Shown piece after piece: positions 1 through 44,903 of a DNA stretch of 44,903 nt. Source of the stretch: Dehalococcoidia bacterium (lineage in GTDB: Bacteria > Chloroflexota > Dehalococcoidia > Dehalococcoidales > W498). The stretch spans positions 64,847 to 109,749 of the forward strand of contig DUFC01000034.1 of NCBI GenBank assembly GCA_011191875.1, read 5' to 3'. A model generated the notes under the pieces. It was not told the origin of the DNA. It made no database searches and was given only the letters and a program-made list of their open reading frames with translations. A program made the translations under genes and the position numbers. Every line of letters begins with the position of its first letter. Position 1 is the stretch's first letter.

Positions 1-801
1 GTGTATAGAGAGAAAATTAAGGAAATGTGGGGCAGATATCCACTAGACTTCCACGGCTGCACCGAAGCTATCCTGATAGCCATGCAGACCTGGGACTACC
101 AGGCTATGACCTTCATCCCCCACCTCAATTTCTTTGAATTCATCCCGGAGGAGGAAAGCATTAAATCCTGGCAGGACCCAACATACCAACCATCACCCTT
201 GTTGCTAAACGAGATTAAGCCAGGTAACTATGAGCTGGTCATTACTAGCTTCCATGGCGGCCCATTTATCAGATATAGACTAGGGCACCTGGTTAAAATA
301 ACATCGCTACGCAATGAACAGCTCAACATAGACATCCCTCAGATGGTCTTCCTCTCCCGTATAGATGACCAGATTGATATTGCCGGTTTTACCCGGCTAT
401 CAGAAAAAGTTATCTGGCAAGCTATAGAGAACACAGGAATAGCTTACGCGGGTTGGACGGCACGCAAAGAGGTTAAGGATAAACCGGTACTACACCTGTA
501 CATTGAGCTCAGGGAAAACGGGCATGTTCCTGAGGAGCAAGTAGCTGAATCTGTGCATCTGGAACTCAAAAGATTGGATGCTCCCTATGCTGACCTGGAA
601 TCATTCACCGGTTTAAGACCGCTAGAGGTCACCATACTTCCCGAAAATGCCTTTCACCTCTATAAACTAAGACAGCAAGCCGCCGGTGCTGAGCTAGCCC
701 ATCTGAAGCCACCCCATCTTAACCCATCTGATGGCGCGATAAATTTCCTGGTCAATACCGCCGGCAAAGTAGTAACGACAAGGCATAAAGTAGAAGCGTA
801 A
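1..801 (+). CDS. GH3-family acyl-adenylating protein, C-terminal part (5' end outside window)
   Basis: The reading frame is open from the first base, so this is the tail of a longer gene; the GTG at base 1 need not be the real start. The 266 visible residues resemble the GH3 (auxin-responsive promoter) branch of the acyl-adenylate-forming superfamily: FFEFIP at about 44-49, then a stretch at 76-96 containing YELVITS and RYRLGH, equivalent to the GH3 pattern of a Tyr-Glu-Leu-Val strand followed by an Arg-Tyr-Arg-hydrophobic-Gly signature. A C-terminal cap-like domain with about 120 residues follows. Plant GH3 enzymes join amino acids to acyl acids; bacterial members are mostly uncharacterised, so the substrate cannot be stated. 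The family call is fairly secure, the function is not. A strong hairpin follows the stop codon. Confidence 0.7.
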   Translation: MYREKIKEMWGRYPLDFHGCTEAILIAMQTWDYQAMTFIPHLNFFEFIPEEESIKSWQDPTYQPSPLLLNEIKPGNYELVITSFHGGPFIRYRLGHLVKITSLRNEQLNIDIPQMVFLSRIDDQIDIAGFTRLSEKVIWQAIENTGIAYAGWTARKEVKDKPVLHLYIELRENGHVPEEQVAESVHLELKRLDAPYADLESFTGLRPLEVTILPENAFHLYKLRQQAAGAELAHLKPPHLNPSDGAINFLVNTAGKVVTTRHKVEA

Positions 802-867
802 GCATACTTCGTAATCTCAATGGTTAATGACCACATTGCTGATTATATGAGGTCAACTAAACGATAG

Positions 868-903
868 GAAGCAGGTAGCAACTTCAATCTTGCTACCTGC
901 TTC
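868..903 (+). terminator. Strong 14-bp hairpin after the GH3-like gene
   Basis: Bases 868-881 pair perfectly with 890-903, leaving an 8-base loop. Only a weak T-rich tail (actttatat) follows. It sits 67 bases after the stop codon and just before the next promoter, so it most likely ends transcription of the GH3-like gene. Confidence 0.7.
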
Positions 904-937
904 ACTTTATATAAAACTCCCCTACACCATATTCCTA

Positions 938-966
938 TTGACAACACCAAAGCTGTAAGTCATAAT
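938..966 (+). promoter_or_regulatory. Sigma-70-type promoter for the signalling gene
   Basis: TTGACA at 938-943, a 17-base spacer, and CATAAT at 961-966. It lies about 60 bases ahead of the start codon at 1029 and after the hairpin at 868-903. Confidence 0.6.
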
Positions 967-1028
967 TGAGGTAACAATACATAACGATTGTTGTGAATTG
1001 TCTTTAGTTATCAGAGGGGAATTCTGGG

Positions 1029-3533
1029 ATGAATTTATGGGCCTTAATACCTCTCATCAGTTGTCTAGCTTTTACTGTCTTATTTTTACTAGTCTTACCA
1101 CAAGCCAAAAGACGAGTAGATAAGGTATTTTCTCTATTTCTTCTTGCCTCCGGGGTATGGAGTTTTACCTCTTTCATGCTCGTCCTGAACCCCACTACCT
1201 CTTCCCCGTCTTTACTTTTCTGGAACGGGCTGGTTATCACGGCAATACCGTGGGTAGCTATTTGTTACTATCATTTAGTCAGGGCTTACAATAACAAGCC
1301 TGGCGGTATAGGGTTATATATTGGTTATGTGTTTGTGCTAGCTATTCTGATATTTAGCCTTGGTGGTTATGTGGTTAAGAGTGCCCATATGGTCGATGGA
1401 TTTCTGCACCATGACATTGCACCGTGGGACTATATTATAGCTGCTATCCTCGTTCCCTTTGTCACTCTCACAATTATTATGCTAGCTAAGAGATACCGTA
1501 GCTCAACAGACCCAATTGACCGCAATAGAACAATGTACTTAATCACCGGCTGGAGCATATTAGTACTTATCAGTTATATTACTCCCTTCACCCCGGCTCT
1601 AGCTGGCTTGCCTACAGACCACCTTGGTAACCTGGCCAATGCCCTAATAATTGCTTATGCCATTTCCAGGCTCCACCTGCTTGATGTCAAGCTGGTGGCA
1701 CGGAGAGGACTGACCTACTTCATCTTAGTTATCGCTCTCATTAGCGTATATACAGGTACGGTATTGCTTGGGCGCACGTTCCTTCCTGACCAGCCATTTT
1801 ACAGTATCGTATTATTTGCCGCTTTTCTAGTTCTCCTGCTGGCATTACTGGCCCGTCCACTAAGGTATGTCATCCAAGAATGGGTAGACCGTATCTTCTA
1901 CCGAGGAACATATGCCTACCGTCAGACGCTATTAAGCTTCAGAAGTAAAATGGGCTATAAACTTAACCTGGATGAGCTGGCCAGCGAAATGTTACCGGCA
2001 ATAACCAATGCTCTACGTGTAACCCAAGCCAGACTATTATTTCAAGACACGAACAGCAGTGATTTTACCACACAGTTTACTTACCCAGAAACAGAAGGAG
2101 ATGAGTTTAGATTTAATGCTGATAACCCGATTGCATCCTGGATGGTTAAAGAGAATACCCCCATTGGCGTAGAGCATCTTGATAGCATTCCAGAACTTAA
2201 AGGACTATGGGAGGCAGAAAGGGAACAATTGACTTCATCTAATATAGGGCTGTTATGCCCTATTAGAAGCCGAGATAGGCTAGTCGGTATTCTAGCCCTG
2301 GGTAAAAAGAAGTCAGGCGCCCTTTACTCTCATGAGGATTTGGAATTAGTAATGAGCATAGCCAGTCAAGCTAGCATTCTTATTGAAAATGCCCAGCTTT
2401 ATGCTCAGGCGAACATAAGGGCAGATACTGATGGACTGACTGGTTTATATAACCACCGCCATTTCCACAAGTGCCTGGAGCAGGAAATTGCTCGAGGTAC
2501 CCGTTTCGGCAGCATATATTCCTTAATAATGCTGGATGTGGACCTCTTTAAAGCCTACAACGATACCTACGGTCATTTAGCTGGGGACCAGGTTCTACGA
2601 AAGATTGGAGAGTGTATCGTAGATTCAATCCGAACCGTGGATACGGCCTTTCGCTATGGGGGAGAGGAATTCACCGTTATTCTGCCTGAGTCACACCTTG
2701 ATGACGCTTATAAGGTGGCAGAGCGCATTCGTCAAATAATTGAATCAAAAATGTCTTCCAGCGCGATGCCAATAACTGTCAGTCTTGGGGTAGCTACCTG
2801 GCCATCTGATGGCTTGATGAGAGAGGAAGTCATTGCTTGTGCTGATGCTGCTCTATACCGAGCCAAACAAACAGGAAGAAATCGGACATGTTTATCTTCG
2901 GATATACTGAAACCAGAAGTACTGGTGGCAAGCGCTGAGCTTGAAACGCGGCCAAAAGCATTGAGTATAATCTATGCCTTAGCCGCTACCGTCGATGCTA
3001 AAGACCACCGTACCTACGGACATTCTAAAAAAGTCAGTGACTATGCGGTAGTTCTAGCTCAAGCGGTTGGTCTACCCCCAGAGAGAATATCTACCATCCG
3101 TGCTGCCGGGCTGCTACATGATATAGGCAAAATCGCTATTCCTGATTTTATACTCAATAAAGAAGGATCCCTGACTGAAGATGAGTGGGAACCAGTTAAA
3201 GCTCATCCTAGGCTTGGGGTAGAGATACTCAGGCATGTCATTGATTTAGTTAATTGCCTACCGGCTATCTTGCATCATCATGAACACTACAACGGTAAAG
3301 GCTATCCTTCTGGTTTAAAAGGGGATAGCATTCCTCTAGAAGCTCGTATTTTGTCTATAACTGATGCCTATGATGCCATTACTTCCCCGCGACCTTATCA
3401 TAAGCAGCTACCACCGCAGCAAGCACTTGATGAATTAAGACACTATGCCGGAATTCAATTTGATCCTGAACTGGTAGATATCTTTTGTAAGATTATGGAG
3501 CAAACTCTATTAGAAGGGTTAGAAATAAAATAG
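1029..3533 (+). CDS. Membrane-bound GAF / GGDEF / HD-GYP signalling protein
   Basis: This 834-residue protein has four parts. Residues 1 to about 270 form a run of hydrophobic helices resembling the seven- or eight-helix sensor of histidine-kinase N-termini. A GAF-like ligand domain lies at about 300-455. A diguanylate cyclase domain at about 460-620 has GGEEF at 544-548, an accepted active variant of the GGDEF loop. An HD-GYP phosphodiesterase domain at about 645-830 has the HD pair at 697-698 (HDIGK) and GYP at 758-760. It could therefore both make and break cyclic di-GMP in response to a membrane or ligand signal; which activity dominates cannot be told. The start is supported by AGAGGGGA eight bases upstream and by a promoter at 938-966. 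The gene stands alone, with no partner regulator beside it. Confidence 0.88.
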   Translation: MNLWALIPLISCLAFTVLFLLVLPQAKRRVDKVFSLFLLASGVWSFTSFMLVLNPTTSSPSLLFWNGLVITAIPWVAICYYHLVRAYNNKPGGIGLYIGYVFVLAILIFSLGGYVVKSAHMVDGFLHHDIAPWDYIIAAILVPFVTLTIIMLAKRYRSSTDPIDRNRTMYLITGWSILVLISYITPFTPALAGLPTDHLGNLANALIIAYAISRLHLLDVKLVARRGLTYFILVIALISVYTGTVLLGRTFLPDQPFYSIVLFAAFLVLLLALLARPLRYVIQEWVDRIFYRGTYAYRQTLLSFRSKMGYKLNLDELASEMLPAITNALRVTQARLLFQDTNSSDFTTQFTYPETEGDEFRFNADNPIASWMVKENTPIGVEHLDSIPELKGLWEAEREQLTSSNIGLLCPIRSRDRLVGILALGKKKSGALYSHEDLELVMSIASQASILIENAQLYAQANIRADTDGLTGLYNHRHFHKCLEQEIARGTRFGSIYSLIMLDVDLFKAYNDTYGHLAGDQVLRKIGECIVDSIRTVDTAFRYGGEEFTVILPESHLDDAYKVAERIRQIIESKMSSSAMPITVSLGVATWPSDGLMREEVIACADAALYRAKQTGRNRTCLSSDILKPEVLVASAELETRPKALSIIYALAATVDAKDHRTYGHSKKVSDYAVVLAQAVGLPPERISTIRAAGLLHDIGKIAIPDFILNKEGSLTEDEWEPVKAHPRLGVEILRHVIDLVNCLPAILHHHEHYNGKGYPSGLKGDSIPLEARILSITDAYDAITSPRPYHKQLPPQQALDELRHYAGIQFDPELVDIFCKIMEQTLLEGLEIK

Positions 3534-3760
3534 AATCAGGCAGTATCCCTACTATCTGGACTACGCATTAACGGCCTTCACACTCATTGAGAAGAGTCAC
3601 TACCGACCTTAAATCTGCGCAGCTATAGTGGAACAAACCCCCTTCATACTAGCCAGCCTTATCATCCAATAATTGTCCAGAATGTGCAACCCAATTAATA
3701 AAAGCTTATTTTGTTACTTCATCACGCAATAGAGTAAATTGTTCAATACCTCTTTGACCA
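3534..3760. other. Intergenic stretch with a 13-bp direct repeat of the cobO 3' end
   Basis: No gene is visible. The sequence ttcaatacctctt occurs at 3742-3754 and again at 3767-3779, the second copy being the last codons of cobO. This may be a short slippage duplication of the gene end. No clear terminator was found between the two convergent genes. Confidence 0.5.
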
Positions 3761-4300
3761 TTAGTATTCAATACCTCTTCGCACTGTGATGCCGCTGGTG
3801 AGTGGGTGTTTAATCGCTGTCATTTCCGTAACCAAGTCTGCTTGACGGACAATTTCTTCAGATGCACCACGCCCGGTTAAAATTAACTCCACTCCTTCAG
3901 GCTTTTTGCCCATCAAATTCTTTACCTGCTCAGTGGTTGCTAGCCCCTCACTTACCGCAACGAATATCTCATCTAGGATGACCATGTTATAGTTGCCATT
4001 AAGCATTGTCTCCTCAGCAAAGGTCAGAGTTCGCTCAGTAGTCAAACGAAGTTCCTCCAAAGTCTGGTCAAATGTGCTCTTATTGTTTAGCTGCACTATA
4101 TCAAAGGGGTGGTATTTGGAGATAAAAAGATGCTCACCACAAGTACGGTCGCCCTTTACAAACTGAATGACGATGACCTTCATTCCCTGCCCCACTGTTC
4201 TTAGTGCCAGTCCTAAAGCCGCTGTGGTTTTGCCCTTGCCATCGCCAGTATAGACATGAATCAATCCTTTTGAAGCCCCTTCTTTCATCCTGTTACTCAT
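3761..4300 (-). CDS. cobO: Cob(I)yrinic acid a,c-diamide / cob(I)alamin adenosyltransferase (CobO/BtuR type)
   Basis: The 179-residue protein opens with the family signature HVYTGDGKGKTTAALG, whose GDGKGKTT is the P-loop that binds ATP. The VIVIQFVKGD segment and the later VILDEI acidic strand are also typical of CobA/CobO/BtuR proteins. The enzyme transfers the adenosyl group of ATP to reduced corrinoids, giving coenzyme B12 forms, in de novo synthesis or salvage. Its start codon overlaps the end of a decayed radical SAM reading frame (stop at 4293-4295), suggesting the two were once translationally coupled. No cobalamin riboswitch was recognised nearby. Length and motifs are normal for the family, so the gene appears intact. 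Confidence 0.93.
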   Translation of the reverse strand: MSNRMKEGASKGLIHVYTGDGKGKTTAALGLALRTVGQGMKVIVIQFVKGDRTCGEHLFISKYHPFDIVQLNNKSTFDQTLEELRLTTERTLTFAEETMLNGNYNMVILDEIFVAVSEGLATTEQVKNLMGKKPEGVELILTGRGASEEIVRQADLVTEMTAIKHPLTSGITVRRGIEY

Positions 4301-4720
4301 CGACGCCCTCTTGCACTATTTCATAGATGGTATCTATATCGAGGCTGCATGGATAGACTAATCTGGTTGGTGCATTATGCATTATTTTCTTTCCTCTGGC
4401 ATAATCAATGAATACTCTTTTGGTTTAGCATTCAGTTAGCTTCATTTTCTCAGCCAATTGCCGGGCATAGGTCTGACCAGTACAGTGACCACTTTAGTGC
4501 TCATGGTCAGGACAAGTGAGCCAATAGTGGGGTGAGTTGATAAACTGCCGACACCTCTGCAAATTAACGCCTACTCCATCGGTGAAACCTTGCTCTAGAA
4601 CATTACCCAGGTAAAAACTCGTTGAAGCCTGCTAGTAAAGCACAAGGATAAGCATCACCATCAGGTTTCACCATGAGCAACTGCTCTGTGTCAAAATATC
4701 ATTGGTGTCGGCATCTTACC
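4293..4720 (-). pseudogene. Decayed radical SAM protein, SPASM/C-terminal part only
   Basis: Reading the minus strand downward from about 4720 gives a coherent but broken protein. VKPDGDAYPC is a SPASM-type segment (a Pro-Asp-Gly turn before an iron-sulfur cysteine). The frame then shifts near 4600 and continues as GNVLEQGF, a cysteine-rich part with CPDHEH and GHCTG, and a tail ending EIVQEGVDE whose stop overlaps the cobO start by eight bases. In-frame stops occur at 4494-4496 and 4425-4427. The pattern 'PDG-x-YPC ... GNV ... RC ... CP-x-H ... C-x-G' is that of SPASM maturases. The radical SAM core with its CxxxCxxC was not found upstream, so the gene is both frameshifted and truncated. The original substrate is unknown. 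Confidence 0.72.
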
Positions 4721-4724
4721 CCAC

Positions 4725-4874
4725 GGCTAGGGAAGATAGCTCATGCACTCTACCTCACTAAACCTGACCCTTCTTCCGCTCATAAGTGCCATCTCACCCG
4801 CCTGCCTAAGAGCGGCACTTAAAGAGCGTGCTGCCAAAGAAGGGTCTGCCTGTCTCACGCTATCTTCCCTAGCC
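4725..4874. repeat. Perfect 16-bp inverted repeat bounding a 150-bp segment
   Basis: GGCTAGGGAAGATAGC at 4725-4740 is the exact reverse complement of 4859-4874. The arms are 118 bases apart, too far for a simple terminator. No target-site duplication is obvious at the edges. It could be a small non-autonomous element (MITE-like) or chance within decayed sequence. Confidence 0.5.
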
Positions 4875-4930
4875 ATTTCTATTAGTCTCATCAAGCAAAA
4901 TCGGTGGTTTAAATAGACTGCTTCTCTGGT
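4727..4930 (-). pseudogene. 67-codon open frame of unknown origin, probably a gene fragment
   Basis: This frame runs 67 codons between stops on the minus strand and crosses both arms of the 16-bp inverted repeat. The translation is protein-like: it includes LIEMAREDS, SLAARSLSAALRQAG and an SGRRVRF segment with many Arg, Ala and Glu residues. An ATG lies inside it (CLMRL). No family was recognised and no ribosome-binding site is evident. It lies just upstream of the decayed SPASM frame on the same strand, so it may be part of that gene or of an unrelated lost gene. Confidence 0.35.
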
Positions 4931-5154
4931 TCAAATTATAATTTAAAAAAGTAACTTAAATTGATTATATACAATTTAATTTGATTATAATATAACTTAA
5001 TCGTTTTGTCAATAGCTCAAAACTTGGTAATAATCGTCATCTTACAAGAAAGGCAAAAGGAAACTAGAAGGAGCATTATAAGTACTCAAATGTTGAATTA
5101 TCCCAGATTTCTATTTTTGCTTAAGTCCAGGAGCCGGTAACTCAGACCCTATTC
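4931..5154. other. AT-rich stretch without a gene
   Basis: No coding region was found. The part from about 4935 to 5000 is very AT-rich and contains two similar units (ttaaattgattata and ttaatttgattata). It could hold an old promoter for the decayed minus-strand genes, but no convincing pair of hexamers was picked out. Confidence 0.4.
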
Positions 5155-5513
5155 CTATAGCTTTTTAAGTAGGCCGGGTATTGCATCATCACTACAGACT
5201 GTGAGTAATGATAAACCAGAGTGAGCTGCTTTAATAGCTACCTCTGTCACACTATAGAAATAGTAAGGTTCAGTACTTATTCACCATAGAGGTAATGACT
5301 TTACTAAACAGCATTGGCACTTTCAGGTGGATGCATAGTTGAATAGATTGTCGATATACTTCCAGTAAAGCAGGGAACAATGGTCTTCACTTCCCATAGG
5401 TTGGTCATCCGAAAGAAAGGAATATTGGCACGCCCTAATATGCATTGGCACTGCCAGATACAAACTTCGGTTTGACACCATATCAGACAAACCACTATGC
5501 TATCTGATGGCAC
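5155..5513 (-). pseudogene. Degenerate coding-like sequence, family unknown
   Basis: Two minus-strand pieces read like protein but lie in different phases. One is a 69-codon frame at 5304-5513 containing GRANIPFFRMTNLWEVK. The other is a 31-codon frame at 5155-5250 containing VTEVAIKAAHSGLSLLTV and ending DDAIPGLLKKL. Between them are stops and frame changes. This is what a decayed gene would look like, though chance cannot be excluded. No function is proposed. Confidence 0.3.
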
Positions 5514-5573
5514 TTGGTAGCATGTATGGCTTCAATCTTCGGAAACGGAGGGTCGTAGGTTCGAATCCATCTA
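5510..5573 (+). pseudogene. tRNA-like remnant
   Basis: GGTTCGAATCC at 5558-5568 is a textbook T-loop, preceded by GGGTCGTA as in real tRNAs. TTGGTAG upstream resembles a D-loop, and CTTCGGAAACGGAG forms a 5-bp GAAA-capped stem like a long variable arm. However, the T-stem partner (CCATC) does not pair with GTAGG, and no acceptor or anticodon stem could be closed. I read it as a broken tRNA or a tRNA fragment left by recombination, not a working gene. Confidence 0.4.
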
Positions 5574-5574
5574 G

Positions 5575-5730
5575 GCGCTTACCCGAATCATTCCCTTATG
5601 CAAACATTTTACTAACATCCCCTGCTTCAATTGGCCACAGTTTGAAAAGCTTATCGAAGCGCTCAGCGGCGGACTTGCCAGTTCTGTGCAGAAGATGACC
5701 AAGAAGCTACTGGGAGAAAAAGTCAAGTGA
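5575..5730 (+). pseudogene. C-terminal gene fragment without a start, fused against the tRNA-like remnant
   Basis: A 51-codon frame opens immediately after the tRNA-like sequence and ends with a TGA overlapping the GTG start of the next gene. The translation is protein-like, with IPCFNWPQFEKLIEAL, then SGGLASSVQKM and an alkaline tail KKLLGEKVK. There is no usable start codon until a Met close to the end. The likeliest explanation is the last part of a gene whose front was lost when this junction formed. The family is not recognised. Confidence 0.4.
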
Positions 5731-6305
5731 AAAGCAGTGTCCGTAAATGGTTGGAAGAGTCTATCGAGAAGGTATTAAAACATATTGGTATCGAAAAGGG
5801 GCAAAAGGTATTGGATTTTGGCTGCGGCCACGGCAACTACACTATCCCCGTTGCGAGGTTAGTCGGAGAACAGGCTCTAGTTTATGCACTAGATGAAGAT
5901 AAAGCTACCTTAGACCAATTAATGAGCAAGGTTAAATCAATTGGTTTGAAGAATATAACGAGGTTAGACCCATTAGACAAGACACGAATAGGGCTCGATA
6001 ATGAATCCGTTGACGTGGTTCTTCTCTACGATGTTCTACACTACTATTACTTTCCCAAAGAAAATGATAGAAGACAGCTATTACGTGAGGTTTATCGAGT
6101 GTTGAAACCCAATGGCCTTCTATCATTCTATCCGACCCATCTTGAGCCTCATATGGAGCCAAAACTGGCCGATGTTAGGAAAGAAATAGAGGAGTCATAT
6201 TTCCACGAAGAAGATGAATACATCGGTATGACTATGTTTCACGATGATAATGTTGAGAAGGGCACCGTCATTAATTTCAGGAAGGTAAATGCTATTATAG
6301 AGTAA
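5727..6305 (+). CDS. Class I SAM-dependent methyltransferase
   Basis: This 192-residue protein has a Rossmann-type SAM-binding fold. Motif I is VLDFGCGHGNYTIP at about residues 28-41, an acidic strand end (ALDED) follows, then the VDVVLLYDVLHYY strand of motif IV and the LREVYRVLKPNGLL post-motif helix and strand typical of the Methyltransf_11/25 families. The substrate is unknown. It starts at GTG 5727, with GGAG eleven bases upstream, and the start overlaps the stop of a headless fragment, so it may once have been translationally coupled to a lost gene. It is shorter than many relatives but shows no internal break. Confidence 0.82.
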   Translation: MKSSVRKWLEESIEKVLKHIGIEKGQKVLDFGCGHGNYTIPVARLVGEQALVYALDEDKATLDQLMSKVKSIGLKNITRLDPLDKTRIGLDNESVDVVLLYDVLHYYYFPKENDRRQLLREVYRVLKPNGLLSFYPTHLEPHMEPKLADVRKEIEESYFHEEDEYIGMTMFHDDNVEKGTVINFRKVNAIIE

Positions 6306-6377
6306 CGTTCTGGCTGATATTCTATTTCCCTGGGACTAGGAGTTGGGGCTGCTTTAGCCTCAAAAGCCTGTTAATAA

Positions 6378-6406
6378 TTGACATTTATTCTAGTAGAAAT
6401 TAGAAT
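6378..6406 (+). promoter_or_regulatory. Near-consensus sigma-70 promoter for the glutamine synthetase-like unit
   Basis: TTGACA at 6378-6383, a 17-base spacer, and TAGAAT at 6401-6406. Transcription should begin near 6413, just ahead of the start-less frame at 6424-6600 and the gene at 6597. Confidence 0.72.
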
Positions 6407-6423
6407 TTGTCCTAGAACATTAA

Positions 6424-6600
6424 GGGGAAGTTGTTATCGTTTCATGGCTAGTTCCTACCCAGTATGATGCAGATAAGGTAAAAGGAAATCCCTTAATAAA
6501 TTCTGTTATCAAAGCGGTAGGGGAAGTTATTGAGGATAATAATAAAAAAAATTTAAAAGACCTTGTATTTAATTCAAGAAAGGCGGTGAGCAACCTGTGA
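6424..6600 (+). pseudogene. 58-codon open frame without a start codon, coupled to the next gene
   Basis: Immediately after an in-frame TAA, 58 codons read through to a TGA at 6598-6600 that overlaps the GTG start of the next gene. The translation is coherent (SWLVPTQYDADKVKGNPL, then VIKAVGEVIEDNNKKNL, ending FNSRKAVSNL). It lies downstream of a strong promoter, and AAGGGGAAG resembles a ribosome-binding site, but ATG, GTG and TTG are all absent in this phase. Either one base was lost or gained near 6430, where a TTG lies in another phase, or this is a truncated gene. No family was recognised. Confidence 0.4.
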
Positions 6601-8096
6601 AAGATACGGTAGGAACGAATATGAATAAGATAGCCCAGTTCTTAGGGAAGCCCGCTAAAGAATTTACTAGGCAAGACTTACTCAGGTTTATTGAGGAAAA
6701 CGATATTGAGATGATGAACTTCCGGTATGTAGCCGGAGACGGCAGGTTGAGGACCCTTAATTTCACAATTACCAGTAAACCTCAACTGGAGCGTCTGCTG
6801 TCAATGGGGGAAAGAGTAGATGGCTCCAGTTTATTACCTTATATCGATGCTGCTTCAAGCGATTTATATGTTATTCCTCGGTATAAAACTGCCTATGTGA
6901 ACCCGTTCTCTCCTATTCCTACACTGGATATACTTTGCTCTTATTATACAAATGAGGGAACTAGACTACTAAGCTCCCCGGAGAATATCCTTAGAAGTGC
7001 TCATGAGGTGCTGAAAAATAGCACGGGGTTAACTTTTGAGGCTATGGGTGAACTGGAATACTATGTATTCTCTGAGAGGCAGGAGCTTTACCCAGTTATA
7101 AATCAACGGGGTTACCATGAATCTGCCCCGTTTTCTAAATGGGAGGAACTCAGATGTGAGGCTATGCATGCCATTGCTCAAGGAGGAGGGCAGGTTAAAT
7201 ACGGGCATTCTGAAGTAGGTCATATTACTGAGGAAAACTATGAGATGGAGCAGCATGAAATTGAGTTCCTTCCTGTTCCTGTAGAAGATGCAGCCGATCA
7301 ACTTATTATTGCTGTATGGATGTTGAGAATGATTGGGTATAAATATGGAGTGACTATAAGCTTGGCTCCCAAGATTTTATCCGGACACGCTGGTAGCGGC
7401 CTCCATATTCACACAAGATTGAGCAAGGGTGGAAAAAATATGATGGTTAAGGGCAGCCAGTTAAGTGATATGGCTAAAAAGACTATCGCTGGTTATCTGT
7501 CGCTAGCCCCTTCTCTAACCGCCTTTGGTAATACTATCCCTACTTCCTATCTGAGGTTGGTTCCACATCAAGAAGCCCCAACCAATATATGCTGGGGTGA
7601 TAGAAACCGTTCTGTATTGGTAAGAGTTCCCTTGGGTTGGCTGAATGTTGGGAGCATGGCTAAAGATGCCAACCCACAGGAAGAGGGAGAATATCTGGAG
7701 TCAATAAGCAATCAGACGGTAGAATTTCGTTGTCCTGATGGTTCGGCTAATATTTATCTTCTGCTGGCCGGGCTGACTGTGGCTGCTCGACATGGATTGG
7801 AAATGACGAATGCACTAGAATTGGCTAAGAAACTGTATGTAGATGTAAACATTTTTTCATCTGATCAGAGTGAAGTTCAGAAGCGATTGCCTCAGTTACC
7901 TACCTCATGCTGGCAATCAGCCAAAAGTCTGCTGAAAGACCGTGAAATATACCAGAAAGAAGGGGTCTTTCCTCCCATGGTAATAGATGAGATAGCGAAA
8001 AAACTTAAGAGCTATAATGATAAGGACTTGAGTGAGAAATTACACGGCAAGAAAGAGGAGATAAAAAAGTTGATTGACGAATATCTCCACTGCTAG
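6597..8096 (+). CDS. Glutamine synthetase family protein, divergent
   Basis: The 499-residue protein has an N-terminal beta-grasp-like part (about 20-110) and a C-terminal catalytic domain. Visible landmarks are GELEYYVF (acidic metal ligands), HEIEFLP, the ATP/glutamate-site sequence GSGLHIH, NRSVLVRVP, and VEFRCPDGSANIYLLLAGL, which matches the Arg-Pro-Asp-Asn-Pro-Tyr region of GlnA in modified form. Classical GlnA makes glutamine from glutamate, ammonia and ATP. The departures from consensus (CPDG instead of PD-x-x-x-N-P) make a related gamma-glutamyl ligase possible, so no symbol is given. It starts at GTG 6597 behind AAGGCGGTG and overlaps the previous short frame. The tail of about 40 residues is rich in Lys and Glu. 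Confidence 0.8.
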   Translation: MKDTVGTNMNKIAQFLGKPAKEFTRQDLLRFIEENDIEMMNFRYVAGDGRLRTLNFTITSKPQLERLLSMGERVDGSSLLPYIDAASSDLYVIPRYKTAYVNPFSPIPTLDILCSYYTNEGTRLLSSPENILRSAHEVLKNSTGLTFEAMGELEYYVFSERQELYPVINQRGYHESAPFSKWEELRCEAMHAIAQGGGQVKYGHSEVGHITEENYEMEQHEIEFLPVPVEDAADQLIIAVWMLRMIGYKYGVTISLAPKILSGHAGSGLHIHTRLSKGGKNMMVKGSQLSDMAKKTIAGYLSLAPSLTAFGNTIPTSYLRLVPHQEAPTNICWGDRNRSVLVRVPLGWLNVGSMAKDANPQEEGEYLESISNQTVEFRCPDGSANIYLLLAGLTVAARHGLEMTNALELAKKLYVDVNIFSSDQSEVQKRLPQLPTSCWQSAKSLLKDREIYQKEGVFPPMVIDEIAKKLKSYNDKDLSEKLHGKKEEIKKLIDEYLHC

Positions 8097-8298
8097 TAAC
8101 ATTCAAAGTCGTCATCACGGCAGATAATAAACAAATTATGTAACCTAAGAGAGCATACCTGGTTTCGTCTTATGGTTTGCCTAAGTCCGGTAAATCCCAC
8201 CTTCAAGCTCAACTCTAGGTGCACTCAATATATTAGTGACAAATCTGCTACCTAAAAGGAGCCCTTAGTTAACATTTGCCCGGAATGTGTAATGGATA

Positions 8299-8333
8299 AG
8301 AAAAAGCTGGGCACCTATTCATAGATACCCAGC
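8299..8333 (-). terminator. Rho-independent terminator of the first zinc-ribbon gene
   Basis: On the minus strand a 12-bp stem (8333-8322 with 8317-8306, two G-U pairs) closes a TGAA loop and is followed by TTTTTC. It lies 29 bases past the stop of the gene at 8362-8508. The second copy of this gene unit has lost the stem. Confidence 0.8.
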
Positions 8334-8361
8334 CTTGTTAGTAATCCTGATAGCTCGGATA

Positions 8362-8508
8362 CTATTTTTTACTCTTTCCTATTCTGAACATCTTGGTCCC
8401 GCATTCGGGGCACACACCCTGGGTTGCTGGCTTACCATTCTTCATGGTTATGGCCTTAGCGTTCTTCATTTCTCTTTTAGCTCGGCACTTCATACAATAT
8501 GCTTGCAT
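8362..8508 (-). CDS. DUF5679-type small zinc-ribbon protein, copy 1
   Basis: This is a 48-residue protein with paired cysteines at 5/8 (YCMKC) and 33/36 (CPECG), a complete zinc ribbon. The middle, KNGKPATQGVCPECGTKMF, matches the small DUF5679 proteins common in Chloroflexota and some archaea; their role is unknown, though zinc ribbons of this size often bind nucleic acid or protein. The start is well supported by AAGGAGG nine bases upstream and a clear promoter at 8530-8559. A strong terminator follows. A diverged paralogue in the same orientation sits at 19055-19201, on the other side of the heme operon. Confidence 0.85.
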   Translation of the reverse strand: MQAYCMKCRAKREMKNAKAITMKNGKPATQGVCPECGTKMFRIGKSKK

Positions 8509-8529
8509 TAATTAACCTCCTTTTTATGT

Positions 8530-8559
8530 AGAATAGAATATTCTCACCTCGAATGTCAA
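8530..8559 (-). promoter_or_regulatory. Promoter of zinc-ribbon copy 1
   Basis: Minus strand: TTGACA at 8559-8554, an 18-base spacer, and TATTCT at 8535-8530. The same hexamers and spacing recur at 19226-19255, so this arrangement is conserved between the two copies. Confidence 0.75.
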
Positions 8560-8723
8560 TAGCTTCACTAGATTGCACTTTTTAGCTTTTCGTTCAACTT
8601 GAACCCCAATGGTGACCCATTTGAGACTTAAAAACAGAGAACTGTATGTGAAAGGTCTTGCTATAATGGAAATTTGATAGTAAACTCTATTTGAGATGGT
8701 TAGTATTAGGATTGCATTTCGTT

Positions 8724-8915
8724 TATAATACACTGTAACCCCATTATGAATGCGATTACTCACCTGATGAGGAAACGAGAGGCAGTTACTGGATGCGTCG
8801 TGGAGGTGATACCGCTAGTAGCCCATGTAATAGACGAAGCTCTGGTTTCTTTGGTATAAGTACAGCAGTAGTATCAAGTTTCGTTTTAAGGTGAGAATAA
8901 AGGAGGCGCTACCGG
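8724..8915 (+). promoter_or_regulatory. Probable promoter -10 and long leader of the heme operon
   Basis: TATAAT at 8724-8729 is a perfect -10 hexamer; the matching -35 is weak. If used, the mRNA leader would be about 180 bases before the TTG start at 8916. The leader has several short complementary stretches but no riboswitch class was recognised. No gene was found here. Confidence 0.4.
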
Positions 8916-10100
8916 TTGATATCGATTTCTCGCTTGCTCTGTGACACTATAAGTCCGGGTGACGGTCTCCGTTATGGAGAAATGACACCACATCTGGCCG
9001 GTGTGGATAAAACAGCTCGGGGGACCCCACGGCCAGTCGTGGTCTGGAACTGCACCAGGCAATGCAATCTAAGTTGCATTCACTGTTATGCTAATGCCAG
9101 TAACCAAAGGTCTGCCGAAGAGATGGATACAGCGTCAGGGAAAGCCTTTATCCGTGACCTGGCCGAATTCGGCGTACCCGTTATTCTATTCTCTGGTGGT
9201 GAGCCCCTGCTAAGAGATGACCTATTTGAGATGGCAAGTCTTGCTCGTGAGCAAGGAATAAGGATCGCTCTCTCCACCAATGGCACCTTAATTACTGAGG
9301 AAATTGCCGACAGAATCAGGAATGTCGGATTTGCCGAAGTAGGTATAAGTTTAGATGGTATCGAGCCCACCAATGACCGCTTCCGTGGTAACAGAGGCGC
9401 CTACCAAGCAGCTATTAAAGGTATTAGGAACTGTGTTGCCCAGGGATTACGAGTGTCTTTGCGGTTGACCATAACTCGCTTCAACTATGAAGAAATCCCT
9501 GCCATTTTTCAGCTGGTAGAAGAGGAAGGTGTAGACAGGGTCTGTTTCTATCATCTTGCCTATTCTGGTAGAGGAAATAGCCTGCAAGGGGAGGACATTA
9601 GCCACTCTCAGACTAAGTCAGTGGTGAATATTATTTGTGAGCATACTCTAGACCTGCATCGGCGTGGGTTGCCCAAGGAGGTCCTGACCGTAGGTAATCA
9701 TGCCGACGGTGTCTACTTATATTTAAAGCTGAAGGGACAGGATGCTCAACGCGCCACCAAAGTTCTACACCTGCTGGAAACTAACGGAGGCAACAACTCA
9801 GGCATTAAAATAGGAGCTATTGATGACCAAGGGTATGTTCATCCTGACCAATTCTGGTGGCATTATTCTTTAGGTAATGTTCTCCAGAGAAAATTTGGTG
9901 ATATATGGATGGATACATCGGAGCCACTACTTAGGGGACTAAGGAATCGCAAGGAGTTGCTCAAGGGACGTTGTGCACGATGCCAGTACCTTGCTCTATG
10001 TAACGGCAACCTACGGGTCCGCGCCGAGGCAGTATTCGGTGATGTCTGGGCAGAAGACCCGGCATGTTATCTCAACGACGAGGAAATTGGACTAACCTAA
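8916..10100 (+). CDS. ahbC: 12,18-didecarboxysiroheme deacetylase (radical SAM, AhbC)
   Basis: The 394-residue protein begins with the typical AhbC N-terminus (ISRLLCDTISPGDGLRYG) and has the radical SAM cluster motif CxxxCxxC at Cys50, Cys54 and Cys57 (CNLSCIHC), the GGEPLLR SAM-binding segment at about 95, and a C-terminal cysteine cluster (GRCARCQYLALCNG) for a second iron-sulfur centre. AhbC removes the two acetate side chains of didecarboxysiroheme to give iron-coproporphyrin III. The start is TTG 8916, chosen because AAGGAGG lies nine bases upstream and no earlier codon suits. It opens a nine-gene operon and its stop overlaps the ahbD start by one base. NirJ of heme d1 synthesis is a close relative, but the neighbours favour AhbC. 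Confidence 0.9.
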   Translation: MISISRLLCDTISPGDGLRYGEMTPHLAGVDKTARGTPRPVVVWNCTRQCNLSCIHCYANASNQRSAEEMDTASGKAFIRDLAEFGVPVILFSGGEPLLRDDLFEMASLAREQGIRIALSTNGTLITEEIADRIRNVGFAEVGISLDGIEPTNDRFRGNRGAYQAAIKGIRNCVAQGLRVSLRLTITRFNYEEIPAIFQLVEEEGVDRVCFYHLAYSGRGNSLQGEDISHSQTKSVVNIICEHTLDLHRRGLPKEVLTVGNHADGVYLYLKLKGQDAQRATKVLHLLETNGGNNSGIKIGAIDDQGYVHPDQFWWHYSLGNVLQRKFGDIWMDTSEPLLRGLRNRKELLKGRCARCQYLALCNGNLRVRAEAVFGDVWAEDPACYLNDEEIGLT

Positions 10101-11251
10101 TGACAGCAGAAATACCCAGCACAAGCATCCATGATCAAGGGGAAACTATTACGCCAAGTTTGCAACTGGTAGCCTGGGAAATAACCCGAAGCTGCAACCT
10201 GTTTTGTGCCCACTGCCGTGGTTCGTCAACCTATGGTGATTATGAGGACGAACTATCAACCGAGGAGTGCTTTCGTTTAATTGACGAGATACTTGAAGTA
10301 GGCCGCCCGATTATTATCCTGACCGGTGGTGAACCGCTTGTTCGCCACGATGTCTTACAAATTGCTAAATATGCCGTGAACAAGGGGCTAAGGGTAGTCA
10401 TGGGCACTAACGGTACACTTATTACCCATGATATGGCGACTAAATTGAAAAATGTCCCAATATCACGACTAGCGATAAGTATAGACTTCCCGGTGGTTAA
10501 CCTTCAGGATGATTTTCGCGGGCAAACAGGTGCCTTTGAAGCGGCGATGGTAGGTATTGCCAGGGCTCGTCAGGCAGGTATACAAGTCCAGATTAACAGC
10601 ACCATAACCAAGCTGAATGTTCATTACTTAGAAGACCTGTTATCTCTATCACTCGAGGTAGGAGCTGTCGCCTTTCATCCCTTCCTACTGGTGCCTACTG
10701 GTCGGGGTAAGAGTCTACAATCAGTGGAACTCGCACCAGAGCAATATGAGGAAGTTTTAAACTGGATATATGATAAACAACTAGAGTTGGGAGACAGGAT
10801 GTTCTTCAAACCCACAGATGCTCCACACTACCTGCGAATAGTAAAACAAAGACAGAATCAAAGTCGTGGAAGTGGCATGCCCTCATCAGGAAAACCAGCA
10901 TCTACTTTCGGCCACGACCCAGCCAATACCATCACGCGTGGCTGCCTTGCCGGAACTGGCTTTTGTTTTGTTTCTCATCAAGGCAGAGTACAAGGGTGTG
11001 GGTATCTTGATGTGGAAGCCGGCAACGTCAGAACACAACCTTTTGGCCAAATTTGGTCTGATTCTACTTTGTTTAATGACTTGAGGAACCTCTCCAATAT
11101 TAAGGGAAAATGCGGTATATGTGAATACAAGAGGATATGTGGCGGCTGCCGGGCTAGAGCCTATGAGGCTACCGGGGATTATCTTGAGGCTGAGCCTTAC
11201 TGTATATACAGACCTGCGACTCCAAAAGGGGATTTAACGACTAAGTTATAA
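10100..11251 (+). CDS. ahbD: Heme b synthase, iron-coproporphyrin decarboxylase (radical SAM, AhbD)
   Basis: This 383-residue radical SAM/SPASM protein has VAWEITRSCNLFCAHCRG, with cluster cysteines 32, 36 and 39, then ILTGGEPLVR and the family-typical VMGTNGTLIT and LAISIDF strands. Near the C-terminus come GCLAGTGFCFV, VQGCGYLDVEAGNVR and a cysteine-rich end (KCGICEYKRICGGCRAR), the auxiliary cluster region. AhbD oxidatively decarboxylates the propionates on rings A and B of iron-coproporphyrin III to vinyl groups, giving heme b. I start it at ATG 10100, overlapping the ahbC stop (TAATG), rather than at the in-frame ATG 10064, which would overlap ahbC by 37 bases. Six bases separate it from the next gene. 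Confidence 0.92.
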   Translation: MTAEIPSTSIHDQGETITPSLQLVAWEITRSCNLFCAHCRGSSTYGDYEDELSTEECFRLIDEILEVGRPIIILTGGEPLVRHDVLQIAKYAVNKGLRVVMGTNGTLITHDMATKLKNVPISRLAISIDFPVVNLQDDFRGQTGAFEAAMVGIARARQAGIQVQINSTITKLNVHYLEDLLSLSLEVGAVAFHPFLLVPTGRGKSLQSVELAPEQYEEVLNWIYDKQLELGDRMFFKPTDAPHYLRIVKQRQNQSRGSGMPSSGKPASTFGHDPANTITRGCLAGTGFCFVSHQGRVQGCGYLDVEAGNVRTQPFGQIWSDSTLFNDLRNLSNIKGKCGICEYKRICGGCRARAYEATGDYLEAEPYCIYRPATPKGDLTTKL

Positions 11252-11257
11252 GAATAA

Positions 11258-12241
11258 ATGCATCTCGATAGTATTGATAAAAAGCTCCTTAATCTTGTGC
11301 AGACGGAATTTCCGTTGACCAATGAGCCATACTCCGCTCTGGGTCAGCGGCTGGGCATTGATGGGAGTGAGGTAATTTCCCGTATCAAACGATTAAAAGA
11401 AGAGCTGATTATTCGCCAGATAGGTCCAATTTTGGAGGCTAGACGCCTTGGCTACCAGCCCACATTGGTAGCTATGACGGTAGAAAAGTCTGAACTGAAT
11501 AGAGCGGAACAAGTTATCAGCCAGCACCCGGGAGTCAGTCACGGTTACGAACGAAACCACCATTTCAACCTGTGGTTTACCTTGGCTGTACCCCGGGAAA
11601 GTGATATTATGATGGAGCTTAAACTACTGACATCTTCCTTTGAGGCTAAAGTCGTCTTCGCTCTACCGGCGATAAAGGTGTTCAAGATAGGCGCCTATTT
11701 TAATATGAATGGAGGGGGTCTGCTAACGGCAGATACTATGACACAATCCTACAGTGCTCTTCTTCAGGAATCTGAGCTTACTCAGACTGATAGGTTGGTA
11801 ATAAACGAGTTGCAGCAGGATTTGCCCCTTGTTACAATGCCATTTGATACCATGGCAATACGGCTGGGTATGAATGAGGAGCATTTTTTAACGCAGTGCC
11901 AATCTCTTTTACAGCGCGGTATTATGCGGCGCTTTGGTGCCTCCATTAATCACAACAGAGCTGGTTTCAAGGCAAACGCTATGACTTGCTGGATAGCACC
12001 ACCAGATTCAGTGGATGTTGCCGGCCAGCAGTTGGCATCGCTACCAGAGGTTAGCCACTGCTACGAAAGAAAGACTAACCCGCTCTGGCAATACAATTTG
12101 TTTGCCATGGTACATAGTCGCACCAGAGAGGCTTGCTATGAGATAATAAGTGAAGTATCTCACCGGATTGGGTTTGTTGACTACATACTATTATTCAGTA
12201 CTAAAGAATTCAAGAAGACGAGGGTTAAATATCTGGTATGA
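11258..12241 (+). CDS. ahbAB: Siroheme decarboxylase, AhbA-AhbB fusion
   Basis: The 327 residues contain two tandem Lrp/AsnC-like units of about 160 residues, each with a winged-helix start and an alpha-beta core. The first (1-160) has IRQIGPILEARRLGYQPTLV and YERNHHFNLWFTL, like AhbA. The second (about 165-327) has MRRFGASINHNRAGFKANAM, the hallmark of AhbB/NirL-type proteins, and CYERKTNPLWQYNLFAM. AhbA and AhbB, usually separate proteins forming a heterodimer, decarboxylate siroheme to 12,18-didecarboxysiroheme. Here they are one chain. It lies between the two radical SAM heme genes and the siroheme gene, and overlaps the latter by four bases. Despite the Lrp-like fold a regulatory role is unlikely. 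Confidence 0.88.
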   Translation: MHLDSIDKKLLNLVQTEFPLTNEPYSALGQRLGIDGSEVISRIKRLKEELIIRQIGPILEARRLGYQPTLVAMTVEKSELNRAEQVISQHPGVSHGYERNHHFNLWFTLAVPRESDIMMELKLLTSSFEAKVVFALPAIKVFKIGAYFNMNGGGLLTADTMTQSYSALLQESELTQTDRLVINELQQDLPLVTMPFDTMAIRLGMNEEHFLTQCQSLLQRGIMRRFGASINHNRAGFKANAMTCWIAPPDSVDVAGQQLASLPEVSHCYERKTNPLWQYNLFAMVHSRTREACYEIISEVSHRIGFVDYILLFSTKEFKKTRVKYLV

Positions 12242-12894
12242 ATAAAAGAGACAAACTGTCTGATTACTATCCGATTTTTCTCAATATTAGTGGCAAAAGG
12301 TGTGTGGTAATTGGCGGAGGTCAGGTTAGCCTGCGTAAGGTAAAGGCACTTCTTGAGCATAGGGCTAGTATTGAAGTAATCAGTCCTGATGCCTGTCCCG
12401 AGCTAAATAAGCTGGCTAAGGACGGAAAAATAAGTATGCTTCCAAGGAGATACCGGGCAGGTGACTTAAAGGATGCGTTTATTGCAATCGCCACAACCAG
12501 TGACAGGGGTATCAACTTTGAGATAGCTCGGGAAGCCCAAAGAAAATCAGTTCTGGTTAACGTGGTAGACGATCAGGAGAATTCTGATTTCATTGCTCCC
12601 TCGTATATACGCCGGGGAGATATTACTATTGCTGTCTCTACTGCTGGAAGGAGTCCTGCCCTGGCACGGAAAATCCGAAACCGATTAGAGAAGGATTTTG
12701 GGGATGAGTATGCTTCTCTGGCTCGTCTGACTGATGAAGTGCGTGCTGAGATAAAACGACAGGGGATTAAAGTTGACGGAGACGGCTGGCAGGAAGCCCT
12801 CGACCTAGATTTACTCATTAAGCTTCTGAGAGAGAAAGGCAAAGAAAAAGCCAAGGCTGTCCTGGTCAGTGGTCTGAAGAAGCGGCAAAAGTAA
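12238..12894 (+). CDS. sirC: Precorrin-2 dehydrogenase / sirohydrochlorin ferrochelatase (CysG N-terminal type)
   Basis: The 218-residue protein resembles the NAD-dependent CysG-B/Met8p family. A Rossmann motif, VVIGGGQVSLRKV, at about residues 21-33 follows the usual YYPIFLNISGKRC opening. DFIAPSYIRRGDITIAVSTAGRSPALARKIR is the conserved dimerisation and active-site region (about 118-148), the second half of which carries the substrate-binding Arg. It oxidises precorrin-2 to sirohydrochlorin and in many organisms also inserts iron to give siroheme. No separate ferrochelatase gene appears in the operon, so this protein is the best candidate for both steps. Its ATG overlaps the previous stop (ATGA). 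The C-terminal tail is very basic. Confidence 0.88.
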   Translation: MNKRDKLSDYYPIFLNISGKRCVVIGGGQVSLRKVKALLEHRASIEVISPDACPELNKLAKDGKISMLPRRYRAGDLKDAFIAIATTSDRGINFEIAREAQRKSVLVNVVDDQENSDFIAPSYIRRGDITIAVSTAGRSPALARKIRNRLEKDFGDEYASLARLTDEVRAEIKRQGIKVDGDGWQEALDLDLLIKLLREKGKEKAKAVLVSGLKKRQK

Positions 12895-12914
12895 TTACCG
12901 GAGGCATTGCTTTT

Positions 12915-14180
12915 ATGCACATCAGCGTAGTGGGGATAAATCACCAGGAAACACCGATTGCTATCCGAGAGAGGGCAGCCATCAGTACCGAGAAGCTGTA
13001 TGATTCCTTGTTACTGCTTCGCTCCTATGTTTCCCATGGTGTAATCGTATCCACTTGTAACCGTACCGAAGTTTATACCATTGATATGAAGGGTCATGAT
13101 GCTAGAGAAGCAAGTTATGATTTCCTGAAATCTCATATAGATATTTCTGAATCTGACCTGACGCAATATATTTATATGTCTAGTGATAAAGCAGCGGTTG
13201 AGCATCTGTTCCGTGTTGCTTGTGGCCTTGACTCGATGATCGTTGGTGAATATGAGGTTCTAGGGCAGGTAGGGTATGCCCTTGATGTCGCCGAGAGGGC
13301 AAAGATGGTTCATCTACCACTACGCCATATTTTCCAGAGTGCGATTCGGACAGGCAGAAGTGTTCGTGAGGAAACAGGGATAAGTAAAAGTGCGCTCTCC
13401 GTCAGTTCAGTGGCAGTGGATTTGGCTACGAAAGTAATTGGTGACTTGCGAGAATGTAAGATTCTTGTCCTCGGTGCCGGTGAGGCAGGTAAGCTGGTAG
13501 TTAAAGCAGCTAAAGAAAGGGGAGTTTCCCGAATAGTAGCTGCCAGCCGGACTCAGGAGAGGGCTTCAGCTCTAGCGGCGAAATTGGGCGGTATACCAAT
13601 CAGCCTGAATAACCTGGTGGGAGAATTAAGCACTACTAATATTGTTGTTACCTGTACTGGAGCACCGCACTGGGTTCTGGGTAACCTCCATGTAGAGGAA
13701 GCTATGAAAAATCGTCCCAAACTTCCCCTGGTGATAATCGATATCGGTGTCCCCAGGAATGTGGAGCCAGCAGTGCGGCAAATAAAAAACGTTTTCCTCT
13801 ATAATATCGATGAACTTATCAAGATTTCCGATTTGAATCGTAAGCAGCGAGAAGGTGAGATTCAGAGCGCGGAAGAAATATTAATTGATAAAGTAGATAA
13901 ATTTGTCTCCTGGTGGCAGGCTTATGAGACCAGACCAATAGTTAGTTCCCTGATGAAAAAGGCGGAAGAGATACGCTCAACACAATTGAGCAAGACCCTG
14001 AAAAAGTTACCCCCACTTTCGGATGAAGAGCGAGAACGACTGGATGCAATGACCAAATCGATTGTAATTAAATTACTCAAAGACCCCATTCAGTATCTTA
14101 AGACAAATGCAAGTGCTAACCGGGATGATGTTGAGGTGATAAGTAGACTTTTCCGATTGAAAGAGGAGAAACGAGGATGA
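12915..14180 (+). CDS. hemA: Glutamyl-tRNA reductase
   Basis: The 421-residue protein has the catalytic motif STCNRTEVY with nucleophilic Cys48, the GLDSMIVGEYEVLGQV substrate-pocket segment, the NADPH-binding ILVLGAGEAGKLV Rossmann loop near 180, and a C-terminal helical dimerisation domain. It reduces glutamate carried on tRNA-Glu to glutamate-1-semialdehyde, the first committed step of tetrapyrrole synthesis in the C5 pathway. AccGGAGGca lies ahead of the ATG, which is 20 bases after the upstream stop. It overlaps hemC by four bases. Length and motifs are normal. Confidence 0.97.
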   Translation: MHISVVGINHQETPIAIRERAAISTEKLYDSLLLLRSYVSHGVIVSTCNRTEVYTIDMKGHDAREASYDFLKSHIDISESDLTQYIYMSSDKAAVEHLFRVACGLDSMIVGEYEVLGQVGYALDVAERAKMVHLPLRHIFQSAIRTGRSVREETGISKSALSVSSVAVDLATKVIGDLRECKILVLGAGEAGKLVVKAAKERGVSRIVAASRTQERASALAAKLGGIPISLNNLVGELSTTNIVVTCTGAPHWVLGNLHVEEAMKNRPKLPLVIIDIGVPRNVEPAVRQIKNVFLYNIDELIKISDLNRKQREGEIQSAEEILIDKVDKFVSWWQAYETRPIVSSLMKKAEEIRSTQLSKTLKKLPPLSDEERERLDAMTKSIVIKLLKDPIQYLKTNASANRDDVEVISRLFRLKEEKRG

Positions 14181-15100
14181 GGCGAAAGCTCATCGTTGGT
14201 TCCCGGGGTAGTAAGCTCGCTATGATTCAGACCGAGTCGGTGGTAGCCAAGATTAGAGAGGCAAATCCAGACCTTGAGTTTAGCATCAATAAAATAGTAA
14301 CCAAGGGTGACCGTAGCCGTCGTACACAGCTCGACCGGATGCCAGTGATAGGGGTATTTGTCAAAGAGATTGAGGAAGCCTTGCTTGATGGTAGGATTGA
14401 TGTAGCTGTACACAGTCTAAAGGACGTGCCTACGGATATCCCTCATGAGCTCTGCCTTCGAGCAGTAACCGAGAGACTTGACCCTAGAGATGTTCTCGTA
14501 TCCAGAACTGATAGACTTGACGATATTCCCCCAGGTTCAAAAATAGGCACCGGTAGTCTTCGACGCACCGTTCAGCTTGCTCGATATCGTCCTGACCTTG
14601 AGGCATGTAGCATAAGAGGAAATATTGATACTCGCTTGCGTAAGGTTTTCTCTGGAGAAGTTGACGGCGTGATACTGGCAGCAGCCGCTATATCACGCCT
14701 CGAGTGTGAGGACAAGATAAGCGAATACCTGCCTATGGAGTCTTTCTTGCCAGCGGTAGGGCAGGGAGCACTAGTATTAGAAGCACGGCTAGATGATGAA
14801 GAGGTGGCCGGGCTTATTTCCCCCATAAATAACCTCCCTACCTGGCAGAGTATAACCGCCGAGCGTACTTTCCTCAGTGCCCTGGGTGGTGGCTGCCGGG
14901 CCCCAATTGCCGCCTTAGGAATTGTAGCCAATACTACCTTAAAACTTAAAGGGATGGTAGCTGATGTCAGCGGAAAGAATATACTCTATGATTCAGAGGA
15001 AGGTAGTGCCACGTTACCAGAGGAGATAGGAGCACGGCTAGCACAAAAGATGCTGATTATGGGAGCATCTGAGTTCATCGCCGAGGTAAGGTCTAGGTGA
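14177..15100 (+). CDS. hemC: Hydroxymethylbilane synthase (porphobilinogen deaminase)
   Basis: This 307-residue protein starts with the family sequence LIVGSRGSKLAMIQ and carries AVHSLKDVPT, the arginine-rich GTGSLRR, and the LGGGCRAP loop whose Cys240 anchors the dipyrromethane cofactor. It joins four porphobilinogen molecules into the linear tetrapyrrole hydroxymethylbilane. Its start overlaps the hemA stop (ATGA), and its own stop overlaps the GTG of the next gene by four bases, so translation is coupled along the operon. Confidence 0.97.
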   Translation: MRRKLIVGSRGSKLAMIQTESVVAKIREANPDLEFSINKIVTKGDRSRRTQLDRMPVIGVFVKEIEEALLDGRIDVAVHSLKDVPTDIPHELCLRAVTERLDPRDVLVSRTDRLDDIPPGSKIGTGSLRRTVQLARYRPDLEACSIRGNIDTRLRKVFSGEVDGVILAAAAISRLECEDKISEYLPMESFLPAVGQGALVLEARLDDEEVAGLISPINNLPTWQSITAERTFLSALGGGCRAPIAALGIVANTTLKLKGMVADVSGKNILYDSEEGSATLPEEIGARLAQKMLIMGASEFIAEVRSR

Positions 15101-16617
15101 AAGTAGGCAAAGTCTATTTGGTTGGAGCCGGTCCAGGTGACCCTGGACTGATTTCAGAGAAGGGGCTTCAGTGTCTTAGTCAAGCTGATGTCATTATCTA
15201 CGACCGTCTAGTTGATGAACGTCTCCTTGGTGCAGCACCTCTGGAGGCAGAAAGGATATATGTAGGGAAGTCTACAAAAGAGCACACCAGAGAGCAGGGT
15301 GAGATAAACCAGTTGCTAGTAGAAAAGGCAAGGGATGGTAACACGGTGGTGCGGCTTAAAGGTGGCGACCCGTTTGTTCTGGGGCGGGGAGGTGAGGAGG
15401 CGGAAGCTCTAGCCGATAGAAGTATTCCCTTTGAGGTAGTACCAGGAGCATCGTCGGCGGTAGCCGTTCCCGCTTACGCTGGTATCCCGGTCACTCATCG
15501 TAACCTGGCATCGTCTTTTGCCGTATTTACCGGACATGAGAATACGAGCCAAGCCAGTTCCAGTATCGACTGGGAGAAGCTTACCAAGGGGGTAGACACC
15601 CTGGTGTTTCTAATGGGTATGGAAAACCTACCCATAATAGTGGGTAAGCTACTTGAATACGGCAGACCACCTGATACACCGGTAGCGGTTATTAAAAACG
15701 GTACTCAGCCTGAGCAAAAAACAATAGTCGGTAGCCTAAAAGATATTGAGGATAAGGTGAGAGAGCATCGTTTTGGTCCGCCGGCAGTCATAGTGGTTGG
15801 AGAGGTAGTCAGGCTCAGAAGAAAGCTTCGCTGGTTCGATAACCGCCCACTCTTTGGTAAGCGTATCTTGGTCACCAGGGCACAGCATCAGGCGAATGCA
15901 CTGAACCAACTTCTTTCTGAGCGCGGTGCTCGACCTGTTGAGCTACCAGTTATTGACATCCAGGCTACAGCCAATACCAAAGAACTCGACCGGGCTATCT
16001 CTAACCTAGAGCAGTATGACTGGATAGTCTTTACTAGCGTAAATGGTGTCAGCTCATTCTTTCAACGATTATATGAACTCAAGCTGGATGCACGTGCCCT
16101 TAAGGGTCTTAAAATTGGTGTTATTGGACCAGCTACGGCCAAAGCCTTGGAGATAAGAGGGATAATCCCTGATTATCTTCCCCAAGTTTATACCAGCCAA
16201 GGATTCCTAGCTGGACTCAGCCGGCAGGACATCACCGGCCAACAATTTCTGCTGCCCCGAGCTGACATAGCTGATAAAGAGTTAGCTGAGGCAATTAGCC
16301 AACTTGGAGCCGAGGTTTATGAAGTAGTTGTATACCGAACTGTTCCGGTAGCTACCGCCATCCCTCAAGTCAAGGAGATGCTCTTGTCGAGAGAAATTGA
16401 TGTCATCACTTTCACCAGTTCATCAACTGTGTCCAATCTAGTGGCTTTATTTAACAAAGAGGAACTGGCGGCTAACAATGCTAAGATTGCCTGTATAGGT
16501 CCCAAAACGGCTGATACTGCAGCTAGGGTTGGACTAAAGGTAGATATAGTCGCCAGCGAAAATACCATCCCCGGCTTGGTGACAGCAATAGAAAAGTATT
16601 TCAGTAAGGAGGCTTAG
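15097..16617 (+). CDS. cobA-hemD: Fused uroporphyrinogen-III C-methyltransferase and uroporphyrinogen-III synthase
   Basis: The 506-residue chain has two enzymes. Residues 1 to about 245 are the SAM-dependent CobA/SUMT domain: [15 protein letters not shown] at the start, then [19 protein letters not shown] and the PVTHR loop. Residues about 255-506 are the HemD domain, beginning [13 protein letters not shown] and including [10 protein letters not shown] and ITFTSSSTV. HemD cyclises hydroxymethylbilane to uroporphyrinogen III; CobA methylates it twice to precorrin-2, the branch point to siroheme, heme (by the Ahb route) and B12. Such fusions are known in clostridia and Chloroflexota. The start is GTG 15097, overlapping the hemC stop; only one base separates its stop from hemB. 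Confidence 0.95.
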
Positions 16618-16618
16618 T

Positions 16619-17599
16619 ATGGTAGCTTTTCCTCAGTTACGCCTGCGACGCCTGCGCCAGACAAAGATGTTGAGGGCTTTGGTTCAAGAAAACCGTGTAG
16701 AGACTGGCGACCTTATTTACCCAATATTTGTTGAGGAGGGTAGTGGTATAAAGCAAGAAATAGCTTCAATGCCAGGTGTCTATCAACTTTCTGTAGACCA
16801 GTTGCCCCACGAGGTTGAGGAAGTAGCTAAGCTTGGAATTCCAGCAGTCCTTCTGTTCGGCATACCCCAACAGAAGGATGAAGTTGGGTCAGCAGCTTAT
16901 CATCCCAAAGGAGTTATCCAGCAGGCAATACGAATCATAAAGAAGTCAGTGCCTGAGCTTTTAGTGGTGACTGATGTCTGCCTTTGCGAATATACGAGCC
17001 ATGGGCACTGCGGTATCGTAGTGAATGGCTACGTTGATAATGACCAAACATTGCCTCTTCTGTCCAAAACGGCACTGTCACACGCTGAAGCCGGTACCGA
17101 TATAGTCGCCCCCTCGGATATGATGGATGGCAGGGTCAGGGCAATTCGAAAGACACTGGATGGAGAAGGATTTCAAAATATTCCCATTCTATCTTACGCA
17201 GCCAAGTATGCCTCCGCATTCTACAGTCCTTTCCGTGAGGCAGTTGAATCAGTACCACAATTTGGCGACCGGCGTTCCTATCAGATGGATCCATCCAATG
17301 TGCGGGAGGCATTGCGCGAGGTTGAGCAGGACATTAGTGAGGGAGCAGATATTATCATGGTTAAGCCTGCCCTGGCTTATCTAGATGTGATACGGCGCGT
17401 TCGCGATACCTTCAACTACCCCTTAGCCGCCTTTAACGTGAGCGGCGAGTACGCTATGGTGAAAGCGGCCGCCCAGCGAGGTTGGCTGGATGAGAGACAA
17501 ATTGTCCTGGAGATCCTCACTGCTATCAAGAGAGCTGGGGCTGATATCATCATTACCTATCACGCTAAGGATGTTTCTCGGTGGTTGCGAGTTATATAG
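16619..17599 (+). CDS. hemB: Delta-aminolevulinic acid dehydratase (porphobilinogen synthase), zinc type
   Basis: The 326-residue protein condenses two aminolevulinate molecules into porphobilinogen. The zinc site [13 protein letters not shown] has all three cysteines (121, 123, 131), marking the zinc-dependent class rather than the Mg class. The two active-site lysines are Lys196 (SYAAKYAS) and Lys249 (MVKPALAY). The N-terminus [17 protein letters not shown] is standard. The ATG follows the previous stop by one base and is preceded by AAGGAGG. Ten bases separate its stop from hemL. Confidence 0.97.
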
Positions 17600-17609
17600 T
17601 GATGTGCCT

Positions 17610-18899
17610 ATGAATTTAGAACATTCCCAAAAACTTTTTTATGAAGCCCAACACTATTTGCCCGGCGGTGTTGATAGTCCGGTGCGCGCCTTCAAGGCGG
17701 TTAGTGGGACTCCTCCCTTTATAGTGAAGGGAAAAGGTTCAAAAATCTATGACGAAGACGGTAATGAATTTATTGACTATGTTTGCTCCTGGGGTCCCCT
17801 TATTTTGGGGCATTCCTACCCTCCGATAGTGTCAGCACTGAAACAAGCTGTTGAGCGTGGTACAAGTTATGGTGCTCCAACTGAACTCGAGACAACGCTG
17901 GCTAAGATGATTTCTACTGCCGTGCCGTCCATTGAGATGATTCGCTTTGTCAATTCAGGCACTGAAGCCGTAATGACGGCACTTCGTCTGGCCCGGGGCT
18001 TTACCCACCGAGACAAGATTGTGAAATTCGCCGGCTGCTACCATGGTCACGCTGATGGATTGCTAACCAAAGGTGGCTCAGGTCTGGCCACTTTGGGCAT
18101 ACCCGACTCACCAGGTGTGCCGTTGAGCTACGCACAAAACACGCTAACGGCACCTTACAACGATATGAAATCTGTTGAAAATATTTTCGAACGGTACCCT
18201 AAAGAGATTGCGGGAGTAATAGTCGAACCGGTGGCAGCTAACATGGGCGTGGTACCACCCCAACCGGATTTCTTACCCAGCCTCCGCCGGTTAACCAATG
18301 AATTTGGTGCCCTCCTTATTTTCGACGAGGTCATTACCGGTTTTCGCGTATCTTATGGCGGAGCACAAGCCCTTTATGGCATTACTCCAGATATAACCTG
18401 CTTGGGAAAGATTATTGGTGGCGGGTTGCCAATAGGAGCTTATGGTGGTAGACAAGAGATTATGGAGATGATGGCTCCAGTAGGCCCGGTCTATCAAGCC
18501 GGTACACTATCAGGGAACCCTCTAGTCATGACAGCGGGAATAGAGACACTCAACTTGTTGAGCAAGCCCGGCGTCTATAGTCAACTGGAGGCTAAGTCAT
18601 CAAGCTTAGAAGAGAGCATAAGCGCAATCGTAGCTGAAGCCGGCATCGATTTATATGTTACACGTATCGCCTCGCTGCTTACTATGTTTTTCACCAGTAG
18701 TCCGGTGGTTGATTTTAAATCAGCTAAACAATCAGATACGACCTTGTTCGGCCGATTCTTCCACCACTTATTAGCAGAGGGCATATATTGGCCACCATCC
18801 CAATTCGAGGCTGCTTTTATCTCCCTGGCTCATAGTCATGATGACCTACAGGCTACAACCATGGTAATTAAGAAGGCGCTTAGATCTCTGCAAGGTTAA
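17610..18899 (+). CDS. hemL: Glutamate-1-semialdehyde 2,1-aminomutase
   Basis: This 429-residue PLP enzyme moves the amino group of glutamate-1-semialdehyde to give 5-aminolevulinate. It shows [13 protein letters not shown] at the N-terminus, [34 protein letters not shown] and the PLP lysine Lys267 in [18 protein letters not shown] start it at ATG 17610, ten bases after hemB, because the family begins there; an in-frame ATG at 17490 would add 40 residues lying inside hemB. No good ribosome-binding site is visible, so it may rely on coupling to hemB. It is the last gene of the operon. No clear terminator follows. Confidence 0.95.
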
Positions 18900-19054
18900 C
18901 TCAAATTTTAACGCCTCTTAGACAGTGGTGATGGACCAGCGGTTGATACATGAGCGTTATTCTATTTGAGTCCACAATATGTGATGGGCAACAATGAATC
19001 GTGATACCTATTTGCAGATACCCAGCCTCTCCACTAATCCTGATAGCTCCAATA

Positions 19055-19201
19055 CTAGCTTTTGCTCTTTCCTATCCTGAACATTTTGGTCCCACATACA
19101 GGGCATACACCCTGAGTCGCCGGGGTACCATTCTTCATGACTATGCTCTTGGTGCTATTCATTTTTCTTTTGGCTCGGCACTTCATACAATAGGCCTGCA
19201 T
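19055..19201 (-). CDS. DUF5679-type small zinc-ribbon protein, copy 2
   Basis: This 48-residue protein is a paralogue of the one at 8362-8508. Cysteines 5/8 (YCMKC) and 33/36 (CPVCG) are kept, as are KNGTPATQGVCP and the FRIGKSKS end. Most differences lie in residues 12-21. A strong ribosome-binding site (AAAGGAGGTG) precedes the ATG. Because coding sequence, ribosome-binding site and promoter are all preserved while the terminator is not, the gene is probably expressed and under selection. Function unknown. Confidence 0.83.
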   Translation of the reverse strand: MQAYCMKCRAKRKMNSTKSIVMKNGTPATQGVCPVCGTKMFRIGKSKS

Positions 19202-19225
19202 TGGTTCACCTCCTTTCTAGTAAGG

Positions 19226-19255
19226 AGAATAGAATATTCTCACCTCAAATGTCAA
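19226..19255 (-). promoter_or_regulatory. Promoter of zinc-ribbon copy 2
   Basis: Minus strand: TTGACA at 19255-19250, an 18-base spacer, and TATTCT at 19231-19226. It is identical in hexamers and spacing to the promoter of copy 1. Confidence 0.75.
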
Positions 19256-19258
19256 TAG

Positions 19259-19621
19259 TTTGTGGGGAATGGCACATTCTAGCTTTTTGCTCAGATAACG
19301 ACTGTGAACCCAAGGAGCGTCAAAGCATCCAATATCTATTGCAGCACTCCCGGGCATGTTATGGTTTCATTCGAGGTGCAGTAAGAGTACCGAACACTAA
19401 ATACCCCTCTGTCTCTGCCACTTCTGAGTTCTTAACGCTAGCTGCTTTCAGCAAACGGCTTGCGCAAGATGTCTTGGCGTTTCTTACTAAGGGCACTACA
19501 TAGGTCGTCTACCAGCTATGTAACTTCTTTACCCACACGCTTGCGATTTTCTCCTTTGACTAATAGTGAGCTCTGCTTGCTTGTTGCACTAATCAATTAA
19601 GCCTGCTATATTACCTAATAC
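19259..19621. other. Stretch without a convincing gene
   Basis: A plus-strand frame (19201-19503) is open here but overlaps the minus-strand promoter of zinc-ribbon copy 2 and resembles no family. The first 60 bases are weakly similar to the equivalent flank of copy 1. Nothing else is recognised. Confidence 0.4.
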
Positions 19622-20035
19622 ATGGCTTACAGCCCGGGTCTTATGGTTAAGTGCTCTATCTTTGGTGAAATGTTTAGGTCCATTTTAAATTTAATCTCGA
19701 AGAAGCCAGAGCTAGCCAAACCAAATGCCAAACTGAGACTACTCAGCACCGGCACCCGGCGTGAGCACGGATACCTGTTGATTTATGGCTTGATTTTCAA
19801 CGAGAGTGACCAGGATATAAATAACGTCGTTGCTATTGCCGAATGCTTCTCAAGTAACGGTACATTCATCAGTAAATCAGACATGCTTGTTGATGACATG
19901 ACCATCAAACCTAAGCAGATTTCATCATTTAGCATGGCTGCGGAAGACGAACCAGACATTGAGGATGTGCAAATATCTTTTAAACATTTCTTTGGAGAAA
20001 AAATAGCAGCATCCGATATTTACAATCTTGGGTAA
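19622..20035 (+). CDS. Hypothetical protein with an FxLYD-like beta domain
   Basis: The frame encodes up to 137 residues. From about residue 40 it looks like a small immunoglobulin-like FxLYD domain: LLIYGLIFNESDQDINNVVA, then AECFSSNGTFIS and a later KPKQISSFSM strand, the usual order 'gly-hydrophobic strand, NES, coupled V strand, Ser-x-Gly turn'. Such domains are normally extracytoplasmic, yet no signal peptide is clear; the start is uncertain, with later ATG codons at 19643 and 19670 also possible. No ribosome-binding site stands out. The family call is tentative and no function is proposed. Confidence 0.5.
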   Translation: MAYSPGLMVKCSIFGEMFRSILNLISKKPELAKPNAKLRLLSTGTRREHGYLLIYGLIFNESDQDINNVVAIAECFSSNGTFISKSDMLVDDMTIKPKQISSFSMAAEDEPDIEDVQISFKHFFGEKIAASDIYNLG

Positions 20036-20193
20036 GAAACGAATAAAAAACCGATATATTAGTCAAAGCAGAAATCAAACTAAACAAATTCTGGTAAGAA
20101 ACCCGTAAAAATCCGGAATCAAGTAGCTTTGAGGACAAAAAGACTAGCCTTTTTAACATTATGGCTACACAGTCAACCACTACATATAAGTGG

Positions 20194-20265
20194 AGCCAGC
20201 GGAGGGATTTGAACCCACGACCTGCGGTTTACGAAACCGCTGCTCTACCCCTGAGCTACGCTGGC
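20194..20265 (-). tRNA. tRNA-Thr (anticodon CGT)
   Basis: A complete cloverleaf is visible on the minus strand: acceptor GCCAGCG/CGCTGGC with discriminator T, D-arm GCTC...GAGC, anticodon stem GCGGT/ACCGC around loop TTCGTAA (anticodon CGT), and a T-arm with TTCAAAT and one mismatched pair. No CCA is encoded. It reads codon ACG. Confidence 0.93.
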
Positions 20266-20407
20266 TTTTACCAAGTATAGCACAAAGCTAATTAGTTAAA
20301 GAATGGTGCTTACCCAACCCGCTGTTAAATCCTATCTATATTATACTTTCCCTGGCAACACTTTTATGAAGAAGCAATACTAACAAAGAAAATATACAGC
20401 CTCGTAG

Positions 20408-20436
20408 TTGACGCTTAAATAGGCTTATGATAGTAT
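20408..20436 (+). promoter_or_regulatory. Sigma-70-type promoter upstream of ribF
   Basis: TTGACG at 20408-20413, a 17-base spacer, and TAGTAT at 20431-20436. Transcription should begin near 20443, only about 20 bases before the hairpin at 20464. Confidence 0.65.
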
Positions 20437-20463
20437 AAAGTCACTTCGACACCGATAATTATT

Positions 20464-20490
20464 GGGGTTATGTGAAAACCCCTTTTATTT
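20464..20490 (+). terminator. Terminator-like hairpin between promoter and ribF (attenuator candidate)
   Basis: GGGGTT at 20464-20469 pairs with AACCCC at 20477-20482 around a 7-base loop, followed directly by TTTTATTT. It has the form of an intrinsic terminator on the plus strand, yet it stands between the promoter at 20408-20436 and the ribF start at 20546. Confidence 0.65.
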
Positions 20491-20545
20491 ATTCCTTGGC
20501 TATCTTGTATTATACTCTATTAGTAATCCTGCTAGGGAAGGGGTT

Positions 20546-21478
20546 ATGCTGGTAGAGGAGGAACTAGCTAGGTTATCACTCAAGAAAGATACGTTACTAA
20601 CAATCGGGGTTTTTGACGGAGTTCACCTCGGTCATAAATACCTGATTTCACAGTTAAAGGAGCATGCCAGACAACAGAATTTGCTTAGTGGAATAATAAC
20701 CTTTCGTCAGCATCCTCAAGAAGTGCTATCACCCCAGAATAAGCTACCATTTTTGACCGACTTTTACCAAAGAGTTAAGCTCCTTAAAAATGAAGGCGTT
20801 GAAGCCATAATCATCTTGTCTTTTACCCATGAGTTAGCTCAACTCAACGCCCGGCAATTCCTCAGTCTACTAAAGAAATATATTAGAATGCGGGGATTAA
20901 TAATAGGATATGATTTTGCCATAGGTCAAGATAGAGAAGGCAACCCTAATACCCTTCGTGACCTTGGACAACTTATGAACTTCAGTGTAACCGAAATAAC
21001 TCCTTTAGTGATAGACGATGAAGTAGTAAGTAGCACAGCTATCAGGAAAGCACTAGCTAACGGAGACATGAAAAAGGTACAAGACCTGACAGGTCGCGCT
21101 TTTAGCCTTCACGGACGGGTAATCACCGGGGCAGGTCGAGGTATGGAGTTGGGCTTCCCCACAGCTAATCTGGACATAGACCCAGAACAGGCTCTTCCTG
21201 CCGATGGTGTTTATGCTACCTGGTCGTATATTGATGACAAAGCCTACCAGTCAGTGACCAATATTGGCAAGCGCCCTACCTTTGGTGGCCGCAAGCCTAT
21301 AGTAGAGGTTTATCTCCTTGACTACTGTAGTAACCTATATGAGCATGAGCTGAAAATTGATATTATAGAGCGACTTCGCGGGGAGAAGAAGTTTGACAAC
21401 GCAATAGAATTAAAGAAACAAATATCCAAGGATATAGAGCAAGGGAGAGCTATATTGAACTCTCGAGGTAGAAACTAG
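20546..21478 (+). CDS. ribF: Bifunctional riboflavin kinase / FAD synthetase
   Basis: The 310-residue protein converts riboflavin to FMN and then FAD. The N-terminal nucleotidyltransferase domain (about 15-180) shows TIGVFDGVHLGHK and the later SSTAIRKAL segment (the ISSTxIR motif). The C-terminal kinase domain (about 185-305) has GFPTANLDI, DGVYAT and VTNIGKRPTFGG. I start it at ATG 20546, preceded by GGGAAGGGG, rather than at 20462, because the upstream part is a terminator-like hairpin and lacks family similarity. It is one base from tyrS and heads a ribF-tyrS-aminotransferase-serA unit. Confidence 0.94.
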   Translation: MLVEEELARLSLKKDTLLTIGVFDGVHLGHKYLISQLKEHARQQNLLSGIITFRQHPQEVLSPQNKLPFLTDFYQRVKLLKNEGVEAIIILSFTHELAQLNARQFLSLLKKYIRMRGLIIGYDFAIGQDREGNPNTLRDLGQLMNFSVTEITPLVIDDEVVSSTAIRKALANGDMKKVQDLTGRAFSLHGRVITGAGRGMELGFPTANLDIDPEQALPADGVYATWSYIDDKAYQSVTNIGKRPTFGGRKPIVEVYLLDYCSNLYEHELKIDIIERLRGEKKFDNAIELKKQISKDIEQGRAILNSRGRN

Positions 21479-21479
21479 T

Positions 21480-22733
21480 ATGGATACTGATGAAAAAACT
21501 ATACCCAGCCAAGATATTAATTACTTGTTAAAACGAGGCGTAGCTGAAATTATAGTTGAACAAGAGATGACAGAGCTACTACGCTCAGGTAAACGACTAC
21601 GGCTAAAGGAAGGCTTCGACCCTAGTTTCCCCGATATTCACCTTGGTCATATGGTAACATTGAAGAAGTTGCGCCAGTTCCAGGAGCTAGGGCATCAAGT
21701 TATTCTCATCGTCGGTGATTGGACAGCTCAGATTGGTGACCCAAGTGGTGTTTCCACCACCCGCCCTATGCTGTCTATGAAACAAGTTCAGGCTAATTCC
21801 GAAACCTATATGAAGCAATTCTTTAAAGTGGTTGATAGAAAAAGAACAGAGGTAAGGTGGCAAAGTGAATGGTTTGGTAAATTCACCCTCGCTGATATCC
21901 TTCAACTTACCAGTAAATTTACAATAGCTCAATTAATGGCTCGTGAGGATTTCAGCACCAGATTTAATGCAGGGCGACCTATTGCTATAACCGAATTACT
22001 CTACCCATTACTTCAAGCCTATGACTCAGTAGCTATCCAGGCTGATGTTGAGTTTGGCGGCACTGACCAGACGTTTAATTGCTTGATGGGGAGGGAACTT
22101 CAATCCATGGGCGGACAGACTCCTCAACAGGTCTTCTTAGTCCCCATCCTCACCGGTACCGATGGTATTCAAAAGATGAGTAAAAGCTTGGGTAACTATA
22201 TCGGTATCACTGAGCCGCCTAACGAGATATACGGTAAGGTGATGTCTATACCCGATAGCCTTATCCTGCACTACTTTGAATTAGTAACCGATGTCCCTGA
22301 CCAGGAACTAGTGGAATTTCGACAGGAGCTTAGTAAAGAAACCATTAACCCTATGACACTTAAAAAGCGTCTGGCTAGGGAGATTGTAACCCAACTCTAT
22401 AATCAAAAAGCAGCCAGCGAAGCTGAAGTGCACTTTATTAAAGTGTTTGAAAAAAGGGGGGTACCGGAAGAAATACCCGAATACCGCCTGTCTTTTAGCG
22501 AACTAGCCCCCCAACTAACTGAACCCTGGAACATAGACATTAGCCGACTACTTGTGACAATAGGTCTGGTTAGTAGCCGTAGCGAGGCTAATCGGTTGAT
22601 TGAGCAAGGAGCTGTGGAGATTAACGGTGGTAAAATAGACTATTACTTAACTCCGGTTGAAAGTGGCAGTATTATCAAAGTAGGCAAACGCCGCTTTACT
22701 AAAGTAATTAATACTGATACACTAATTCAGTAA
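21480..22733 (+). CDS. tyrS: Tyrosyl-tRNA synthetase
   Basis: This class I synthetase of 417 residues charges tRNA-Tyr. It has the HIGH-type motif HLGH in FPDIHLGHM near residue 55, the KMSKS loop exactly (residues 232-236) and a C-terminal S4 RNA-binding domain from about 350 (SRSEANRLIEQGAVEING). The phrase VGDWTAQIGDPSG suggests the TyrZ-like branch rather than E. coli-type TyrS. It follows ribF by one base and precedes the aminotransferase by ten, with AAAGGAG between. No T-box leader was seen. Confidence 0.95.
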   Translation: MDTDEKTIPSQDINYLLKRGVAEIIVEQEMTELLRSGKRLRLKEGFDPSFPDIHLGHMVTLKKLRQFQELGHQVILIVGDWTAQIGDPSGVSTTRPMLSMKQVQANSETYMKQFFKVVDRKRTEVRWQSEWFGKFTLADILQLTSKFTIAQLMAREDFSTRFNAGRPIAITELLYPLLQAYDSVAIQADVEFGGTDQTFNCLMGRELQSMGGQTPQQVFLVPILTGTDGIQKMSKSLGNYIGITEPPNEIYGKVMSIPDSLILHYFELVTDVPDQELVEFRQELSKETINPMTLKKRLAREIVTQLYNQKAASEAEVHFIKVFEKRGVPEEIPEYRLSFSELAPQLTEPWNIDISRLLVTIGLVSSRSEANRLIEQGAVEINGGKIDYYLTPVESGSIIKVGKRRFTKVINTDTLIQ

Positions 22734-22743
22734 AGGAGATAAA

Positions 22744-23835
22744 ATGGAAAATCTGCGTGTTCCTGGACCTACTCCCCTGCCTAATGAAGTCCTGCAATCA
22801 ATGACCAAGCAGATGATAAATCATCGTGGTGCAGAATTTGGCGAGATGCTAAATGATGTAACGGCTAAACTAAAACAGCTGTTTCAAACCAAACAAGATG
22901 TTTTTCTGCTTACCGGCTCAGGTACAGGTGGCTTAGAAGCGGTTATTGTCAACACCCTGTCTCCGGGAGACAAAGTATTATCGGTATCTATCGGTGTCTT
23001 CGGGGATCGCTTTGCCGCTATTGCCAAAGAATTTGGTGCTGAGGTAATTCCACTTAGCTTTGAATGGGGCAAAGCGGCTGATGCTGATGCTGTTCGCCAG
23101 GCTCTCCAGGCTGAACCAAAAATTAAAGCCGTTCTGGTCACCCACAATGAAACGTCCACCGGTGTTACTAATGACCTTGCTTCAATTAGCTCTATAGTAA
23201 AGGAATTTGACAAACTACTGCTGGTCGATGCCATCAGCAGCCTAGGCTCAATTGACCTTCCTGTAGATGACTGGCACTTAGATGTCACTGTTACCGGTTC
23301 TCAGAAGGGATGGATGGTTCCTCCTGGTCTAGCTATGGTTAGCGTGAGCCAGGAAGCGTGGCAAGCACACTCAAAAGCCAAGATGCCTCACTTTTACTGG
23401 GATTTCACCAAAGCTAAGAGTTACTTAGAAAAAGAGCAAACACCGTGGACACCAGCTATTTCTGTAGTATTTGCTTTATCGGTATCGCTAGAAATGATGT
23501 TAAGGGAAGGTTTATCTAATATCATAGCCCGACACGCTCGGATTGGTAAAGCTGCCCGTGATGGAATTAAATCGCTGGGGTTATCCCTTTTCGCCGAAGA
23601 AAGTCATGCCTCTAACACAGTTACCGCAGCAAGGTCTGCAGACGGCCTTGACACAATAAAGATGCTCCAGATTCTTAAGGATGAGCACAATATTGTTCTC
23701 GCTGGTGGACAACAAACCTTATCCGGTAAAATATTCCGGATTGGTCATCTGGGCTGGGTAACTGAGAATGATATTGAAACCGTAATATCGGCATTAAGGA
23801 TAGTACTGCCACAATCTGGATTTAAGGGGGATTAG
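22744..23835 (+). CDS. Class V PLP aminotransferase (serine-pyruvate / phosphoserine type)
   Basis: The 363-residue protein begins LRVPGPTPLPNEV and has FLLTGSGTGGLEAV, HNETSTGV, the aspartate strand LLVDAISSLG and the PLP lysine in TGSQKGWMVPPG, all typical of alanine-glyoxylate / serine-pyruvate aminotransferases. Six bases before serA, and in the same transcript, it most likely supplies the phosphoserine (or serine) transamination step of serine synthesis, as has been proposed for similar pairs in archaea and Chloroflexota. The exact substrate cannot be read from sequence. A ribosome-binding site (AAAGGAG) precedes the ATG. Confidence 0.85.
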   Translation: MENLRVPGPTPLPNEVLQSMTKQMINHRGAEFGEMLNDVTAKLKQLFQTKQDVFLLTGSGTGGLEAVIVNTLSPGDKVLSVSIGVFGDRFAAIAKEFGAEVIPLSFEWGKAADADAVRQALQAEPKIKAVLVTHNETSTGVTNDLASISSIVKEFDKLLLVDAISSLGSIDLPVDDWHLDVTVTGSQKGWMVPPGLAMVSVSQEAWQAHSKAKMPHFYWDFTKAKSYLEKEQTPWTPAISVVFALSVSLEMMLREGLSNIIARHARIGKAARDGIKSLGLSLFAEESHASNTVTAARSADGLDTIKMLQILKDEHNIVLAGGQQTLSGKIFRIGHLGWVTENDIETVISALRIVLPQSGFKGD

Positions 23836-23841
23836 CTAAAA

Positions 23842-25416
23842 ATGAATGTTTTAATTACCGACCCTGTTTCTGAAGAAGGAATAGATATTCTACGTAGTCA
23901 CGCTCAGGTAGATATTAAGTTAGGGCTGAAGCCAGAGGAACTCTTACCCATAATTGGCGACTATGAGGCGCTGGTAGTACGCAGTCAGACTCAGGTCACA
24001 GCCAAGATAATAGAAGCTGGGGAAAAGCTACAGGTCATCGCCCGAGCCGGTGCTGGTATAGATAATATTGATGTGGAAGAGGCAACTCAACGAGGCATTG
24101 TAGTGGTCAATGCTCCCACTGGTAACACCATCGCCGCCGCCGAGCATACCATTGCTCTTATGCTTTCCTTAGCCCGCCACATCCCTCAAGCTAATGCTGT
24201 GCTCAAATCAGGAGTGTGGCGACGTGGTGATTTCATGGGCACTGAGATCAGAAACAAAACATTAGGTATATTAGGCTTAGGCAATGTAGGCTCAGAGGTA
24301 GCCAGACGTGCCCGTGGACTGGAAATGAAACTTATCGCTCATGACCCTTTCATTTCTGTTGACCATGCCCGTAACTTACAAGTAAAGCTTGTCTCCTTAA
24401 AACAGTTACTCAAAGAATCCGACTTTATCACCATTCATATCCCACGAACTGAATCAACCAAGGGATTAATCGGTACTAAAGAGCTAGCTTCAGTTAAACC
24501 AAGTGTTCATATCATTAACTGCGCCAGGGGCGGACTAATTGATGAAGAAGCACTGGCTAAAGCAGTGAAAGAGAAAAGGGTAGCCGGTGCTGCTATTGAT
24601 GTCTTCTCCACCGAACCAGCTACAGAGAGCGTCTTCTTTGAAGACGATAACATCATTGTTACCCCCCATTTAGGAGCTTCCACTAGCGAAGCCCAAGCTA
24701 TGGCAGCTAGAGATGTAGCCGAGCAAATTATTGAAATATTTAATGGACAGCCAGCCAAACACTCAGTTAATGCTCCCCTCATTCCGGCTGAAACTCTATC
24801 TGTGCTGGCACCCTTCATGAAGCTAGCTTCCACAGTAGGTAAGCTAACCAGCCAGTTAGCTGATGGGCAAATGAATGCAATCCAGATTAAATATGATGGC
24901 GAGATTTCTAACTATGATACTAATGCTCTTAAGGCAGCCGTTCTAGGAGGATTGCTTGAGGATATAAGTGAGGAACGGGTTAACCTTATCAACGCCGGTA
25001 TAGTCGCCGCCCAGCGCGGTCTGACAGTAGTAGAACAGAAGGAAGCTACTTGCGAAAACTATGCCAGTCTCATCACTGTAGAGGTTACTACCAGCACTGG
25101 GATTACTGCTGTCGCCGGTACGGTAATCCGTGGAGAATCACATATTGTTCGGGTCAATAACTACTGGATTGATATCGTACCTACCGGAGCCTACTTCCTG
25201 CTTAGTGACCACAAAGACCGCCCCGGGATTCTTGGAGCTGTAGGTAAGATAACCGGTGATGCCGATATAAATATTAGCTCTATGCATGTAAGTCGCCTCA
25301 CGCTCAGAGGGCAAGCCCTAATGATACTCGCTTTAGACGAACCCTTACCTGAAGACCAGCGCCAAAAAATCCAATCCATCCCCGATGTCCACACTGCTAA
25401 GCTGGTAAGACTGTAA
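23842..25416 (+). CDS. serA: D-3-phosphoglycerate dehydrogenase
   Basis: The 524-residue protein oxidises 3-phosphoglycerate to phosphohydroxypyruvate, the first step of serine synthesis. Its catalytic and NAD domains span 1 to about 310, with GLGNVG as the dinucleotide loop, NCARGGLIDE and the TPHLGASTSEAQ active-site histidine segment. An intervening allosteric substrate-binding domain follows, and an ACT domain occupies about 450-524 (DRPGILGAVGKITG), as in the long, serine-regulated class. It pairs with the adjacent aminotransferase. No phosphoserine phosphatase gene lies nearby. Confidence 0.95.
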   Translation: MNVLITDPVSEEGIDILRSHAQVDIKLGLKPEELLPIIGDYEALVVRSQTQVTAKIIEAGEKLQVIARAGAGIDNIDVEEATQRGIVVVNAPTGNTIAAAEHTIALMLSLARHIPQANAVLKSGVWRRGDFMGTEIRNKTLGILGLGNVGSEVARRARGLEMKLIAHDPFISVDHARNLQVKLVSLKQLLKESDFITIHIPRTESTKGLIGTKELASVKPSVHIINCARGGLIDEEALAKAVKEKRVAGAAIDVFSTEPATESVFFEDDNIIVTPHLGASTSEAQAMAARDVAEQIIEIFNGQPAKHSVNAPLIPAETLSVLAPFMKLASTVGKLTSQLADGQMNAIQIKYDGEISNYDTNALKAAVLGGLLEDISEERVNLINAGIVAAQRGLTVVEQKEATCENYASLITVEVTTSTGITAVAGTVIRGESHIVRVNNYWIDIVPTGAYFLLSDHKDRPGILGAVGKITGDADINISSMHVSRLTLRGQALMILALDEPLPEDQRQKIQSIPDVHTAKLVRL

Positions 25417-25509
25417 GAAGAGAATCTCCGGGAAAGCCACTGACCACAAGAGGACTCATATCAGTTTTATTGAAGGATAGTATTTCCTCTTCTATTCATA
25501 AGGAAGGAA

Positions 25510-25538
25510 TTGCCACCCCAGTATATATAACGTATAAT
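25510..25538 (+). promoter_or_regulatory. Promoter of pyrD
   Basis: TTGCCA at 25510-25515, a 17-base spacer, and a perfect TATAAT at 25533-25538. Transcription would begin about 25545, which argues against an ATG at 25544 and for the start at 25574. Confidence 0.72.
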
Positions 25539-25573
25539 TTAATATGGCACTAGCTTACCACAAGGAGCCATTT

Positions 25574-26512
25574 ATGAATTTATCAATTCAACTTGCCCCC
25601 AAGAATCAACACGGCTTACTGCTAGCTAACCCGGTGATGACAGCCTCTGGTACCTTTGGCTATGGCACAGAGTATAACCATGTGTTTGATATTCAAAAGC
25701 TAGGGGCTATAGTATGCAAAGGAACCACTCTCGAATCTAGAGATGGTAACCCTCAGCCCAGACTGGCTGAGACACCTTCTGGCGTGCTCAACTCAATTGG
25801 ATTACAGAATATAGGGGTTAATGCCTTAATTAAAGAAAAGGCGCCGCTTTGGGCAAGCTGGCGGGTGCCAGTTATCGTCAATATTGCCGGCGAAACCATT
25901 AACGAATACGCCAAGATAGCTAATAAGCTGGATGGAGTAGCCGGAATTAGTGCCGTTGAAGTAAACATAAGTTGCCCCAATATTAAAGCTGGTGGGGCTG
26001 AGTTTGGGACCAATCCCAAATCAGCCGCCGAAGTAACCACCGCTGTTAGAGCAGCTACTTCTCTTCCGGTATTGGTCAAGTTAACCCCAAACACCAGTGA
26101 TATAGCTGAGGTGGCTATAGCGGTGGCTGAAGCTGGTGCCGATGCTATATCCTTAATCAACACCCTGAAGGCTATGGTCATTGACATTACCAAACGCCGA
26201 CCCCTACTGGGCAGCATAACCGGAGGTTTATCTGGACCAGCAATTAAACCAGTGGCATTATATATGGTATATGAGGTAGCCGGTGCCGTGGAGTTACCAA
26301 TCATTGGTTGCGGTGGCATCACTACCGCTATCGATGCTGTAGAGTTCATCATGGCTGGAGCCAGTGCTATCCAGGTAGGTACTACTAGCTTCACCAACCC
26401 TCGTGCCCCACTTGATGTTCTAGAAGGAATAGAGGAATTCATGAAGCAAGAGGGGATAAACAACCTAACTGACCTTATTGGCACTACCCGGCGCTTAGAC
26501 TCTACAACATAG
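25574..26512 (+). CDS. pyrD: Dihydroorotate dehydrogenase, class 1
   Basis: This 312-residue FMN enzyme oxidises dihydroorotate to orotate in pyrimidine synthesis. Visible features are NPVMTASGTFGYG, the substrate loop NSIGLQNIG, EVNISCPN with the class 1 catalytic cysteine, VKLTPNT and the FMN phosphate region IGCGGI...GASAIQVGT. A catalytic Cys rather than Ser marks class 1. Its closest resemblance is to the 1B (NAD-linked) branch, which needs the PyrK partner, but no pyrK lies in this window. ATG 25574 follows AAGGAG at eight bases; an upstream in-frame ATG at 25544 coincides with the predicted transcription start. Confidence 0.93.
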   Translation: MNLSIQLAPKNQHGLLLANPVMTASGTFGYGTEYNHVFDIQKLGAIVCKGTTLESRDGNPQPRLAETPSGVLNSIGLQNIGVNALIKEKAPLWASWRVPVIVNIAGETINEYAKIANKLDGVAGISAVEVNISCPNIKAGGAEFGTNPKSAAEVTTAVRAATSLPVLVKLTPNTSDIAEVAIAVAEAGADAISLINTLKAMVIDITKRRPLLGSITGGLSGPAIKPVALYMVYEVAGAVELPIIGCGGITTAIDAVEFIMAGASAIQVGTTSFTNPRAPLDVLEGIEEFMKQEGINNLTDLIGTTRRLDSTT

Positions 26513-26577
26513 CCAATAATTGAGAGCCAACAACTTAGTTTACGCGCTGGACTGAACCTCCGCTTTCCCAAATTCAC

Positions 26578-26610
26578 CCCATTGATTGGGCACAAAGCCC
26601 GCTCAATGGG
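26578..26610. terminator. Hairpin between convergent pyrD and DUF502 genes
   Basis: CCCATTGA (26578-26585) pairs with TCAATGGG (26603-26610), and inside it GGGC (26588-26591) pairs with GCCC (26597-26600). It lies between two convergent genes and could end transcription from both sides, though neither side has a T-run. Confidence 0.5.
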
Positions 26611-26632
26611 TGTCGAGAGTCAACATACACCA

Positions 26633-27271
26633 TCACTTGATTTTTGCCGACAACCTCTCTGTTATCCCCTTGGGCGACACTTTGCCAGCGGATACGACCA
26701 TTTTCAAGGCGTCATCGACTGGTATATCGGTCCGGATAACTTCCTCCTGCCTCACTATCTGTAAGAAGCCCGATGTTGGATTAGGGGAAGTTGGTATGAA
26801 AATGTTGAGTTGTGTCTCTCCAGTTCCAGCCCGTGATTCGTTGGTGATAAAACCTATAGTCCATATACCCTTTCTAGGAAACTCCACCAGCACCGTTTGT
26901 ATAAAGCCGGTCTTATCGGATGAGGAGAAACTGTTCACTATTTCTTTGATACTCCTATAGAGTGGCCGCACCACAGGCACTTTTGCCAACAGGGATTCAC
27001 CATAACGAATCAGCCTCTTGCCTCCAATATTCCCGGCTACGACTCCAACCAGGTAAATCAACACTATCGTTATGCCAAAGCCTATACCTGGAACTGGGCG
27101 ACCAAATATGAACTGGATTAGAGGTTGTAGAATATTATCAATGGTAGTAAAAATCCAGACCAGTATCAATATAGTGGCACCGATGGGCACCACGACGAGA
27201 AAGCCAGTGAAGAATTGCCTTCTTAAGTTCTTGCATAGCCAACTCCAAAATATCCGAAATGTATGTTTCAT
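26633..27271 (-). CDS. DUF502 family membrane protein
   Basis: The 212-residue protein has two hydrophobic segments (about 18-42, FFTGFLVVVPIGATILILVW, and 62-85) followed by a soluble part. GKRLIRYGESLLAKVPVVRP and LYRSIKEIVNSF are the conserved DUF502 core, then LVEFPRKGIWTIGFIT and VFIPTSPNPTSG-like FIPTSPNPTSGF. The family is widespread in bacteria and its function is not established. I use the second ATG (27271), because AGGAGG lies eight bases before it, rather than ATG 27289. It is transcribed alone, convergent with pyrD. Confidence 0.87.
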   Translation of the reverse strand: MKHTFRIFWSWLCKNLRRQFFTGFLVVVPIGATILILVWIFTTIDNILQPLIQFIFGRPVPGIGFGITIVLIYLVGVVAGNIGGKRLIRYGESLLAKVPVVRPLYRSIKEIVNSFSSSDKTGFIQTVLVEFPRKGIWTIGFITNESRAGTGETQLNIFIPTSPNPTSGFLQIVRQEEVIRTDIPVDDALKMVVSAGKVSPKGITERLSAKIK

Positions 27272-27495
27272 CTCGCTCAACCTCCTCATTTCTTTAACTG
27301 TATTACAATTTAAATGTTAACTCCGTGCTCATTCTAGCACTATATATTGTTGGCAGCCACTGTACACATTCGGCATAGAATCGAAGAATAGTCTAAAAAT
27401 GAAGGGATAAACGACAAAGTAGAAAAGTTACTTCAACTCTTCTATGAACGATTTAACGAAGTAGGCAACCTGTGTTCAAGCCTGTACTACACTGA

Positions 27496-28080
27496 CTATT
27501 CGCCCGGAGACTCTTCCACCAGCTTCTGTCCAGCAAGAAAGGCTTGATTTAGGGCGTCGGGGTGTTTATTGATGGCTCCTTTTTCATCCACTCCAGGGAA
27601 TAGTAAGTCACCAGCGTAGGTGACATTAAGGCAGTTAAATAAGCTCTTTACTATAACTATTGATGGCTCAAACAGGTTCGCAAAGTTTCTACCACCAACC
27701 GAGATAAACAACCCGTTTCTGTCTCGCTGGTTGCCCAGTGGTGGTATTTCTAGCACATATTTACGTGCCCATAATGCCTGGCAGCGGTCAATCATTGCTT
27801 TAGCCTGAGCTGTTACCCCCATGAATTGAATAGGAGAGGCTATAACTATTCGGTCAGCCTCCTCTAGTTCCCGATAAATGGTCTGCATGTCATCCTCTAT
27901 CCGGCACTTACCTTTCTCCAGACAGGCATCACAGTGCTGGCAGGGGGTAATCTTAAGGTCATTAAGTACAATAGCTTTGACCTCAGCCCCTCTACTGGCG
28001 GCGCCTCTTAAAATCTCAGCTAGTAGCAGGTCAGTGTTACCACCCCGCCGTGGGCTACCAGCAATACCGATAACCTTCAA
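27496..28080 (-). CDS. Iron-sulfur flavoprotein / NADPH-dependent FMN reductase family
   Basis: The 194-residue protein has a flavodoxin-like fold with the FMN phosphate loop GSPRRGGNTDLLL at residues 8-20 and a compact cysteine cluster at Cys47, 50, 53 and 59 (CQHCDACLEKGKC), as in archaeal and clostridial iron-sulfur flavoproteins that bind a 4Fe-4S cluster beside FMN. ASPIQFMGVTAQAKAMIDR is the family's second FMN segment. Such proteins pass electrons in anaerobes and may help against oxidative stress; the partner is unknown. Its start overlaps the ybeY stop by four bases, so they are co-transcribed. Confidence 0.87.
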   Translation of the reverse strand: MKVIGIAGSPRRGGNTDLLLAEILRGAASRGAEVKAIVLNDLKITPCQHCDACLEKGKCRIEDDMQTIYRELEEADRIVIASPIQFMGVTAQAKAMIDRCQALWARKYVLEIPPLGNQRDRNGLFISVGGRNFANLFEPSIVIVKSLFNCLNVTYAGDLLFPGVDEKGAINKHPDALNQAFLAGQKLVEESPGE

Positions 28081-28559
28081 CTTGTTCCCTCCTCAATATA
28101 ACTTAGACACTCCGCCTCCCTGGCCGACATCCGTTGCTTTGGCTCGGCCTTATCATCCTCGTATCCCAAGAGATGAAGCACACCATGAATAATGAGAATG
28201 GTTATTTCCCTTTTTATAGAGTGCTGATGTTCCTCAGCCTGTATAACTGCTTGAGGGTAAGAAATAATCACTTCACCAAGATGCAACACCCCATCAGGAG
28301 GTATAACAAAAGTAGGGGAATCTGCCCCAACTTCTCCCTCAGCCGGCAGCATAGAAAAGGCGAGTACATCGGTAGGCTCATCCCTACCTAAGTAGCTTTG
28401 ATTCAACTGCTGCACTCTTTCCTGACTGGCAATAACCAGACCCAACTCCACTCTAGAGCTAATACCGTGGGCAACAAGGACTTGCCCAGCAACACTTTGT
28501 AGCCAGCTCTCCTCAAGGTTTCCCTTAATATCTTTGTCAATTAAAACACTGATTTCCAT
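28077..28559 (-). CDS. ybeY: Endoribonuclease YbeY (rRNA maturation factor), altered metal motif
   Basis: The 160-residue protein matches the YbeY/UPF0054 family, which takes part in 16S rRNA 3'-end processing and ribosome quality control. LNQSYLGRDEPTDVLAFSM and GEVIISYPQA are characteristic. The zinc motif normally reads H-G-x-L-H-L-x-G-Y-D-H; here it is HGVLHLLGYED, with His125 and His129 kept but the third histidine replaced by Asp135. Asp can also bind zinc, so activity is not ruled out. I start at ATG 28559, where the family begins; an ATG at 28607 would add 16 unrelated residues. It overlaps the flavoprotein gene downstream. Confidence 0.88.
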   Translation of the reverse strand: MEISVLIDKDIKGNLEESWLQSVAGQVLVAHGISSRVELGLVIASQERVQQLNQSYLGRDEPTDVLAFSMLPAEGEVGADSPTFVIPPDGVLHLGEVIISYPQAVIQAEEHQHSIKREITILIIHGVLHLLGYEDDKAEPKQRMSAREAECLSYIEEGTS

Positions 28560-28617
28560 TTGTGCCACCCCATCATAGCACAGCGAAAGTGAGCCCTCAA
28601 ATAACATTATCTATCAA

Positions 28618-28669
28618 CCCCGTTAGGCTCTACCCTTAAGGGCTTTAGCCAAGAGGGAAATCTAACGGG
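28618..28669 (-). promoter_or_regulatory. Structured leader candidate upstream of ybeY
   Basis: CCCGTTAG (28619-28626) pairs with CTAACGGG (28662-28669). Inside lie CTCT/AGAG, GGC-TTTA-GCC and the self-complementary CCCTTAAGGG, which together could fold as a branched, three-way-junction-like RNA of about 52 bases. On the minus strand it sits within 60 bases of the ybeY start. No known riboswitch class was recognised. Confidence 0.4.
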
Positions 28670-28693
28670 TTTAATGAGTAATCTCCAAATAGT

Positions 28694-28722
28694 TTGAGCA
28701 AAATAAAGGGTTGTGATATAGT
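28694..28722 (+). promoter_or_regulatory. Promoter of tRNA-Ser
   Basis: TTGAGC at 28694-28699, a 17-base spacer, and TATAGT at 28717-28722, about 43 bases before the tRNA. An alternative TATACT lies closer (about 28737). Confidence 0.5.
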
Positions 28723-28764
28723 AAATATATATAAAATATACTATTATTAGCTCCACAGAATTGA

Positions 28765-28856
28765 GGAGGGGTCGCATAGTGGTCTAGTGCGGGCGCCTGC
28801 TAAGCGCTTACCTTGAGAAATCGGGGTCGTGGGTTCGAATCCCACCCCCTCCGCCA
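28765..28856 (+). tRNA. tRNA-Ser (anticodon GCT), CCA encoded
   Basis: Acceptor GGAGGGG/CCCCTCC with discriminator G, anticodon stem GGCGC/GCGCT around loop CTGCTAA (anticodon GCT), a long class II variable arm (ttaccttgagaaatcgggg), and T-arm GTGGG-TTCGAAT-CCCAC. The 3' CCA is present at 28854-28856. It reads AGC and AGT codons. Confidence 0.95.
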
Positions 28857-28915
28857 TATATTAAGTAATATATCCCTCAACAAGAGTATATTTTTAATAC
28901 CCAAGAGTAAAAGCT

Positions 28916-30178
28916 ATGTCTCAGTATTATATCTGGACTATAGGTTGCCAAATGAATAAGGCTGAATCAGAGCGGCTTGGCAGCTACCTTGAGCAGCTAG
29001 GATACCAAGCAACAGCTACCGCTGAGGAAGCTGACCTCATCGTGCTTAATAGCTGCGTTGTGCGTCAGAGTGCTGAAAACCGCGTCATTAACAAGCTCAA
29101 TGCGCTTAAATCACTGCAAATGTCAAATCCCGGTATAACCATTGCTCTGACTGGCTGTTTGGTAAACTCTAATATTAACCAGCTTCGGGAAAATTTCCCT
29201 TATGTTGACTACTTCTTCAAGCCCGGAGACTACCCACCATGGATAGAAAAACAAGACAAAGTAGGGATAATCTTACCCCGGCACCCCTCACTCAGCACCT
29301 TTGTTACTATCATACAGGGATGTGATAACTTCTGCTCCTATTGCATTGTCCCTTACCGTCGTGGTCAAGAAAGGAGCCGTCCGCTAGCCGAAATAGTAAT
29401 TGAGGTTAAAGAGCTAGTCCGTCGCGGAGTAAAAGAGGTTACCTTACTGGGACAAAATGTGGATTCCTACGGACACGACCTACCCAATAAACCAGACCTA
29501 GCCGACTTACTCAAAGAGCTAAATACCATAAATGGCTTAGCCCGGATACGCTTCCTGACTAACCACCCTAAGGACATGAGCTCCAAGCTCATCGAGGCAA
29601 TAGCTTATCTGGATAAGGTCTGTGAGCTAATTTGCCTCCCTGTCCAGTCAGGTGATAATGATATCCTGAAAGTTATGAGAAGAGACTATACAGTTGAGCA
29701 CTACCGCCAGCTTGTTGAACAAATACGTAATAAAATAGCCGGTGTAGCCCTGAGCACCGATGTTATTGTCGGCTTTCCCTCAGAAAGCCCTCACCAGTTC
29801 CAGCAAACAGTTAACTTACTCTCCGAGCTAAGGTTTGATACCGTCCATGTAGCTGCCTATTCGCCAAGACCCGGTACCATAGCCTCAAGTGTATTTGAGG
29901 ATAATATCCCACTGGCTGAGAAAAGGGAGCGACTCCACAAGATTGAGCAACTCCAAGAGAGCATTGCTACTGAAATTAATGCTCAGTTATTAGGCAAAAC
30001 GGTTGAAGTCTTGGTAGAGGGTAAGAAAGGAGGTAAGTGGCAAGGTCGCACACGAGATGGTAAACTGGTATTCTTTAGTGACAATAATGATTACCTAGGA
30101 CACCTGGTGAAAATCAGGATTGAGAAGACAAGTCCCTGGTCACTACAGGGCAAGTTTGAATTAAATAGTATCAATTAA
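28916..30178 (+). CDS. miaB: tRNA-2-methylthio-N6-dimethylallyladenosine synthase (MiaB)
   Basis: The 420-residue methylthiotransferase has an N-terminal MTTase domain (TIGCQMNKAESERLGSYL, with further cysteines in LNSCVVRQSAENR and LTGCL for the auxiliary cluster). A radical SAM domain follows with Cys136, Cys140 and Cys143 (CDNFCSYC) and IVPYRRGQERSRP, and a C-terminal TRAM domain from about 355. It adds the 2-methylthio group to i6A37 of tRNAs reading codons that start with U. The QMN opening and ERSRP sequence favour MiaB over RimO and MtaB. It is 15 bases from yajC and probably co-transcribed. Confidence 0.9.
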   Translation: MSQYYIWTIGCQMNKAESERLGSYLEQLGYQATATAEEADLIVLNSCVVRQSAENRVINKLNALKSLQMSNPGITIALTGCLVNSNINQLRENFPYVDYFFKPGDYPPWIEKQDKVGIILPRHPSLSTFVTIIQGCDNFCSYCIVPYRRGQERSRPLAEIVIEVKELVRRGVKEVTLLGQNVDSYGHDLPNKPDLADLLKELNTINGLARIRFLTNHPKDMSSKLIEAIAYLDKVCELICLPVQSGDNDILKVMRRDYTVEHYRQLVEQIRNKIAGVALSTDVIVGFPSESPHQFQQTVNLLSELRFDTVHVAAYSPRPGTIASSVFEDNIPLAEKRERLHKIEQLQESIATEINAQLLGKTVEVLVEGKKGGKWQGRTRDGKLVFFSDNNDYLGHLVKIRIEKTSPWSLQGKFELNSIN

Positions 30179-30193
30179 ATTTAAGGAGGTGAA

Positions 30194-30550
30194 ATGGAAA
30201 AGATTAGGATTCTAAAATTAGGGCTAATAATGGGATTGCTTATCAGTATAGTGTCTATAGTTGGCTGTGTCCCAGCCGAAGGTGAACAAGGAACTAGCAC
30301 AATCTATATGATTGTTTTCCTGGCACTGCTTTTCGCCTTGATGTATTTCCTCATGATTAGACCACAGCGTAAGAGACAGAAGGAACACCAACAACTGATA
30401 GAGGAACTGAAAAAGGGAGATAGGGTAATAACTGCTGGCGGCATCTACGGAGTGATTGAAAGCACCAGCGAGGATAGCCTAGTTATAAAAGTAGAATCAG
30501 GAGCGACAATGAGAGTGGCTCGAAATAGTGTAGCTCTCAAACGGGAGTGA
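30194..30550 (+). CDS. yajC: Preprotein translocase subunit YajC with an unusual lipobox-like N-terminus
   Basis: The 118-residue protein has the YajC hallmark: one transmembrane helix (about 38-56, MIVFLALLFALMYFLMIRPQ) followed by RPQRKRQKEH and the small beta domain (GDRVITAGGIYGVI). YajC associates with SecDF in protein export. Unusually, the first 25 residues form a separate hydrophobic stretch ending ISIVSIVGCVPAEG, which looks like a lipoprotein signal with Cys25 as the lipid site. Ordinary YajC begins just before its single helix. A GGAGGTGAA ribosome-binding site precedes the ATG. secD-secF lie far away at 39910-42389. Confidence 0.87.
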   Translation: MEKIRILKLGLIMGLLISIVSIVGCVPAEGEQGTSTIYMIVFLALLFALMYFLMIRPQRKRQKEHQQLIEELKKGDRVITAGGIYGVIESTSEDSLVIKVESGATMRVARNSVALKRE

Positions 30551-30569
30551 TATAAGTCTGGTGGCATAA

Positions 30570-31511
30570 GTGAACAATTTCAAACAACTAAAGGAAAGGA
30601 TAGCCAGGTTAAAGGAGGAGCTTGGAGCGGTTATTGTTGCTCATAACTATCAGCGAGCCGAGGTTCAGGATATAGCCGACTTCGTTGGTGACTCCTTGGA
30701 GTTATCACGTCAGTGCACTGAGGTAGATGCTAAGACAATTGTCTTCTGTGGTGTTCGGTTTATGGCTGAAACCGCCGCTATTCTCAACCCTCACTGCACT
30801 GTTTTACTATCAGAAGGCAATGCTGGCTGCCCGCTGGCAGATATGATTAATATTAATGAGCTAAGAGCGTGGAAGCAAAGATGCTCTGGGGCATCGGTTG
30901 TATGCTATATCAACTCATCAGCCGAAATTAAAGCTGAAAGCGATATTTGCTGCACCTCAGCTAATGGTGTCCAGATTGTAGACTCAATACCTAGTAACGA
31001 TATACTCTTTATCCCCGACCTGAATCTAGGACACTACATTTCAACAAAGACAAAAAAGAATATAATCCTCTATCCCGGCTTCTGTTATGTTCACCATCGG
31101 CTTAAGCCTGAACAAGTCAAGCTGGCCAGGAAGCTCCACCCTGAGGCTCAAGTATTAGTCCATCCTGAGTGCCCCCCTGAAGTAATAGCTCTGGCTGATG
31201 CTGCCCTTAGCACCTCACAGACGCTTCGCTTTGTAAAGGCAAGCTCGCATCAAAGCTTTATTATCGGCACCGAGGAAGGACTCCTTCATCGCCTACACCT
31301 TGATAATCCCGATAAATCCTTCTACCTAATATCAAACGGTCAAATCTGCATTGATATGAAGAAAACGACCCTAGAAACAATAGTTCAGACGATGGAGTTA
31401 AAGCAGAACATAGTAACCATCCCTGAGGAGGTAAGACTGAAGGTAAAACAGGCGGTTGACCGGATGCTGGCTGTTAGTTATGAGGTTAAAGCCACCGAGG
31501 TAGCTAAATGA
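30570..31511 (+). CDS. nadA: Quinolinate synthase A
   Basis: The 313-residue enzyme condenses iminoaspartate with dihydroxyacetone phosphate to quinolinate, using a 4Fe-4S cluster. It carries VAHNYQRAEVQDIADFVGDS, the cluster cysteine segments NAGCPLADM, HPECPPEV and QICIDMKKTTLE (usually CPNMKxTTLE), and VCYINSSAEIKAESDICCTS. The third cluster sequence has Ile-Asp instead of Pro-Asn, a mild departure. It starts with GTG 30570. It is the first gene of nadA-nadB-nadC and overlaps nadB by four bases (ATGA). Confidence 0.94.
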   Translation: MNNFKQLKERIARLKEELGAVIVAHNYQRAEVQDIADFVGDSLELSRQCTEVDAKTIVFCGVRFMAETAAILNPHCTVLLSEGNAGCPLADMININELRAWKQRCSGASVVCYINSSAEIKAESDICCTSANGVQIVDSIPSNDILFIPDLNLGHYISTKTKKNIILYPGFCYVHHRLKPEQVKLARKLHPEAQVLVHPECPPEVIALADAALSTSQTLRFVKASSHQSFIIGTEEGLLHRLHLDNPDKSFYLISNGQICIDMKKTTLETIVQTMELKQNIVTIPEEVRLKVKQAVDRMLAVSYEVKATEVAK

Positions 31512-33049
31512 ATCAATATGACTATATTATAGTAGGCAGTGGTATTGCTGGACTTTATACTGCTCTGCTGGCAAAGAAACAAGGAAGTGTGCTCATTATA
31601 ACTAAGAGCAGTATTGACGACTGCAATACTAAATATGCCCAAGGGGGTATCGCTGCTGCCATAGGTAAGAGTGATTCTCCAGAGCTTCACTTCCAGGATA
31701 CCATAGCTGCTGGAGACGGCCTGTGCGATGAAGAGGCAGTGCGCATCTTAGTAAATGAAGCCCCTGACCGTGTCACCGATTTGGTTAACTTTGGTGTACC
31801 CTTTGATACTGTTAACGGAGAGGTTGCCCTTACTATAGAAGCAGCTCATAGTATGCCCCGTATCCTGCATGCCGGGGGTGATGCCACTGGCGAACACATT
31901 GAAGTTAATCTAAGCAGGCGGGTTCGTTCATCCAAAATCCGGGTTCTAGAAGATTGCCTGGCCACCGAGATCCTGATAGAGAAGAGTACAGTTAAGGGAA
32001 TAAAAGCCCTTGATTGCCGTACCGGCTCTACTGAGGAATTTGACTGCCGCTTCCTGATTTTAGCTACTGGCGGTGCTGGACAGCTATTCAAGTTTAATAC
32101 TAACTCGGACATAGCCACCGGTGATGGTATAACCTTAGCCTTCAAAGCTGGAACAGAGATAGTAGATATGGAATTTTTCCAGTTCCATCCTACTGCTCTA
32201 CGCTTACCCGGGGTAACCCCATTTCTTATATCTGAAGCGGTCAGGGGTGAGGGAGGGATACTGCGTAATGTAGATGGACATCGCTTCATGCCTGACTATG
32301 CACCAGAGGAAGACCTGGCACCACGAGATATAGTAGCTCGTAGCACACTATACGAGATGAAAAAAACAGGCTCAGACAGGGTATTTATTGATGTTACACA
32401 TCTACCACCTCATGTTATTGCTACCCGATTTCCTCATATATATCGCTTCTGCCTAGACCACGGTCTTGATATTACTAAAGGTCTGATACCAGTAGCACCG
32501 GCCGCCCACTATATGATGGGTGGCATCAAGACCAATACATGGGGAGAAACTAATATAGCTGGACTATTCGCTACTGGTGAAACCGCCTGCACTGGAGTCC
32601 ATGGAGCAAACCGATTAGCCTCAAACTCAATGCTTGAAGTGCTTGTGTTTAGTAAAAGAATTATGGAAAAAACTAGCACGGGAGCTACGACAAAGGCTAC
32701 TAGCAGCAAAGGTGTAGGGGTTCACCACTTGGTGGGTCAAAGGCAATCTCCCAAGGTCATTCCCGCACCCAGTCTTTCCGCTTTGCAGCAACTGCACTGG
32801 GATAAAGTAGGTATTATCCGCACCAAGGAAGGGCTGACCAAAGCAGCAAATATCTTAGCTGCCTGGCAAAGGTCGTTACCCCAGCCTACAGACCGCCCCT
32901 CCTATGAGCTAAACAACTTGGTATTGACCGGTCAATTAGTAACTGAGGCAGCCCTTCTCAGAGAAGAGAGCCGTGGCGCCCACTTCCGCTCCGACTATCC
33001 CCAAAGCTCTTCCTCATGGCAACACCATATTGTATTCACATCAAAATGA
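31508..33049 (+). CDS. nadB: L-aspartate oxidase
   Basis: The 513-residue flavoprotein oxidises L-aspartate to iminoaspartate, the substrate of NadA. The FAD loop is IVGSGIAGLYTALLA at about residues 8-22. NTKYAQGGIAAAIG, HSMPRILHAGGDATGEHI, FHPTALRLPG, SEAVRGEGGILRN and HYMMGGIKTNTWGETNI are all diagnostic of the succinate dehydrogenase / aspartate oxidase family, and CTGVHGANRLASNSMLE completes the FAD site. The C-terminal helical part is present. Its ATG overlaps the nadA stop. Confidence 0.95.
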   Translation: MNQYDYIIVGSGIAGLYTALLAKKQGSVLIITKSSIDDCNTKYAQGGIAAAIGKSDSPELHFQDTIAAGDGLCDEEAVRILVNEAPDRVTDLVNFGVPFDTVNGEVALTIEAAHSMPRILHAGGDATGEHIEVNLSRRVRSSKIRVLEDCLATEILIEKSTVKGIKALDCRTGSTEEFDCRFLILATGGAGQLFKFNTNSDIATGDGITLAFKAGTEIVDMEFFQFHPTALRLPGVTPFLISEAVRGEGGILRNVDGHRFMPDYAPEEDLAPRDIVARSTLYEMKKTGSDRVFIDVTHLPPHVIATRFPHIYRFCLDHGLDITKGLIPVAPAAHYMMGGIKTNTWGETNIAGLFATGETACTGVHGANRLASNSMLEVLVFSKRIMEKTSTGATTKATSSKGVGVHHLVGQRQSPKVIPAPSLSALQQLHWDKVGIIRTKEGLTKAANILAAWQRSLPQPTDRPSYELNNLVLTGQLVTEAALLREESRGAHFRSDYPQSSSSWQHHIVFTSK

Positions 33050-33109
33050 TAAAGTAAGTTATGCAACTAGAAGTAGCTTATTTATAGTAGGTTGAAGGGG
33101 GTGAGGTAG

Positions 33110-33988
33110 ATAGATAATCTCCAATTACCTGAAGAACAAATTGATAACATTATAGACCTGGCTCTGGCTGAGGATATAAGCCATGGTGATGTGACCACCG
33201 AAGCATTAATACCGACTGGCTTGCAGGGGAAGGCATCTATACTGGTTAAGGCAAAAGGGATAGTGGCTGGTGGTGAGGTAGCTAAGGGAGTATTTCTCAA
33301 GGTTGACCCGTCGCTTAAGGTAGAAATATTTATTATAGACGGAACAATGGTAAAACCCGGAGATATAATCGCTACTATCACTGGAGCGGTAGCCAGTATC
33401 CTCAAAGGCGAGCGAGTAGCTGTCAACTTCCTCCAGAGGTTGAGTGGCATTGCCTCACAGACAGCCCAATATGTAGCTGAAATACAGGGAGTTAAGGTCA
33501 ATATTACCGATACTCGCAAAACCACCCCCGGTCTCAGGCTGCTGGAGAAGTACGCGGTACGTATGGGTGGTGGACAAAACCATCGCTTTCACCTGGGTGA
33601 CAGCATCCTGGTTAAGGATAACCATCTAGCGGCAATGCGCGCACTGGGTATGAGCTTAAAGGATATTATAGCCAAGTCTAAACAGAATGCCCCTCACGGG
33701 CTAAAGGTTGAGGTAGAGGTCAACACCATCCAGGAAGCCCTTGATGCTGTTGAAGCTGGAGTTGATATAATCATGCTGGATAATATGAGCCCTGATGAAA
33801 TGCGCTATATCGTGGGTTTAGTCTCAGGTCGTGTTAAGATTGAAGCCTCAGGTGGTATCACTCTAGCTAATGTTCGAGCTGTTGCTGAAACCGGCATTAA
33901 CCTCATCTCGGTAGGTGCTCTTACCCATTCCTCAAAAGCCCTGGACATCAGTCTTGAGCTTGAGCCGCAGATGTTCAAATTACTCTAG
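33110..33988 (+). CDS. nadC: Nicotinate-nucleotide pyrophosphorylase (carboxylating), probable ATA start
   Basis: The enzyme converts quinolinate and PRPP to nicotinate mononucleotide. The conserved N-terminus (LALAEDISHGDVTTEAL) lies upstream of the first ordinary start codon, GTG 33191. In that frame the sequence is open back to a TAG at 33107-33109, and the codon directly after it is ATA (33110), behind a strong ribosome-binding site (GGGGGTGAGG). Starting at ATA gives 292 residues, the usual length, and an expected Met-Asp-Asn-Leu beginning. Other landmarks: VNFLQRLSGIAS, TRKTTPGLRLLEKYAV, GGGQNHRFHLGDS, KVEVEVNT and ASGGI. Either ATA is used or an ATG has mutated. It follows nadB by 60 bases. 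Confidence 0.9.
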   Translation: MDNLQLPEEQIDNIIDLALAEDISHGDVTTEALIPTGLQGKASILVKAKGIVAGGEVAKGVFLKVDPSLKVEIFIIDGTMVKPGDIIATITGAVASILKGERVAVNFLQRLSGIASQTAQYVAEIQGVKVNITDTRKTTPGLRLLEKYAVRMGGGQNHRFHLGDSILVKDNHLAAMRALGMSLKDIIAKSKQNAPHGLKVEVEVNTIQEALDAVEAGVDIIMLDNMSPDEMRYIVGLVSGRVKIEASGGITLANVRAVAETGINLISVGALTHSSKALDISLELEPQMFKLL

Positions 33989-34139
33989 GTCGCCTTCGGC
34001 GGAGCTAGCCCAGGGTCTCTTAATAGCTATATATCAGCTAAAATATGGTTAGTTGTGCCGTCAGCAATTACCTGCCCTAGTACTCTAATGAGTGCCGTAA
34101 ACCACTAAGTACAAAATATCCCCGATTAGAGTGTATCAC

Positions 34140-34901
34140 TTAGAGTTCGTGATGTGGTATTCGATGTGGGACAAGAGAATGGGGCTTTTCCTGGCCATGG
34201 GCTTCCATCAACCTGTCATCACTCATAATCTTGCATGGGTCACCGTCGGTGATGATGTGTCCACTATCTACTAGCACAACACGGTTGCATACCTCCAAGA
34301 TAAGTTCTAGATCATGAGAGGCGATAAGAAGTGTCTCCTTTGATTCCTGCAAGAGATGAATGACACGACGTCTAGAACGGATGTCGAGGTTGGCACTCGG
34401 TTCGTCATAGATAAGCAGTCGAGGACGCATCGCCAGCACACCCGCAATAGAGACCATTCGCTTTTCCCCTTCTGAGAGATGGTGGGATGGTCGGTCAGCA
34501 AGTTCAACTGCACCCACCACTGAGAGTGCCTCCTTTACCCTCACTTCAACCTCGTCTTTTGATAGCCCCATGTTCTGGGGACCAAAGGCAACATCATCCC
34601 ACACTGACGGGCAGAACAGTTGGTCGTCTGGATTCTGAAAGACTAGAGCTACCTCGGGACGAAAGTGCCCATTCAGAACCGGCTTACCTAAGACAACGAT
34701 TTCCCCGGCGGATGGCTTCAGCACACCGCAGAGCCCCAGAAAGAAAGTGGTCTTACCAGCACCGTTAGGACCAATGAGTCCAACTCGCTCCCCCGGCATC
34801 ACCTTGAGACTCACGTCCTGTACAACATCGGGTCTGTCTGGGTAGGAGAGCCACAGTCCAGAAACAGTGAGCGTCGGTTTTATCAACTCTTCTGATAACA
34901 T
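34140..34901 (-). CDS. cbiO: ECF transporter ATP-binding protein, cobalt/nickel type
   Basis: The 253-residue ATPase has Walker A GPNGAGKTT at about 43-51, the Q-loop FQNPDDQLFCPSVWDD typical of CbiO/NikO energy-coupling factors, signature HLSEGEKRM, Walker B LLIYDEPSANLD and the switch histidine in IASHDLEL. It powers metal uptake together with the CbiQ and CbiM proteins encoded upstream. It is the last gene of the operon, 34 bases after cbiQ. An 8-bp inverted repeat (34082-34089 with 34125-34132) lies just past its stop. Confidence 0.93.
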   Translation of the reverse strand: MLSEELIKPTLTVSGLWLSYPDRPDVVQDVSLKVMPGERVGLIGPNGAGKTTFFLGLCGVLKPSAGEIVVLGKPVLNGHFRPEVALVFQNPDDQLFCPSVWDDVAFGPQNMGLSKDEVEVRVKEALSVVGAVELADRPSHHLSEGEKRMVSIAGVLAMRPRLLIYDEPSANLDIRSRRRVIHLLQESKETLLIASHDLELILEVCNRVVLVDSGHIITDGDPCKIMSDDRLMEAHGQEKPHSLVPHRIPHHEL

Positions 34902-34935
34902 TGTTACATCTTATCTTTCATTACAAATATTCGAG

Positions 34936-35727
34936 TCATTGTAGCAAAGCGGCTACTCCGCGTCCATATAGGATATCCCCGGTTATGAACCCGATTGCAA
35001 TCAGGAGAAAAACACCGAGGGTAATTACATCGCGAGAATTGGTTTGAAATTCGCCCCGAGTAGTCGGGGCATAACCATAGCCCCGCAGAATCATTGCTTT
35101 GTATACCCACTCAGAACGCTCGTAACTACGCACCAGGATGCTACCGCCCAACCAGGCCGCAACATTAAGGGCACGAGTACTGAAGCAGTGCTTTTTATAC
35201 CCCCGTAGACTCATTGATGTCTGCATTTTCTGCAGGTCACTGCCAATTTCGTGCAGGTAGCGCAAGGAGAGAAGTACCATGTCAGCTAGGATGGCAGGTA
35301 GACCTAACGCTCGCATCGCTTTGATAGTAGTCAGGAAGGGAGCAGTGCCAAAGAGAATCAAGCCAATCGTCAGGATAGAGAGAAACCTAGTAACTACTAA
35401 AAGTACAGCAATAAGTCCTTCCTGCCGCAAATCTAGAGGACCAATGCTCATGACAATCGTCTGTCCTGAAACAAAAGGCAAGATGAGAACCACTACCAGT
35501 AGAAAAAAGGAAGGGTAACGTAATCGTCTCAGAATGAATGATACTGGTAGTTTAGAAATAATATAGATAGTGATAGTAACCACTACCATTGCCAGTAGCA
35601 TACGCAAGTCTCGGACAAAGGAGAAAGCGAAGATTAAGACCATAAGGCCAATTAATTTACACCGCGGTTCCCAGCGGTGTAACAGTGAGCCGAGGTCGGA
35701 GTATTCATCTACTATTCCAAGCTTCAT
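34936..35727 (-). CDS. cbiQ: ECF transporter transmembrane (T) component CbiQ
   Basis: The 263-residue membrane protein begins DEYSDLGSLLHRWEPRCKL, the usual CbiQ N-terminus, followed by several hydrophobic segments and the cytoplasmic coupling region with two Ala-Arg-Gly-like motifs, here SMSLRGYKK (about 168) and MILRGYGYAP (about 218), which contact the ATPase. It links substrate capture by CbiM to ATP hydrolysis by CbiO. Its start overlaps the cbiM stop by four bases. Confidence 0.92.
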   Translation of the reverse strand: MKLGIVDEYSDLGSLLHRWEPRCKLIGLMVLIFAFSFVRDLRMLLAMVVVTITIYIISKLPVSFILRRLRYPSFFLLVVVLILPFVSGQTIVMSIGPLDLRQEGLIAVLLVVTRFLSILTIGLILFGTAPFLTTIKAMRALGLPAILADMVLLSLRYLHEIGSDLQKMQTSMSLRGYKKHCFSTRALNVAAWLGGSILVRSYERSEWVYKAMILRGYGYAPTTRGEFQTNSRDVITLGVFLLIAIGFITGDILYGRGVAALLQ

Positions 35728-36365
35728 ACGCCATCCAAAATTCTTGGTCGTACTCGCTGAAGAAAGACGGCTAATAGCAAGGTTATAACACCTTCGATAG
35801 CTATCAATGGCAAGTGGGCTATGGCTAGTGTATAGAGTGCCGCCCGCTCGGTGCCGATATCCAGATCCGCCGGTATGTTAGTCAGCAGAATTAGCACAAA
35901 CATGGCTACCGATATTCCAATGGCAACAGCACCGGATAGAAATCCAAAAATGCCCGTCTTCCTCCGGCTCTCTTGATTCCCGAATCTGCGGATACGGAAT
36001 ATGTAGTGGGCTATTATTGCCGGTAATCCCATTATTACAGCGTTTACTCCCAGAGTAGTTAGCCCACCGTGCTGAAACATCACCGCCTGAAAGAATAAGC
36101 CAATGAGAATGGCCGGGAAGGCAAAATAACCCAGAACAGCACCCAAGAGTCCGTTTAGCACAAGATGAACACTGGTAGGCGGTACTGGGATGTGTATCCA
36201 AGAGGCAACGAAAAAGGCCGCCGTTAATAGAGAAGCTTTAGGAATATCCTGACGAGGGTTCTCCTTCTGATTAATTTTACGAACCGAGTACCAAGTGACC
36301 ACGACGGTGGCAGCATACCCGGCAGCAGTTACGGGGACAGGGAGAATACCATCGGGGATATGCAT
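35724..36365 (-). CDS. cbiM: ECF transporter substrate-binding membrane protein, cobalt/nickel (CbiM/NikM)
   Basis: The 213-residue protein begins with MHIPDG, the invariant N-terminus whose His2 and backbone bind Co2+ or Ni2+. I therefore use ATG 36365 (with AAGGAG upstream), not the in-frame ATG at 36425. Further conserved parts are HIPVPPTSVHLVLNGLLGAVLG and FQHGGLTTLGVNAV. About seven hydrophobic segments follow. The metal, cobalt or nickel, cannot be decided from this protein alone; the NikL-like partner and the lack of a CbiN gene lean toward nickel, while the corrinoid-rich neighbourhood would suit cobalt. It overlaps the nikL-like gene by one base and cbiQ by four. Confidence 0.93.
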   Translation of the reverse strand: MHIPDGILPVPVTAAGYAATVVVTWYSVRKINQKENPRQDIPKASLLTAAFFVASWIHIPVPPTSVHLVLNGLLGAVLGYFAFPAILIGLFFQAVMFQHGGLTTLGVNAVIMGLPAIIAHYIFRIRRFGNQESRRKTGIFGFLSGAVAIGISVAMFVLILLTNIPADLDIGTERAALYTLAIAHLPLIAIEGVITLLLAVFLQRVRPRILDGV

Positions 36366-36820
36366 CAAGCTCTCCTTCTTCGTGAGAAATAGAGTGCTGT
36401 GCCAACACTCCCCCAGATAAAGCAAGCCGCCATCAGGACAATCTGAAGGGCAGTATAGCCTCCGGTACCACCCGTTACCACCATATCTTCACCGATAGGT
36501 ATATGGACGATATCGCCGTGACCTGCCTGGCGTACCTGCACATCCCAGGTTCCTGGCTTGGAAGTATCGGGTATGAAGCTAAAGTAACCCCTATCATCAC
36601 AGACCCCGGTTAGCCAAGGAGAGGAGGGTTCATCAGGAGCATAGACTGTGACCTGGGCACCGCCCATCGGTTCGCCGTTGTCATAGGCAGCGATAATCTC
36701 AATCGCCATGTTAACCGTGTATTCGATTTTAACACCATGGGCAAGGGCTTTTATCGGCAGAACTAGATCAAGGATAAGAATAAAAATTATACACGTAATA
36801 ATTCTCCACTTCATATGCAT
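36365..36820 (-). CDS. NikL/CbiL-like auxiliary component of the metal ECF transporter
   Basis: The 151-residue protein has a signal peptide (1-28, ending IKALAHG), an extracytoplasmic beta-sandwich (about 30-115; GEPMGGAQVTVYAPDEP, then CDDRGYFSFIPDTSKPGTWDVQV, like a carboxypeptidase-regulatory fold), and a C-terminal anchor helix (about 125-145) ending FSRRRRA. This plan fits NikL proteins of NikKLMQO-type transporters, in which they replace NikN. The first residue of the mature part would be HG, and N-terminal histidines are known metal ligands in this system. It overlaps cbiM by one base. Confidence 0.78.
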   Translation of the reverse strand: MHMKWRIITCIIFILILDLVLPIKALAHGVKIEYTVNMAIEIIAAYDNGEPMGGAQVTVYAPDEPSSPWLTGVCDDRGYFSFIPDTSKPGTWDVQVRQAGHGDIVHIPIGEDMVVTGGTGGYTALQIVLMAACFIWGSVGTALYFSRRRRA

Positions 36821-36840
36821 AATTACAACTCCTGGAATCA

Positions 36841-36872
36841 GGGGGATGCCGCCACAGTGGTGGCAGCCCCCC
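36841..36872 (-). promoter_or_regulatory. GC-rich intercistronic hairpin between the lipoprotein and nikL-like genes
   Basis: GGGGG-AT-GCCGCC at the left pairs with GGTGGC-AG-CCCCC at the right around a small loop. No T-run follows in the direction of transcription. It may protect the upstream part of the mRNA or partly stop transcription, so that the lipoprotein is made in excess of the transporter. Confidence 0.5.
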
Positions 36873-36894
36873 TCTTATATTAAGTACAACAGGA

Positions 36895-37689
36895 CTAGTG
36901 GCAATGACAATGGCCTTCACCGACATGCCCCAGAGTGGGCAGAATATCTACTAGCATTTGGTAGTCCTCCGATGAGAACCTAGATTGCAGGTCGGCCATG
37001 TTGACATCCATCTTGCCACCTTCGGCAATACCGGCAAATGGTTCAAAACCAACAGCACTAACATTGAGGTCGTCATCTACTGGTGTCTCAGCATCACCAA
37101 AGATATGGTCAAAGTGGAAAGTCATCTCTACATCAGCCGTGCCGTCTGCCGCTACCATACCTTTACGTTCGTCGCCCACATATTCACCACAGGAGTATTC
37201 GTATTCTTCATCTACCTTGATGCTGAAATCAATGCTCTGACCATCTTTCTCAGCCGTCCCAACAATGACCAGGCTGTAACTATCAGCAGATCCCGAGGTT
37301 GCTTTAACCATCTTCCAGGAGATGGCATTATAGTGACCTATGGCAGCATTTTGGACTTCGCCTACGAGGATAGGTGGAGCGTTTTCACTACCCTCTGCTA
37401 GATCCACGGTATAAGTATTAAGAAGGTTAACCTTGACATCACATTCCATATTAACACCCAAGTGGGGGTCATACGGGGGCTCAGTCTGACAAGCAGTGAC
37501 ATCTGCCAGAGTAATGTACACATGAGTAAAGTTGATACTCCAGCCATCTTTGGAGACAAAGCCCTGTCGGACAAAGTCTTCACCATTAGCATGAAACTGA
37601 AGTGTCCCCACCGCACCACCACAACTGACAAGCATAATACCAACAACAGACAACACAGTAATAGCCAAAACAGGTATTCGTTTTCTCAT
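36895..37689 (-). CDS. Lipoprotein with a C-terminal HCHCH metal-binding tail, in the ECF operon
   Basis: The 264-residue protein has a lipoprotein signal (lipobox LVSC, Cys23) and a beta-rich extracytoplasmic body. WSINFTHVYITLADVTACQT and later VEMTFHFDHIFGD resemble the MbnP/DUF4382-like group only loosely. Several Asp/Glu-rich parts occur, and it ends GHVGEGHCHCH, an obvious soft-metal ligand cluster. It is the first gene of a unit with nikL-like, cbiM, cbiQ and cbiO, in the place where NikK (an extracytoplasmic metal-capturing protein) sits in other transporters. I infer that it binds the transported metal outside the membrane. TAGGAGAA precedes the ATG. No named family is certain. Confidence 0.68.
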   Translation of the reverse strand: MRKRIPVLAITVLSVVGIMLVSCGGAVGTLQFHANGEDFVRQGFVSKDGWSINFTHVYITLADVTACQTEPPYDPHLGVNMECDVKVNLLNTYTVDLAEGSENAPPILVGEVQNAAIGHYNAISWKMVKATSGSADSYSLVIVGTAEKDGQSIDFSIKVDEEYEYSCGEYVGDERKGMVAADGTADVEMTFHFDHIFGDAETPVDDDLNVSAVGFEPFAGIAEGGKMDVNMADLQSRFSSEDYQMLVDILPTLGHVGEGHCHCH

Positions 37690-37870
37690 TCAAATTCTCC
37701 TACATAAATAATTTAAAAAGAATCGACTACCTTTTTCTACATCGGTTAGAGTTCTGGCATAGAGTAAATCGTTGAGGCAATTCTTAATAATAGTTAAACC
37801 TGTTCCTTTCCTAAACTATTTAATCTACACCTCCGGCATCACCTCCTTTCCCAGTCCCCGCCTAATGACA

Positions 37871-37906
37871 TTATGCATATTTATGCATTTGCATTTCTTT
37901 GCATTA
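37871..37906. promoter_or_regulatory. Cluster of TGCAT repeats, candidate Fur-family operator of the ECF operon
   Basis: ttATGCATatttATGCATttGCATttctttGCATta holds four GCAT units with roughly regular spacing, including the inverted pair ATGCA-TT-TGCAT. The same half-site forms a perfect inverted repeat at 38385-38398 upstream of the regulator gene. It lies near the likely transcription start of the lipoprotein-ECF operon. Confidence 0.6.
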
Positions 37907-37921
37907 TCAAATTAAAAAAAT

Positions 37922-38344
37922 TTATTTTCTACAATTCACACAACGACCAAAAATAGCTAGGTGCTTTAAGTCAGCAATAAACCCGTATTCCCTAAGTAAA
38001 ACATCCTTTACTGAGGATAGCACCGATTCGTCAAGGTCAATTATGGCACCACACTCCTGACAGACCAGGTGATGATGATGCCCCTTCCCCACAGGGTGAT
38101 ACCTAACCCGACCTTCCCCCATGTCGGTCTCAGTTACCAGACCAAGTCGCTTCAGTAGTTCCAGGGTGCGGTAGACTGTTGATATGTTAACATTAGCATA
38201 TTTAGCCACCACCTGAGCGTAGATTTCCTCAGCGCTAATATGGTCATCACTATTATCAATAGCTGATAGAATCATTATCCGCTGAGGTGTCAGCCGATAG
38301 CCCAATTCGCTTAATTTACTACTTATGCCTCCGGGTTTGTTCAT
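37922..38344 (-). CDS. Fur-family metal-responsive transcriptional regulator
   Basis: The 140-residue protein has the winged-helix DNA-binding part (GYRLTPQRIMILSAI at about 16-30; ISTVYRTLELL recognition helix at about 54-64), the metal-site stretch GKGHHHHLVCQECG, and a structural zinc site of Cys95/98 and Cys135/138 (CVNCRK). Fur, Zur, Nur and PerR share this layout, so the metal sensed cannot be fixed. Its position beside a cobalt/nickel transporter operon, and TATGCA-type sites in front of both, suggest a nickel- or cobalt-sensing role. The ATG lies two to three bases from the predicted transcription start, so the mRNA may be leaderless. Confidence 0.9.
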   Translation of the reverse strand: MNKPGGISSKLSELGYRLTPQRIMILSAIDNSDDHISAEEIYAQVVAKYANVNISTVYRTLELLKRLGLVTETDMGEGRVRYHPVGKGHHHHLVCQECGAIIDLDESVLSSVKDVLLREYGFIADLKHLAIFGRCVNCRK

Positions 38345-38352
38345 TTCGGTGA

Positions 38353-38381
38353 ATTATACCACAACGGAATAGACTTTACAA
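38353..38381 (-). promoter_or_regulatory. Promoter of the Fur-family gene
   Basis: Minus strand: TTGTAA at 38381-38376, a 17-base spacer, and a perfect TATAAT at 38358-38353. Transcription would start about 38346, next to the ATG at 38344. Confidence 0.72.
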
Positions 38382-38384
38382 CCA

Positions 38385-38398
38385 TATGCAGTTGCATA
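38385..38398. promoter_or_regulatory. Perfect TATGCA-GT-TGCATA inverted repeat, candidate operator of the Fur-family gene
   Basis: A 6-2-6 inverted repeat sits directly upstream of the -35 box of the regulator's own promoter. The same half-site recurs four times at 37871-37906. Confidence 0.6.
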
Positions 38399-38427
38399 GA
38401 GTCTCAATTATAATTTATCTTAGCAAC

Positions 38428-38871
38428 TTACCCCTTACTATTCAATAGTATTGTTACTGGTCCATCATTGTGGATTTCTACCTGCATATACTGCTGAAAA
38501 CGCCCGGTTTCTACTTTTAGTCCGGTAGCGCGAGCCTGCTCCACGAACTGCTCAAATAATTCCTCAGCTTGAGGTGGTAGTGCTGCCTCAGTAAAACTAG
38601 GACGACGCCCCTTCCTGGTATCAGCCAGGAGGGTGAACTGGCTCACCACCAATAGTTCACCCTTAGTATCCAGAGCCGAAAGGTTAAACTTGCCTCCTTC
38701 ATTAGAAAAAAGGCGCAGGTTAATTGTCTTTTGTACTAAATATTGAGCATCCTTTTCTGTGTCCCCCCTAGCCACCCCGACAAAGACTACTAGCCCTTGA
38801 CCTATCCTACCCACTACCTCACTATCAACACTAACCGAGGCACCGGTAACTCGCTGTAGCAGCGCTTTCAC
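38428..38871 (-). CDS. dtd: D-aminoacyl-tRNA deacylase
   Basis: The 147-residue protein begins MKALLQRVTGASVSVD and has the two conserved active-site motifs: SQFTLLADTRKGRRPSF (the SQFTL motif) at about 77-93, and NDGPVTILL near the end, the Gly-cisPro motif that rejects L-amino acids. It removes D-amino acids, and glycine mischarged on tRNA-Ala, from tRNA. Three bases separate it from the FmdB-type gene, and the two are surely co-transcribed. Confidence 0.95.
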   Translation of the reverse strand: MKALLQRVTGASVSVDSEVVGRIGQGLVVFVGVARGDTEKDAQYLVQKTINLRLFSNEGGKFNLSALDTKGELLVVSQFTLLADTRKGRRPSFTEAALPPQAEELFEQFVEQARATGLKVETGRFQQYMQVEIHNDGPVTILLNSKG

Positions 38872-38874
38872 CCT

Positions 38875-39114
38875 CTACTTCTCCTTTTGTTTTTCCTTGT
38901 CAGGTTTCTTCTTCTTACCTTCCTCAGTATGGTTACCCTTACAATTATCTGTAGTATAAAAACCGCTCCCTTTATAGATAATGGGACTAGAGTGAAGGAC
39001 ACGGCGAACCTTTCCCTGACATTTAGGGCATATAGCTACTGGTTCCTCATCAAACCCCTGCTTTCTTTCAAAGCGAAATTGGCAAATACCACACTCATAA
39101 TCATAGACAGGCAC
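38875..39114 (-). CDS. FmdB-type zinc-ribbon protein
   Basis: This 79-residue protein has the FmdB putative regulatory domain: PVYDYECGICQFRFE with Cys8/Cys11, then CPKC at Cys29/Cys32 and KVRRVLHSSPIIYKGSGFY, the family's typical end. The tail is highly charged (KKKKPDKEKQKEK). I start it at GTG 39114, with GGGAGGTG eight bases before, because the family begins M-P-x-Y-D-Y-E; the ATG at 39144 would add ten unlikely residues. The name comes from an operon of amide and formamide use, but the role in general is unknown. Confidence 0.85.
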   Translation of the reverse strand: MPVYDYECGICQFRFERKQGFDEEPVAICPKCQGKVRRVLHSSPIIYKGSGFYTTDNCKGNHTEEGKKKKPDKEKQKEK

Positions 39115-39227
39115 TAATTCACCTCCCAAGGTTTTCTTGCTCATTTTACAGTAACGCGCTCTACTAAGGCAACCTCAAGTAACACCGTATAAATCTTGAT
39201 TCATCATATCAATCTGAGAGACATTAA

Positions 39228-39875
39228 ATGAAGGGTATGCTAGAATTGCTCAAGGTTACTTTTATGTTACCATTTTTGCTGAGCGTGGTCATAATTTCAT
39301 TATCAGGGGTAATGATGCCCGGACCTATGTTCGCCATTACCGTAGCTAAAAGCTATAAATCCCAATTCGCCGGCACACAGATAGCCCTGGGACATGCCAT
39401 AGTAGAAATCCCTCTGATATTTCTTATATACTTTGGCTTTGCCAGATTTTTTGAGGAAGAGCTGGTACAAATCATCCTGTATTTAGTTGGCGCAGTTATG
39501 CTGCTCTGGCTTGGTGTAAGCATGTTCAGGGCAAGGGTTGGGGTGATAGAAAAAGGCAAGGACTTAGCCTATAACGCAGTTGTGGCTGGAGTTGTTACCA
39601 GCCTCTTCAATCCATTTTTTATCCTATGGTGGGCAACTATAGGCATTATGCTTATAAGGAACTCTCTAGATTTTGGCTTGACTGGCTTTGCTTTGTTTAT
39701 TCCTGTTCACTGGCTATGTGATTTGATATGGCTCTCATTTGTTTCAATTCTGATTTACCGAACCCAGTCACTTTGGGGAAGAATATTTCAAGAGTGGCTG
39801 TTTATTTCCTGTAGCCTACTACTTATTGGATTTGGGGGCTGGTTTCTGATTTTAGGTCTCCAATTGGTAATTTAG
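39228..39875 (+). CDS. LysE-type amino-acid exporter family protein
   Basis: The 215-residue membrane protein has six hydrophobic segments and the LysE/RhtB signature near the start, SGVMMPGPMFAITVAKSYKS (residues about 26-45), followed by GHAIVEIPLIF. A second conserved area is SLFNPFFILWWATIG (about 124-138), matching the N-P-K/F-x-x-x-F/W pattern. Family members export basic or small neutral amino acids. The substrate is not predictable here. It lies alone between the FmdB gene and the convergent secF. A later ATG (39237) is also possible. Confidence 0.85.
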   Translation: MKGMLELLKVTFMLPFLLSVVIISLSGVMMPGPMFAITVAKSYKSQFAGTQIALGHAIVEIPLIFLIYFGFARFFEEELVQIILYLVGAVMLLWLGVSMFRARVGVIEKGKDLAYNAVVAGVVTSLFNPFFILWWATIGIMLIRNSLDFGLTGFALFIPVHWLCDLIWLSFVSILIYRTQSLWGRIFQEWLFISCSLLLIGFGGWFLILGLQLVI

Positions 39876-39891
39876 GGTTTTGGGCTAATTT

Positions 39892-39914
39892 GGTGATAGC
39901 GGAGATATATCACC
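39892..39914. terminator. Short hairpin between the convergent LysE-type gene and secF
   Basis: GGTGATA (39892-39898) pairs with TATCACC (39908-39914), overlapping the secF stop codon. It is a weak candidate for a bidirectional transcription end; no T-run follows. Confidence 0.35.
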
Positions 39915-40830
39915 CACCCTTGGCTCTGGGTAGGGGTAACCACTGAACAAATCTTCCCCACTCCCCTCTATCCCAGACTACCAGCAACTGAGGGGCGATA
40001 AAGAGTGAGCTATAAGTTCCAGCAATGATACCAATCGTCAACACCACAACGAAATTCTGAATTGATGCCCCAACAAAGAGCAACAAGGCTAAGACCACAA
40101 TGAGAGTGGTCAGGCTGGTATTCACCGAGCGGCTCAGGGTTTCAACCAGGCTGTTATTAACTACAATCTCAAAGTTGGAACTTACACCCTTAGTCAAATT
40201 CTCGCGTATTCTATCAAAAATAACCACGGTATTATTTACACTATAGCCAATAACAGCTAATGTACCGGTGATAAACATTAAATTGATTTCCCAGTCCAAT
40301 ATGCTACCGAGGATGGAAAAAATCCCCAATACTACCAGCACATCATGGAACAGGGCTACTATGGCGCAGGTACCATAATGGAAAGGTTTCGGCATCCGGC
40401 GGAATGCCCAGGTAATATATAGAAGTACACCAACGGCAGCCACAGCTACGGCAATAGCCGCATTCCGTGTTGTCTCGGTAGCCACCATAGGCGAAACGTC
40501 TTCAAACCCCCTAACTTCAAGAGCACCAAAACTAGCGGTTAGCCCGGCCTCTAACTCAGTCTTAGCCTCACTGCTCAGCTCCGGTAAACGGATTAAGAAA
40601 TCACCCTCTCCAGTGCGTTGAACAATGGCATTGGTATAGCCTAAACTGGCTAACTCCTGTCTTAATTTATCGTGGTCTACCTCCTCCTCAAAGCTTAAAT
40701 TCATCATAGAACCACTACTAAATTCAATCCCGGCTTTGAGCCCAAAGGTTATCAGAGAGATAATACCTATAAGTATGACCACACCTGAAATAAGAAAAAA
40801 CCAGAACCTTTTACCCGTAATATCAAACAT
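39910..40830 (-). CDS. secF: Protein translocase subunit SecF
   Basis: The 306-residue protein has a first helix (about 10-30), the FSSGSMMNLSFEE segment equivalent to SecF's D/FxGG region, an extracytoplasmic P1-like domain with VEDVSPMV-like GFEDVSPMVATE, then five more helices. FHDVLVVLGIFSI, TGTLAVIGYSVNNTVVIFDRIREN and NTSLTTLIVVL are diagnostic. It works with SecD to pull exported proteins through SecYEG using the ion gradient. Its start overlaps the secD stop by one base. Confidence 0.95.
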   Translation of the reverse strand: MFDITGKRFWFFLISGVVILIGIISLITFGLKAGIEFSSGSMMNLSFEEEVDHDKLRQELASLGYTNAIVQRTGEGDFLIRLPELSSEAKTELEAGLTASFGALEVRGFEDVSPMVATETTRNAAIAVAVAAVGVLLYITWAFRRMPKPFHYGTCAIVALFHDVLVVLGIFSILGSILDWEINLMFITGTLAVIGYSVNNTVVIFDRIRENLTKGVSSNFEIVVNNSLVETLSRSVNTSLTTLIVVLALLLFVGASIQNFVVVLTIGIIAGTYSSLFIAPQLLVVWDRGEWGRFVQWLPLPRAKGG

Positions 40831-42389
40831 TATCCTTTTCCTGCATATACATTAAATAGCGAAGTCCTCTGTGCCAGACGAGTACCAACAAATAGACGCA
40901 GCAATGTCCGAGTAACCACAATAGCGGTAAACATGCTCACTGCCACACCGATAAGCAGGGTTAAGGCAAAGCCCATTACCGGGGTACTGGCGACAATACT
41001 ACTGCCCAACCAGTAGAGAATGCCACAGACAATAAAGGTAGTTACATTGCTATCCCTGATAGCTGTCCAGGCACGATTAAACCCAACCTCAATAGCTGCC
41101 CCTAAAGTCCGTCCTTCCCTCAATTCATCCTTCATCCGTTCAAAAATGAGCACATTGGCATCTACCGCCATACCTATAGACAAGACAAAACCTCCAATTC
41201 CAGCTAAAGTAAGTGTAACACCTCCACCCGGCCATAACTTGAATAGTGCCAATACTACTGCCCCATAAAATATTAAAGCCAGGCTGGCTAGAAGTCCAGG
41301 CAGGCGGTAGTAAACAATCATAAATAGCATCACCAGTATTATACCGATTAGCCCCGCCTTGAGGCTCATATCGATGAAATCGGCGCCCAGTGTGGCGGAG
41401 ACCTTCTCTTGGTAGAGTGGCGGTTTCTTCAACGGCATGGGCAGTGCCCCCGATTTCAGCAAGTTAGCCAGCTCCGCGGCTTCTTCTAGGGTAAAATCAC
41501 CGGTAATAACGCCGCTGCCCCTATATTCTGGCTCCAGAATTTGGGGAGCCGAAAGGAGTGTATTATCCAGAAAAATGCCCAGAGCCCGCTGTGAGGAGCC
41601 GTATTCTCCTGAATTATACAGGCGCTCGGCAATCTCATCAAAGATTATTCCCCCTTCGTCGTTCCATTCAATGCTAACCTGAGGTGTGGCAGCAACTCCG
41701 CTTTGGTCGAGAGATAGGAAAGCGTCAGCTAATAAGTCGCCGGTGATTTGAGTGCCATCATCACCCCTTGCCGGAATCCACGAAAGAGCATCAGCGTATC
41801 CCTGCAATGTCGTATTGTCAGCCGGCTCCCCGGACGCATCCGTTAACCTGACTTCGCTATTATCCTTTAGCAAAAAGGCAACAGTTTTATTTTCTATTTC
41901 CCCTTCTATGCTCAACACCTCTGTAACAAACACACGTTCGCTGCTTTCCTGTTCGTCGATAAACTGCAACTCCTCCTGATTAAGATAGTCATCAAGGTAA
42001 ACTGGTTGTCCTGAATTGTTCATCTCAACCTCTCTGAACTCAAGGAAGCCGGTTTGCTCTACCAGACTTTTGGCGGCTTCAATATCGGTGAATCCGGGAA
42101 GCTGCACCAGGATACGGTCTTCTCCTAGCTGTTGGATTATCGGTTCGGTAACCCCATACTTATCAATGCGCTTTTCAATGGTAACCAGCGCCCTATCCAT
42201 AGCCCTTGCCTTCTCTTCTCCAGAAGCATCCTCGGGGAAGTCAGCCTGATATACGAGATGTACGCCGCCGACGAGGTCCAGCCCCAGCTTCATTTCTTCG
42301 CGGCCAAACATTGGATAGACTAGGGCACAAATAGCAAAGGCGAAGAGGGCTAATATAATTATAAAAACCAGTGTATTTCTTCTAGTCAT
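40830..42389 (-). CDS. secD: Protein translocase subunit SecD
   Basis: The 519-residue protein has one N-terminal helix (about 7-27), the LGLDLVGGVHLVYQ motif, a large extracytoplasmic domain (about 45-340; ITGDLLADAF, RALGIFLDN and GSGVITGDFTLEEA are conserved), and five C-terminal helices with LGADFIDMSLKAG, IGMAVDANVLIFERMKDE and GFNRAWTAIRDSNVTT. It joins SecF and YajC in protein export. It sits six bases after cca, so cca-secD-secF form one transcript, probably from the promoter at 43908-43937. Confidence 0.96.
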   Translation of the reverse strand: MTRRNTLVFIIILALFAFAICALVYPMFGREEMKLGLDLVGGVHLVYQADFPEDASGEEKARAMDRALVTIEKRIDKYGVTEPIIQQLGEDRILVQLPGFTDIEAAKSLVEQTGFLEFREVEMNNSGQPVYLDDYLNQEELQFIDEQESSERVFVTEVLSIEGEIENKTVAFLLKDNSEVRLTDASGEPADNTTLQGYADALSWIPARGDDGTQITGDLLADAFLSLDQSGVAATPQVSIEWNDEGGIIFDEIAERLYNSGEYGSSQRALGIFLDNTLLSAPQILEPEYRGSGVITGDFTLEEAAELANLLKSGALPMPLKKPPLYQEKVSATLGADFIDMSLKAGLIGIILVMLFMIVYYRLPGLLASLALIFYGAVVLALFKLWPGGGVTLTLAGIGGFVLSIGMAVDANVLIFERMKDELREGRTLGAAIEVGFNRAWTAIRDSNVTTFIVCGILYWLGSSIVASTPVMGFALTLLIGVAVSMFTAIVVTRTLLRLFVGTRLAQRTSLFNVYAGKG

Positions 42390-42395
42390 ATTTAT

Positions 42396-43898
42396 TCACA
42401 CTACGTTAGCTGCCAGCTTCTCGCGAACATAAGTTAATGCCTCCTGTCTGGTAGTCAGCTCCCCGACAGCTTGTGCCTCGCGCACTGCTTCTAGAAGTTG
42501 TCCAACTTTAGGTCCCGGTCTCATACCGAAGACATTGATTAAATCATGCCCATCAATCAGTTTGGGAGGAACAACCAAACCCCCCTCCAGAAAACGCTGA
42601 GCCAATACATATTCTACCATTTGAGCATGCTCTTGCCATCGAACCAGAATTAATCGTGGACCTCTAGTGGCTAGATGGTCAGCCAGGCTTAAAAATAGCA
42701 CATCAATGCCGGCCTCTCCAGTATCGCGAAAATAACGGTAAATCGCCCTAGGTGAGGGAAGCTCATCGTGGCTCATCTGCCCTGGGCGGAGGTGATACCT
42801 CACCATAGTTTCCACTAACCTTACTTCTTTACCACTAAACCTCAGCCTCTCCATAATATTGGTTGCTATATCTGCCCCTTCCCTAGCATGTCCCAAGAAA
42901 CGCATCCGACCACCTTCGTCAATAGCTTTAGCTTGAGGTTTGGCAATATCATGAAGCAGAGCTGCTAGCTTGATTAACGACCTTCTGTTGCTACCACTAC
43001 TAACCTCCTGGTCAAAGTGGTGAGCCAGTGTTGCTGACCATGGGACAGCACCCAGGACCTCCTCACTAGCATATTCCCATTCTCCCTCGTTAAGAAGAAA
43101 ATCAACGGCAACTACTGTCCTTATTGAATGCTCAAAAACATCCCAGAAATGTTCCTTGGGCTGCTTGACCCCCTTTAGCTGATTAAGCTCTGGAATAATA
43201 GCCGTTAGTAAACCTAATTCATCAAGGTAGGGTAAAAGCTTTCTTTGAGGAATAGCCAGGAGCCGAAGCAGTTCATCTCTTATCCGCTCACCGGCTACAC
43301 TGGCTATAAGGTGACAGTGGCGCTGAATTAGAGTCTCGGTCTTGGTATCAATACTGAAACCGAGCTCAGCAGCCAAACGAACCGCTCTGAGTAAACGCCC
43401 TGCATCCGATTTAAAAGCATTCGGCAACACAGTTCGAATTACACCCCGGTGTAGGTCTCCCCAACCATCAAACGGGTCTATAAGCTGCATAGCAGTATTA
43501 TCCTCTTCTAACTCTCCGAGGTTAACTGCCATTGCATCTATAGTAAAATCACGCTGTGCCAAATCCTGCTCAATAGTGCCCTCTAGTGTGGTAAAATCGA
43601 TTTGCCATTCATCTTTAGTTGCTCCCTCACTAGCTAATATTACTCTACCCACTCTATTTACTTCATCCAACAGCACATACCTGCCACCGAAAGCAGTGGC
43701 TATCCTGGGAGCAACCTCTAGCGCATCTTCGGCTACGGCAATATCAATGTCAACCGTATCCCTCCTTAACAATACATCACGTACAAACCCGCCAACAAGA
43801 TACGATTTTATACCTTGCTCAGTGAGAAGCTTACTTACCTTGTTCAATATCAATAGACTACTGGGTTGAGTAAATAACTTTAAATCTTCCTTATCCAC
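42396..43898 (-). CDS. cca: CCA-adding / tRNA nucleotidyltransferase with HD domain
   Basis: The 500-residue protein has the class II nucleotidyltransferase head: YLVGGFVRDVLLRRDTVDIDIAV with the GG and DxD catalytic residues at about 35-57, RRDFTIDAMAVNL-like QRDFTIDAMAV, and DPFDGWGDLHRGVIRTV followed by RLLRAVRLAAELGF. An HD domain follows (LLHDIAKPQA, then FLGHAREGADI and MVRYHLRPGQM). Such proteins build or repair the CCA end of tRNAs; the HD part may give phosphohydrolase activity. Whether it does full CCA or only A addition cannot be told. One of the two tRNAs in the window lacks an encoded CCA, so the activity is needed. It starts at GTG 43898 close to the predicted transcription start. 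Confidence 0.9.
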   Translation of the reverse strand: MDKEDLKLFTQPSSLLILNKVSKLLTEQGIKSYLVGGFVRDVLLRRDTVDIDIAVAEDALEVAPRIATAFGGRYVLLDEVNRVGRVILASEGATKDEWQIDFTTLEGTIEQDLAQRDFTIDAMAVNLGELEEDNTAMQLIDPFDGWGDLHRGVIRTVLPNAFKSDAGRLLRAVRLAAELGFSIDTKTETLIQRHCHLIASVAGERIRDELLRLLAIPQRKLLPYLDELGLLTAIIPELNQLKGVKQPKEHFWDVFEHSIRTVVAVDFLLNEGEWEYASEEVLGAVPWSATLAHHFDQEVSSGSNRRSLIKLAALLHDIAKPQAKAIDEGGRMRFLGHAREGADIATNIMERLRFSGKEVRLVETMVRYHLRPGQMSHDELPSPRAIYRYFRDTGEAGIDVLFLSLADHLATRGPRLILVRWQEHAQMVEYVLAQRFLEGGLVVPPKLIDGHDLINVFGMRPGPKVGQLLEAVREAQAVGELTTRQEALTYVREKLAANVV

Positions 43899-43907
43899 TA
43901 AAGCTAA

Positions 43908-43937
43908 ACTATACTCTATTCTCTACTCTCTTATCAA
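43908..43937 (-). promoter_or_regulatory. Promoter of cca-secD-secF
   Basis: Minus strand: TTGATA at 43937-43932, an 18-base spacer, and TATAGT at 43913-43908. Transcription would start near 43901, about three bases from the GTG start codon. Confidence 0.6.
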
Positions 43938-44065
43938 GTTGAAATTCAATATAATGTACGCTTAATAACATATCTATTTCTTTATTTATTATTGATATCA
44001 ATAGGTTATTATAGATAGCCTCTGTGTAAATAAGTAAAACCTCTGACCTCATGCTTCAGAATTAC

Positions 44066-44094
44066 TTGACAATACCCCTTTCTTATGGTAATAT
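44066..44094 (+). promoter_or_regulatory. Promoter of the Rrf2-family gene, with AT-rich dyad downstream
   Basis: TTGACA at 44066-44071, a 17-base spacer, and TAATAT at 44089-44094. Downstream, ATTAT...ATAAT (about 44102-44126) forms a loose inverted repeat around the start of transcription, which may be the regulator's own binding site. Confidence 0.7.
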
Positions 44095-44143
44095 CACCAA
44101 TATTATAATCTTACTAATGTAATAATGTGAGGAATCAATCCAA

Positions 44144-44617
44144 ATGAAGCTTTCTACTAGAGCGACATATACAGCGAGAGCAATGCTTGACCTAGCTCTT
44201 CACTTCAATGAAGGTCCTATCTTGATTAGGGATATCTCAAAAAGGCAACAAATTTCTGAGCGATATTTGGAGCAGTTATTCATCCCACTCAGGTTAGCCA
44301 GATTAGTAACAAGCATTCGTGGTGCCCATGGAGGGTTCAGCCTGTCCAAGGTACCGTCAGATATAAGGTTCAGTGAAATTGTTAAGGTTACCGAAGGCTC
44401 AATTGTACCAGTAGATTGTAGTGATGACCCCCTCATATGTGAAGGAAGTATTGATGAATGTGTAATCTGTGATGTCTGGAGCGAAGTGAAAAAGGCAATG
44501 GACAGAGTTTTCGACTCTATAACCTTGCAGGATTTAGTCGATATGCAAAAAGAGAAGAGTGGCCTAACGAGACAGAGAGATAGAGATAATGTACTACATA
44601 CAAGCATACTTGATTGA
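44144..44617 (+). CDS. Rrf2-family transcriptional regulator with four cysteines
   Basis: The 157-residue protein begins MKLSTRATYTARAMLDLAL and has the family's winged-helix sequence (ISERYLEQLFIPLRLARLV, then RGAHGGFSLSK). In the sensing region four cysteines occur at 92, 99, 106 and 109 (DCSDDPLIC, ECVICDVW). IscR uses three cysteines and a histidine for a 2Fe-2S cluster, so an iron-sulfur or redox signal is likely here. Family members control iron-sulfur assembly, cysteine use or nitric oxide responses. The next gene, 190 bases on, encodes a corrinoid protein, so control of that unit is possible but unproven. Confidence 0.87.
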   Translation: MKLSTRATYTARAMLDLALHFNEGPILIRDISKRQQISERYLEQLFIPLRLARLVTSIRGAHGGFSLSKVPSDIRFSEIVKVTEGSIVPVDCSDDPLICEGSIDECVICDVWSEVKKAMDRVFDSITLQDLVDMQKEKSGLTRQRDRDNVLHTSILD

Positions 44618-44807
44618 TATCTCGAACGATTCGTTTATAAGAAGGAAGGTAACATAGCATAGTTAATTCAAAAAGTTGAGAAGCTTTTATCCCTTCTTTA
44701 ATAATACGATAAACACAAAATTATGCTACTAAGGGAGGTGAAATATGTGAAATGTGGCTTAGAGGCGGAAGTGGACATTCAATTAATAATCAAAAAGGAG
44801 GTAAGAA
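44618..44807. other. Leader region with a start-stop codon pair
   Basis: No sizeable gene was found. A strong ribosome-binding site (GGGAGGTG, 44733-44740) precedes ATG-TGA at 44745-44750, a start codon followed at once by a stop. A 48-codon GTG frame (44747-44893) overlaps the beginning of the next gene in another phase and is probably not real. Confidence 0.4.
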
Positions 44808-44903
44808 TTGGCTGTTTCAGAGGAGAGGACTCAGGAAATCTTGAAGAACCTGCACGACGCAGTAGTAGACTACGACGAGGACAAAACTGTTGAGTGGTGC
44901 AAG
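44808..44903 (+). CDS. Corrinoid (cobalamin-binding) methyl carrier protein, N-terminal 32 codons
   Basis: The frame opens at TTG 44808 behind AAGGAGG and runs off the window end. The visible residues, with EILKNLHDAVVDYDED and the TVEWCK that follows, match the helical N-terminal domain of MtbC/MttC/MtmC-type corrinoid proteins, which commonly read 'L-x-x-A-V-v-x-x-D-E'. These proteins carry a methyl group on cobalamin between a substrate-specific methyltransferase and an acceptor. The substrate cannot be guessed from 32 residues, and the B12-binding DxHxxG motif would lie outside the window. The Rrf2-type gene upstream could be its regulator. Confidence 0.7.
   Translation, partial: MAVSEERTQEILKNLHDAVVDYDEDKTVEWCK

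Follow-up and report, generated by a model that had tools for sequence, protein, structure and literature searches.

A four-half-site operator at a Nur-like Fur-family gene and at metal importer operons in Dehalococcoidales-type Chloroflexota

Introduction

Does a single Fur-family regulator control both its own gene and a neighbouring metal importer, and if so, which metal does it sense? The question is raised by the window, the whole stretch of 44,903 nucleotides analysed here, which comes from a Dehalococcoidia bacterium (contig DUFC01000034.1 of assembly GCA_011191875.1). An earlier note on this DNA had proposed such joint control through TATGCA-N2-TGCATA repeats, with nickel or cobalt as the metal. 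We followed this proposal through the window, its 1.15-Mb assembly and 61 genomes of the order, and found a larger operator than the one first described, together with evidence that favours nickel.

Results

A four-half-site operator occurs on both sides of the regulator gene

The minus strand of the window carries, in order, dtd (38871-38428), a 6-2-6 inverted repeat, the Fur-family gene, a half-site cluster, and the genes for a lipoprotein and for NikL-like, CbiM, CbiQ and CbiO proteins (Table 1). The perfect repeat TATGCA-GT-TGCATA, which the note had placed beside the -35 box of the Fur-family gene, stands exactly at 38385-38398; it is the sole perfect 6-2-6 in the window and the only copy in the whole assembly (reversed-pattern control, 0). 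The four GCAT half-sites reported upstream of the lipoprotein-ECF operon were likewise recovered (starts 37875, 37885, 37891 and 37901), and a further 6-2-6, TATGCATTTGCATT (37882-37895), which departs from the pattern at one position, falls within this cluster. With up to three mismatches, the window holds 15 matches to the 6-2-6 pattern against 24.7 expected, which is weak when taken alone, and the pattern was rejected as the operator. The significant unit proved to consist of four TGCA half-sites at distances of 10, 6 and 10 bp. The motif first described is thus real, but merely the core of this unit, in which relatives read TTGCA; it is, as had been said, unlike the classical Fur box.

Two such units lie in the window, one before the regulator gene (OP1, 13 of 16 TGCA letters kept) and one before the importer operon (OP2, 16 of 16). 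They are the only 10-6-10 sites with at most three of 16 mismatches in the assembly; since the reversed control also gives one, OP1 at 13/16 alone is not beyond chance genome-wide and rests on conservation rather than on the count. A scoring matrix built from 50 sites, with the window's own genus left out, gave 26.9 bits for both OP1 and OP2 and 6.1 bits for the third-best place in the window; the maximum over 200 dinucleotide-shuffled windows was 20.9 bits.

Directly after the stop codon of the regulator, some 10 bp ahead of OP2, runs a stretch of T (TAAATTTTTTT on the coding strand, 37904-37921), a feature shared by most of the 27 loci with an OP2 (see below). This poly-T run was considered as a terminator, and none was found.

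Table 1. Positions of the features discussed, in window coordinates
Feature	Position	Strand	Remarks
OP1, four-half-site operator before the Fur-family gene	38377..38406	-	Holds the perfect 6-2-6; conserved in 32/39 loci
Promoter of the regulator gene	38353..38381	-	-35 TTGTAA 38381-38376, 17-bp spacer, -10 TATAAT 38358-38353
Fur-family regulator, Nur-like, 140 aa	37922..38344	-	PF01475; match to 3EYY
OP2, four-half-site operator after the regulator gene, before the lipoprotein-NikL-CbiM-Q-O operon	37874..37903	-	16/16 letters
Lipoprotein of no Pfam family	36895..37689	-	Invariant His/Cys tail LGHVGEGHCHC; may be the metal-binding component of the importer
NikL-like ECF transporter subunit	36365..36820	-	NF058648, 39.8 bits, under the cut-off of 100
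CbiM/NikM substrate-specific membrane subunit	35724..36365	-	Start at the MHIPDG Met; PF01891, 194 bits; NF004906, 329.5 bits
CbiQ/NikQ ECF T component	34936..35727	-	PF02361; TIGR02454 over cut-off
CbiO/NikO ATPase	34140..34901	-	PF00005; TIGR01166, 203.7 bits, cut-off 211.8

The operator is conserved with fixed spacing across the order

We searched 61 genomes of the order (Dehalococcoidales-type Chloroflexota, a little-studied group from soil and sediment), of which 59 have some Fur-family match and 46 a close homologue of the regulator (E <= 1e-30, a threshold that we set ourselves). Loci from 40 of the 45 other genomes with a homologue (G013, G026, G032, G036 and G048 were left out) and the window formed a set of 41. 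In the 200-bp flanks of the regulator gene, distances between TGCA copies peaked at 6, 10, 16 and 26 bp only (10, 20, 22 and 7 pairs upstream; 15, 30, 21 and 6 downstream; shuffle means of about 0.3), so that the operator consists of four half-sites spaced 10-6-10. A distance of 11 bp occurred twice upstream and never downstream, against 20 and 30 times for 10 bp. Among 90 symmetric spacings tested over 508 kb, 10-6-10 was matched at 14 or more of the 16 letters in 41 places, 37 lying no further than 300 bp from the regulator gene and four no further than 550 bp; next came 6-10-6 (15 sites) and 6-4-6 (7), whose matches can come from shared or overlapping half-sites, and every other spacing gave 0 or 1.

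At 12 or more of 16 letters, OP1 is present in 32 of 39 loci (two of the 41 were too short to read) and OP2, sought up to 200 bp past the regulator gene, in 27 of 41. A clear OP1 is missing in 7/39 loci and an OP2 within 200 bp in 14/41; at least three of these 14 (L045, L052 and L053) have it further off. Genome-wide, sites with at most one mismatch were found in 25 of the 61 genomes (reversed control, 0/61), namely in 25 of 46 with a close homologue and in none of the 15 without (p = 8e-5). Of the 29 places concerned, 26 lie within 600 bp of a homologue and three before importer operons elsewhere. The earlier note had named missing conservation of the motif upstream of orthologous operons as one refutation; the operator precedes all four lipoprotein-NikL-CbiM operons in the 61 genomes and 32 of 39 regulator genes, and its conservation at both places supports the view that one regulator may serve itself and the transporter. 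A third operator in G059 (L034:6177-6206) directly precedes a gene related to one in L039 that matches FmdE (PF02663).

The operator overlaps the promoter of the regulator gene

In the window, the fourth half-site of OP1 is at once the -35 box, TTGTAA, from which the regulator gene would be transcribed. Hexamers with at least four of the six letters of TATAAT were sought at spacers of 10 to 25 bp past this half-site, and 28 of the 32 OP1 sites have one at exactly 17 bp (other spacers, 0 to 8), which means that the half-site TTGCAA doubles as a -35 box. The overlap fits autorepression. At OP2, 16 of 27 loci show a -10-like hexamer between the third and fourth half-sites, a weak peak that is not clear in the window; this sole candidate for an OP2 promoter was not retained.

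The regulator resembles the nickel regulator Nur

The regulator matches the FUR domain with 108.3 bits (cut-off 23.1), and its AF2 model has the Fur fold. Its best solved relative is Streptomyces coelicolor Nur (3EYY, 122.2 bits; the next reaches 91.3), with solved Zur proteins far below Nur in score. In a structural comparison, 3EYY (Z 11.7; 42% identity over the structural alignment) came after chains of Fur, Mur and PerR (Z 14.6). Residues H35, H83, H90 and H92, invariant in 27 sequences, align to Nur H33, H81, H88 and H90, which we take to be the four-histidine common metal site (M-site). E72, D74 and H128 align to Nur H70, H72 and H126, presumably the nickel-specific site, of which one of three is kept and two are acidic. 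In a tree of 40 rows, the regulator falls on the Nur side with Streptomyces Nur, at weak support (79/86) and with the branching inside open; this group also takes in two paralogues from the order and a divergent Streptomyces pair, and a Streptomyces protein of the group scores 283 bits against 3EYY. The named near relatives of the regulator come from Dehalococcoidia and Dehalococcoidales MAGs, the nearest being 86% identical. We read the regulator as probably working like Nur and do not file it as Nur, because the operator spacing and two of the three presumed nickel-site histidines differ; the label Nur-like was chosen because tree support is weak and the structural ranking does not put Nur first. 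A second regulator subfamily, about 40% identical, occurs at L223, L228 and L209 (G032, G036 and G009), and in G032 and G036 it has 10-6-10-like sites adjoining importer genes.

The window importer includes a lipoprotein with a His/Cys tail

The M, Q and O subunits of an ECF importer are all encoded in the window, and the CbiM protein exceeds the cut-off of an NCBIfam model named for the cobalt transporter CbiM. The lipoprotein has no Pfam or NCBIfam match that would identify it as NikK. It occurs in four of 61 genomes, each time followed by genes for NikL-like and CbiM proteins, and all four operons have the operator upstream (16, 15, 15 and 13 letters), also where they are unlinked to the regulator gene. 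In G001 the operator heads the lipoprotein operon and is followed by two small genes, of which one encodes CooT; in G032 the regulator beside the lipoprotein operon is only 41% identical. Lipoproteins of the window and L225-L228 also share a FHFDHIFGD motif, and the G023 homologue matches DUF4382 weakly, under the cut-off. AF2 models of four lipoprotein sequences reached a mean pLDDT of 60, and Foldseek placed the copper protein MbnP at rows 3-6 and 8 (E 0.005 to 0.05, TM <= 0.3); with so weak a match to so poor a model, a possible MbnP-like fold is a lead only.

Different importers stand behind the same operator

The genes behind the regulator in the 41 loci, grouped into clusters and scanned through one representative per cluster, comprise PDGLE-bearing NikMNQO systems (16 loci, counted as those with a PDGLE gene), ZnuA-like proteins with ABC partners (8), NicO-type permeases (5), CooT (5) and lipoprotein-NikL (2). 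Operators unlinked to the regulator stand before lipoprotein-NikL-CbiM-Q-O in G023, before genes for a methyltransferase, SBP_bac_5, permeases and two ATPases in G045 (and likewise, at 14/16, in its sister G009), and before genes for a methyltransferase, DUF364 (putative heavy-metal chelation) and SBP_bac_5 in G059. Besides the lipoprotein operon, the operator-linked systems are NikMN(PDGLE)QO, NicO-type permeases, NikABCDE-type systems and ZnuABC-like ABC transporters, some with CooT. Across these gene neighbourhoods, the operator is kept and the importer varies among transporter families.

CooT is found in 14 of 61 genomes, and among its 16 loci an operator of at least 13 letters lies in the flanks of seven and is absent from nine; CooT is counted among the accessory proteins of CODH nickel insertion (PMC11247825). 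The ZnuA-like cluster (c5: L041:6745-7650, with a PAQCPGHFDI motif, L055, L062, L067 and four more loci) lies behind the operator with ABC partners and a SAM methyltransferase. ZnuABC-like systems usually serve zinc or manganese, and we regard this cluster as a candidate nickel importer of that family. Three different methyltransferase genes lie in or beside operator-linked importer operons (L178:11925-12746, L179:3732-4736 and L041:9320-9922), and a link to a metallophore or to metal in another way is possible. A protein of 67-89 aa of no known family is also encoded behind the regulator (L032:7573-7788 and four further loci, c9), in several of them directly before CooT.

The linked genes favour nickel as the metal

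Nickel is probably the metal of the regulator. It is favoured because NikMNQO, NicO, NikABCDE-type systems and CooT have nickel in common, because the closest solved protein is Nur, and because NikR exceeded its cut-off in 0/61 genomes (5/14 control genomes were positive) while the window's own genome matches acetyl-CoA synthase (PF03598) and the [NiFe]-hydrogenase family (PF00374). An acetyl-CoA synthase turned up in 42 of the 46 regulator-bearing genomes and in 9 of the 15 others (p = 0.01), several of the assemblies being incomplete. The earlier choice between nickel and cobalt can be narrowed to probable nickel from what else stands behind the operator. Against nickel count the name of the CbiM model, the ZnuABC-like systems in eight loci, and the replacement of two Nur histidines by E72 and D74.

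Discussion

We consider it likely that the regulator is a Nur-like, nickel-loaded repressor of its own gene and of the adjoining importer, acting through the 10-6-10 operator. Computation directly supports the existence and conservation of the operator, the overlap with the -35 box, and the ties that link it to metal importers and this regulator. From these we infer binding, repression, the two dimers and nickel as the metal. When nickel is plentiful, the regulator would occupy the four TGCA half-sites, most likely as two dimers, each seated on one of the 10-bp-spaced pairs, whose centres are separated by 16 bp or roughly one and a half turns. At OP1 the repressor would cover the -35 box of its own promoter, and at OP2 it would block the lipoprotein-NikL-CbiM-CbiQ-CbiO operon; when nickel falls, it would leave, and both the regulator gene and the importer would be transcribed.

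The same circuit could run on cobalt, with Co2+ sensed as co-repressor and the operon importing cobalt for B12, and the cobalt-named CbiM model agrees with this. NicO and CbiM families can carry either nickel or cobalt. We nevertheless regard cobalt as unlikely, because the operator in relatives precedes PDGLE/NikN genes, NikABCDE-type systems and CooT, the best solved relative is the nickel-specific Nur, and an Rfam scan of the window returned two tRNAs only and no cobalamin riboswitch, which also led us to reject riboswitch control of the importer operon as in the cobalt CbiMNQO type. Considerably less probable is a Zur, with zinc as its metal, the ZnuABC-like systems as its true targets and the rest as side targets: ZnuA, ABC-ATPase and ABC-3 genes do occupy the regulated slot at 8 of 41 loci, but nickel/cobalt-type importers fill it at most loci, CooT stands in the same gene row in some, and solved Zur proteins match far less well than Nur.

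Other doubts concern the mode of action rather than the metal. That the regulator activates the importer, or acts differently at its two sites, has about as small a chance as a Zur, if anything slightly greater; the weak -10-like peak within OP2 leaves room for it, whereas 28 of the 32 OP1 sites lie over the -35 box, as fits repression. The link between operator and regulator gene is positional, so another transcription factor might bind the 10-6-10 sites with the Fur-family gene merely one of its targets; we hold this to be a shade less probable again, as near-perfect operators are confined to genomes with a close homologue of the regulator and the half-site TTGCAA is the published one of Nur. 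The idea of chance AT-rich repeats without function, to which the lack of 6-2-6 enrichment at three mismatches would lend itself, is refuted by the comparative data: a matrix from other genera scores both sites well above the shuffle maximum, and the operator is conserved across loci at fixed spacing.

Among known systems, the Nur-like repressor proposed here stands closest to Nur. The S. coelicolor Nur box is tTGCaa-N5-ttGCAA, with half-sites 11 bp apart (PMC3919588). The present operator has the same TTGCAA half-site, and a nickel importer is among the putative targets; it differs in that the half-sites are 10 bp apart, not 11, and stand as four around a 6-bp centre, in that a strong autoregulation site is present, and in that no sodF target occurs among the loci read here. 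In two Streptomyces genomes we found TTGCAA-N5-TTGCAA before sodF-like and NikMN-like genes (identified by reading the protein sequence), as expected for Nur. Autoregulation of Streptomyces nur by the 10-6-10 design was rejected, since 56 loci (L122-L177, including L144, L154 and L160, which are not Actinobacteria) hold only 16 TGCA in total within 300 bp upstream.

Escherichia coli Zur, for which two cooperative dimers on one operator are described (PMC4219657), is likewise a Fur-family repressor with two dimers on adjacent DNA faces of a single operator, but it uses overlapping RNNNY sites and zinc, and the stoichiometry proposed here comes from spacing only. NikMNQO and NikM(K)LQO are described as nickel ECF importers (PMC2667541, PMC11247825); the window has M, L-like, Q and O subunits, and relatives have M, PDGLE (N), Q and O, the differences being that the window lipoprotein is not recognised as NikK and that NikL stays under its cut-off. 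NikR is comparable as a nickel-dependent repressor of nickel import and differs in fold and operator.

Searches of the open-licence literature listed no nickel-sensing Fur protein from Chloroflexi or Dehalococcoides. Taken jointly, the data may describe a second type of operator for Fur proteins that sense nickel, symmetric in its 10-6-10 spacing, read by two cooperating dimers, with its last half-site serving as the regulator's own -35 box, order-wide, and with the importer exchanged behind the second operator; we lean towards this joint reading by a modest degree. If it is true, the changed spacing relative to Streptomyces Nur would make the way in which Fur-family dimers read half-site spacing directly testable. 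The operator would also become a marker, the importer behind it being probably a nickel importer, and would help to assign substrates that sequence alone cannot, as for ZnuABC-like, OppA-like and CbiM-like systems; nickel would thereby be assigned to the ZnuABC-like system and to the new His/Cys-tailed lipoprotein. For the organisms themselves, it would represent the switch through which a large uncultured order responds to nickel, an order that has nickel-needing acetyl-CoA synthase and [NiFe]-hydrogenase-type enzymes and in which no NikR was found.
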